This document shows, in pieces, positions 1-36,136 of a stretch of 36,136 bases of DNA; position 1 is the first letter of the stretch, and the number at the start of each line of letters is the position of its first letter. The stretch lies in IMG/VR virus record IMGVR_UViG_3300050821_017205, positions 1 to 36,136 of that record. One strand, given 5' to 3'. The notes under the pieces were generated by a model. The model was not told where the DNA came from. It ran no database searches and saw nothing but the letters and a program-made list of their open reading frames with translations. The translations under genes were made by a program, and so were the position numbers. Source of the DNA: a virus.

Positions 1-97
1 AGACGCTCAAAGCCATTGGTATAAGAGACTTAAAAAGAATGGCTTTGACGATTGCGAAACAACTTCTGGCATCCTCAAGAGATACACAGGAGATACA
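1..97. repeat. Terminal direct repeat, left copy (circular junction)
   Basis: These 97 bases are identical to 36040-36136. The reading frame that is open at position 2 continues without a stop from the right end of the window, so the duplication is an overlap of one circular or permuted molecule and not two genomic copies. Confidence 0.97.
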
Positions 98-868
98 GAA
101 CTACTTGATTGGATCAATTATGACGAAGAAAACAAAGAAAATGAAGAAATCAAAACCTCGTGGCCGGCCCAAAACTTCCAAAAAGAAGAAGCGTTCTTAA
201 ATAACCCGAGCTTCTCCTCCATCTGCGAGAACCTTTTTAAACATGGCAATAATGCCATAAAGGGTCCAACCATGGTCCTGATATGGCAAAAACATTGCGA
301 AGGATTCTCTTTAAGAGAAATTGAGAAGCAATTCCATATTCATAACAGTACTATATTTAGAGCCCTAAGAAGATTAGAAGAGTTTATGGAAATATCAGAA
401 GAGCCGGATAAAAGAATTATCATAAGAAGCTACCATAATGCCTCAGACGCCCCGCTTGTCTTCTCGACCTGGATAAAATCAATATGGTACGATCAAAACT
501 CCCTTAGAGAACAAGAGCATGCTTCACGTGATGTCGACCCAGCCTTTAGAAGAACTAAGATTAAAGAGATTAAAAAGTTCTTAGAAGTACCAGGATTTAA
601 GATCAAGGTGGCATGCCTTCAGGACGCCAGTGATCTAATCATAGGTTGGGCCGCCTTCTTTAACTCAACTATCGAGTTTGTTTATGTAAAATATGATTAT
701 AGAAATCAGGGAGTAGCAACGCTCTTGGCTAAGGGGTTCACTCATGTAGCACCACCCCCAACCAAGATCGGGGCCAGCATCGTTAAAAATAATAAGCTCA
801 ATATCATGGAGAGAGAAGAAGATGGACATAGAGAAACAAAAAGATACGAAGAAAAAAATAATATCTAA
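1..868 (+). CDS. HTH + GNAT-like phage protein, 3' part of junction-spanning gene
   Basis: The frame is open from position 2 with no start codon that opens it; its beginning lies at 35978-36039 (see that entry). The joined protein has 309 residues. In order: an N-terminal CxxC (residues about 17-20) and a charged linker; a helix-turn-helix at about 121-146 (GFSLREIEKQF...STIFRALRRL); and a C-terminal GNAT-like half with beta strands and the acetyl-CoA-loop signature YRNQGVA at 254-260, preceded by FVYVK. GNAT-like proteins of this kind are common just upstream of phage terminases; their substrate is unknown to me. The last 47 bases overlap the next gene. An acetyltransferase, a DNA-binding packaging factor and a catalytically dead GNAT are all possible. 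The domain reading is fairly secure, the function is not. Confidence 0.85.
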   Translation, partial: DAQSHWYKRLKKNGFDDCETTSGILKRYTGDTELLDWINYDEENKENEEIKTSWPAQNFQKEEAFLNNPSFSSICENLFKHGNNAIKGPTMVLIWQKHCEGFSLREIEKQFHIHNSTIFRALRRLEEFMEISEEPDKRIIIRSYHNASDAPLVFSTWIKSIWYDQNSLREQEHASRDVDPAFRRTKIKEIKKFLEVPGFKIKVACLQDASDLIIGWAAFFNSTIEFVYVKYDYRNQGVATLLAKGFTHVAPPPTKIGASIVKNNKLNIMEREEDGHRETKRYEEKNNI

Positions 869-1103
869 ATCAAATTTTGCTGAACTAATAGACCAAGCTA
901 TTCCCAGCTACTATGTCAGGTTTCATCAACCCGTTCCTCCAGGTGAAGACAAAGAACCAGTATCAGAGTTTAGACTTGAATCAAAACAGTCGAAATATCT
1001 AGTTGATATGATCTCTTGGACCCCTCACGGAGTGATATTCAGAGCTCATGAGGAGACGGGGATAGTTCCATTGGCCAACATCATTTATTGTAGGATTTCA
1101 TGA
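822..1103 (+). CDS. Hypothetical 93-residue protein
   Basis: I do not recognise the family. The product starts with a very basic stretch (many Lys in the first 17 residues) followed by a mixed, globular-looking domain with YYVRF and a C-terminal segment IVPLANIIYCRIS. ATG 822 overlaps the end of the HTH-GNAT gene by 47 bases and follows an AGAGAAG purine run, so the two are probably translationally coupled. Its place in the packaging module suggests a head or packaging role, but that is inference from position only. Confidence 0.75.
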   Translation: MDIEKQKDTKKKIISKSNFAELIDQAIPSYYVRFHQPVPPGEDKEPVSEFRLESKQSKYLVDMISWTPHGVIFRAHEETGIVPLANIIYCRIS

Positions 1104-1133
1104 CACGACGTAGTAAATAATGAGGGAGATAAT

Positions 1134-1457
1134 ATGGGGCGTCCAAAAGGATCTAAAAACAAAATAGGATTAATCGCTGAACATATAGCTGCCAATTACC
1201 ATATGCACCCATTTGAAGTGTTAATGAAAATATTGAATAACGATTGGGAGGGTCTGGGTTACGAGGCCGAGATTTATCACAAAGAAACACCTTCAGGCGA
1301 AGTTAAGATCGGCTATGTCTTAACACCTCAAATGAGATTAGACGCAGCAAAAGAAGCTACAAAATATTTGTTTAGTCAGAAGAAGGCTGTAGAGATCTCA
1401 ACTCCAGAGGGTGAAGGCTTTAGAATCGAAGTCGTGGATTATGTCTCGAAGAAATGA
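1134..1457 (+). CDS. Putative small terminase subunit (AT-hook-like N terminus)
   Basis: 107 residues beginning GRPKGSKNK, an AT-hook-like DNA-minor-groove motif, then an acidic and aromatic middle (PFEVLMKILNNDWEGLGYE) and RLDAAKEATKYLFSQKKAVE. GRPKGSxNK proteins with an alanine-rich PKRKA-type C-terminal helix are commonly found directly upstream of large terminases, where they are thought to act as DNA-recognition (small) subunits. That assignment rests on the motif plus gene order. GGGAG lies 8 bases before ATG 1134. The stop overlaps the next start as ATGA. Confidence 0.7.
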   Translation: MGRPKGSKNKIGLIAEHIAANYHMHPFEVLMKILNNDWEGLGYEAEIYHKETPSGEVKIGYVLTPQMRLDAAKEATKYLFSQKKAVEISTPEGEGFRIEVVDYVSKK

Positions 1458-1642
1458 CTAGAAAAGAATTAGAAAAAATAATTATAGAAATGATTCGCAA
1501 TGCCGACATCACATCGAAATGTGATGAATGTCGGAAGCAAGGTTTATTGCAATGTGACCCGTATTTTTTAGATGTCAAAGATCAAATATTAATTACTAGT
1601 CTTTGTCCTAAATGTTATCGAGATTCAGTGGATGATATCTAA
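1454..1642 (+). CDS. Small zinc-ribbon-like protein
   Basis: 62 residues with an acidic/basic helix followed by two Cys pairs, CDEC and CPKC, about 30 residues apart, the spacing of a zinc ribbon; another lone Cys sits between. It starts at ATG 1454 overlapping the previous stop (ATGA), and its TAA shares a base with the ATG of the large terminase, so it is translated with both. No family is recognised. A DNA- or protein-docking accessory of the packaging motor is possible. Confidence 0.7.
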   Translation: MTRKELEKIIIEMIRNADITSKCDECRKQGLLQCDPYFLDVKDQILITSLCPKCYRDSVDDI

Positions 1643-3120
1643 TGAAGTCTCTTCAGATAGCTCTTCAACCCAAACAAAGGACATTTCTTGAAACGATCGA
1701 GCGAACACCGATTACTTTCTATGGAGGAGCAAAGGGAGGAGGAAAGAGCAAAGGCCTACAACTCATCATGCTCTTCAGAAGGTTTAAGTACCCCAACTCC
1801 ACAGGCGCGATATTTCGGAGAACATATCCGGAACTTGAAGGTAACCACATCAGACCCCTCTTCCAAGCCTTCCCAGAACTCAGACTCTATTGGAACGAAA
1901 GTAAAAAGCTCTTAAGCTTACCAAATGGGAGCACTCTTCAATTCTGTCACTGTAACAATGAAGCTGATGTTGATCTTTATCAGGGCAGAGAGTTCCATGA
2001 CCTGGCAATTGATGAGGCTGGCCAATGGCCGGAGCCAATGTTCAGAAGGCTCCTCGGTTCTAACAGATCCTCCCAATCAGGGATTATTGCCAGAGCCATG
2101 CTCACCGGAAACCCTGGTGGTATTGGCCACGGTTGGCTTAAGAGAATATTCATCGAGAGACGCTTTAATGGTCGCGAAAACCCTTCAGACTATTCCTTCA
2201 TACAAGCTCTGGTGGACGACAACGAAGCTCTTATGGAGAACGACCCTAGTTACGTACAAAGACTTGAGTCAGAACCAAACGAAGCGTTAAGAAAGGCATA
2301 CAGATATGGCGACTGGGACATCTTTGCCGGCCAATACTTCCAAGAAATCTCAAAAGAAATCCACTTCATCCCCCCCTTTGAAATCCCAAGCCATTGGAAC
2401 AGGTTCGGGGCCTATGACTATGGTTACAATCATCCGGCGGTCTTTGGGTGGTTCGCAAACGACGAGGACGGTAACACCTATCTCTATAGAGAACTTGTCA
2501 AAGCTCAGACCAGAGTCGATCAGTTCGCAAAAGAGCTAACGAACTATCCCGACACAAAGCTTCTTAACCCAATCGTTGCAGGGCTTGATTGCTGGACTCA
2601 AAAATCGGTCTTAAGATCTGACCCTCACCCTCCAACCATTGCTGAAGAGTTCGACAGTCACGGGATCTTTTTAGAGAAAGCGACCATAGACAGGGTTCAA
2701 GGGGCTGCTCAATTACGCTCTTATCTCGCCTGGCAAGGAAAACCCAATAAGAAGCCCCGGTTATTCATCTTTAATACTTGTCCTGTCACCTACGACACAA
2801 TAGCGCGAATGATACACAATCCTGACAAGGTGGAAGACGTTCTCAAAGTAGATGCCACAGAAGGTGACCCTCATTCAGGGGACGATGCCTATGACATGGT
2901 GAGATATGGCTTAATGTCTAGGCCTATTTTAACCGATCATTTGAAGGTTATTCCCATGCATGGAACTCCAGAGTGGATTAAGCAGACCGAGGACTTACAC
3001 AAGCAGGCCATAATTGAGAAGCTCGAGAAAGAACGGGCTCTTAAAGAGGGCACAAACGAGAAGATGAACTGGGAAGTGGACAAGTTTGGCCGCGCACCAT
3101 GGCAACGCTGGGATGATTAA
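1642..3120 (+). CDS. terL: Terminase large subunit (packaging ATPase-nuclease)
   Basis: 492 residues, normal for TerL, the ATP-driven motor that pumps DNA through the portal and cuts it. The N-terminal ATPase shows Walker A GGAKGGGKS (28-36), Walker B LAIDEA with the acidic pair at 124-125, and coupling motif TGNPGG (155-160). The C-terminal RuvC-like nuclease shows acidic residues in GAYDYGYNHP (D259), VAGLDCW (D316) and HSGDDAYDMV (415-418). ATG 1642 shares its A with the preceding TAA. The family is certain; the cos or headful packaging mode is not readable here. Confidence 0.96.
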   Translation: MKSLQIALQPKQRTFLETIERTPITFYGGAKGGGKSKGLQLIMLFRRFKYPNSTGAIFRRTYPELEGNHIRPLFQAFPELRLYWNESKKLLSLPNGSTLQFCHCNNEADVDLYQGREFHDLAIDEAGQWPEPMFRRLLGSNRSSQSGIIARAMLTGNPGGIGHGWLKRIFIERRFNGRENPSDYSFIQALVDDNEALMENDPSYVQRLESEPNEALRKAYRYGDWDIFAGQYFQEISKEIHFIPPFEIPSHWNRFGAYDYGYNHPAVFGWFANDEDGNTYLYRELVKAQTRVDQFAKELTNYPDTKLLNPIVAGLDCWTQKSVLRSDPHPPTIAEEFDSHGIFLEKATIDRVQGAAQLRSYLAWQGKPNKKPRLFIFNTCPVTYDTIARMIHNPDKVEDVLKVDATEGDPHSGDDAYDMVRYGLMSRPILTDHLKVIPMHGTPEWIKQTEDLHKQAIIEKLEKERALKEGTNEKMNWEVDKFGRAPWQRWDD

Positions 3121-3145
3121 TTTCTAAAGCAGTCACACAGTAGTG

Positions 3146-3379
3146 ATGAACAAGCTCCCATTTTTACAACCTAAAGGCTGGCCTCAGAAGGTCAGAATCT
3201 CTGGAGAGTCTAAGTATGGCTTCTCAGAAGATGATGAAATAATCGAGCAAGCTCTTCATGAGCTTAGTTCAGCCATTGAAAGCAAAGATCACAAACAAAT
3301 GATGGATGCAATTGAGGCTTTAGTTGATTGCATTATGGCAAGAGAGGGTAACGACGATGCGTCTAATGAAGAAGCCTGA
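3146..3379 (+). CDS. Small head-region protein with SKDHK module, copy 1
   Basis: 77 residues from ATG 3146; a GTG codon directly before it at 3143 is an alternative start, and neither has a strong ribosome-binding site. Residues about 39-66 carry ELSSAIESKDHKQMMDAIEA followed by V and a Cys, which recur nearly unchanged at the C terminus of the next gene. The module is alpha-helical and rich in Asp, His and Lys. The function is unknown; position between terminase and portal suggests a head-assembly or virion role. It overlaps the next gene by 23 bases. Confidence 0.75.
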   Translation: MNKLPFLQPKGWPQKVRISGESKYGFSEDDEIIEQALHELSSAIESKDHKQMMDAIEALVDCIMAREGNDDASNEEA

Positions 3380-3851
3380 AATGTCTCACACTAAAGGCGA
3401 AGAATGCATGGCTTGCGGTGGTATGGCCTGCAAGATGGCCGACGGTGGGCCAGTCCTTCCAGGCGCTGATACCTTCCAAGACTCGATACGGAAAGCCACT
3501 CATTATTCCGAAGGCGGCAGGGTTGGAAGTTTGAAAATGGATAAAAGCGGATTCATCGACAAGGTCAGGCCATCTGGTGAGTCAGCGCAAGGCGAATCGG
3601 TTAGAAAAGGTGACCACGTAGGGGCTATGAAAGTAGCTTATAGCCGCAGGAAAGAAGAAAGAAATATTCCCAAAGGAAACCTTCAAGGTTTAGCAGAAGG
3701 CGGTGAAGTCGAAGGTGATTCTGATATGGACGACCTTCACGACATGGTTGGCTCAGAGATGATGGATGCCATTCACTCCAAAGATCACAAGAAAATGATG
3801 CAGGGCTTAGAGGCTATGGTTCTTAGCTGCATGAATAAGAGGAGAGATTAA
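3357..3851 (+). CDS. Cys- and GG-motif protein with SKDHK module, copy 2
   Basis: 164 residues from ATG 3357, chosen because GAGGG lies 8 bases upstream; upstream TTG codons have no such site. The N terminus has a Cys cluster (C18, C21, C26). Three double-glycine motifs follow: MADGGPV near 30, YSEGGRV near 53 and LAEGGEV near 115. The C-terminal segment GSEMMDAIHSKDHKKMMQGL (SKDHK at 141-145) is a paralogue of the module in the gene before. The double-glycine motif recurs in several later virion-region genes, which argues for a structural product. No known enzyme motif is present. Confidence 0.8.
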   Translation: MRLMKKPEMSHTKGEECMACGGMACKMADGGPVLPGADTFQDSIRKATHYSEGGRVGSLKMDKSGFIDKVRPSGESAQGESVRKGDHVGAMKVAYSRRKEERNIPKGNLQGLAEGGEVEGDSDMDDLHDMVGSEMMDAIHSKDHKKMMQGLEAMVLSCMNKRRD

Positions 3852-4130
3852 ATGCTCGACGGTAAATCCTTATCAATGGCCATTCGTAAAAAGAAAAAAG
3901 AAGGCATGCACTCTGACTATCGTCAGGACATGGACTATGCTGGTCAAGACGCGGTCGATCCAAATGTCGCCTGGGATGAAAAGCAAAACATGGAAGTCTC
4001 TGAAGCCACAGACTCTCCAGATCATGAGCCGGCACCGCCTTCGGAAATGGGAGAGAATGAATCTTCCCAAGATAAAGCCCAACTTAAAAAGGCCATGGCT
4101 AGGATTGCCCGTTACATCGAAAGTCTTTGA
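3852..4130 (+). CDS. Small acidic hypothetical protein
   Basis: 92 residues: a basic KKKKE patch near the N terminus, a long acidic and Pro/Ser-rich middle likely to be disordered, and a C-terminal helix KKAMARIARYIESL. AGGAG stands 8 bases before ATG 3852. The stop overlaps the next ATG (ATGA at 4127-4131 region). It belongs to the run of small genes between terminase and portal; a scaffold-like or head-completion accessory is possible but unproven. Confidence 0.75.
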   Translation: MLDGKSLSMAIRKKKKEGMHSDYRQDMDYAGQDAVDPNVAWDEKQNMEVSEATDSPDHEPAPPSEMGENESSQDKAQLKKAMARIARYIESL

Positions 4131-4384
4131 TGAACGTGCAGGAAACGTTAGCCGTCATTGAGGCTCTACGCTTAGCCGGAGCGACTCACTTTAAGTCTCA
4201 AGACTTTGAAATAACCATGGGTGAAGTTCCACGTGGAACAATTTCAAAACCATTGGAAGTTTCTCAAGAACAAACTAAGGCAACGGCTGAAGCTAATCAA
4301 AAGATCACGGAACTGATTAACACGATGAAAATGACACCAGAGCAACTTGCAGATCAGATTTTCCCTGCAGGAGCAGGAGGCTAA
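4130..4384 (+). CDS. Small helical hypothetical protein upstream of portal
   Basis: 84 residues from ATG 4130, which overlaps the previous stop; the in-frame TTG at 4127 is a less likely start. The sequence begins with a helix (NVQETLAVIEALRLAGATHF), has a short beta-like centre (FEITMGEVPRG) and ends with a Gln/Lys helix and AGAGG. It ends immediately before the portal ATG. I do not recognise it. Confidence 0.75.
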   Translation: MNVQETLAVIEALRLAGATHFKSQDFEITMGEVPRGTISKPLEVSQEQTKATAEANQKITELINTMKMTPEQLADQIFPAGAGG

Positions 4385-6310
4385 ATGGCCTGGACAGTTG
4401 AGCCGATAGAAGTTGTTAAGCCAAAAGACAAAGTAATAGATCCTCGTGATAAGCGAACTATTGAGCAAAAGAATAATTACTATCAATGGTGGTTAGCTCA
4501 GAATGATCAGGAACTTTGTGCGCAGCTTTTATCAACTACTGCGTTTCTTAAAAACTTTCATAGTGCGCGAATTAGACAGGCCAGTCTCTATTCTAGACTT
4601 TTTAGTGGCAAGCCTCTTTATAACTACCTCGCAAGTACATCGACCCTCGACAACTCTCAGCAAATGCCTATGGGTAGACCTACTGCTAATGTGGTGTATT
4701 CATGTTCTGATACGATTACCTCGCAACTAACCCAAGATAATCCAACTCCCGTTTTCTTAACAGACGCTGGCCATTACAAAGAACGCAGACTCTCCAAACA
4801 ATTTAATGATTTCATTCTAGGAGAATTCTATAGATGCAAAGCCTATGAGTTAGGGGCTGAAGCTTTTAGAGATACGACCATTATCGGTGACGGATATATC
4901 AAGATTGTTGAAAAGAACAATAAAGTAGCTCTTGAACGGACTCTTGCTACTGAACTCTTAATCGACTTCAACGACGGTTATTACGGAAACCCCAGGGCTC
5001 TTATTCAGACAAAGCTATGCGATCGAGGCATGCTTGCTGACCACTTTCCCAAAGAAGCCGACAAAATTTACGGAGCTCAAGGGGGTACAGTTGATAACTC
5101 GCCTCAGAGTACAGATACCATTTCTGACCAATTGATCATTAGCGAAGGATGGCATCTTCCCTCTGGCGAGGCGGCCAAGGACGGCCGGCATTCTATTGTC
5201 TGCTCGGATGGTCTACTGCTCGATGAAAACTGGGATAAAGATTATTTCCCGTTTGAGAATCTTTATTATAATCGGAACTTGGTAGGGCCGTTCAGCCAAG
5301 GGCTAGCCGAAATTCTTTTCCCAACCCAAATGGAAATTTACAAGATGCTCATCATTGCATCTCAGTCATTAGAGATGACTGGTGTGCCTAAGATTATAAT
5401 CTCAGAACTTTCAAAAGTATTAGAGACGGCTTTTAACAACAACATTTCAAGCATTATTAAAGTTAAAACGATGTCTGAGGCGCCTCAGTTCGTAAACGCC
5501 AGAAGTAACAATGTTGAGATTTATGAATACATCAAATGGCTAATAGAGAACTCCTATCAAATTTCAGGCATATCAAGTCTCTCGGCCGCAGGAACTAAGC
5601 CTGCCGGTCTCAATAGCGGAGAAGCTCAAAGAGAATATATGAATATCCAATCTGCAAGGTTTTCAGCCATGCAGAAACGTTATCAAGAATTCTACCCAAA
5701 GCTCTCTTATAAAATGATCGATAAGGCCGCTGATATTTGTAAGCGAGAGGGTAAATACACAACTGTCTATCCTGGCAAAGATGGTACGCGTGAAGTCGAC
5801 TTTCCGAAGGTCGGCATGCTCAAAGACACCTATGTTATTAAATGCTTTGATGAGTCATCACTTCCTAAAGATCCAGTAGGAAGGCAGGCAAAACTTAGTG
5901 AAATGCTCGCTGCCGGTGAGATATCTAATCAAGAATTTAGAAGGCTCTCAAACTTTCCAGATCTTGAACAGTCAGATCAATTGGCAGTTGCGCTAGAAGA
6001 ACGAATTCTTCACGATCTAGATCAGATAATTGAAGAAGGAGAAAAAGGATATAATCCACCTGACGAGTTTATCCTAGATCCATCAGATCTTGCCACAAAG
6101 CTTACAGTCCAAACTTACAACAAATATGTCGTGACAGATCTTGAAGAGGAGAAGCTGCAACTTATTAGGGATTACTTCACCGCCGTTCAAACTTTAAAGC
6201 AGCAAGCTAACCCTCCACAACCCCAGATGCCCATGCCGAATGCTCAACCAAACATTCCGGTTGCTCCCCCAGCGCCATCAATAAGCCCAACAAGTAACGT
6301 AGCAGTCTAA
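4385..6310 (+). CDS. Portal protein
   Basis: 641 residues, a usual size for a podovirus-type portal, the dodecameric ring at the head vertex through which DNA enters. Seen in the sequence: the aromatic N-terminal region (NNYYQWWLAQ), the conserved-looking core with RPTANVVYSCSDTITSQL, and a long helical part with GISSLSAAG...GLNSGEAQREYM and FYPKLSYKMI typical of the portal stem and wing, ending in a Pro/Gln/Met-rich tail. Position directly before the scaffold and capsid genes supports the call. It begins right after the stop of the preceding gene; GGAGCAGGAGG overlaps that stop as its ribosome-binding site. Confidence 0.88.
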   Translation: MAWTVEPIEVVKPKDKVIDPRDKRTIEQKNNYYQWWLAQNDQELCAQLLSTTAFLKNFHSARIRQASLYSRLFSGKPLYNYLASTSTLDNSQQMPMGRPTANVVYSCSDTITSQLTQDNPTPVFLTDAGHYKERRLSKQFNDFILGEFYRCKAYELGAEAFRDTTIIGDGYIKIVEKNNKVALERTLATELLIDFNDGYYGNPRALIQTKLCDRGMLADHFPKEADKIYGAQGGTVDNSPQSTDTISDQLIISEGWHLPSGEAAKDGRHSIVCSDGLLLDENWDKDYFPFENLYYNRNLVGPFSQGLAEILFPTQMEIYKMLIIASQSLEMTGVPKIIISELSKVLETAFNNNISSIIKVKTMSEAPQFVNARSNNVEIYEYIKWLIENSYQISGISSLSAAGTKPAGLNSGEAQREYMNIQSARFSAMQKRYQEFYPKLSYKMIDKAADICKREGKYTTVYPGKDGTREVDFPKVGMLKDTYVIKCFDESSLPKDPVGRQAKLSEMLAAGEISNQEFRRLSNFPDLEQSDQLAVALEERILHDLDQIIEEGEKGYNPPDEFILDPSDLATKLTVQTYNKYVVTDLEEEKLQLIRDYFTAVQTLKQQANPPQPQMPMPNAQPNIPVAPPAPSISPTSNVAV

Positions 6311-6340
6311 GAAGAGATAATTAACAAGGAGACAAAATCT

Positions 6341-7288
6341 ATGCCCTATACGACCGAGTCAATCGAGCCTGCCCAATTGGGCACAGTCACTAACCAACCA
6401 AATCAATTCAATCTGCCGGTGAAGGAGTTCGTTGGCTATGACCCAAAGGGAACCACTACCGTCACTGGAAGTAATAGAGCAGACACTCCCAAAGAAACAG
6501 GCATTGCTACCGATACCACCACCCCCTCTGAAGCTCCAATCCCGGAAGTTCCAAAAGAGGAGTTAGTCACCCTCTCGCCTAAGGTCAGCGCTCTTGCAAG
6601 GAAAGAGCAAGCCCAACGACAGAGAGAAAAAGAATTAGCAACAAAAGAGCGATCATTTGCTGACAAAATGTCAGATGCCGAGAAATATCGCAAGCTTACA
6701 GAGAAAATAAAAAACAAAGATTATTCGGCAATTGATGAGTTAGGCGTCCCATATGAGGAAATTGTAAAGCACGAGCTCAATAAAGAAGCCTCCAAAAACC
6801 CCGAACAAGAACGGGTGAGGAAGGTTGAAGAAGAATTAGCTGCCCTTAAAAAGCAGCGAGAAGAAGATGCAGTTAAGGAGTACCAGGCTAACCAAGCGCT
6901 GTGGAAGCAAGAGATTGTAAAGGCCGTCACGAACTCTGAAGAGTTTTCTACGATTAGAGAGTTAAGCGCTGAGGACATTGTTCTTCAACATATTAACGAC
7001 TCTTTTGAAGAAGACGATGTTGAGCTCACGGTTGAACAAGCTTGCAAAGATATAGAACAGGCACTTTTTGAACGGGCTGAAAAGTTCGCTTCAGTGCCGA
7101 AGCTTAAAAACAAGGCTCCGGAAGCTAAAGTGTTAGGGGCTCCGAAACCTTCCGCCAAAACCATAACACAAAACTTGACGACAACGCCTAAGAGCGCTCC
7201 TTCGTCAAAGCCGTTTCACCTCTTGTCTGAATCAGAACAAATTACAGAAGCTATAAGACGGGTGCAGGCGGCCAAACTGCAAAGGTAA
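6341..7288 (+). CDS. Putative scaffolding protein
   Basis: 315 residues with a Pro/Thr-rich N terminus, then a long highly charged helical region (about residues 85-200) full of Lys, Glu, Arg and Gln, and a basic C terminus (KLQR). This composition and the place between portal and major capsid are typical of the internal scaffold that shapes the procapsid and is later lost. AAGGAG sits 10 bases before ATG 6341. No protease signature is seen in or beside it, so scaffold removal may not be proteolytic, or the protease is unrecognised. Confidence 0.8.
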   Translation: MPYTTESIEPAQLGTVTNQPNQFNLPVKEFVGYDPKGTTTVTGSNRADTPKETGIATDTTTPSEAPIPEVPKEELVTLSPKVSALARKEQAQRQREKELATKERSFADKMSDAEKYRKLTEKIKNKDYSAIDELGVPYEEIVKHELNKEASKNPEQERVRKVEEELAALKKQREEDAVKEYQANQALWKQEIVKAVTNSEEFSTIRELSAEDIVLQHINDSFEEDDVELTVEQACKDIEQALFERAEKFASVPKLKNKAPEAKVLGAPKPSAKTITQNLTTTPKSAPSSKPFHLLSESEQITEAIRRVQAAKLQR

Positions 7289-7295
7289 TTAAACT

Positions 7296-8645
7296 ATGGG
7301 TACTCCAGCCAATCCGGCGATTGCATATTCTAACTCGCAGGATAACTTACAAGTTCTTAAACAGCTCTATTCAGACGATGCATGGGTAATGAAGGATCTG
7401 GTTTTTAATAAAAACAGATTCCTTTCCATGGTCGATAAGGATGAGACAGAGATGGGGCTAGGCGGACTGAATTTTCCGATCCCTGTTCTGTACGATGTTG
7501 GTGGTGGTGGTTCTGCTAACCTGGGTAATGCTCAGACCTATCAGACAGCCCCTGCAACTGCGTCTTTTCTCCTCACGACTGTTAACGTCTACAGAGTGGG
7601 TTCGATTCAGAACCAATTCTTAAGAGCGTCGGCACAAAACATTGGCGCTTTCATGCCCGCAGCTAAGATGAACGTTAAATCCCTTTATATGGGAGCTGCA
7701 AACGACATTGCCTATCAAATGTTCTCAGACGGTTCGGGAACACGCGGTAGCTATGGTGCAAACGGTGGATCAGGCTCGATCTCAAACGGTGTTATCACCC
7801 TTGATAACCTAGGCCAAGTTTATCAATTCTCTGTCAACATGGCTCTTAATAGCTACTCGATCTCTGGTAGCACTGCTACTCAAAGCACGGGCGCTGCGAT
7901 TGGTTATGTTATTGCCGTTGATACGGGTGCTGGAACGATTACTGTCAGTGCTACTCAACAGGGCTCTGCCGGAACTCCGACCAACTGGTCAACAAGCTTC
8001 CCCTACTTGGGACGTGTTGGTGACACGCTGTTTAGCACGAACGGTTTGAATTCAGCAAACATGCTCTGTATCGCAGGGCTCGGCGCTTGGATTCCAAGTG
8101 TTGCTCCTGGCGGAAGTGATTCGTTCTTCACACAAAACAGAAGCGTTTCTCCTACTAAACTCGCTGGCCTCCGTTTTGCTGGAAGCTCTGAAAGTATTCA
8201 AGACTGCTTGATTGATGCGACAAACCAACTTGCAGCTCAGAGCTCCGAAGCCGGTGATCCTGATGTTATCTTTACCAATCCAGTTTCTTACCAAACTCTT
8301 GTTAAGAACCTGACTGGCCAAGGTCAATATCAAATGATCAGGGCTAAGGTGAACGAAGAGGTTGAAATCAGCTTTAAAGCATTGGTTCTACCCACTGCAA
8401 ACGGTGAGATTTCAATCATTCAGGATAGAAACTGCCCTGCTCAGACAGCCTACATCTTGACAATGAAAACCTGGAAGTTGAGAAGCTTGGGGAAAATTCC
8501 TCAGTTCCTCACGTTCCCTGGTTTCTACGATATGTTGGGATTCCCAATTCCTGGTCAAGACGCCGTTGAGATCAGAGTTGGCGGTTATTTGAATCTGTCT
8601 TGCAATGGTCCAGGTGCAAATGCAGTGGTGATCTTGCCACAGTAA
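7296..8645 (+). CDS. Major capsid protein
   Basis: 449 residues, abundant-protein composition (Gly, Ala, Ser, Asn), following the scaffold gene. The N-terminal part has LKQLYSDDAWVMKDLVFNKN and the glycine-rich GGLNFPIPVLYDVGGGGS; the C terminus ends in small residues and beta strands (LRSLGKIPQFLTFPGFYDML). This fits HK97-fold coat proteins. The call rests on gene order, size and composition; no single motif proves it. An intrinsic terminator follows 33 bases after the stop, consistent with a highly expressed unit ending here. Confidence 0.85.
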   Translation: MGTPANPAIAYSNSQDNLQVLKQLYSDDAWVMKDLVFNKNRFLSMVDKDETEMGLGGLNFPIPVLYDVGGGGSANLGNAQTYQTAPATASFLLTTVNVYRVGSIQNQFLRASAQNIGAFMPAAKMNVKSLYMGAANDIAYQMFSDGSGTRGSYGANGGSGSISNGVITLDNLGQVYQFSVNMALNSYSISGSTATQSTGAAIGYVIAVDTGAGTITVSATQQGSAGTPTNWSTSFPYLGRVGDTLFSTNGLNSANMLCIAGLGAWIPSVAPGGSDSFFTQNRSVSPTKLAGLRFAGSSESIQDCLIDATNQLAAQSSEAGDPDVIFTNPVSYQTLVKNLTGQGQYQMIRAKVNEEVEISFKALVLPTANGEISIIQDRNCPAQTAYILTMKTWKLRSLGKIPQFLTFPGFYDMLGFPIPGQDAVEIRVGGYLNLSCNGPGANAVVILPQ

Positions 8646-8677
8646 ACTATAACAGAGACCTAAAACATATTTGTTTG

Positions 8678-8704
8678 GCCCCCGGTCTAGGCTGGGGGCT
8701 TTTT
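8678..8704 (+). terminator. Intrinsic terminator after major capsid gene
   Basis: GCCCCC (8678-8683) pairs with GGGGGC (8694-8699) around a 10-base loop and is followed by five T. There is no T run on the opposite strand, so it acts on + strand transcripts. Confidence 0.9.
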
Positions 8705-8707
8705 ATT

Positions 8708-8781
8708 TGGCTGCCTCGGATGGAATCGAACCATCAACTGTCGGTTAACAGCCGACTGCATGACCCTCATGCTACAAGGCA
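8708..8781 (-). tRNA. tRNA-Asn (anticodon GUU)
   Basis: Read on the - strand, a full cloverleaf: acceptor TGCCTTG with CGAGGCA, D-stem GCAT with ATGC, anticodon stem GTCGG with CCGAC around loop CTGTTAA, T-stem GATGG with CCATC around TTCGATT, discriminator G and an encoded CCA end. The anticodon GTT and G73 fit tRNA-Asn. The D-loop is short (7 bases). It starts 3 bases after the stop of the methyltransferase on the same strand, so the two probably share a transcript. Confidence 0.92.
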
Positions 8782-8784
8782 ACG

Positions 8785-9456
8785 TCAATACATTTTATTA
8801 TAAAACTCGGTTTGGACAAATATGAGGTTTGCCTGCATTCGGCAATAAGTGAAATAGCCCTTACTTGTCATAAGCGCCTTTGTCGGCTCAGCCTTCCAAG
8901 GCCTTATCTCAGAACAGACAACTTTTGGCTTACTTGAACTAAAGTCACAAGACTCGAGAACTTCATGGTCAAAACCTTCTATGTCTGTGAGCAAAAGATC
9001 GGGCCAAATGTTTTTACAATATTCTTTTAAAATCTCGTCGATTGTTTTCACTTCTATTTGCAACACTTCTTTGATCTGAAGAGAGGGGTCGTGATTTTTC
9101 AGCCAATTAACTTCATCAAGGGAAAAAGTATTAATGCCAGAGCCCTTGTTCCACATATAAAATGGCATGACACCTTTTTTAGCTCCAACCCCACAATTAA
9201 CGTTTATATCCTCTGGCCGATGCTCATGAAAAGCAGGCATGAGGCTTGGGTTAGCTTCAACATTAACTCCCCTTGAGCCCCTTAAATAAAGAAGAGCCGT
9301 ATTTGATATGGTCATAGGCGAGTGAGCGCCCAAGTCTAGATAGCTTGGCTTCCCGATCCCTAAGAGTTGAAAGATATTTACGAGCATTAAATCATCGCCG
9401 TGTTGGGCGTAGGTTTCGGTTCCCCATGGTTGTTCGTTTTTTCTCCATTCGGTCAT
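8785..9456 (-). CDS. FkbM-type SAM-dependent methyltransferase
   Basis: 223 residues. The SAM-binding start YLDLGAHSP (near 40), the acidic GVNVEANPSL and the family's DLLLTDIEGFDHEVLES are visible, as in FkbM methyltransferases that O-methylate sugars or small molecules. It overlaps the upstream glycosyltransferase as ATGA, so the two form an operon, with tRNA-Asn just downstream. The pair lies opposite to the surrounding structural genes. Likely job, by inference: modifying a surface glycan of host or virion. The exact acceptor cannot be told. Confidence 0.87.
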   Translation of the reverse strand: MTEWRKNEQPWGTETYAQHGDDLMLVNIFQLLGIGKPSYLDLGAHSPMTISNTALLYLRGSRGVNVEANPSLMPAFHEHRPEDINVNCGVGAKKGVMPFYMWNKGSGINTFSLDEVNWLKNHDPSLQIKEVLQIEVKTIDEILKEYCKNIWPDLLLTDIEGFDHEVLESCDFSSSKPKVVCSEIRPWKAEPTKALMTSKGYFTYCRMQANLIFVQTEFYNKMY

Positions 9457-10487
9457 AATATACTCTCCGCGGCTTGGAATACTTGTTCTGGGCTAATCTC
9501 GTCCATGCATTTGGGACTCATATAACCAATAGGACATTTGTCGTTCCAATTATCTTTAACTCCATAACAGGCTTCTTTACAGACAGAAGATTTAAGATTG
9601 ATGTTTTGAGAATAGCCGTAAAAATCAACAGGAGTTGGTCCCCACAAGACTATACATGGAACTTCCATGCGAGTTGCCCCATGAACAAGGCCCGAATCGC
9701 CGTCTATGTGAAGAGCTGATTTTGATAAAATATCAAAGCACTCGCTAATTGAGGTTTTATTGATCAAGCAAGAGTCAACACCGTCTATCTCACGTGATGT
9801 TTTTGAGCCAAGTTGAATGATCTTATAGTCTGGATATTTTTTCTTAAGCATTTTAACCAAACTATTCCAATGCTCCCATTTCCAGGTTTTTGTGGCTCTT
9901 CCAGAAACAATACTGGCGTTATAAACATCAAACCCGTCATGAACGGTTATGTATTTTTCAGGAATATTATTGGGCAAAAATTCATATTTTAAAGGTTCTT
10001 CGTAGCCTAAAGAATAAAGAGGGAAGGACCATCTGTTTTGTCCCATTTCTTTGGCAAAATAGGCGATTAGGAAAAACTTGTTGAAGTGACTTTTTAGGAT
10101 GGTTTCTAATCTAGGATGTTTTTTGAGGAAATCTTGTTGTTGTAAACATAGATTATCATGGTTTTTAATCAAAAACCCATGAAAGTAGTTCATCTGATGA
10201 AATTTGACGAAAGTATTGAACTCTAGCTTCCAGGTATAGTCTGGCATTTCTTTAAACACAGAGATTGGATCCCTGTAGAAGTATTTAAAAGCTTCTACAT
10301 GATAGGTATAGACTACTAGGTTAAATCTCTTCTGTAAGAATTTAATAGCATCGGTACTTATGATTATATCCCCAACGCCACCAGTTAAATGAATGGGCAA
10401 AAACGTTGGATCACTGGGGCTTGTATGCCTGATGTTTCTAAACTGCTCTATCTGAGGAGACATTAACGATTCTAGAAATTGATGCAT
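9453..10487 (-). CDS. GT9-family glycosyltransferase (heptosyltransferase-like)
   Basis: 344 residues from ATG 10487; in-frame GTG 10508 and ATG 10463 are alternatives, none with a clear ribosome-binding site. The N-terminal GGVGDIIISTDAIKFLQKRF and the C-terminal ALHIDGDSGLVHGA and PCIVLWGPTPVDFYG are hallmarks of family GT9, which includes ADP-heptose:LPS heptosyltransferases. Such enzymes build LPS core or related glycans in the cytoplasm. The C terminus has five Cys, possibly a small metal site. Coupled by ATGA to the methyltransferase. Probably acquired cargo that alters the host surface glycan; a virion-glycosylating role is the alternative. Confidence 0.87.
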   Translation of the reverse strand: MHQFLESLMSPQIEQFRNIRHTSPSDPTFLPIHLTGGVGDIIISTDAIKFLQKRFNLVVYTYHVEAFKYFYRDPISVFKEMPDYTWKLEFNTFVKFHQMNYFHGFLIKNHDNLCLQQQDFLKKHPRLETILKSHFNKFFLIAYFAKEMGQNRWSFPLYSLGYEEPLKYEFLPNNIPEKYITVHDGFDVYNASIVSGRATKTWKWEHWNSLVKMLKKKYPDYKIIQLGSKTSREIDGVDSCLINKTSISECFDILSKSALHIDGDSGLVHGATRMEVPCIVLWGPTPVDFYGYSQNINLKSSVCKEACYGVKDNWNDKCPIGYMSPKCMDEISPEQVFQAAESIL

Positions 10488-10510
10488 AATCTTAAGAAAA
10501 ATACACACGG

Positions 10511-10570
10511 CTGATCGTTTTTGTAAAGCACTTACCTAATTGTGTAGGACCTTGCCTACAAGCCGATCAG
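10511..10570 (+). promoter_or_regulatory. Nested inverted repeat between cargo block and neck genes
   Basis: CTGATCG (10511-10517) pairs with CGATCAG (10564-10570), and inside it TGTAGG (10543-10548) pairs with CCTACA (10555-10560) over a 6-base loop. It lies in the divergent gap between the GT9 gene (- strand) and the next + strand gene. It could be an operator or an mRNA leader; no T run follows, so it is not an intrinsic terminator. I see no confident promoter in this 114-base gap. Confidence 0.55.
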
Positions 10571-10622
10571 ACTAGTTGCTCCGACATTCTGATGGCATCA
10601 ACTCTCGGGGCTAGAGGGTCCT

Positions 10623-12185
10623 ATGGCTGGTAATCTCGGTAATAATGGTGGTCGTCTTTATTCCTTCGGTGCTCAACCCGTACTTGTTAACTGTAACTTC
10701 ATCGTAGACGTGGCAAATGGCAATGGTTATGGAAATAGGTCGTTAAAGGGTCAAGGCGTTAAAGCGGTTTATATGAATAGCTCAGCTTCAATTACTGGAA
10801 CTGTAGCTTCGAGTTCTCCCAACATCACTGCAATCTCCCAAGGGACATCTAGTCTTGTGGTCGGAATGCCAGTGCAAGGTACAGCAATACCCGCAGGCAC
10901 GACCATCGCGGCCATATTATCGAGTAACTCTGTTCAAATGAGCGCAAATGCTACCGGTGCTCACACAAGTGAGACAATCACTTACCAGGCTGTCGGAAGC
11001 CCCAACCCTGCGGCTGGTTATGCACTCATTCATCTTGCTAATAATTATAATGCATATCTTGGCGGATTCTCGGGGTTTGTATCCCCGGTAACTGGTGCAA
11101 ATATCGCTATTGACGCGACTGATGCGGCGCTTACCCTTGGAACCCCTTATGTTATTGTATCGGTTGGTCATGGTCCAGCTGGAGTTGCAACGATCGCCCC
11201 GGTGGCCGATAGCTCAGGCTCGCTCGCTAGCACGTACTTCATGCTCTATGATTCTTTCGGGAACTCTTTCTGCATTTGGTTTAGCGTTTCAGGAGTTGGA
11301 TCACCTCCGAACCTTGGGCCTGCCGCGGCTTATGGCCAAAGAGGTCTTCAATATATTCAGCAAAGCATTGTTACAAATGACACGGCTGCCACAATCGGCG
11401 CCGACCTCGTCGTCACGATTGGTCAACTTCAGTCTGGAATAGCCGGGCAACTTAGCTTCACGGCTTCGGGCACCACGACCGTGACCGTGACATCTGCAGT
11501 CAATACTCCACTTGGCGGTATCCCTCAAGACGGGAGTGCTTCGATTCCTTCTAGCAATAACCAAGTAACAAGCATTTGGTTTACGATCTCTTCTGGTTCT
11601 GCCAGCGCAGGATCCGTTTGGACCGACGGTTTTGGTAACCTCTATACAGTAGCGGCCACGATTTCAAGTGGTACGCTCTTGAAAACAAATGGTTATCAAC
11701 TTCCGGGCGCTGCGGCCGGGACATTGACTTTCGTATCGGGCTCTGGCGCATCAACCGCTCTTACCTATTCCGCTGCAGTAAGTGGAAAAGCAACGGGCTT
11801 TACGTTTGCTCTAACCACCAGCGATGACAATAACCTTGACTGGCATAACGTTGGTCTTCCGCGCGGAGTCACTCCGGCGGTTGGGGCTAGCTTTATAGCA
11901 ACCGCAACAGGAGCTGGTGGTAGCACGGGTCTCGTAAAAGCTGCCGGAGTATCAGGCATAAACTCAATTGAGGTTATTGGAAACGCCAATCTAAGTCTTG
12001 CTCCTCATGTGAGTGGAACGAGCCCTAATGTTGGCGGTTGGGTTTTGGTTCAATTCTTGGCAGCTACGAGCTCAAGCGTTACGACTATGATTCCAACAGC
12101 TCCGGCAGCCGGGTCTGTGGTCGGCATGAGCTTCTATGTTGATTCGAGATTGTCGCCTTCTAACTTGAACGCTCAATACGCCTAA
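10623..12185 (+). CDS. Virion protein with inserted beta module
   Basis: 520 residues, almost entirely small and beta-forming (Gly, Ser, Thr, Ala, Val). Residues about 55-121 form a module (NITAISQGTSSLVVGMPV...GTTIAAILSSNSVQMS) that interrupts a segment reading KGQGVKAVYM and then NPAAGYALIHLANNYN; a related module sits in the 1095-residue protein encoded at 14929. Following the capsid in gene order, it may be a decoration or head protein. AGAGGG lies 6 bases before ATG 10623. No enzyme motif seen. Confidence 0.8.
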   Translation: MAGNLGNNGGRLYSFGAQPVLVNCNFIVDVANGNGYGNRSLKGQGVKAVYMNSSASITGTVASSSPNITAISQGTSSLVVGMPVQGTAIPAGTTIAAILSSNSVQMSANATGAHTSETITYQAVGSPNPAAGYALIHLANNYNAYLGGFSGFVSPVTGANIAIDATDAALTLGTPYVIVSVGHGPAGVATIAPVADSSGSLASTYFMLYDSFGNSFCIWFSVSGVGSPPNLGPAAAYGQRGLQYIQQSIVTNDTAATIGADLVVTIGQLQSGIAGQLSFTASGTTTVTVTSAVNTPLGGIPQDGSASIPSSNNQVTSIWFTISSGSASAGSVWTDGFGNLYTVAATISSGTLLKTNGYQLPGAAAGTLTFVSGSGASTALTYSAAVSGKATGFTFALTTSDDNNLDWHNVGLPRGVTPAVGASFIATATGAGGSTGLVKAAGVSGINSIEVIGNANLSLAPHVSGTSPNVGGWVLVQFLAATSSSVTTMIPTAPAAGSVVGMSFYVDSRLSPSNLNAQYA

Positions 12186-12231
12186 AGCTAAGAGGAATTA
12201 ATAACTGACAACTATTTTTGAGAGATAAGAT

Positions 12232-13314
12232 ATGGCCGTTGTACAGAATATAATCTTACAAACTGGGAACGGCCAAAACCTTCTTACTTGGAACATAGTT
12301 ACAGGCGTTACAAATTACACCGTTCAAAGAAGTACAAATGGGGTAACTTGGACGACCATAGCCTCGCCCACGAACAATTATCTACTTGATACAACTGTCA
12401 GCATCGGGACCAATTATTTTTATCAGGTAAGTGCGGGAACTGGATATTCCCTTAGTCAGCCAAACTCGATCACCCCGTGTGCTCCAGGCCAGATTAATCT
12501 AGGCTACCTAAGGTATGAAGCAAGACGTAGGGCCGATATGCCTAACTCAAACTTTGTAACCAATGATGAATATAACCTGATGATCAATCAGTCAGCTCTT
12601 GAGCTTTACGGACTGCTCGTTCAAAAATATGGAGAGGATTATTTCTTAGCTCCGTTGCAGGTTTTTCAAAGTCAGGGACTTCTCTTTTATCCACTCCCTA
12701 ATGGAGTTAACTTTTTAAATATCAATGGCATGCCAAACTCAAATGGTGTGCCCGCTCCGGCATGTTTCAAGGTCCATAAAATGGAAGTTAATTCGTTTGG
12801 AGCAAATGCCAGTAGCGTTAACGGATGGGTTCCGATGTCTCGGTGTAATGCGGCTGATCTAGATAAATACAACCTCTTACTCGGAGCTACAGCGAACTAT
12901 GTAGCTGGTCAATATTGCCAATTTCAGTATCGAGAGATGGGTACGAACGTGGCCATAATCCCGGTGAATAGTGGTCAAAGTTTTAGATTATGGTACGTGC
13001 CCCTAGCTCCTCAATTACTCCAAGATACAGACATGATGCCCTACAGTTATTCTGGGTGGCATGAATATGTGGTTGTAGATGCCGCAGCAAAGGCTTTGGC
13101 CAAAAAACAATTTTTTGACCAAGCTCAAGAACTTTTAAACAGAAAAGCTCAATTAGAGATCAGAATTGAAACTGAAGCGGCCAACAGAAATGTTGGAGCT
13201 CCCAATACTTCTACAAATAGCCGTTCCATGTATGGAGATCCAAACTTTGGAGGCGGTATGTTTGGCAATGGAGGTTGGGGTGGGTCATTTGGAGGCGGAG
13301 GCTACGGATATTAA
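12232..13314 (+). CDS. FN3-domain / neck (head-tail connector-like) protein
   Basis: 360 residues in three parts. Residues about 1-85 look like a fibronectin type III domain (NLLTWNIVTGVTNYTVQRST with the usual Trp and Tyr, then YFYQVSA). Residues about 88-300 resemble neck or adaptor proteins (YLRYEARRRADMPNSNF, LMINQSALELYGLLVQKYGE, a C-terminal helix KALAKKQFFDQAQELLNRKA). The last 40 are a Gly/Asn/Tyr-rich flexible tail. FN3 domains often decorate phage virions, perhaps giving weak surface binding. GAGAGATAAGAT precedes ATG 12232. The stop overlaps the next start (TAATG). Confidence 0.8.
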   Translation: MAVVQNIILQTGNGQNLLTWNIVTGVTNYTVQRSTNGVTWTTIASPTNNYLLDTTVSIGTNYFYQVSAGTGYSLSQPNSITPCAPGQINLGYLRYEARRRADMPNSNFVTNDEYNLMINQSALELYGLLVQKYGEDYFLAPLQVFQSQGLLFYPLPNGVNFLNINGMPNSNGVPAPACFKVHKMEVNSFGANASSVNGWVPMSRCNAADLDKYNLLLGATANYVAGQYCQFQYREMGTNVAIIPVNSGQSFRLWYVPLAPQLLQDTDMMPYSYSGWHEYVVVDAAAKALAKKQFFDQAQELLNRKAQLEIRIETEAANRNVGAPNTSTNSRSMYGDPNFGGGMFGNGGWGGSFGGGGYGY

Positions 13315-13463
13315 TGAGCATAGAGGCGCCAGTGTTGATAACGGATATACAAATAAGAGTCGCGGCTAACGGGTTCATAGCTGTTTATAATTCTAAAGAA
13401 TATGTATTTTTAACATCGGCAGCGTTGAACGCTTGGATTACAGCGACATCTGTAGCTGGTTAA
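13314..13463 (+). CDS. Small 49-residue protein in the neck/tail operon
   Basis: ATG 13314 shares its A with the TAA of the preceding gene and has GGAGGCGGAGG upstream. The product (MSIEAPVLITDIQIRVAANG...) is short, beta-like at the start and Ala/Thr-rich at the end, and stops directly before the next ATG. The tight packing on both sides supports a real gene. No family is recognised. Confidence 0.65.
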   Translation: MSIEAPVLITDIQIRVAANGFIAVYNSKEYVFLTSAALNAWITATSVAG

Positions 13464-13760
13464 ATGGCTCTTAATTTATTTAAAAGCCCTGATCAGACAT
13501 TGATGCTGCTTCAAAAGCAGTGGCTGTCTCAACTTAATCCATTGCTTGCGAATATCTTGAGCCAAGGTTCACTTTTAACGAACCAAGAACTAATAGACGG
13601 TAACACCACGTTTAATCATTATTTAGGAAAGCAAATGACTGGCTGGATATTAGTAGATCAAAATGCCGCGGCTCAGATTTACAGAAGTCAGCCATTAAAT
13701 ACGCAAACATTAACTCTTACAAGCAATGCTGTTGTTACAGTATCGCTATGGATATTCTAG
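13464..13760 (+). CDS. Small tail-associated structural protein
   Basis: 98 residues beginning MALNLFKSPDQTLMLLQKQW, then NPLLANI, a central NHYLGKQMTGWILVDQ and a C terminus with TLTLTSNAVVTVSLWIF. The pattern of a helical start, LGKxxxGW and a beta strand ending in VF/IF is shared by many small phage tail or fibre-linked proteins as I recall them, but without a proven function. It starts immediately after the stop of the previous gene and ends one base before the next ATG. Confidence 0.75.
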   Translation: MALNLFKSPDQTLMLLQKQWLSQLNPLLANILSQGSLLTNQELIDGNTTFNHYLGKQMTGWILVDQNAAAQIYRSQPLNTQTLTLTSNAVVTVSLWIF

Positions 13761-13761
13761 G

Positions 13762-14925
13762 ATGAGCACTACTACTTTTACTCCTAACATGAATTTGATT
13801 GTTCCAACGGTTGGGGCCAACGGAGATCCGGGCCCTGATTATGGCAATAATCAAAATCAAGATTTATTCATTCTAGACGGACATACTCACGCACCAGGGA
13901 GTGGCGTTCAAATAACCCCAGCGGGTCTTAACATAAACTCAAACCTGAGCTTCCAAAATAATTCACCTTATAATGTTTACTCAGTTATTTTTAGCAGCCC
14001 CGCTTCGACGTCGTCACTAACTAGGATTTATACAAACACCCAGAGCGGCGGCGGGTTAATTGATCTGTTCTATAACGATGGGGCTGGCAACGTCATAGCC
14101 TTAACAAAAGCAGGTGCCGTCAATGCCACCATTGCTAGCATTCCAGGCGAAAGTTATTCCGGCGGAACATTTACTTGGGTTCAGGGAAATGGTTCTACAA
14201 CTCCTGCTAATTTCGATATCGGCTCGATCACTATTAGACCCAATACGGCAGGCACAACCAATGGAGTGGTTCTAGGCCCGCCTTCGGGGATTTCTTCACT
14301 ATATAACGTTCAATTGCCGTTTGTTCCCGGCAGCGCAACATCGATCATGCAACTAGATACCTCAGGAAACATGAGTGCTAGCCTTGTTGTTGATAATTCA
14401 ACCCTTGAAATATCAAGTCAGATACTTCAAATAAAACCGCAAGGCGTAACTCAAGGGTTATTGGCTCCTAGAACTGTCAGCGCTACGGGTCCGCTCGGAG
14501 GTATAGCATTATCGTCAAGTTGCGGAACATTTTCCACAAGCAGTACCAGTGTCGTAAATGTAACTAATCTGAGTGTTACTTTGGTTACAAGTGGGAGACC
14601 GGTTTTTGTCGGATTAATCAATGACGGAAACGGAACAAATCCGGATTTTGTTCAAATAGCCTCTACTAGTGGTATTTTAAATGGAGAATCTTCTGTCTTA
14701 TTCCTTAATGGATCAACTGTGATCAGTAAATCCAACCTTCAAGACGTCGGCGCTTCTAATGCTGGAACACTTTCTAATGGAATCCCGGCCTCTGCTTTTA
14801 GCATGATTGATTTAACTGTAAACGGTTCTCCAGGAACCTATACATACAAAGTCCAGGCAATAGTAGCTGCAGCAAACCAATCGATATCGATACAATATGC
14901 CACCCTTATTGCTTATGAGTTATAA
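13762..14925 (+). CDS. Tail-fibre-like structural protein
   Basis: 387 residues from ATG 13762; the frame is open further upstream, but this start follows the previous stop by one base. The N terminus TFTPNMNLIVPTVGANGDPG and GHTHAPGSGVQITPAGLNIN is a common head of phage fibre or spike proteins (HTHxxGSGxxITPAGLNIN). The rest is beta-rich with Gly, Ser and Thr and ends SIQYATLIAYEL, a sheet typical of fibre tips. Likely host-contact or tail-attached. Confidence 0.78.
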   Translation: MSTTTFTPNMNLIVPTVGANGDPGPDYGNNQNQDLFILDGHTHAPGSGVQITPAGLNINSNLSFQNNSPYNVYSVIFSSPASTSSLTRIYTNTQSGGGLIDLFYNDGAGNVIALTKAGAVNATIASIPGESYSGGTFTWVQGNGSTTPANFDIGSITIRPNTAGTTNGVVLGPPSGISSLYNVQLPFVPGSATSIMQLDTSGNMSASLVVDNSTLEISSQILQIKPQGVTQGLLAPRTVSATGPLGGIALSSSCGTFSTSSTSVVNVTNLSVTLVTSGRPVFVGLINDGNGTNPDFVQIASTSGILNGESSVLFLNGSTVISKSNLQDVGASNAGTLSNGIPASAFSMIDLTVNGSPGTYTYKVQAIVAAANQSISIQYATLIAYEL

Positions 14926-14928
14926 TAG

Positions 14929-17900
14929 ATGCAATCAATCTCACCTCAGCCTGTAACTATAAACTTCACTCAAGGCGTAAATCTAAAAACAGATCCGTGG
15001 CAGGTTCCATTGGGTCAATTCTTAGCTCTAGAAAATAGCGTATTTACAATTCAGGGGTTACTTAAAAAAAGAAACGGTTACGGCTTACTCGCAACGATAA
15101 CCGGAGCCTCGACGATCACAACATATTTGGGTAATTTGCTAGCTCTAGGAACGGAGTTGACCGTTTTCTCGGAAGAGTCAAATAGTCTTATAGCCGCGGG
15201 CGCTATTCAACCAATGGCCCTTAGCGTTTTGCCTTTAGTAAGGTCAGCCACATCTCAGACGACGGTGGACGTTGCGATTGCGCCAAACGGTTTATCATGT
15301 GAGACATGGTTAGATTCAGATGGGAACACTTATTATCAAATAAACGATTCAGCTACCGGTGGAACGATAGTTCCTAAGGTGGCCATAACAAACGGCACTG
15401 ACGTTAATGCCACGATGTCGAGAGTTGTTGTTCTGGGTAATTATTTTATTATTACCTACCTCGCAACAGTTTCAAGTAACGCAACTATTAGGTATCTCGC
15501 CATTCCATACGGGAACCCGACGTCTCCGTTGCCTCGAGTTTCAGTCTCGACTGCCATAACCGGCATTGCTGCGGCCTATGACGCCTTAAGCGTTAGCATA
15601 AACGCAGGGATTTTGTATCTAGCCTGGGAAGACTCGGGAGTTATTAAGCTAACTCAAATAAGTAATACGTTAGTTTTAGGAGCGGTCGTTACTTTGTCCT
15701 CCGCCGGAGCAGATCTTATTTCTCTAGCGTTTGACCTGACTAGAAATCAGTTATGGGTGTCTTTTTATAAACTGAGTTCAAATACTATTAAAGTAGCAGC
15801 CTATGATTCTCATTTGTCTTCCATTCTAGCGATCACGTCGATTGTCACATCCATTACTTTAAACAACGGCCTTACCTCGACCGCTACGGGCGGAGTTGTC
15901 AGTGTTTTCTACGAAGTAAGCAATACTTACTCTTATGACTCGACGCTTAGGACTGATTATTTATCTTTCAATACTTGCACAATAGGTGGAACAGCCGGAA
16001 CTCCCGCTATTATTTTAAGAAGTGTTGGTCTTTCAAGCAAAGCTGTTCTAGTCAACGGCACCTCCTATATGCTTGTGACCTATAGTTCCGCTTATCAACC
16101 GACATATTTTTTAATAAATCAAACTGGTAAAATTTTAGGGAAGCTCGCTTATTCAAATGGTGGCGGGTATATAATTAATCAGATTCTACCTCAGATTAAT
16201 TTGTCCCAAGACTCAAATAGTAATCCGATATTTAAAATCGGATATTTATTTAAGGACTTCTTAGCTAGCATTGCAAACCCTCAAGGGCCAATGGCTTTAA
16301 ACGTCGGGACCAATAAAACAATGGGAGCAAGCGCTCCACCCGTTTACGCTCAGACGGGTATTAATATTGTCTCCTGGACGTTCAATGCTCCGGCGCGAAG
16401 TGCCGAGACGGGCCAAATACTTCATGTGGGTATGGGCTTTCCGGTCATGTTTGATGGTGTAGCTCCTGTTGAGCATCAATTTCATATTTGGCCAGATGCT
16501 TTAGAGGTTGCGACTGCAAATAGTGCTGGCGGACTTTTAGCTCAGCAATATTTTTATCAGGGCATTTACAATTGGACTGACGGACAAGGCAACCAACAAT
16601 TTAGTGCGCCCAGTGTTGCTATTTCAGTTACTGCGGCGGCTGGCACGTTAACGTTTCATTCTGTGTTTTCATCAGGCGACACTACATTAACTGTGAGTTC
16701 TGTCTCTGGTCTCTTTGTTGGTCAGATTATAACTGATACAACGACCGCCGGAAACATAACCGCAAATACTAAAATCATCGCTATTAGCGGGAGCACGATC
16801 ACCCTTAGTCAACCCGCGGCTGGGAGCTCTACAACGACCCCGGGTGACGCTCTTAATACGGTTAATACAGCTACAAATACGGTTTATTTCCCAACGCTAA
16901 GACTGACCGATAAAACAGCCAATAAAGTGAGACTCAATCTTTATCGCTGGTCGCAGGCTAATCAGAACTTTTATGAAGTGACTTCAGTCTCAAGCCCAAC
17001 GCTTAATAACCCAGCTGTTGACTATGTAACTATTACAGACACTCTAAATGACGTCTCTATTGTCGGGAACAGTCTGCTTTATACGACGGGCGGAGTGGTT
17101 GAAGATATAGCGGCTCCTTCATTTTCTGTCTGCACGATGTTTGACGACAGGCTTTGGGTCTTAAGTGCCGAGGACGGTCTATTTTGGTATTCAAAGCAGG
17201 TTTTACCAGGAACGGGCGTTGAATTTAGTAACCTGTTTACTTACTACGCTGCTCCCATCCAAGGAGCTCAAGGGTCGACGGGCCTTCCGACGGCAGCATG
17301 TCCCATGGATACAGAACTCCTCATCTTTAAGAAAGAGGCCATAAGCTATGTCAATGGGACCGGGCCCGATAATACTGGAGCTGGCTCAACCTATTCGGCA
17401 ACTCCAAATTATATTAGCTCAACCGTTGGTTGTACAAACCCCGACAGTATTGTTCAGACCGACCAAGGGGTTATGTTTCAGAGTGACAAGGGTATTTGGA
17501 TGGTCACTCGTGGTCTTGGTTTAGAATACATTGGCCAAGCCGTTGAGGGTCTAGTTATTGGCAATGTTGTATTATCGGCATCGGTTATTCCCGAAACAAC
17601 CCAAGTAAGGTTCATCATGAATACGGGAATAACTCTCATGTATGATTATTTTTATAAACAGTGGGGATGGTTCACGAATACGCCTGGCGTTTCAGCTACT
17701 CTCTATCAGGGGCTTCATACCTACCTTGATAAATATAGTAGGGTTTTGCAGGAAACTCCTGACGAATATCTAGACGTGGCAACTCCCGTGGTTATGTATG
17801 CTTTGACAAACTGGATTCAACTTCAGGGGTTATCTGGTTACCAGAGATTACTGGAAGTTCAACTCTTAGGCAAATACATCTCGCCACATACATTAAATGT

Positions 17901-18216
17901 TGAGCTTGGATACGATTTTGGGTCTTTATCAGAACAGGCGACTATTGAGCCTATAAATGGAACAGGTAATTACGGGACCGACGATTTATTTGCTCAAACC
18001 TCTCCTTATGCAGGACCTGGAAATTTAGAACAATGGAGAATCCAGCAATCAACGCAACAATGTCAAAGCTTCCAAATGTCTATTCAAGAGGTCTTTGATC
18101 CGAGTCAGGGAATGCCGGCCGGAGCCGGATTGACTCTCTCAGCCTTTACAGCAATTATTGGTGTAACAAGAGCTTACAGACCAATCAAAGCAGCTACAAG
18201 CGTGGGGACAAATTAA
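14929..18216 (+). CDS. Large tail protein, possible nozzle/stabilisation protein
   Basis: 1095 residues, the largest product. The N terminus (VTINFTQGVNLKTDPWQVPL, then NSVFTIQGLLKKRNGY) and the long run of repeated beta segments recall tail-nozzle or packaged-DNA stabilisation proteins, which are beta-propellers closing the portal channel in podoviruses. Residues about 570-645 hold an inserted module (FSSGDTTLTVSSVSGLFVGQ...ISGSTITLSQ) related to the one at residues 55-121 of the protein encoded at 10623. The assignment comes from size, order and N-terminal pattern, so it stays tentative. Starts 3 bases after the previous stop. Confidence 0.78.
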   Translation: MQSISPQPVTINFTQGVNLKTDPWQVPLGQFLALENSVFTIQGLLKKRNGYGLLATITGASTITTYLGNLLALGTELTVFSEESNSLIAAGAIQPMALSVLPLVRSATSQTTVDVAIAPNGLSCETWLDSDGNTYYQINDSATGGTIVPKVAITNGTDVNATMSRVVVLGNYFIITYLATVSSNATIRYLAIPYGNPTSPLPRVSVSTAITGIAAAYDALSVSINAGILYLAWEDSGVIKLTQISNTLVLGAVVTLSSAGADLISLAFDLTRNQLWVSFYKLSSNTIKVAAYDSHLSSILAITSIVTSITLNNGLTSTATGGVVSVFYEVSNTYSYDSTLRTDYLSFNTCTIGGTAGTPAIILRSVGLSSKAVLVNGTSYMLVTYSSAYQPTYFLINQTGKILGKLAYSNGGGYIINQILPQINLSQDSNSNPIFKIGYLFKDFLASIANPQGPMALNVGTNKTMGASAPPVYAQTGINIVSWTFNAPARSAETGQILHVGMGFPVMFDGVAPVEHQFHIWPDALEVATANSAGGLLAQQYFYQGIYNWTDGQGNQQFSAPSVAISVTAAAGTLTFHSVFSSGDTTLTVSSVSGLFVGQIITDTTTAGNITANTKIIAISGSTITLSQPAAGSSTTTPGDALNTVNTATNTVYFPTLRLTDKTANKVRLNLYRWSQANQNFYEVTSVSSPTLNNPAVDYVTITDTLNDVSIVGNSLLYTTGGVVEDIAAPSFSVCTMFDDRLWVLSAEDGLFWYSKQVLPGTGVEFSNLFTYYAAPIQGAQGSTGLPTAACPMDTELLIFKKEAISYVNGTGPDNTGAGSTYSATPNYISSTVGCTNPDSIVQTDQGVMFQSDKGIWMVTRGLGLEYIGQAVEGLVIGNVVLSASVIPETTQVRFIMNTGITLMYDYFYKQWGWFTNTPGVSATLYQGLHTYLDKYSRVLQETPDEYLDVATPVVMYALTNWIQLQGLSGYQRLLEVQLLGKYISPHTLNVELGYDFGSLSEQATIEPINGTGNYGTDDLFAQTSPYAGPGNLEQWRIQQSTQQCQSFQMSIQEVFDPSQGMPAGAGLTLSAFTAIIGVTRAYRPIKAATSVGTN

Positions 18217-18217
18217 A

Positions 18218-19933
18218 ATGGATAGTACAAAAGCTCGTAAATTTAATCAAAAAATGGGCAGGCCAAAATATTCCAAGGGCGGATATATAAAAAAGCTCGG
18301 TAACAGGCAATATTTCGACGCCGGTGGTATTGCTCAAAATATAGCCCCGGGAGCTGCGGTCACGGGAAATCCCACGAATACAAATGGGAGCGGTGTCGGG
18401 GGAATAAGTAATTTACTTGGGTTAAATGCTCAGTCAGCAAACCTAACTCAAGGAACCAGTCCTGCTCAGTTAAATGCCGCTTATGAAAATTCTAATAACG
18501 CTCTTAATGCTCAAGTAGGGCTGACGAATACATTAACTCCCCAAGCTCAAACCGGGGTGAATGCCCAGAATCAAATTTTAGGTCAAGAATTGGGTATTGC
18601 TAGTGGAACGGGACCAAACCCAGCGCTTGCTCAATTAGCCCAAACAACCGGACAAAACGTTAACCAAGAAGCAGCCCTTTTAGCCGGTCAAAGAGGAGCT
18701 GGAGCAAACCCGGGCCTCGCAGCTAGAAACATTGCAACGGCTGGCACGCAGGCTGAACAACAGGCGGCCGGTGAGGGCGCCACATTAGCCGCGCAACAAG
18801 AAATTGCAGCTCAAAACAATGCTGCAAATCTAGCGGGAACAGAAATCGGACAAACGCAAAATGCTACAACAGCTCTCAATACCGGGCAGCAAAATGAGCA
18901 AAATATTTTGCAGGGGGCAAATTCTAATTACAACAATACTGCCGCCGGCATGCAGTCAAATATTAACAGTGTTAACGCACAAAACAATAGAGGCATTCTG
19001 GGCGGCATTACTTCTGGACTTTCCAGTCTAACCGGAGGCCTTTTTGAAAAGGGTGGAGAAGTCGGCAAAGATGGGGAAATACCAAAGGTCCCAGCTCATG
19101 CAAAGCATAAATTAGATTTCGTTCATAAGATGACTAAAATGGGTTTGGATCATTTCGATAGCGGCGGAGCTATTAGTGCTAACCCATTAGTTGGAGCTAT
19201 CACAAATAATGGAATGGCTTCTCAGCCACAAGGTCCTGGTTATACTCAGGTGGCGCCAGTCGCGGCCGCGAGTATTGCCCAGCCATCGCAAGAATCAGGA
19301 CCCACCCTTGCGGACGAAGCGGCTAAAGGATTTAAATCTGGGCAGGCGTGGAAAACCAATAGGCAAACAAAGCTTGGGACGTCTGAAGACTCAACAGATG
19401 CAGCGATTACAGGGTCCAATAATCCATTAGTTTTGAACAAACAGGCAACTGCAATGCCTGTCTCATCTGATAACTCTAGCTTTATTGACCCAAATGATAC
19501 GACGGCGACCATCACTCAAGGTGATAGCGGTTATCAAAATGCCGCCCATGGTGGAACTATTTGGGATATGCACCCTTCTCAACACGCTCAAATATCCGCC
19601 AATCATTTCAATAATTACTTTGGCGGTGGTGAGACTAAAAAAGTAGAAGCCATGGTTTCGCCGGGCGAACGATATTGGAACCCCGAAGAAGTCGAAATGA
19701 TAAAGCATGGGGCAGACCCAATGAAGGTTGGCAAAGTTATCCCTGGTAAAGATAAAGTTCCTGGCAAAGATTCTTTAAAAAACGACACGGTTCCAGCAAC
19801 TTTAGAAGAGGGTGGTGTAGTAAATCCGTTACATGTAGAGAAAACTAAGAATTCGGATAAGGCTCGTCTTTTTGTTTTGAAATCTCTTAGAGCAACTGGG
19901 AAGCATATGAAAAAACCTCAGGGGATGAAATAA
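18218..19933 (+). CDS. Low-complexity virion protein with double-glycine motifs
   Basis: 571 residues, rich in Ala, Gln, Asn and Gly. The N terminus has YSKGGYIKKLGNRQYFDAGG; the middle is a Gln/Asn/Ala helical repeat-like region (about 60-260); later come FEKGGEV, FDSGGAI and a C-terminal block with VSPGERYWNPEEV, IPGKDKVPGKDSLKNDTVPA and LEEGGVV. SPGE...DSxxNDxVPAxLxEGG blocks recur in many phage virion proteins whose role is not settled. An internal or ejected protein is plausible. Its TAA shares a base with the next ATG. Confidence 0.8.
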   Translation: MDSTKARKFNQKMGRPKYSKGGYIKKLGNRQYFDAGGIAQNIAPGAAVTGNPTNTNGSGVGGISNLLGLNAQSANLTQGTSPAQLNAAYENSNNALNAQVGLTNTLTPQAQTGVNAQNQILGQELGIASGTGPNPALAQLAQTTGQNVNQEAALLAGQRGAGANPGLAARNIATAGTQAEQQAAGEGATLAAQQEIAAQNNAANLAGTEIGQTQNATTALNTGQQNEQNILQGANSNYNNTAAGMQSNINSVNAQNNRGILGGITSGLSSLTGGLFEKGGEVGKDGEIPKVPAHAKHKLDFVHKMTKMGLDHFDSGGAISANPLVGAITNNGMASQPQGPGYTQVAPVAAASIAQPSQESGPTLADEAAKGFKSGQAWKTNRQTKLGTSEDSTDAAITGSNNPLVLNKQATAMPVSSDNSSFIDPNDTTATITQGDSGYQNAAHGGTIWDMHPSQHAQISANHFNNYFGGGETKKVEAMVSPGERYWNPEEVEMIKHGADPMKVGKVIPGKDKVPGKDSLKNDTVPATLEEGGVVNPLHVEKTKNSDKARLFVLKSLRATGKHMKKPQGMK

Positions 19934-21573
19934 TGTTTAATTTCAAAGACTTTCAAAAGGTCGCAGAAGATAAAAAAACTACGACCATGAAACATAAAAA
20001 TGGTCATGAAATTACGATCATCAATAAAGGGATTCCTCTTGTCCAAAGAGAGGCTCTTAAAAGACTTCCTCTCTATGAAGGTGGCGAAGCTAAATTAAAA
20101 GCAAAAGCCAAATATGCTGATGGCGGAGACGTCGGTGCAGATGTTAAACCAGACGCCCAAACTCAAGATCAACCGCCCGTGACTGTAAATGTCAATACTC
20201 CCCAGAGCGCAGCTGGACAACAAGCTTCGGCGCCTATAAATGTTCCACAACCCAATGTGAATCCTCAAAACCCAAATGTCTTATTGCCAAATGGTTCAAT
20301 GTCAGCGCCTGGGGCAGCCAAAACTGCGCAAGAGGCCTTACAGGGACAGCAAGCCATAGATACATCTCAGGCTCAGGCTGTTTTGCCTATTGAGCAGGCA
20401 AAGCTTCAAGCCCAACGTGATTTGGCAATTCAAGATCAAAATAGAATAAATGCTTTAACAGTTCATGCCGACAATTTGGCTCAAAACCTTAAAGATGTTG
20501 ATCCTGATGCTTATAGGAAAAACATGTCAGCTCCCGATAAAGTGGCAACTGGCTTAGGTTTATTTTTAGGAGGATTTTCTGTTCCTTTTGGGGGACAAAA
20601 CTTTGCTGGTGATTTTTTAAATAAACAGATCGATAGAGATATTCAAGGGCAAATAGCTAATCAGGAAAAACAAAAAACTATTTGGGGAGCATATAATAGT
20701 CTTTACAACAATCAGGCGGCGGCTAGTGCTATGGCAAAAGCATCAATGGCCGATATTTATAAAAATCAATTAGGTATAATTGCTGCAAAACTTGGAACTC
20801 CCCAGGCCCTTGTGAATTATCAAAAGGGAGCTGCAGAATTAGCTACGATTAAGAATAAAGCTATTTTAGAAGCAGCTGGCAATTTGAGCTCGTTGCCAAA
20901 TAATCCAAAGGCAGGTGCTGCTCCAGCTCCCCAGGAACCATCAAATCCTCAAGAGCCCCAGGCTAATAATCAAACTCCAGGACAGGGACGAGTAGGAATG
21001 CCCGGAGCCCAAGCTAGCGTTCCAAAACAAGAATCATTAATCGAGCCCGACAAATATGCTGATTCACCTATCTTAGATTCTAACGCGAAGGCCAAGCTTG
21101 ATGAATTGAGATATACGCCTAAAGCTAAAGACGAGATTGATCAGATCAAGAGTCAATACACTCAAGCTAAACAGGCAGACACCCTTTTAAGTCAATTACA
21201 TGATGTTCATCAAAAGCTTTATAACGATGCTAAAGCTGGTGGCTCTTCAGGCTATTTTAGAAGACATGATCCGACCGAAACTATTCCGGTGTTAGGAGAA
21301 GCCCTTTCAAGAGCTGTCGTTCAGCCAGCAACAGCAACTCCCAACAACAAAGAATATGACAGTCTTAAATCACGAGTTACGGGCGATATAGCCTCTGCTT
21401 TAAGAGGAACCAATGTCTCTGGGGAGGAGATTAATCGCATTGTGAATTCTAATTTACCTGAAGCTCATGACCCTCCAGAACTCGTAGCTAGGAAAGAACG
21501 CAATATACGCCTCTTTATAAAGAACGGCGTCAATAAGAGCCTACTCGAAGATTGGCACCTGCTCGGCAAATAA
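19933..21573 (+). CDS. Putative internal virion protein
   Basis: 546 residues. Basic N terminus, then YEGGEAKL and YADGGDV (about 49-67), a Pro/Gln/Asn-rich disordered stretch, helices with Gln and Ala (about 125-215), a hydrophobic Gly-rich patch (GLGLFLGGFSVPFGGQNFAG near 213), and a helical C terminus. This mixture resembles proteins carried in the head and ejected with DNA, but no lytic motif is seen. Coupled to the gene before by TAATG. An 18-bp element follows its stop. Confidence 0.75.
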   Translation: MFNFKDFQKVAEDKKTTTMKHKNGHEITIINKGIPLVQREALKRLPLYEGGEAKLKAKAKYADGGDVGADVKPDAQTQDQPPVTVNVNTPQSAAGQQASAPINVPQPNVNPQNPNVLLPNGSMSAPGAAKTAQEALQGQQAIDTSQAQAVLPIEQAKLQAQRDLAIQDQNRINALTVHADNLAQNLKDVDPDAYRKNMSAPDKVATGLGLFLGGFSVPFGGQNFAGDFLNKQIDRDIQGQIANQEKQKTIWGAYNSLYNNQAAASAMAKASMADIYKNQLGIIAAKLGTPQALVNYQKGAAELATIKNKAILEAAGNLSSLPNNPKAGAAPAPQEPSNPQEPQANNQTPGQGRVGMPGAQASVPKQESLIEPDKYADSPILDSNAKAKLDELRYTPKAKDEIDQIKSQYTQAKQADTLLSQLHDVHQKLYNDAKAGGSSGYFRRHDPTETIPVLGEALSRAVVQPATATPNNKEYDSLKSRVTGDIASALRGTNVSGEEINRIVNSNLPEAHDPPELVARKERNIRLFIKNGVNKSLLEDWHLLGK

Positions 21574-21575
21574 AA

Positions 21576-21598
21576 GCCGTCAAAAAAAGCTGGCATTT
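21576..21598 (-). repeat. 18-bp AAATGCCAGC-T7-G element, copy A (reverse orientation)
   Basis: Read on the - strand, AAATGCCAGCTTTTTTTG (21598-21581) is identical to 34738-34755 on the + strand. GCC (21576-21578) and GGC (21592-21594) can close a small hairpin across the A/T tract. On the - strand it is preceded by TACTATAG, similar to TATTATAAG before the other copy. Confidence 0.8.
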
Positions 21599-21640
21599 CT
21601 CATGTAACTATAGTATTCTAAGTATGTAGTGAGGTGAGTT

Positions 21641-21889
21641 ATGAAAGTTTTTTACCTATTAGGCAGAATGACAAGAAAGATATTAGATCTCAGCTTTGTG
21701 ACAAAGCTTTCAATCTCTTACGGGATTATTTCAAACGTGACGCTTTATAAAAGCGACATAGATGATGCTATCTTGGCTATGGCGTATTTAATAACTTGGG
21801 CCTTTGCTCTTCTCGTTTATTATAGGATTTTTCAAGGTGTTAGGGGAACTCTTCGTTGGGCAGGTAAACAATGGAGAGGTGATGTATGA
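21641..21889 (+). CDS. Small membrane protein
   Basis: 82 residues with a basic amphipathic N-terminal half (RMTRKILDLSFVTKLSISYG) and one clear membrane segment (ILAMAYLITWAFALLVYYRI, about 45-65) followed by a basic tail RGTLRWAGKQWRGDV. GTGAGGTGAG precedes ATG 21641. The stop overlaps the start of the lipoprotein gene (ATGA), so they are co-translated and may act together in the host envelope. A holin is possible; nothing proves it. Confidence 0.75.
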   Translation: MKVFYLLGRMTRKILDLSFVTKLSISYGIISNVTLYKSDIDDAILAMAYLITWAFALLVYYRIFQGVRGTLRWAGKQWRGDV

Positions 21890-22977
21890 ATTTTATAAAT
21901 AAAAAAGAGTTAATAAAGTTAACTACTATTTCAGTATTACTTAATTTAAGCCTTTTTATCTTTGTCAGTTTCGTTTTGATAGCTGTTATTTCGTTAGTAG
22001 GTTGCGCTACAGGATCATCTGATAATTCAAATAACATGTTCGAAAAAACGATGCCGTTCACAAACGAGGGAACTATTACAATAGCCCCCGATGGATCTCT
22101 AATAGCAGGAGGACACGTCTCGACCGGAGCCCTCGTTTTGAGATCAACTGATCAGGGTCATACCTGGCAACAAAGCCTTAGCATTACCGATACAAAGACT
22201 TTAAGCGTTGGAAGCTCCATTACCTCAAATGGAAACGTCTATATTTCGGTTGGTAATGAATCTTATGAAACTGACAGTCATGATCAAGTTGATGTTTATA
22301 AAAGTGTCGACAATGGCCAAACTTTTCAATTGGCCATGCATTTCCCTTATGGATACATCCAGTTTTCTCATATCGTCCAGGATACAAAGATCGCCCTAAC
22401 AGCGACATATGTCCCGGCTATGCCTGGCACAAACGATGGTTATGGCAATGAAACAGGTTACATGAATGCCTATGTAAGTTTTGGATGGTATGACACTGCT
22501 ACTGACACGGTTCAAATTGTTTCAAGGGTTGCCACAACAGGCGATCAGCCAAATAACTTCCCAAGCGAAGTATTCATGTATCAAAGAGCTAGTGATCTAG
22601 GAATAGTTGCCGTCGTCCGCTGGGGAGAGGCTCCAAACATTCCATATGAAGTCTTAGAGGTAAGTCTTGATAACGGTCAAAGCTTTCAAAATACTTCGAT
22701 TGTGTGGCAGGGAATAGCGGGTGGGTTGACCGGGTGCACGGATTCTGAAGCCCGGTTGTGGGTTGCTGGTTACGAGGAAAAATCAAGTAGCGACGTCAGA
22801 TCCATTATTTTCCAAATTAACCCTGAAACGGGTAAAATATTACCTGGGGCTGTTTATCCTTACGATAAAAATATCGAGCAAGGCACTCAAGGGAACGGTG
22901 GAATCACCTGTAATGGAACTGAAGTCTCAGCTTTGATTGGCAATGGAACCATTAATTTTGTAAGTTTTAGTGAATAA
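21886..22977 (+). CDS. Predicted lipoprotein with Asp-box (BNR) repeats
   Basis: 363 residues. A basic start and a long hydrophobic stretch lead to the lipobox LVGC (Cys40), so the product is probably exported, lipidated and anchored to a host membrane; the signal (39 residues) is longer than usual. The mature part has three Asp-box motifs SxDxGxTW: STDQGHTW (85-92), SVDNGQTF (about 140) and SLDNGQSF (about 260), typical of sialidase-like beta-propellers. No sialidase catalytic set is evident. Candidate roles are superinfection exclusion or glycan binding at the surface. Coupled to the preceding membrane protein. Confidence 0.82.
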   Translation: MNFINKKELIKLTTISVLLNLSLFIFVSFVLIAVISLVGCATGSSDNSNNMFEKTMPFTNEGTITIAPDGSLIAGGHVSTGALVLRSTDQGHTWQQSLSITDTKTLSVGSSITSNGNVYISVGNESYETDSHDQVDVYKSVDNGQTFQLAMHFPYGYIQFSHIVQDTKIALTATYVPAMPGTNDGYGNETGYMNAYVSFGWYDTATDTVQIVSRVATTGDQPNNFPSEVFMYQRASDLGIVAVVRWGEAPNIPYEVLEVSLDNGQSFQNTSIVWQGIAGGLTGCTDSEARLWVAGYEEKSSSDVRSIIFQINPETGKILPGAVYPYDKNIEQGTQGNGGITCNGTEVSALIGNGTINFVSFSE

Positions 22978-22993
22978 TAAAAGGAGCTAAAAA

Positions 22994-24016
22994 ATGGCTG
23001 AACTTCCTTGCAGGAACCCTAATTGCAAATCCCACGGCATTCCTCATCCAAATTGTAAATGCTATGGACGGGATATGGCTTTTGCGGAGGGCGGACAAGT
23101 TTGCTCGGGAGCTCATGAAGAGGGGTGTGAGTATTATGCCGATGGCGGAGAAATTGAACAAAATAATCAATTCGTGCAAAACCCAATGGCCGCATTAGAT
23201 CATGTCGGCGCTCAGCATGGGCTTCATCATCTTTTGACTAAGCTTGGTCATAACGGGCGTTCCGAAAATAAGTTTAAACATCTTGAGGATTACAAAGACT
23301 CTCTAAAAAGAGGGAAAAAAAGGGTAGAAGAACATACTTCAAATATCATGACTCCTAAAAAACATAAGATAGAACATGATCATGAGGGGATTCAGTCCTT
23401 AAAAAATCATTTAAATGAGATTCAATTAAATCCTGAAAAGGCTTTCGACGTTGGCGGGAATCTTGGTTCTGTTTTCCCCGATCATGCGGCAGCTCTTGGA
23501 GCAAAAACAGCTCAGTCGCTAAATTATTTAGAATCAATCAAGCCCATGCCTAATCAAAGTGGACCACTTGATCCTGTTATGTCTGTAAGTAAGGCAAAGG
23601 AGGCTCAATACAATAGGCAGTTGGCCATTGCTCAAAACCCGATGATCGTGATGAGTCATGTGAAGAGTGGAACCGTTTTGCCGCAGGACCTAAAGACTCT
23701 TAACAATGTTTATCCAGAGCTTGCTAGATCGATGATTGAAAAAGCGGGTGAGGCCGTGATTGATGCTAAAAATAAAAAAACAGCTATTCCATTTAAAACG
23801 AGACAAGGCCTTTCAATGCTTTTGGGCCAACCTCTAGACTTCACCCAAACCCCTCAAGCCATGCAAGCCATTATGAAGGCCAACGGTTCTGAACAGATGC
23901 CTCAGGGTCCTCAAAAGCAGCCTAAAAAGGCAACCGGGGTCGAACTAAATCAAATCAATAAAGTGGATGAGCAATTAGCCACACCTGACCAAAAACGTCT
24001 AATGGGAAAATCTTAA
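22994..24016 (+). CDS. Cys-rich N-terminus virion-region protein
   Basis: 340 residues. The N terminus has PCRNPNCKSHGIPHPNCKCY (four Cys, one to two His), FAEGGQVC, GCEYY and YADGGEI, a probable small metal-binding knob followed by double-glycine motifs. The remainder is helical, His-rich at 70-130, then Gln/Ala/Lys-rich. As I recall, a CxNPxCxSxGxPHPNCxCY head occurs in other uncultured phages, always without known function. AAAGGAG stands 9 bases before ATG 22994. Confidence 0.8.
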   Translation: MAELPCRNPNCKSHGIPHPNCKCYGRDMAFAEGGQVCSGAHEEGCEYYADGGEIEQNNQFVQNPMAALDHVGAQHGLHHLLTKLGHNGRSENKFKHLEDYKDSLKRGKKRVEEHTSNIMTPKKHKIEHDHEGIQSLKNHLNEIQLNPEKAFDVGGNLGSVFPDHAAALGAKTAQSLNYLESIKPMPNQSGPLDPVMSVSKAKEAQYNRQLAIAQNPMIVMSHVKSGTVLPQDLKTLNNVYPELARSMIEKAGEAVIDAKNKKTAIPFKTRQGLSMLLGQPLDFTQTPQAMQAIMKANGSEQMPQGPQKQPKKATGVELNQINKVDEQLATPDQKRLMGKS

Positions 24017-24031
24017 AATTTGTGAAGCACT

Positions 24032-24098
24032 CTGACATATGTGAACCGCTGGGCTTAGCACCCAGTAAACCCTTTTTGGGAAGGCGCATATATGTCAG
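24032..24098 (+). promoter_or_regulatory. mRNA hairpin that contains the start codon of the next gene
   Basis: CTGACATATGTG (24032-24043) can pair with CATATATGTCAG (24087-24098), 12 bp with one G-U pair, and the ATG at 24092 lies inside the 3' arm. An inner hairpin CTGGG (24049-24053) / CCCAG (24061-24065) fills the loop; the GGGAAGG ribosome-binding site (24078-24084) is left single-stranded. This geometry suggests control of translation. It lies in the only gap longer than 50 bases between 21641 and 26554. Confidence 0.7.
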
Positions 24099-24571
24099 GG
24101 AAGAATCAGTATCCGGTTGTTTTAGGTCCTCTTGCTCCTACAGTCAGTACATTGCCGGTCAATTCTCCCGGCTTTAGTTGGCAGACTACAAGCCCCGCGA
24201 CTGGCTTTTTGCCATTAAATATAAACTCAGCTAGCCAGGGGTCTGCACCATCAGGTCTTTTAAATGGCGTGATGAGTTCGACTAACACCATCTACTCTCA
24301 GATTCTTGATATTTCGCGCATGGATAATATGGGGTTAGAGGTCACATGGACGGGCACACCCACTGGAACATTTTCTGTTATGGTTTCAAATTCAGGAATA
24401 AATTTCTATGCTCTGACATTCAACCCGGTGTTAACTCAGCCAGCTGGATCTGCAGGCGGGTATGCGATAGATCTAAACCAATTGCCATTTAAATACCTGA
24501 TGCTTCAATACGTTAATGCTAGTGGATCAGGAACTATTGCCGTGTATGGGCAAGTTAAGGATCTAAACTAA
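24092..24571 (+). CDS. Small beta-rich virion protein
   Basis: 159 residues, beta-forming: TIYSQILDISRMDNMGLEVT, then WTGTPTGTFSVMVSNSG, QPAGSAGGYAIDL, FKYLMLQYVNASGSGTI. A single-domain sheet like this, placed before a fibre gene, suits a tail accessory or receptor-binding protein. The start codon is in the 3' arm of a 12-bp hairpin. The stop overlaps the next ATG (TAATG). Confidence 0.78.
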   Translation: MSGKNQYPVVLGPLAPTVSTLPVNSPGFSWQTTSPATGFLPLNINSASQGSAPSGLLNGVMSSTNTIYSQILDISRMDNMGLEVTWTGTPTGTFSVMVSNSGINFYALTFNPVLTQPAGSAGGYAIDLNQLPFKYLMLQYVNASGSGTIAVYGQVKDLN

Positions 24572-26022
24572 TGGCCTCTTTTATTTGGCCACCGAGCGTT
24601 GGAAGCGGCGGCACTATTACGAGTGTAGGGCTAGCCGATGGCTCAAGCACTCCTATTTATAATATTTCTGGCTCTCCTGTTACAACTTCTGGGACGCTCA
24701 CATTTTCATTAAAAACTGAGAATGCAAATTTAGTATTTGCGGGCCCTACGACTGGCGCCGCTGCTCAGCCTACTTTTAGAGCCTTAGTGGCAGCTGATAT
24801 AACAGCCCTGACCGGAAACCTAAGCGATGTGGGCACTGATGGGATTACGATTGGTAACGGGACTGGCGCTGTATTTGGGTCCGGCACTACCATCTCTCAA
24901 CATGTGGCCGATACAACCCATAACGGATATTTATCTTCAACTGATTGGAACACTTTTAATAATAAACAACCGACAATCACTGAGGGAAACCTAACAGAGG
25001 CGACAAGTTCCGTTCTAACTATATCCGGTGGAACCAATTGCGTTATTGGTTCAGGTACAAGCATTCAAGTAAAACAGGCATCAACTTCTATTTCCGGATA
25101 TTTATCTTCGACTGATTGGAATACCTTTAATGGTAAGCAGGCTTCTGGAAGCTATATAACCGCACTAACCGGTGATGGTACAGCCTCTGGACCAGGAAGC
25201 GTTGCTCTAACTCTAGCAACGGTTAATACGAATACTGGAAGCTGGGGAAGTTCGACGGCTATTCCTAATTTTACAGTTAATGGCAAGGGTTTAATTACTG
25301 CAGCCGGGACAAACGTTGTCATAGCTCCTGCCGGCACCCTTTCGGGAACAACTCTTAATTCAACAGTTGTGACTTCCTCTTTAACATCTGTGGGAACCAT
25401 CACGAGCGGAACATGGACCGGTACCACGATAGCCATTGCAAATGGGGGAACGGGACAAACAACTAATACAGCCGCTTTTGACGCATTAGCCCCCACTCCG
25501 GCCCAAGGAGACATTCTTTATTATAACGGTTCACACTGGGTTGTATTAGCTCCCGGGACGTCTGGACAGACTTTAAAAACCCAAGGAGCAAGCGCCAATC
25601 CGGTATGGGCTACACCCGCGGCATTTGATTTTTTCGCCTCGTCTCAAGTCACAACTAGTGGGACCGCTATTACGAGTGGTACTTTTGCAACCTTCAGTAA
25701 CAGTCCTTCTTTTAGCGTTACTGCGAATTATACTGGGACTTATAAAGTATATTCTAACGCTGGAACTTCTATTTCTGCCGCTAGTGGCGCCATACGAGTC
25801 ATAGCCACTTCTGGTAGTCCTACATTATTGGATGAATCGCAGGGCTTTACGGGTTGTGTAACTTCCGTGAACGCCACAACCTTTATTCAGAGCGTTTATA
25901 CTCTTACTTCAGGCAATACTTATGTTTTTGATATTCAGGGACTACAATCATCAGGAAGTGGCGGAATTACCCTAAACGGTTCCGTGGGTGCGTTTTATAT
26001 GTTTTGTGAGAGAGTTGGATAG
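24571..26022 (+). CDS. Tail fibre / receptor-binding-type protein
   Basis: 483 residues, Gly/Ser/Thr-rich. GYLSSTDWNTFN occurs twice (about 120-131 and 177-188), each preceded by Thr/Ile sheets; this repeat is frequent in phage fibres. Later come TSVGTITSGTWTGTTIA and ANGGTGQTT, further fibre motifs, then a C-terminal globular beta domain (about 350-483, ending GSVGAFYMFCERVG) likely to touch the receptor. It overlaps the preceding gene by one base. Confidence 0.85.
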   Translation: MASFIWPPSVGSGGTITSVGLADGSSTPIYNISGSPVTTSGTLTFSLKTENANLVFAGPTTGAAAQPTFRALVAADITALTGNLSDVGTDGITIGNGTGAVFGSGTTISQHVADTTHNGYLSSTDWNTFNNKQPTITEGNLTEATSSVLTISGGTNCVIGSGTSIQVKQASTSISGYLSSTDWNTFNGKQASGSYITALTGDGTASGPGSVALTLATVNTNTGSWGSSTAIPNFTVNGKGLITAAGTNVVIAPAGTLSGTTLNSTVVTSSLTSVGTITSGTWTGTTIAIANGGTGQTTNTAAFDALAPTPAQGDILYYNGSHWVVLAPGTSGQTLKTQGASANPVWATPAAFDFFASSQVTTSGTAITSGTFATFSNSPSFSVTANYTGTYKVYSNAGTSISAASGAIRVIATSGSPTLLDESQGFTGCVTSVNATTFIQSVYTLTSGNTYVFDIQGLQSSGSGGITLNGSVGAFYMFCERVG

Positions 26023-26035
26023 AGGAAAATAAAAA

Positions 26036-26554
26036 ATGGCAATCTTAGCAGCTACAAATAAACAGGTTCCTGACCATTCAATAATGGATCGTTTTAACAA
26101 ACAGACTTATTTGGGGAACCAATATTCTGTAAACAAATCATTCACAATTGGCGCTAGTGAAACGGTTTTAATACTTTTACAAAATGTTCAGACAGGGAAT
26201 CAGCAAACTCTTTTATCTCTTTTCCAAAACCTCATGAAGGTATCTAGCCAGACGGCAAGTCAAAGTGTGATTTTAAATGCCTATATAAATCCTACTTTTT
26301 CAGCCGCGGGAACTGCTTTGACACCTGTTAATATGCGTTCGTCTTATGGGAATAATGCTATAGCGACGGTCACATACACTCCGACAGTTTCGGTTAACGG
26401 CACCCTAGTAGATTCTATTTCGGCCGCTGCATTGAGTGTAAGTTCATCAGATTTATTGAAGATTTTAGATAATGGACAGAATTTGTTATTAACCGGGACT
26501 GCCTCTGCTTCTTCGACCGCGATTAATGTTATAATGCAATGGTATGAATTATAA
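26036..26554 (+). CDS. Beta-rich virion-associated protein
   Basis: 172 residues with an N-terminal basic segment (RFNKQTYLGNQYSVNKSFTI), then ETVLILLQNV and an alternating Thr/Val/Ser pattern to the end (INVIMQWYEL). It follows the fibre gene by 13 bases with GAGGAAAATAAAAA before ATG 26036. Possibly a fibre partner or another host-contact protein; no family recognised. Confidence 0.75.
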   Translation: MAILAATNKQVPDHSIMDRFNKQTYLGNQYSVNKSFTIGASETVLILLQNVQTGNQQTLLSLFQNLMKVSSQTASQSVILNAYINPTFSAAGTALTPVNMRSSYGNNAIATVTYTPTVSVNGTLVDSISAAALSVSSSDLLKILDNGQNLLLTGTASASSTAINVIMQWYEL

Positions 26555-26566
26555 AAAGGGGGATTT

Positions 26567-26731
26567 ATGCAATCACTTTTGCAAAACTGGGCGCTTATAG
26601 CACTAATTGTAAAATCGGCTCTTGATCTCTTATTTGCTATAAACCCTAAGGCTGATGCTCCGGGTGGCGTGATTGATATGCTCTATCAAGCCGTTAAAAA
26701 CATAGGGGCTCCAAAACCTCCCCAGGCTTAA
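26567..26731 (+). CDS. 54-residue membrane protein (holin-like candidate)
   Basis: ATG 26567 follows AAAAAGGGGG, a strong ribosome-binding site. The product starts MQSLLQNWALIALIVKSALD with a membrane segment to about residue 25 and has a short Pro-rich, weakly basic tail. Its size and place before spanin-like genes fit a holin or holin-like lysis protein, but this is inference. Its stop codon overlaps, tail to tail, the stop of the - strand gene 26728-26883. Confidence 0.7.
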   Translation: MQSLLQNWALIALIVKSALDLLFAINPKADAPGGVIDMLYQAVKNIGAPKPPQA

Positions 26732-26883
26732 CCAACCATATCGTTTTTCAAAAGATCGCTTAATTTTTCAATTTGATCTTCTAGGTGGGTTATTTTCTTT
26801 AAAAGATGTTCGATCTGCTTTCTTAGGAGCGTATTCTCGTTCATGACGATTCTTAATTCTTGTTCTAAAATGGCGCTATTCAT
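26728..26883 (-). CDS. 51-residue coiled-coil protein on the opposite strand
   Basis: On the - strand, AAGAGG stands 5 bases before ATG 26883. The product (MNSAILEQELRIVMNENTLL...) has regular Leu/Ile heptads across residues 6-45 (RKQIEHLLKKITHLEDQIEK), a clear coiled coil. It ends sharing TTAA with the + strand gene before. Strong ribosome-binding site and heptads argue for a real gene, although it is short and interrupts a + strand operon. Confidence 0.7.
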   Translation of the reverse strand: MNSAILEQELRIVMNENTLLRKQIEHLLKKITHLEDQIEKLSDLLKNDMVG

Positions 26884-26897
26884 TATAGCCTCTTTTC

Positions 26898-27137
26898 ATG
26901 ACCTTTGAGATGCTTTGTTTTATCACGGCTTCAGTAGCTCTATTGATCACGATAATCTTAATTTCTTTATTCACATATCGGTATTTTTCAGAGAGAAGTA
27001 AAAACGCTAAACTCAATATCAAATTGGCTGAGGATAAAATAGATGGTGAGATCGATAGTGCTAGTCTTACTGATGTCATTAACGCTGCAAACAAGACTTT
27101 TGGCAGGAATGGAAGTGGAGACGGGGACAAGCACTGA
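26898..27137 (+). CDS. Small membrane-anchored protein, spanin-like (inner)
   Basis: 79 residues: membrane segment LCFITASVALLITIILISLF (about 6-25), then a charged helix (YFSERSKNAKLNIKLAEDKI) and a polar tail. This N-in, helical periplasmic layout is that of inner-membrane spanins or related lysis-cassette proteins. The next gene starts inside it in another frame, as Rz1 does in Rz. There is no strong ribosome-binding site at ATG 26898, so the start is less sure. Confidence 0.65.
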   Translation: MTFEMLCFITASVALLITIILISLFTYRYFSERSKNAKLNIKLAEDKIDGEIDSASLTDVINAANKTFGRNGSGDGDKH

Positions 27138-27378
27138 ACTCGACGAACAGATCTTAAAAGGAGAGCCCGCCCCATTTACAGGCGTTTTAGTTTATCCAGA
27201 GATTTACAAAGACTACCAAAAGACAATTCAGAAATATAATTATAGATTCGTTCATGACGAAGCTCTCCCATGTGAGTATCAATTTCCTGAGGTAAGTTTC
27301 TTTGGAGGGGATCTTTTATTAAAGGTGGGGATTGGTTTAATTATTGGGTTCATGGTTGGAAGAGCCATTCCGCATTGA
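27043..27378 (+). CDS. Signal/membrane protein overlapping the spanin-like gene
   Basis: 111 residues from ATG 27043 (GAGG 11 bases upstream), overlapping the previous gene by 95 bases in another frame. The N terminus RSIVLVLLMSLTLQTRLLAG reads as a signal peptide, the middle has KGEPAPFTGVLVYPEIYKDY, and a second membrane segment LLLKVGIGLIIGFMVG lies near the C terminus. There is no lipobox Cys, so it is not a classical Rz1; a single-gene or atypical spanin is possible. Its 3' end overlaps a convergent - strand gene by 42 bases. Confidence 0.68.
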   Translation: MVRSIVLVLLMSLTLQTRLLAGMEVETGTSTELDEQILKGEPAPFTGVLVYPEIYKDYQKTIQKYNYRFVHDEALPCEYQFPEVSFFGGDLLLKVGIGLIIGFMVGRAIPH

Positions 27379-27630
27379 TCTAATAGAGGCTCCTAGGTTA
27401 GCAATGTCTTTTTCAAGTTCCGGGATTTTCTCAATTTGTTTTACGACATTCTCTAATTGAACTGAGACCTTGATAAGAGCGAAAGTATTTTCCTTGAGGG
27501 CTCTGTCATGTTCTTCAATTGATTTATCTTTCTTTTTAAGAAAGTGAATGACAATGCCGCCTAGGAACAATATCATCACCCATTCAAGGGCTAAGAGGTT
27601 TTGGGGAAGTTCTATCATTTTATCTCTCAC
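27337..27630 (-). CDS. Membrane-anchored coiled-coil protein (holin/XhlA-like layout)
   Basis: 97 residues from GTG 27630, which overlaps the preceding stop (GTGA); ATG 27618 in frame is an equally good start. An N-terminal membrane segment (LEWVMILFLGGIVIHFL) precedes a coiled coil (SIEEHDRALKENTFALIKVS...QIEKIPELEKDIANL). This layout resembles XhlA-type haemolysin/holin partners of phages. It is the last gene of a four-gene - strand operon and converges on the + strand spanin-like gene. Confidence 0.68.
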   Translation of the reverse strand: MRDKMIELPQNLLALEWVMILFLGGIVIHFLKKKDKSIEEHDRALKENTFALIKVSVQLENVVKQIEKIPELEKDIANLGASIRSMRNGSSNHEPNN

Positions 27631-27779
27631 TGACTTTTCTTTGTGAGGTCGATTTTGTAAGCTTCGTCTTCAAACTCTTCCATGCTTTTTAAATACTTCA
27701 TTATTTTAGCAAGTTCATCGACTGTTCTCTCTAGTATTTTCAAGATCTCTTTAACCATAAGAAGATCTGAGCTACTCAT
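27627..27779 (-). CDS. 50-residue helical protein
   Basis: ATG 27779 overlaps the stop of the upstream gene (ATGA) and its own TGA overlaps the next start. The product (MSSSDLLMVKEILKILERTV...) is almost all helix with Leu/Ile heptads and an acidic stretch MEEFEDEAY. Overlaps at both ends make it likely to be translated. No family recognised. Confidence 0.68.
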   Translation of the reverse strand: MSSSDLLMVKEILKILERTVDELAKIMKYLKSMEEFEDEAYKIDLTKKSQ

Positions 27780-27967
27780 ATTTTAATTAACTTTTGAATT
27801 CGATTCATGATTTTAAGAGCGTTTTGACCAAAGGTGGTACTTGACCTTAGGTAGTGAGTTTCAATATAGGGATAGCACATTTTTAAGAGTTCTTCCATTT
27901 CGGTTATACGCATCTCTAAAATCGATTGTTTAACTAGGAGTTCCCTCAATTCTTGTTCATGGTTCAT
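27776..27967 (-). CDS. 63-residue coiled-coil protein
   Basis: Begins MNHEQELRELLVKQSILEMR with heptads through EMEELLKMCYPYIE, then a polar part and a basic helix NRIQKLIKI. It overlaps the RusA-like gene upstream by 11 bases and the next gene by ATGA, so it is the second gene of the - strand operon. The function is unknown. Confidence 0.7.
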   Translation of the reverse strand: MNHEQELRELLVKQSILEMRITEMEELLKMCYPYIETHYLRSSTTFGQNALKIMNRIQKLIKI

Positions 27968-28442
27968 ATTTTAGAATAAAGATCTCTAATTTATTTTTAT
28001 CCCCCACAAGGCGTCTTGATAGATCAAAGGAGTCTATTTGAGTATCGTCATCAATGATTAAGGCTTTAGTCAAGGTGTCACTTGGAAGCTCTAAAAGGTT
28101 TGAAAGATCTGGAAGACGTTTTGAGATAGTGTTTTTAAGCGTGTAATAGGCCTCTCTTTGAAAGATGAAGTGGTAGATGACCCAAAGCCTCTCTTTAATG
28201 GGTTCTTTTAAACCTTGGGCTATTTTAGCCATTTTAAGCTGGGTTATTAAATGACTCTCAGCACTGACTAACCGTTTATCTTTGCCTAGGAACCTGCGGC
28301 CAGTGCCTTGGTTCATGAAAATGGGTCTGTTGTTCTTTTTTGTCACATGTTGTGGGACGTCTATTGAGGCATAAAAGAGGAGCTTATCAATTGAGAACTT
28401 TTGCTGAATTCTAGCTTTAAGAGCGTCTAACAGATCAGCCAT
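27957..28442 (-). CDS. RusA-like Holliday-junction resolvase
   Basis: 161 residues. TKKNNRPIFMN with TGRR (35-50), the conserved RLPDLSNLLELPSDTLTKAL (109-128, acidic D112 and D122) and IIDDDTQID (129-137) give the acidic pattern of RusA-type endonucleases, which cut four-way junctions in replication and recombination. First gene of a - strand operon. ATG 28442 has no evident ribosome-binding site. It is somewhat longer than E. coli RusA at the N terminus. With the Cas4-like nuclease and SSB it makes up the recombination equipment of the genome. Confidence 0.82.
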   Translation of the reverse strand: MADLLDALKARIQQKFSIDKLLFYASIDVPQHVTKKNNRPIFMNQGTGRRFLGKDKRLVSAESHLITQLKMAKIAQGLKEPIKERLWVIYHFIFQREAYYTLKNTISKRLPDLSNLLELPSDTLTKALIIDDDTQIDSFDLSRRLVGDKNKLEIFILKYEP

Positions 28443-28499
28443 TTAAAGAACCCCATACGAACTCCCTTACCCCCATGAGATCGGCATATCAACGGGTAT

Positions 28500-28527
28500 T
28501 TGCCAGGAGGACAAGCACTAGTTTAAA
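28500..28527 (+). promoter_or_regulatory. Candidate promoter for a short + strand RNA
   Basis: TTGCCA (28500-28505), 16 bases, then TTTAAA (28522-28527). It is offered only because an RNA-like run of hairpins and a strong terminator follow within 180 bases and no gene lies between. Confidence 0.25.
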
Positions 28528-28534
28528 ACCGACC

Positions 28535-28706
28535 CCAATCCTTTAATTGAATCCATACGGGGCTCTAAGCCTGAGTAGAGCACAAATACTAGACTTATCC
28601 ACATTTAGAATTGGTACGAATAAAGGGGTAAGCTCACTGTTACCTCCATTGATGGGGATATCGATATGTTCCCGGAGCCCCCATTCGTTGTGAGTGGGGG
28701 TTTTTT
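28535..28706 (+). ncRNA. Candidate small RNA with its own terminator
   Basis: Between the divergent gene sets, on the + strand, three hairpins follow one another: GCTCTA/TAGAGC (28562-28567 with 28576-28581), GGTAA/TTACC (28627-28631 with 28640-28644) and a GGG...CCC arm around ATATCGATAT (28655-28673). A 9-bp terminator closes the run. No coding frame of note occupies it. The 5' end is a guess. It could also be the leader of a read-through transcript. Confidence 0.45.
28678..28706 (+). terminator. Intrinsic terminator, + strand
   Basis: CCCCCATTC (28678-28686) pairs with GAGTGGGGG (28692-28700), 9 bp with one T-G pair, loop GTTGT, then TTTTTT. No T run on the other strand. Confidence 0.88.
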
Positions 28707-28710
28707 AAAA

Positions 28711-28849
28711 GTGCGGGCCGGGCTTGATACCGGCTTCTAACCCAATGCTTGCATTACTCAAGTTCGGACCTCTTTCATGCATCGAGAATCGAACTCGATA
28801 GTCCCAAAGGTTCCGGGCCGATGGAGCGTGTCCTTCCACACCGCCGCAC
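28711..28849 (-). ncRNA. tRNA-like multi-hairpin element, possibly degenerate tRNA
   Basis: The ends close as GTGCGG/CCGCAC (28711-28716 with 28844-28849). Inside are GCCGG/CCGGC (28717-28721 with 28730-28734), ATCGAG/CTCGAT (28781-28786 with 28794-28799) and GTGT/ACAC (28828-28831 with 28838-28841). Read on the - strand, the 28781-28799 arm has the T-loop TTCGATT and the GTGT arm resembles a D-arm, but no standard anticodon arm and acceptor combine within 76 bases. A decayed or interrupted tRNA, or a different structured RNA, is possible. Confidence 0.4.
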
Positions 28850-28861
28850 CTATTGATCTCT

Positions 28862-28923
28862 AAAAAAACAAAACTCCCAAATCTTTTCAGTTGACCCTAT
28901 TGAGACTTGAGAGTTAGTTTTGT
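28862..28923 (-). terminator. Candidate terminator, - strand
   Basis: Read on the - strand, ACAAAACT (28923-28916) pairs with AGTTTTGT (28875-28868) and leads into a run of seven T. The loop is long (40 bases), so efficiency is doubtful. It would end the micro-gene 28897-28959. Confidence 0.4.
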
Positions 28924-28959
28924 ATCCGCTTTACTTGATACAGGTCGATAATTAATCAT
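28897..28959 (-). CDS. 20-residue micro-protein (candidate)
   Basis: On the - strand, AGGAGGA stands 7 bases before ATG 28959, the best ribosome-binding site in the region, and a 20-codon frame (MINYRPVSSKADTKLTLKSQ) ends at TAG 28897-28899. A T-tract hairpin follows. The product is polar and basic. Without homologues it cannot be told from a chance frame behind a good Shine-Dalgarno sequence; a leader peptide is an alternative. Confidence 0.4.
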   Translation of the reverse strand: MINYRPVSSKADTKLTLKSQ

Positions 28960-29071
28960 TTCAAATCCTCCTGTCAAGAATAAGCAAAATAAAAAAGTGG
29001 AAACATGTCAGTGCCACTCTAAAAACACATGACGGATACGCCTTAAGCCGGTTAGTAACCGAGAGGTTCGT

Positions 29072-29257
29072 TTGAAGCCTAAAAGGCAGGATAGAATTAA
29101 ATATCGATGTGATGTTTGTGGAAAATTTAGAAAAAAGTCATTTCTAACTTTTATTCACATTCCGGATTCTCATTTTGGGCCAGAAGAAAGCTATTGGGAA
29201 TGCAGGGTTCATATCACTAAGAGAAAAAATGAAATTAAGCTTCAAACGCGAATATAG
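29072..29257 (+). CDS. Small zinc-finger-like protein
   Basis: 61 residues from TTG 29072 with GAGAGG 6 to 11 bases upstream. Basic start, CDVCGKF (C14, C17) and, 30 residues on, WECRVH, so a Cys-Cys...Cys-His metal site is likely; the C terminus is again basic. It opens the + strand run of early-type genes. DNA-binding regulation is plausible, not shown. Confidence 0.6.
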   Translation: MKPKRQDRIKYRCDVCGKFRKKSFLTFIHIPDSHFGPEESYWECRVHITKRKNEIKLQTRI

Positions 29258-29268
29258 GCACGAAACAT

Positions 29269-29418
29269 GACTCATAACCTAGGGCATCGTAGGACGCCTG
29301 AGTCTCACAGATCTTAGAATGGCCATGGAGGCTGAACGTAGATCTAGGGAAACCATGGGGAAGGGGTGAGTAAGCCACAAGAAGTACAACTGGATTAAAT
29401 CAGTTTCACTTTCTGTGG
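29269..29418 (+). ncRNA. Structured leader: three successive hairpins
   Basis: In the gap before the gene at 29444: GACTCA/TGAGTC (29269-29274 with 29299-29304); AGATCT/AGATCT (29309-29314 with 29340-29345) holding GGCC/GGCT; and a long stem at 29375-29418 in which CCACA pairs with TGTGG, GAAGT with the ACTTTC region and AACTG with CAGTT around loop GATTAAAT. The last one ends 13 bases before the ribosome-binding site. It could be a 5' regulator of the next gene or part of a larger RNA. Confidence 0.5.
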
Positions 29419-29443
29419 CGTGTTGTTATCGGGAAGGACAAAG

Positions 29444-29614
29444 ATGATAAAATGTCAGGATTGTGGAGTAGATATACATCCAGAAGCATTTCATACAGGA
29501 CATGAGAAATGGTGTGAAGATTGTTTCGATAAAGGTCTTTGCAAAGATATGAATGATCACTGGAATCCTTATTGGGAACAAGAGCTGACAATAAATATCA
29601 TCGAAGAGACGTAA
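29444..29614 (+). CDS. Small Cys-rich zinc-ribbon protein
   Basis: 56 residues from ATG 29444, chosen because GGAAGGA ends 6 bases upstream; GTG 29420 in frame lies in the leader hairpin. Two Cys pairs, CQDC (4-7) and CEDC, and a third Cys in KGLC with nearby His (IHPEAFHTGH) give a plausible zinc-ribbon. It is flanked by structured non-coding sequence on both sides. The function is unknown. Confidence 0.65.
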   Translation: MIKCQDCGVDIHPEAFHTGHEKWCEDCFDKGLCKDMNDHWNPYWEQELTINIIEET

Positions 29615-29623
29615 TGAGTATGG

Positions 29624-29837
29624 GAGTTCTGACAGGACTCACCTCACTGTCAGTGTAACTCTGGGTTGTACGAGGGAAAGATATTGACTGCTTGATAGAG
29701 CCGTTACCCGAGACTATGTCGGGATGAAGCCAGGTACCAGACAGTCAGATGCCATAGTATCCCTCGTAGAGACCAGAGGCTCCTCGTGAAGTCTCTTGAA
29801 GTCGACACCTTTATCTACTGGGTTGTAACTACAGTAG
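29624..29837 (+). ncRNA. Candidate structured RNA with four or more helices
   Basis: Helix 1: GAGTTCTGACAG (29624-29635) with CTGTCAG-TGT-AACTC (29647-29661), 12 bp with a 3-base bulge. Helix 2: TACGAGGGA (29669-29677) with TCCCTCGTA (29760-29768), 9 bp perfect, enclosing TGACTG/CAGTCA (29685-29690 with 29742-29747) and CCCGA/TCGGG (29707-29711 with 29719-29723). Helix 3: GAGAC/GTCTC (29769-29773 with 29791-29795). Helix 4: CTACTG/CAGTAG (29815-29820 with 29832-29837). No open frame over 40 codons lies across it and no known RNA class matches that I can name. Strand is assumed from the flanking genes. Confidence 0.6.
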
Positions 29838-29949
29838 TAGGGAATGAGGTTAGTGTATCAATTGGTTAAACTTAGCTCAGAAACAAGATGCATGCGTATT
29901 CAGTATTATAGCTCTAGTGTTATTGTTTAGATGGTGGCGTGATAGGTAA
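29838..29949. other. Non-coding tail of the 335-base gap
   Basis: Between the last helix and the gene at 29950 I find no convincing gene, promoter or terminator. It is A/T-rich, with GTATTCAGTATTATAGCTCT as a possible but weak promoter-like stretch for the next gene. Confidence 0.3.
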
Positions 29950-30087
29950 ATGCCTAGACAATTTATTTGGAAACGTAAAGTAACACCATTGCCTGTAAAG
30001 AAGCTTTGTATTATTTGTTTCAAAGAATTGCCAAAAGAGAGATACGAGATCAAGAAATGCAAGGAGTGTGAGGGATGTGAGAAGTGA
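29950..30087 (+). CDS. 45-residue zinc-ribbon micro-protein
   Basis: Starts at ATG 29950 (AGG close upstream) and overlaps the next GTG as GTGA. Very basic start (RQFIWKRKV), then CIIC and, 19 residues on, CKECEGCE: two Cys pairs as in a zinc ribbon. Short, but Cys spacing and the overlap support it. Confidence 0.62.
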   Translation: MPRQFIWKRKVTPLPVKKLCIICFKELPKERYEIKKCKECEGCEK

Positions 30088-30272
30088 AAAAACCTAAACC
30101 ATTAATCGTATCTAACAATGGTGAGAACAAAATCATGATAGTTGTTAATTGGCATCCTGATCCTGATGGAGGGCCCGCTATTCATGATTACACAGCTTCC
30201 TTGTTACCTGGACAGAAAATAGATTTATCAATGTTTGGTATTGTGTTGGAGGAAGACAGTGAAGTTCTTTAA
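30084..30272 (+). CDS. Hypothetical 62-residue early protein
   Basis: GTG 30084 follows GAGGGATG and overlaps the preceding stop. The sequence has a beta-like core (KIMIVVNWHPDPDGGPAIHD) and ends LEEDSEVL. I do not recognise it. The 3' end overlaps the next gene by 14 bases. Confidence 0.65.
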   Translation: MKKPKPLIVSNNGENKIMIVVNWHPDPDGGPAIHDYTASLLPGQKIDLSMFGIVLEEDSEVL

Positions 30273-30663
30273 AAAAGAAGATTTTGAAGGACCTGCAGCT
30301 TTTTATAGATGGGTTACACCTGATTCTTATGAATATCATCAGATTCTAGATTTTGTATGCATGAGGGCTAATGAAAAACTGGAACGTGAGGGGAAGGTTG
30401 TTTACACAGGATCTAGAGATACTACTCATCTTATGTGTGTTTGGCATGATTCCAAACGAGAGACGGGCGCAATGAATTTTAATAAAGCTCTTCTGATTTG
30501 CATAGAACCTATTGAGGAATGTAGGCACGAGAAAGAGAAGGTTATGTGTGTTGTCGTGGAAGGTTGGGATAAAAGTAAATCTACTTCATTCTGTAATATC
30601 AGTGCATATCAATGTGAATGCGGAACTAAGGTAGTCCCGAGTGAGTTTAAGAAGATTGAATGA
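30259..30663 (+). CDS. Hypothetical protein with CxC zinc-like end
   Basis: 134 residues from GTG 30259, chosen for GGAGG 6 bases upstream; earlier in-frame TTG codons lack one. Aromatic-rich N-terminal half, KALLICIEPIEECRHEKEKV in the middle, and YQCECGTKVVP near the end, so Cys/His residues may bind metal. The stop overlaps the next ATG (ATGA). No family recognised. Confidence 0.68.
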   Translation: MKFFKKEDFEGPAAFYRWVTPDSYEYHQILDFVCMRANEKLEREGKVVYTGSRDTTHLMCVWHDSKRETGAMNFNKALLICIEPIEECRHEKEKVMCVVVEGWDKSKSTSFCNISAYQCECGTKVVPSEFKKIE

Positions 30664-31016
30664 ACGAATATGGTTGTCGTGTTTGTGGAGGGTATTGGCA
30701 CACAATATCTGAAATGCTTCAATGTGAACATAAAGGGCAACAACAAATGAAACAGCCATCACGCAAAGAGCAAATCGAAGAAGCTGCAAATAGAATTTAT
30801 GTCAGTTCATTTGATCTTTCTGCAAGAAATGCCTTTATTCAAGGCGCTCAATGGGCTGATGAGAATCCGCAGAGACTTGAAAAATTAATAGAAGCGGGAC
30901 GTAGATGTGTTGAAATTGGAAGAAAGTTAAAGTCTAGTGGGTTTACTTGCGCCTTAAATGATCTTGAAGAAGCTATTAAGAATTGTGAGCCCCAGATCAC
31001 CAAGAGGACTGAATGA
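30660..31016 (+). CDS. Zinc-finger + QGxxWADExP protein, copy 1
   Basis: 118 residues: CRVC at 6-9 and a CEH at about 22-24 give a probable metal knob, then a helical domain with SARNAFIQGAQWADENP. The latter is echoed in the next gene as RSFYQGVLWADEHP. Phage small proteins with F(I/Y)xGAxWAD are frequent, of unknown role. ATGA overlaps at both ends. Confidence 0.7.
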   Translation: MNEYGCRVCGGYWHTISEMLQCEHKGQQQMKQPSRKEQIEEAANRIYVSSFDLSARNAFIQGAQWADENPQRLEKLIEAGRRCVEIGRKLKSSGFTCALNDLEEAIKNCEPQITKRTE

Positions 31017-31315
31017 CACGATTAAAACAAATCGAAGAGGCTTATGAAACATTTGAGCACGTGAGTATGGAACGGTCTTTCTATCAGGGCGTGCTGTGGG
31101 CTGATGAGCATCCTGATTCTGATCTTGATCTAAGATTAAGTTCAGCATTTGTATCTTCGACCATGATTGGTGCTCGGGATCATATCATTTCGGGCCTAGA
31201 ACAACAGCTCGCCATCGCCGTGGAAGCTTTGAAATTATTTGATATGCTTTGTTATACCTGTGGCTCTGACTCTATTTCAAAAGAAGCCCTGGCCAAAATC
31301 GAGGCGATTAAATGA
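31013..31315 (+). CDS. QGxxWADExP protein, copy 2
   Basis: 100 residues; ERSFYQGVLWADEHP (about 20-34) matches the preceding gene, followed by helices and CYTC near 80. Probably a diverged tandem duplicate that lost the N-terminal zinc knob. Overlaps both neighbours as ATGA. Confidence 0.7.
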   Translation: MTRLKQIEEAYETFEHVSMERSFYQGVLWADEHPDSDLDLRLSSAFVSSTMIGARDHIISGLEQQLAIAVEALKLFDMLCYTCGSDSISKEALAKIEAIK

Positions 31316-31641
31316 GATTCAAGCAACATTTGCCAAACTATTTTGATGAAAATATCGAAAGATTTGAAATTGAGGCTAAGGACACTAAAGATTTATTAAA
31401 CTCTGAGAAAATTAAACATTGTCAAAAAAATCCTGAATTTCACAAATTTTCTTGTAGACAGTATTGGACATCAAAAGATTGGGAATCATTTTCTGATTTT
31501 CATAAAAAAATATGGAGCAGATTTGCGAATGGCGGTTGGCATTTAATGGCTGAGTTTAAAGATGGTAAAGTTTGGTATGTTTTGGGAACGGCTAATGAGT
31601 TATTAGATTTGCCAAAATGGGAACCAAATAAACAATCATGA
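31312..31641 (+). CDS. Hypothetical 109-residue protein
   Basis: Helical N-terminal half rich in Lys, Glu and Asp, then an aromatic C-terminal half (RQYWTSKDWESFSDFHKKIW, GGWHLMAEF, GKVWYVLG). Two Cys and several His are present without a recognisable arrangement. Coupled by ATGA before and after. No family recognised. Confidence 0.68.
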   Translation: MRFKQHLPNYFDENIERFEIEAKDTKDLLNSEKIKHCQKNPEFHKFSCRQYWTSKDWESFSDFHKKIWSRFANGGWHLMAEFKDGKVWYVLGTANELLDLPKWEPNKQS

Positions 31642-31763
31642 ACGCAAGTCCTTTTTGTCAGTATGATGGTCTCAATTACCTAGCCGGGCTTTCTGGTTTA
31701 ATAGGCATGTGTTTAGGCATAGTCGCTACTATGCTTATTCGAGATTTAGGTAAGCGAGTATGA
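31638..31763 (+). CDS. 41-residue membrane micro-protein
   Basis: ATG 31638 overlaps the previous stop; the product is mostly one membrane segment (YLAGLSGLIGMCLGIVATML) with a basic end RDLGKRV. Its TGA overlaps the next ATG. Overlaps and hydrophobicity support translation. Confidence 0.65.
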   Translation: MNASPFCQYDGLNYLAGLSGLIGMCLGIVATMLIRDLGKRV

Positions 31764-31906
31764 AATTCGATTCAATATTACTCGTCCTAGCCGTTCTAAT
31801 AGGCCTCCTCTTCTATCAAAACATTCTTCTCTCTAAGAAAATCGTGGCTGTCTGGAATGAGATACAAGACGTGAAATATGTTCTTCAAGAAGGGGTTTGT
31901 GAATGA
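31760..31906 (+). CDS. 48-residue membrane micro-protein
   Basis: ATG 31760 overlaps the previous stop. One N-terminal membrane segment (ILLVLAVLIGLLFYQNILL) and a short polar helix (VWNEIQDVKYVLQEGVCE). The stop overlaps the next ATG. Paired with the micro-protein before it; a two-component envelope function is conceivable but unproven. Confidence 0.65.
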   Translation: MKFDSILLVLAVLIGLLFYQNILLSKKIVAVWNEIQDVKYVLQEGVCE

Positions 31907-32124
31907 AGTTCGAACATAGCCCTTGTAAGCTATGTTCTGACACAGGTTTAGCCTTTACTAGAAAACTCGATGATAACTCCAAATGGGTATGGGCTTGCAA
32001 ATGCGTGTTTGGCAATAATCATAAGAATAAATACTCCCAATATAAAGATTACAGAGAAGGTCATGAGCTCTGGACAGAAAAAGGACTTGAAAAAGAGGAT
32101 ATTTTAAAAGATATTCCCTTCTAA
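31903..32124 (+). CDS. Small zinc-ribbon protein (CxxC, CxC)
   Basis: 73 residues: CKLCSDTGLAF (C8, C11) and WACKCVFG (C32, C34) resemble one half of a DnaJ-type or rubredoxin-like zinc site; basic/aromatic tail. It ends the early run; a strong terminator follows 37 bases later. Confidence 0.72.
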   Translation: MKFEHSPCKLCSDTGLAFTRKLDDNSKWVWACKCVFGNNHKNKYSQYKDYREGHELWTEKGLEKEDILKDIPF

Positions 32125-32160
32125 TTAAACCTCTGTGACGAGTTTTAATTGGATAATGAG

Positions 32161-32198
32161 ACGCGCACGTAAGAAATTACTTGCGCGTTTTGTTTTTT
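32161..32198 (+). terminator. Intrinsic terminator with GAAA loop
   Basis: ACGCGCACGTAA (32161-32172) pairs with TTACTTGCGCGT (32177-32188), 11 of 12 bases, closed by a GAAA tetraloop and followed by TTTGTTTTTT. It separates the early small-gene run from the nuclease-SSB unit. Confidence 0.92.
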
Positions 32199-32250
32199 AA
32201 TAATAAAAACCATGACATCCAATTAACTTCTCTAACACCAAGGGGTTTTA

Positions 32251-33126
32251 ATGTCAGATGTTCAACCAAATACCTACGCCTCTTTTGACGATAAACTAGA
32301 TAGTTCAGTTCCCTCAGCCACACTTCAAATCTATGAATTCATCGAAAATTATTTAGGCAGAAAAGAACACGATAGTCATATTAACAGGGCCTCTAGTGCT
32401 AGCCTTTGTTACAAACGTCGTTGGTATCAAGGGAAGGGCTTTAAAGGCGAGCCATTGACACCTAGGAAGATAGTTAACTTTGCCCTAGGCGATCTCTCAG
32501 AAGAAGTGATGAAGTTTTTTATAGCTAATGCTTGTGTCGGGCCTGGCAAACTTTATTCAGAAGTAGATTTTGGAGTACCTCATAGTCAATTTATAGTTCA
32601 GCACAAACCTTTTACTGTTTATAAACAAGAAGACTTAACTGCTCAAGTCGGAGACATCACAGTTACAGCTCATGTCGATGGTTGGGGAAAACGCAACTCT
32701 GATGACAAATGGGAACTTATTGAATGTAAATCGGCTGCTGATTACGGGTTTGATAAATTTAAGACCCAAGGTCCTGAAGATTATTTAAAACAAGCGCATG
32801 TGAATATGAGAACCGAAAAGGCTCTAAGATTAGGGGCTGATTCGGTTAGATTTTTCTATCTTAGAAAGAACACAGGGCATTTGTGGGATAGGTTATTTAC
32901 TTTTGATCATGATCTCTATAATGGAGTAATAGAAGAATACAAGATCGCGAACGGGGAAATGGAACCTCCAAAGCCTTACGTCCCGGTGAGTGAGATGTTT
33001 CGGGGGAAACCTACCGGGCGTAAGGTTCTCTATTGGGCTTGCGCTTATTGCCCCTATACACTCAAATGTCATCCAACAGCAGTGTTAGAATTTAAGAACG
33101 ATAAACCCTTATATGTTGTGAGGTGA
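32251..33126 (+). CDS. Cas4/RecB-like PD-(D/E)XK exonuclease
   Basis: 291 residues. The nuclease core shows AHVDGWG (D143) and LIECK (E158, K160), with QAHVN at 181 in the place of the QxxxY motif. A four-Cys set, C53 (SLCYKRRW) and C264/C267/C273 (ACAYCPYTLKC), matches the 4Fe-4S clamp of Cas4/AddB-like nucleases. Such enzymes resect DNA ends, and in phages they act in recombination or genome processing; no CRISPR array or other cas gene is present here. GGGG stands 6 bases before ATG 32251. Overlaps the SSB gene region at its stop. Confidence 0.88.
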   Translation: MSDVQPNTYASFDDKLDSSVPSATLQIYEFIENYLGRKEHDSHINRASSASLCYKRRWYQGKGFKGEPLTPRKIVNFALGDLSEEVMKFFIANACVGPGKLYSEVDFGVPHSQFIVQHKPFTVYKQEDLTAQVGDITVTAHVDGWGKRNSDDKWELIECKSAADYGFDKFKTQGPEDYLKQAHVNMRTEKALRLGADSVRFFYLRKNTGHLWDRLFTFDHDLYNGVIEEYKIANGEMEPPKPYVPVSEMFRGKPTGRKVLYWACAYCPYTLKCHPTAVLEFKNDKPLYVVR

Positions 33127-33128
33127 AA

Positions 33129-33668
33129 ATGCATTTTGATGATATTCCGCAAAAGCAGTCTTCGGGGAATAAGAAATTCATAAGTCTGGGCGACGGGGAA
33201 TCTATCACGGGAGTGTTTGCGGGAGAGCCCATTAGATATTTGAGACACTGGTGGGAATCTCAAAAAAGATCTACCGATTGTACAAGAGACAATACCTGTG
33301 AAGGCTGTAAACAAAACATAAAAGTTAGCGAACGCTTTAGGATAAATTTCATAAAGGAAGAGAACAAAGTCTACGTTGCTAAGATTTTTGAACAGAGCAT
33401 GAAAGTTTATACTTCTCTTTCGATACTTCACAAAAAATACGATCTCAGGAAATATCCGGTAACAATTCATCGCATGGGAAAGAAAAACGATACGGTTTAT
33501 CAAATAATGCCTGAACTTGATAAAGAGCTTAAACCTCATGTTCGTGAATACTTAAATAACATACAGTTAAACGATCTGGGCCCTATTAAAAAACAAGAAT
33601 CTCAATCTCCTCCTCCGCACTTCGAGGATCCTCCGACTGAAGCCTATGAGAATGAAATCCCATTCTAA
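33129..33668 (+). CDS. Single-stranded DNA-binding protein (IPF tip)
   Basis: 179 residues from ATG 33129; GTG 33123 overlaps the upstream stop but has no ribosome-binding site, while GAGGTG lies just before the ATG. A beta-rich N-terminal core (KFISLGDGESITGVFAGEP) with a Cys cluster (C51, C57, C60), then helices, and a Pro-rich acidic tail ending YENEIPF, the SSB C-terminal tip that docks partner enzymes. The core is not an obvious OB fold of the bacterial SSB type. Next to the Cas4-like nuclease it suggests a resection-annealing pair. Confidence 0.82.
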   Translation: MHFDDIPQKQSSGNKKFISLGDGESITGVFAGEPIRYLRHWWESQKRSTDCTRDNTCEGCKQNIKVSERFRINFIKEENKVYVAKIFEQSMKVYTSLSILHKKYDLRKYPVTIHRMGKKNDTVYQIMPELDKELKPHVREYLNNIQLNDLGPIKKQESQSPPPHFEDPPTEAYENEIPF

Positions 33669-33689
33669 ATGATAAAAAGGGGCACGGGC

Positions 33690-33776
33690 ATGATGATATT
33701 TGGAGTAGCACTTTGTACCCTAGGTCTAATGGCTCTAATCAAATTTATTCAAGAAATTACCAGCAAGAATGAGTGA
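33690..33776 (+). CDS. 28-residue membrane micro-protein
   Basis: ATG 33690 has AAGGGG 8 bases upstream. The product is one hydrophobic helix (MIFGVALCTLGLMALIKFIQ) with a short polar end. Very short; the ribosome-binding site and overlap with the next frame support it. Confidence 0.5.
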   Translation: MMIFGVALCTLGLMALIKFIQEITSKNE

Positions 33777-33873
33777 GGCGCTCACAATCGTTAATGTAGT
33801 CTGCGCCATTATTAATATCGCATGTCTAATGTTTTGTGTTTTGGATCACCGAAGTGACGGGCCCATAGATTAA
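33769..33873 (+). CDS. 34-residue membrane micro-protein
   Basis: ATG 33769 lies inside the end of the preceding micro-gene. Hydrophobic stretch VNVVCAIINIACLMFCVL with three Cys and a polar tail. Ends sharing TTAA with a convergent - strand gene. Evidence is overlap and hydrophobicity only. Confidence 0.45.
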   Translation: MSEALTIVNVVCAIINIACLMFCVLDHRSDGPID

Positions 33874-34055
33874 AAGTTCGCTATAAAATCCACTATATAG
33901 TTCCTGATAAGCTCGTTTACATTTACCTTTTGATCAGGGTACTCCTTCTTGAGAAGAGATATTGTTTTCATGAGTTGGACCTTTAATTCTGGATCAACCC
34001 TTATTGTGATTTTTGCCATTTCTTTTTTTTTCGTGAAAATTATCTTTTTCCCCAT
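33870..34055 (-). CDS. Ribbon-helix-helix DNA-binding protein
   Basis: 61 residues from ATG 34055, preceded by AGGAGA at 8 bases. After a basic leader, MAKITIRVDPELKVQLMKTI and VNVNELIRNYIVDF give the beta strand and two helices of the RHH (Arc/MetJ) fold. A start at Met13 (34019) is possible, but has no site. Arc-type repressors bind operators as dimers; this one probably regulates a phage promoter, perhaps its own. Last gene of a four-gene - strand operon. Confidence 0.82.
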   Translation of the reverse strand: MGKKIIFTKKKEMAKITIRVDPELKVQLMKTISLLKKEYPDQKVNVNELIRNYIVDFIANF

Positions 34056-34242
34056 CTGTCCGTTCTCCTATAAGAGCGTCTAATTGTATTGATGAACTAA
34101 CTACTCGTGTTATGATTCTGATAGTCGCGGGAGTATCTAACCCATTACCGTTTGTTATATGAAATCTTCCCATTTCTATTTTATCGTAAATTTCTTGTAA
34201 TAGGTCCCTGACATCTTTTAATACCTGCAGCTCGTCTAACAT
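33994..34242 (-). CDS. Hypothetical helical/basic protein
   Basis: 82 residues from ATG 34242 (GTG 34251 is an in-frame alternative). Helical N terminus (MLDELQVLKDVRDLLQEIYD), middle with TPATIRIITRVVSSSIQLDA, and a very basic C terminus (HEKKRNGKNHNKG) that overlaps the RHH gene by 62 bases. Such long overlaps at both ends make the call less sure. Confidence 0.55.
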   Translation of the reverse strand: MLDELQVLKDVRDLLQEIYDKIEMGRFHITNGNGLDTPATIRIITRVVSSSIQLDALIGERTDGEKDNFHEKKRNGKNHNKG

Positions 34243-34381
34243 CTGATACACTACTCTTTCCTTTTAAAATCTCTCTTAACCAATTAAGCACGGCCATTTC
34301 AACCCTATCGGGGAGCTCTTTTAGGGGTCCATGCATCATGGCATATCTGATTTGTAACCTAAGGTTGGGGTTTTTCTTCAT
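34181..34381 (-). CDS. Hypothetical small basic protein
   Basis: 66 residues: basic start (MKKNPNLRLQIRYAMMHGPL), helix VEMAVLNWLREILKGK and a short VSDVRRAAGIKR. It starts directly after the stop of the gene before and overlaps the next by 62 bases. Could be a small regulator; no family recognised. Confidence 0.55.
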   Translation of the reverse strand: MKKNPNLRLQIRYAMMHGPLKELPDRVEMAVLNWLREILKGKSSVSDVRRAAGIKRCQGPITRNLR

Positions 34382-34660
34382 TCAGTCCCCCTCAGCTTTT
34401 CTAATCACTTTATTTAAAATATCGATTACATCTGTTAAAGCTTCACCGCTCGAAAGCATCGAGACAGCCGCCCTGCAGGCGACCAATAATTCAGGAGCAC
34501 TAGCTATGAGAATAGAGTTCGCCTCGGTTAGCCCGAGCGCTTGCGGATCAAGTGTGTAAATAATAACTTTCGAATTTAACGGTATACTGTAATTAGCATC
34601 ACAAGTAACCAGACAGCGATTAAACCATGCCCACGGACCGGGTGTGTGTTTATTACTCAT
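34382..34660 (-). CDS. HTPGPW-type phage protein
   Basis: 92 residues starting MSNKHTPGPWAWFNR and containing TEANSILIASAPELLVACRA. The HTPGPW head with an ANAxLIAAAPELL helix is widespread in phage small proteins of unknown function. GTAGGAG stands 8 bases before ATG 34660. First gene of the - strand operon, divergent from the endolysin. Confidence 0.8.
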   Translation of the reverse strand: MSNKHTPGPWAWFNRCLVTCDANYSIPLNSKVIIYTLDPQALGLTEANSILIASAPELLVACRAAVSMLSSGEALTDVIDILNKVIRKAEGD

Positions 34661-34778
34661 CTAATAACTCCTACAAAAACTTTACATCTCAAAAACAAAC
34701 TTTATGAGTTAATATAAGTATATTATAAGACTCTCTAAAATGCCAGCTTTTTTTGTTGGCATAAAAAGGAGGTTAAAT
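34661..34778. promoter_or_regulatory. A/T-rich divergent control region
   Basis: This gap separates the - strand operon from the endolysin. On the + strand TATTATAAG (near 34722-34733) is a likely -10 box; on the - strand TTTAGA, 17 bases, TATATT can be read. It ends in the 18-bp element, copy B. Exact start points cannot be fixed by eye. Confidence 0.45.
34738..34762 (+). repeat. 18-bp AAATGCCAGC-T7-G element, copy B, in a hairpin
   Basis: AAATGCCAGCTTTTTTTG (34738-34755) equals the reverse complement of 21581-21598. Here ATGCCA (34740-34745) and TGGCAT (34757-34762) form a perfect 6-bp stem around the T tract, 16 bases before the endolysin start codon, with the AGGAGG ribosome-binding site in between. 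Confidence 0.8.
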
Positions 34779-35300
34779 ATGTCTAATTTTGATATGGCCT
34801 TTAAATTCCTGTTAGTTCATGAGGGTGGTTTTGTTAACAACCCAATTGACCCGGGTGGCCCCACAAACATGGGTATAACTTTACGCGATTTGTCTCATTT
34901 TTATGGCAGAGCGGCCTCAGTCGACGAACTAAAAAACCTCAGTCAAGACACGGCCAAAATTATCTATAAGCTAAAATATTGGAATCCCATAAATTTAGAG
35001 AATGTGATGAGTAGCAAAATAGCGGCCATTCTATTTGATCAAGGGGTCTTGAGGGGGGCTGGCACAATGATCAAAACGGTTCAACAAATTCTAAAATTAG
35101 AGGAAGACGGTATTTGTGGGCCTGTAACAATAGAGGAGATTAATAAACAACAAGAACTGTGGTTCGGGTTAAGCCTTATAAAGGCGTCTCAACTTGCTTT
35201 TGTATACATAGTTCAGGAAAAACCCCTTCAAATAGAATTCTTGCCTGGGTGGATCTCTCGTACTCATTCTTTGCTAGACTTCTTAACTCTCCCTAGCTAA
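34779..35300 (+). CDS. Endolysin, GH108-type N-acetylmuramidase
   Basis: 173 residues from ATG 34779, chosen for the AGGAGG site 8 bases upstream; the frame opens earlier at 34740 inside the hairpin element. HEGGFVN (catalytic Glu15) and DPGGPTNMGIT are the hallmark of family 108 muramidases, followed by a helical C-terminal half with KLEEDGICGPVTIEEINKQQ, typical of the peptidoglycan-binding end. It cuts cell-wall glycan for release. There is no signal peptide, so it needs a holin. It lies far from the spanin-like genes. Confidence 0.9.
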   Translation: MSNFDMAFKFLLVHEGGFVNNPIDPGGPTNMGITLRDLSHFYGRAASVDELKNLSQDTAKIIYKLKYWNPINLENVMSSKIAAILFDQGVLRGAGTMIKTVQQILKLEEDGICGPVTIEEINKQQELWFGLSLIKASQLAFVYIVQEKPLQIEFLPGWISRTHSLLDFLTLPS

Positions 35301-35342
35301 GAATTGTCTTTAGAAGATAAAGCACGGTAAGGAGAACAATTC
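35301..35342 (+). promoter_or_regulatory. Inverted repeat around a ribosome-binding site
   Basis: GAATTGT (35301-35307) can pair with ACAATTC (35336-35342), leaving AAGGAG (35329-35334) in the loop, just before ATG 35345. It may tune translation of the next gene. No T run follows. Confidence 0.5.
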
Positions 35343-35344
35343 AA

Positions 35345-35641
35345 ATGTCTAAGTTCAGAACAATCCCAGAGATTAATCAGGATTATTTTCAAAACGCCGC
35401 AATGCTTGGAGATCTCATATTTAAAGTCGATAAATTTGAAGGCCATGAGTTTGGTCCTGGTCAAATTGGCGATCTTAAAAGAAATCTGCAAAAGATCGAT
35501 AAAGAAATGGACGAGACAAATAAGTATCTAGAGCGTGAACGGAAGAAAAAAATGGAAGCTAAAACTAACGGCACTCAAGCGGCTCCGACTGAGACATCGC
35601 TTCCAGTTACCGATGATATTCCCGCCCCGGCAGTTCAATGA
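35345..35641 (+). CDS. Hypothetical coiled-coil protein
   Basis: 98 residues: N-terminal globular start (SKFRTIPEINQDYFQNAAML), a charged helix (DLKRNLQKIDKEMDETNKYL...RERKKKMEAK) and a Pro/Thr-rich tail. AAGGAG stands 10 bases upstream. The stop overlaps the next ATG (ATGA). No family recognised. Confidence 0.72.
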   Translation: MSKFRTIPEINQDYFQNAAMLGDLIFKVDKFEGHEFGPGQIGDLKRNLQKIDKEMDETNKYLERERKKKMEAKTNGTQAAPTETSLPVTDDIPAPAVQ

Positions 35642-35997
35642 CTAGCGAAATAAATATCAGGTTTGAAAATGACGAGATTTTTCTTCCCGTCACGATGCAA
35701 CAATTTGAAAATTTAACTAATGAAATTCTCGTAAACGTTAATAAAGTTTGTGATCCAAATTTTCTAAATGCTGATTACTTGGCTCAAATACTTATGTCAG
35801 CCATACATGCTATGGACCACAAACATGGTCTCGCTAGTAAGACGGCCCTCTTTGAAAGCTGCATTAATAGGATTTCATGCCACATAACTTTCCACGCAGT
35901 CGAAGAGATTAGAAAACGGTTAACCAAGAACGAAGAGAGTAATGGAGACAAAGCTCCGTCCCTGGAAGTCGTTCCAGATGAAGCAGACCTTCAATAA
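35638..35997 (+). CDS. Hypothetical 119-residue protein
   Basis: Acidic start (SEINIRFENDEIFLPVTMQQ), a helical core with HAMDHKHGLASKTALFESCI and an acidic tail. Overlaps the gene before by ATGA and holds the start of the HTH-GNAT gene in its last 20 bases. Position before the packaging module, no function recognised. Confidence 0.72.
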   Translation: MTSEINIRFENDEIFLPVTMQQFENLTNEILVNVNKVCDPNFLNADYLAQILMSAIHAMDHKHGLASKTALFESCINRISCHITFHAVEEIRKRLTKNEESNGDKAPSLEVVPDEADLQ

Positions 35998-36136
35998 ATG
36001 CACGCATTTAACAATAACTATAGGTTGTAAGATTTGTGAAGACGCTCAAAGCCATTGGTATAAGAGACTTAAAAAGAATGGCTTTGACGATTGCGAAACA
36101 ACTTCTGGCATCCTCAAGAGATACACAGGAGATACA
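35978..36136 (+). CDS. HTH + GNAT-like phage protein, 5' part of junction-spanning gene
   Basis: ATG at 35978 lies inside the 3' end of the preceding gene (stop 35995-35997), with GGAAG at 35964-35968 as a reasonable ribosome-binding site. The frame runs MKQTFNKCTH... through the CxxC pair and on across the circular junction into position 2 of the window, ending at 868. Bases 36040-36136 are the duplicated copy of 1-97. Only the joined 309-residue product is biologically meaningful. Confidence 0.85.
   Translation, partial: MKQTFNKCTHLTITIGCKICEDAQSHWYKRLKKNGFDDCETTSGILKRYTGDT
36040..36136. repeat. Terminal direct repeat, right copy (circular junction)
   Basis: Exact copy of 1-97. Removing it leaves a 36,039-bp unit. 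Whether the virion DNA is headful-packaged and permuted or has fixed ends cannot be told from the sequence. Confidence 0.97.

Follow-up and report, generated by a model that had tools for sequence, protein, structure and literature searches.

In phages, structured spacers that are cut by nucleases or protect against them play an ordinary role, established for T7 and lambda, and RNase III processing sites are known in the early messages of T7-type phages. In packaging RNAs of the phi29 type, a closing helix leads into a three-way junction with two arms. For lambda, RNase III sites in the N leader and in cIII appear in the reference list of PMC5371410, and the same list includes the sib element, through which int is retroregulated by RNase III (reference 18 there). 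Structured 3' UTR elements have been described in bacteria, with phage precedent (PMC2864571).

Here we analysed a gene-free gap in the early region of a 36,136-base virus record, which was taken at its full length and is referred to as the window. As with RNase III processing sites on early phage transcripts, the structure in the gap would place long imperfect duplex arms between small co-directional early genes, but it would be a 202-nt three-way junction and so exceed a single hairpin in size. As in lambda sib and the 3' UTR elements, it starts at the very end of the upstream gene, and by analogy it could conceivably control that gene; unlike sib, it has no integrase beside it. Its layout and overall size are broadly reminiscent of the phi29-type packaging RNA, whereas it has no Rfam match at E ≤ 10 and the large terminase of the window is of an ordinary type. 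Structured RNAs of the same phage group also include the HNH-bearing group I introns that lie in the capsid gene of two relatives (L063 and L053), but these sit elsewhere in the genome, interrupt a gene and score with RF00028, none of which applies to the gap element. We tentatively read positions 29601–29802, with less than even confidence, as a structured element between two cistrons of the rightward early mRNA, perhaps a processing or stability site of the RNase III type, and a fortuitous fold is nearly as likely.

Gene context and architecture of the gap

The large terminase is 62–78% identical to those of IMG/VR relatives and less than 60% identical to those of named phages (best, 37%), and its search in cellular genomes gave only matches of 29–34% identity. 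Structural genes occupy 1.6–26.7 kb of the window and are followed by a leftward operon at 26.9–28.4 kb (genes from 28442 down to ~26900), the first gene of which encodes a RusA-like resolvase. After this operon come the rightward early genes, which include many tiny ORFs as well as genes for a Cas4-type exonuclease and an SSB-like protein. The gap is indeed 335 bases long, since the upstream ORF ends at 29614 and the next begins at 29950. Each of the two flanking ORFs has a start and a stop codon of its own, they have no family match in common, and Pfam gave no match above the cut-off for the upstream 56-aa ORF.

The preliminary description had reported the gap to be free of a significant open frame, and no ORF of at least 40 codons was found within it; the longest stop-to-stop stretch is 56 codons. 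A decayed gene was rejected, as the open pieces in six frames had no Pfam or phage (tblastn) matches. The accompanying argument that phages seldom leave 335 bases geneless is weak, because this genome has a longer, mostly non-coding stretch at 28443–29101. The absence of a gene, the position of the structure and its pairing potential are direct observations.

A multi-helix RNA had been proposed for the 214 bases at 29624–29837. The stems as such are present, whereas the boundaries and the last two stems did not hold. The 12-bp bulged stem (GAGUU-CUGACAG/CUGUCAG-AACUC, 29624–29661) was found again and is weak when taken alone, being matched by 34 of 500 shuffles. The perfect 9-bp stem UACGAGGGA/UCCCUCGUA (29669–29677/29760–29768) encloses CCCGA/UCGGG and UGACUG/CAGUCA, as proposed. 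However, the 214-base segment reached only z −0.91 on the + strand (a value attained by 30 of 200 shuffles), and the two 3'-most stems were equalled by 220 and 64 of 500 shuffles, which is chance level.

Wider folding moved the boundary. AAGAGAC/GUCUCUU closes a three-way junction, so that the unit becomes 29601–29802, 202 nt in length (Table 1). This closing helix (29604–29610/29791–29797) had been overlooked, as had the outer helix CUCUGG/CCAGAG (29659–29664/29773–29778), which extends the 9-bp stem; the duplex of the long arm thereby consists of 6 and 9 bp helices with a 4×4 loop between them. None of 200 shuffles was as good as the closed unit on the + strand, and none of 500 on either strand was as good as the long arm at 29659–29778 (z −4.19 on +, −5.25 on −), although the boundaries of 29601–29802 were picked after inspection and the z-scores are inflated by this choice. 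The closing helix contains a 3×3 internal loop, GUA/GAA, which on the + strand may resemble a submotif of the loop-E type. In addition, the apical loop of CCCGA-GACUAUG-UCGGG may pair with a complement in the long arm (ACUAUG/CAUAGU), forming a candidate loop-to-arm pseudoknot for which we estimate a chance match at roughly 2%.

Table 1. Coordinates of the gap element and of the features beside it in the window
Feature	Position	Strand	Basis or score
Closed unit: closing helix, three-way junction, two arms	29601–29802	drawn as +, following early genes	z −3.64 (+), −3.06 (−), inflated by choice of boundaries
P1 5' strand AAGAGAC, within last codons of upstream ORF; partner 29791–29797	29604–29610	+	inverted repeat, MFE
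P1 3' strand GUCUCUU	29791–29797	+	inverted repeat, MFE
P2 hairpin CUGACAG...CUGUCAG, 7 bp, portion of the 12-bp bulged stem	29629–29653	+	fold
Long arm: CUCUGG/CCAGAG, 4×4 internal loop, UACGAGGGA/UCCCUCGUA, UGACUG/CAGUCA, CCCGA/UCGGG	29659–29778	both scored	inverted repeat and shuffles
Apical-loop ACUAUG	29713–29718	+	six-base complement at 29753–29758, read from sequence
CAUAGU, candidate pseudoknot partner of apical loop	29753–29758	+	read from sequence
Upstream 56-aa ORF (MIKCQDCGVD...), two CxxC pairs	29444–29614	+	GGAAGGA precedes; stop codon at P1 internal loop
Downstream 45-aa ORF with CxxC motifs	29950–30087	+	
Hairpin GCCACA...TGTGGC with internal loops, just 5' of 56-aa ORF	29374–29419	both scored	z −2.77 (+), −5.09 (−) for 29360–29425

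Two further candidates at the locus were set aside. The direct repeat CTGGGTTGTA at 29661 and 29818, considered as a target-site duplication, comes without terminal inverted repeats. The sequence AAGCCAGGUACC is perhaps similar to a cobalamin-like box, for which Rfam gave no support.

Calibration of the fold and choice of strand

A windowed z-score scan was run on the whole record and on ten block-shuffled copies. Of the folds on the respective strands, the + fold ranked 20th (z −3.87) and the − fold 4th (z −5.13). Per 36-kb strand, the shuffled genomes yielded 11 folds at z ≤ −3.87, of which 3.2 were at least 150 nt long, and 0.7 folds at z ≤ −5.12, of which 0.2 were long; the latter value equals about 0.002 for a 335-base gap. 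For this single gap the fold is beyond chance, above all on the − strand, and genome-wide it is borderline. Stability alone would not single it out from the whole genome.

These values bear on the reading of the gap as a spacer without RNA function, in which the inverted repeats arose by accident or are relics, and the search for folds is what brought this one to notice. We give this reading nearly the same tentative weight as the intercistronic element. The 20th rank of the + fold, the about three equally good long folds in shuffled genomes, the z of −0.91 for the segment as first delimited and the lack of a homologue in any search all speak for it. However, a long fold such as that on the − strand is rare in shuffled sequence (0.2 per 36-kb strand, about 0.002 for the gap), and several of the adjoining non-coding stretches are unusually structured too. 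Across the window, folds at z ≤ −4.3 fell in non-coding stretches in 5 of 10 cases on + and in 4 of 10 on −, against a non-coding share of 9.8% (p = 0.0015 and 0.012, respectively, by binomial test), where the count includes true terminators (32126–32249 holds one) and the non-coding share is slightly overlarge owing to the omission of some leftward small ORFs near 34 kb.

The Watson–Crick helices are common to both strands. On the − strand, additional G·U pairs form in the inner part of the long arm, and on the + strand additional U·G pairs form in the closing helix, so a consistent strand signature is absent, and the sole reason for preferring + is the rightward direction of the neighbouring genes. 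As the + fold is ordinary and the − fold rarer, the sequence does not tell which strand carries an RNA. The − fold would suit a leftward small RNA or leader within a putative structured leader region of the RusA operon, with the long arm as a rod-like hairpin, which we regard as unlikely. The z of the unit is better on this strand (−5.13, 4th), where 28439–28574 (−5.08) and 29302–29508 (−4.35) also fold, all of them upstream of leftward genes; the inner helices gain G·U pairs there, and a TTGACA/AATTAT site reads leftward at 28977–28948. However, such an RNA would lie antisense to two small rightward genes that are themselves plausible, the G·U pairs gained in other parts of the unit are on + and leave the strand signature inconsistent, and promoter matches were not above chance, the promoter scan having shown no enrichment (2 found versus 3.9 expected).

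The repeats might instead act as DNA, as the inverted repeats of a replication origin, as a regulatory site or as a site of protein binding in the stretch 28443–29949, which is divergent and poor in genes, an explanation to which we give little credence. It is consistent with the several inverted repeats found where the RusA operon and the early genes diverge, with the GC skew that climbs sharply from this region, and with the folding of the strand as DNA (z −3.07). On the other side, iterons or repeated boxes were not clearly beyond chance, and a skew step is ordinary where gene direction changes.

Searches for relatives and possible role

The structure had been left without an RNA class, and the comparison with Rfam 15 agrees. 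No family was found for the gap at the gathering score or at E ≤ 10 except for nonsense, namely four matches near the gap to eukaryotic families (E 2.9–8.9). The search had some power, because its relaxed mode flagged the diverged group I intron of a relative (E = 0.02). The sole Rfam match at the gathering score in the window was a tRNA at 8711–8781.

A self-splicing intron, or another known ribozyme or riboswitch, was considered because the major capsid gene of relatives carries group I-like introns with HNH genes; the ACUAUG/CAUAGU pairing is also loosely like a P7 helix. We find this highly improbable. RF00028 gave no match at E ≤ 10 in 29380–30150, whereas a search of the same type gave E 0.02 for the intron of the relative, and this absence together with the same-tool positive control rules against a group I intron at the gap. 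In addition, the helix order does not fit P3/P7/P8, and the flanking ORFs look complete, hence no gene is interrupted.

Blastn found no DNA match to the gap among phages or plasmids, and 27 complete records of relatives gave none either. Likewise, tblastn of the eleven small early ORFs, concatenated, found no relatives in the collections searched, and peptide seeds taken from the exonuclease, from the 56-aa ORF and from the early ORFs gave none in scans of viral contigs (IMG/VR). The SSB-like protein is the only early protein with a relative, a distant one of 29% identity in L047. When viral contigs were searched with DNA seeds, the apical hairpin gave one chance match without the flanking helices and the loop plus its partner gave none; seeds from the two longest unpaired stretches gave 16 and 57 loci, none with the structure according to the covariance model R1. 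Over about 1.5 Mb, relatives included, R1 recovered the window only, and being built from a single sequence it reaches only fairly close relatives, so that distant ones could escape. As none of these searches found a homologue, the proposed conservation of the RNA has no related copy to support it, and the sequence is compatible with a working RNA as well as with a fortuitous fold.

For 29601–29802 we infer transcription, strand, nuclease and effect. If the segment is an intercistronic element of the early mRNA, the ribosome would leave the 56-aa ORF and the transcript would then close the helix that begins in the last codons of that ORF. The closed transcript would form the three-way junction and show a long arm, with its 6 and 9 bp helices stacked, and a short arm. 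Most likely, the element would be recognised by a host double-strand-specific nuclease of the RNase III type or would block exonucleases, and the early message would be cut or stabilised between two tiny genes.

The intercistronic element is supported by the location of the unit between two same-strand small ORFs, the overlap of the closing helix with the end of the first, and the second long hairpin that flanks the 56-aa ORF on its 5' side. The z-scores of the fold, the enrichment of strong folds in non-coding stretches and the lack of a coding relic point the same way. Counting against it are the + fold, which is ordinary genome-wide, the more significant folding of the − strand and the lack of a homologue. 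The scans also speak against it, with no terminator-like site in the region and no enrichment of promoters.

A more far-reaching proposal is a new phage RNA of ~200 nt in which a closing helix leads to a three-way junction and a loop pairs with an arm as a pseudoknot. Such an RNA would be made early and would act in trans on the host or switch the expression of the small zinc-ribbon-like genes beside it, in a lineage without a close relative found for this early region; we deem it improbable. If real, the element would extend by one the structured RNAs from the early regions of uncultured phages, regions of which little is known, with an exact 202-nt segment defined. If not, it would be a clean case of a plausible multi-stem drawing of a gap that fails a calibrated genome-wide test.

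Other structured RNAs and genes in the window and its relatives

In the relatives G014 and G019, the major capsid gene contains structured RNAs together with HNH genes. This gene is split by HNH-carrying group I-like introns at L063:18765–18981 (−) and at L053 about 17898–18441 (−), with different insertion points, and the L063 intron scored 20.8 bits against RF00028 (E 0.02), below the Rfam cut-off.

An unannotated RNA of ~115 nt is common to three relatives (L049:11284–11403, −; L057:16809–16928, −; L053:241–360, +). It consists of a bulged hairpin with apical AGAUAUUCU, followed by a covarying terminator hairpin and a U-run, and lies on the strand opposite the terminase, a short distance upstream of tRNA-Asn in L057 and, in L049 and L053, in the neighbourhood of this tRNA gene. 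RNAalifold showed two-sided changes in 7 of 39 pairs from three sequences, with some other pairs broken, and no Rfam match was obtained at the gathering score. By eye, this RNA does not resemble the gap element. It is a lead and not proof, and is better supported than the gap element. A well conserved multi-hairpin RNA with a GUAGAAUCAUAACCGUGGC core was also observed at L057:1755–1955 (+) and L053:15965–16150 (−), between an HNH ORF, which it directly follows, and a structural gene, and is possibly the 3' part of another intron.

Within the window, the top + strand fold (32126–32249, z −6.2) lies just before the exonuclease gene and contains a GC-rich terminator and then a T-run, nested in the inverted repeat TTAATTGGAT...ATCCAATTAA. 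On the − strand, 28439–28574 is a long structured stretch (z −5.1) directly upstream of the RusA gene; its G·U pairs favour the leftward strand, and it is a possible structured leader. A tRNA-like T-arm (ATCGAGTTCGATTCTCGAT) lies in a non-coding stretch at 28770–28855 (−), where neither ARAGORN nor Rfam called a tRNA. Just past the capsid gene and tRNA-Asn, two leftward ORFs at 8785–10508 (−) read by eye like an FkbM-type methyltransferase and a heptosyltransferase-like glycosyltransferase, with no PHROGs match. An intrinsic terminator, CCCCCATTCGTTGTGAGTGGGGGTTTTTT, is present at 28680–28706 (+), with a loop that exceeds the limit of the scan tool. Finally, a small leftward ORF at ~33900–34050 (−), reading MAKITIRVDPELKVQLMKTISLLKKEYPDQK..., looks by eye like a ribbon-helix-helix regulator.
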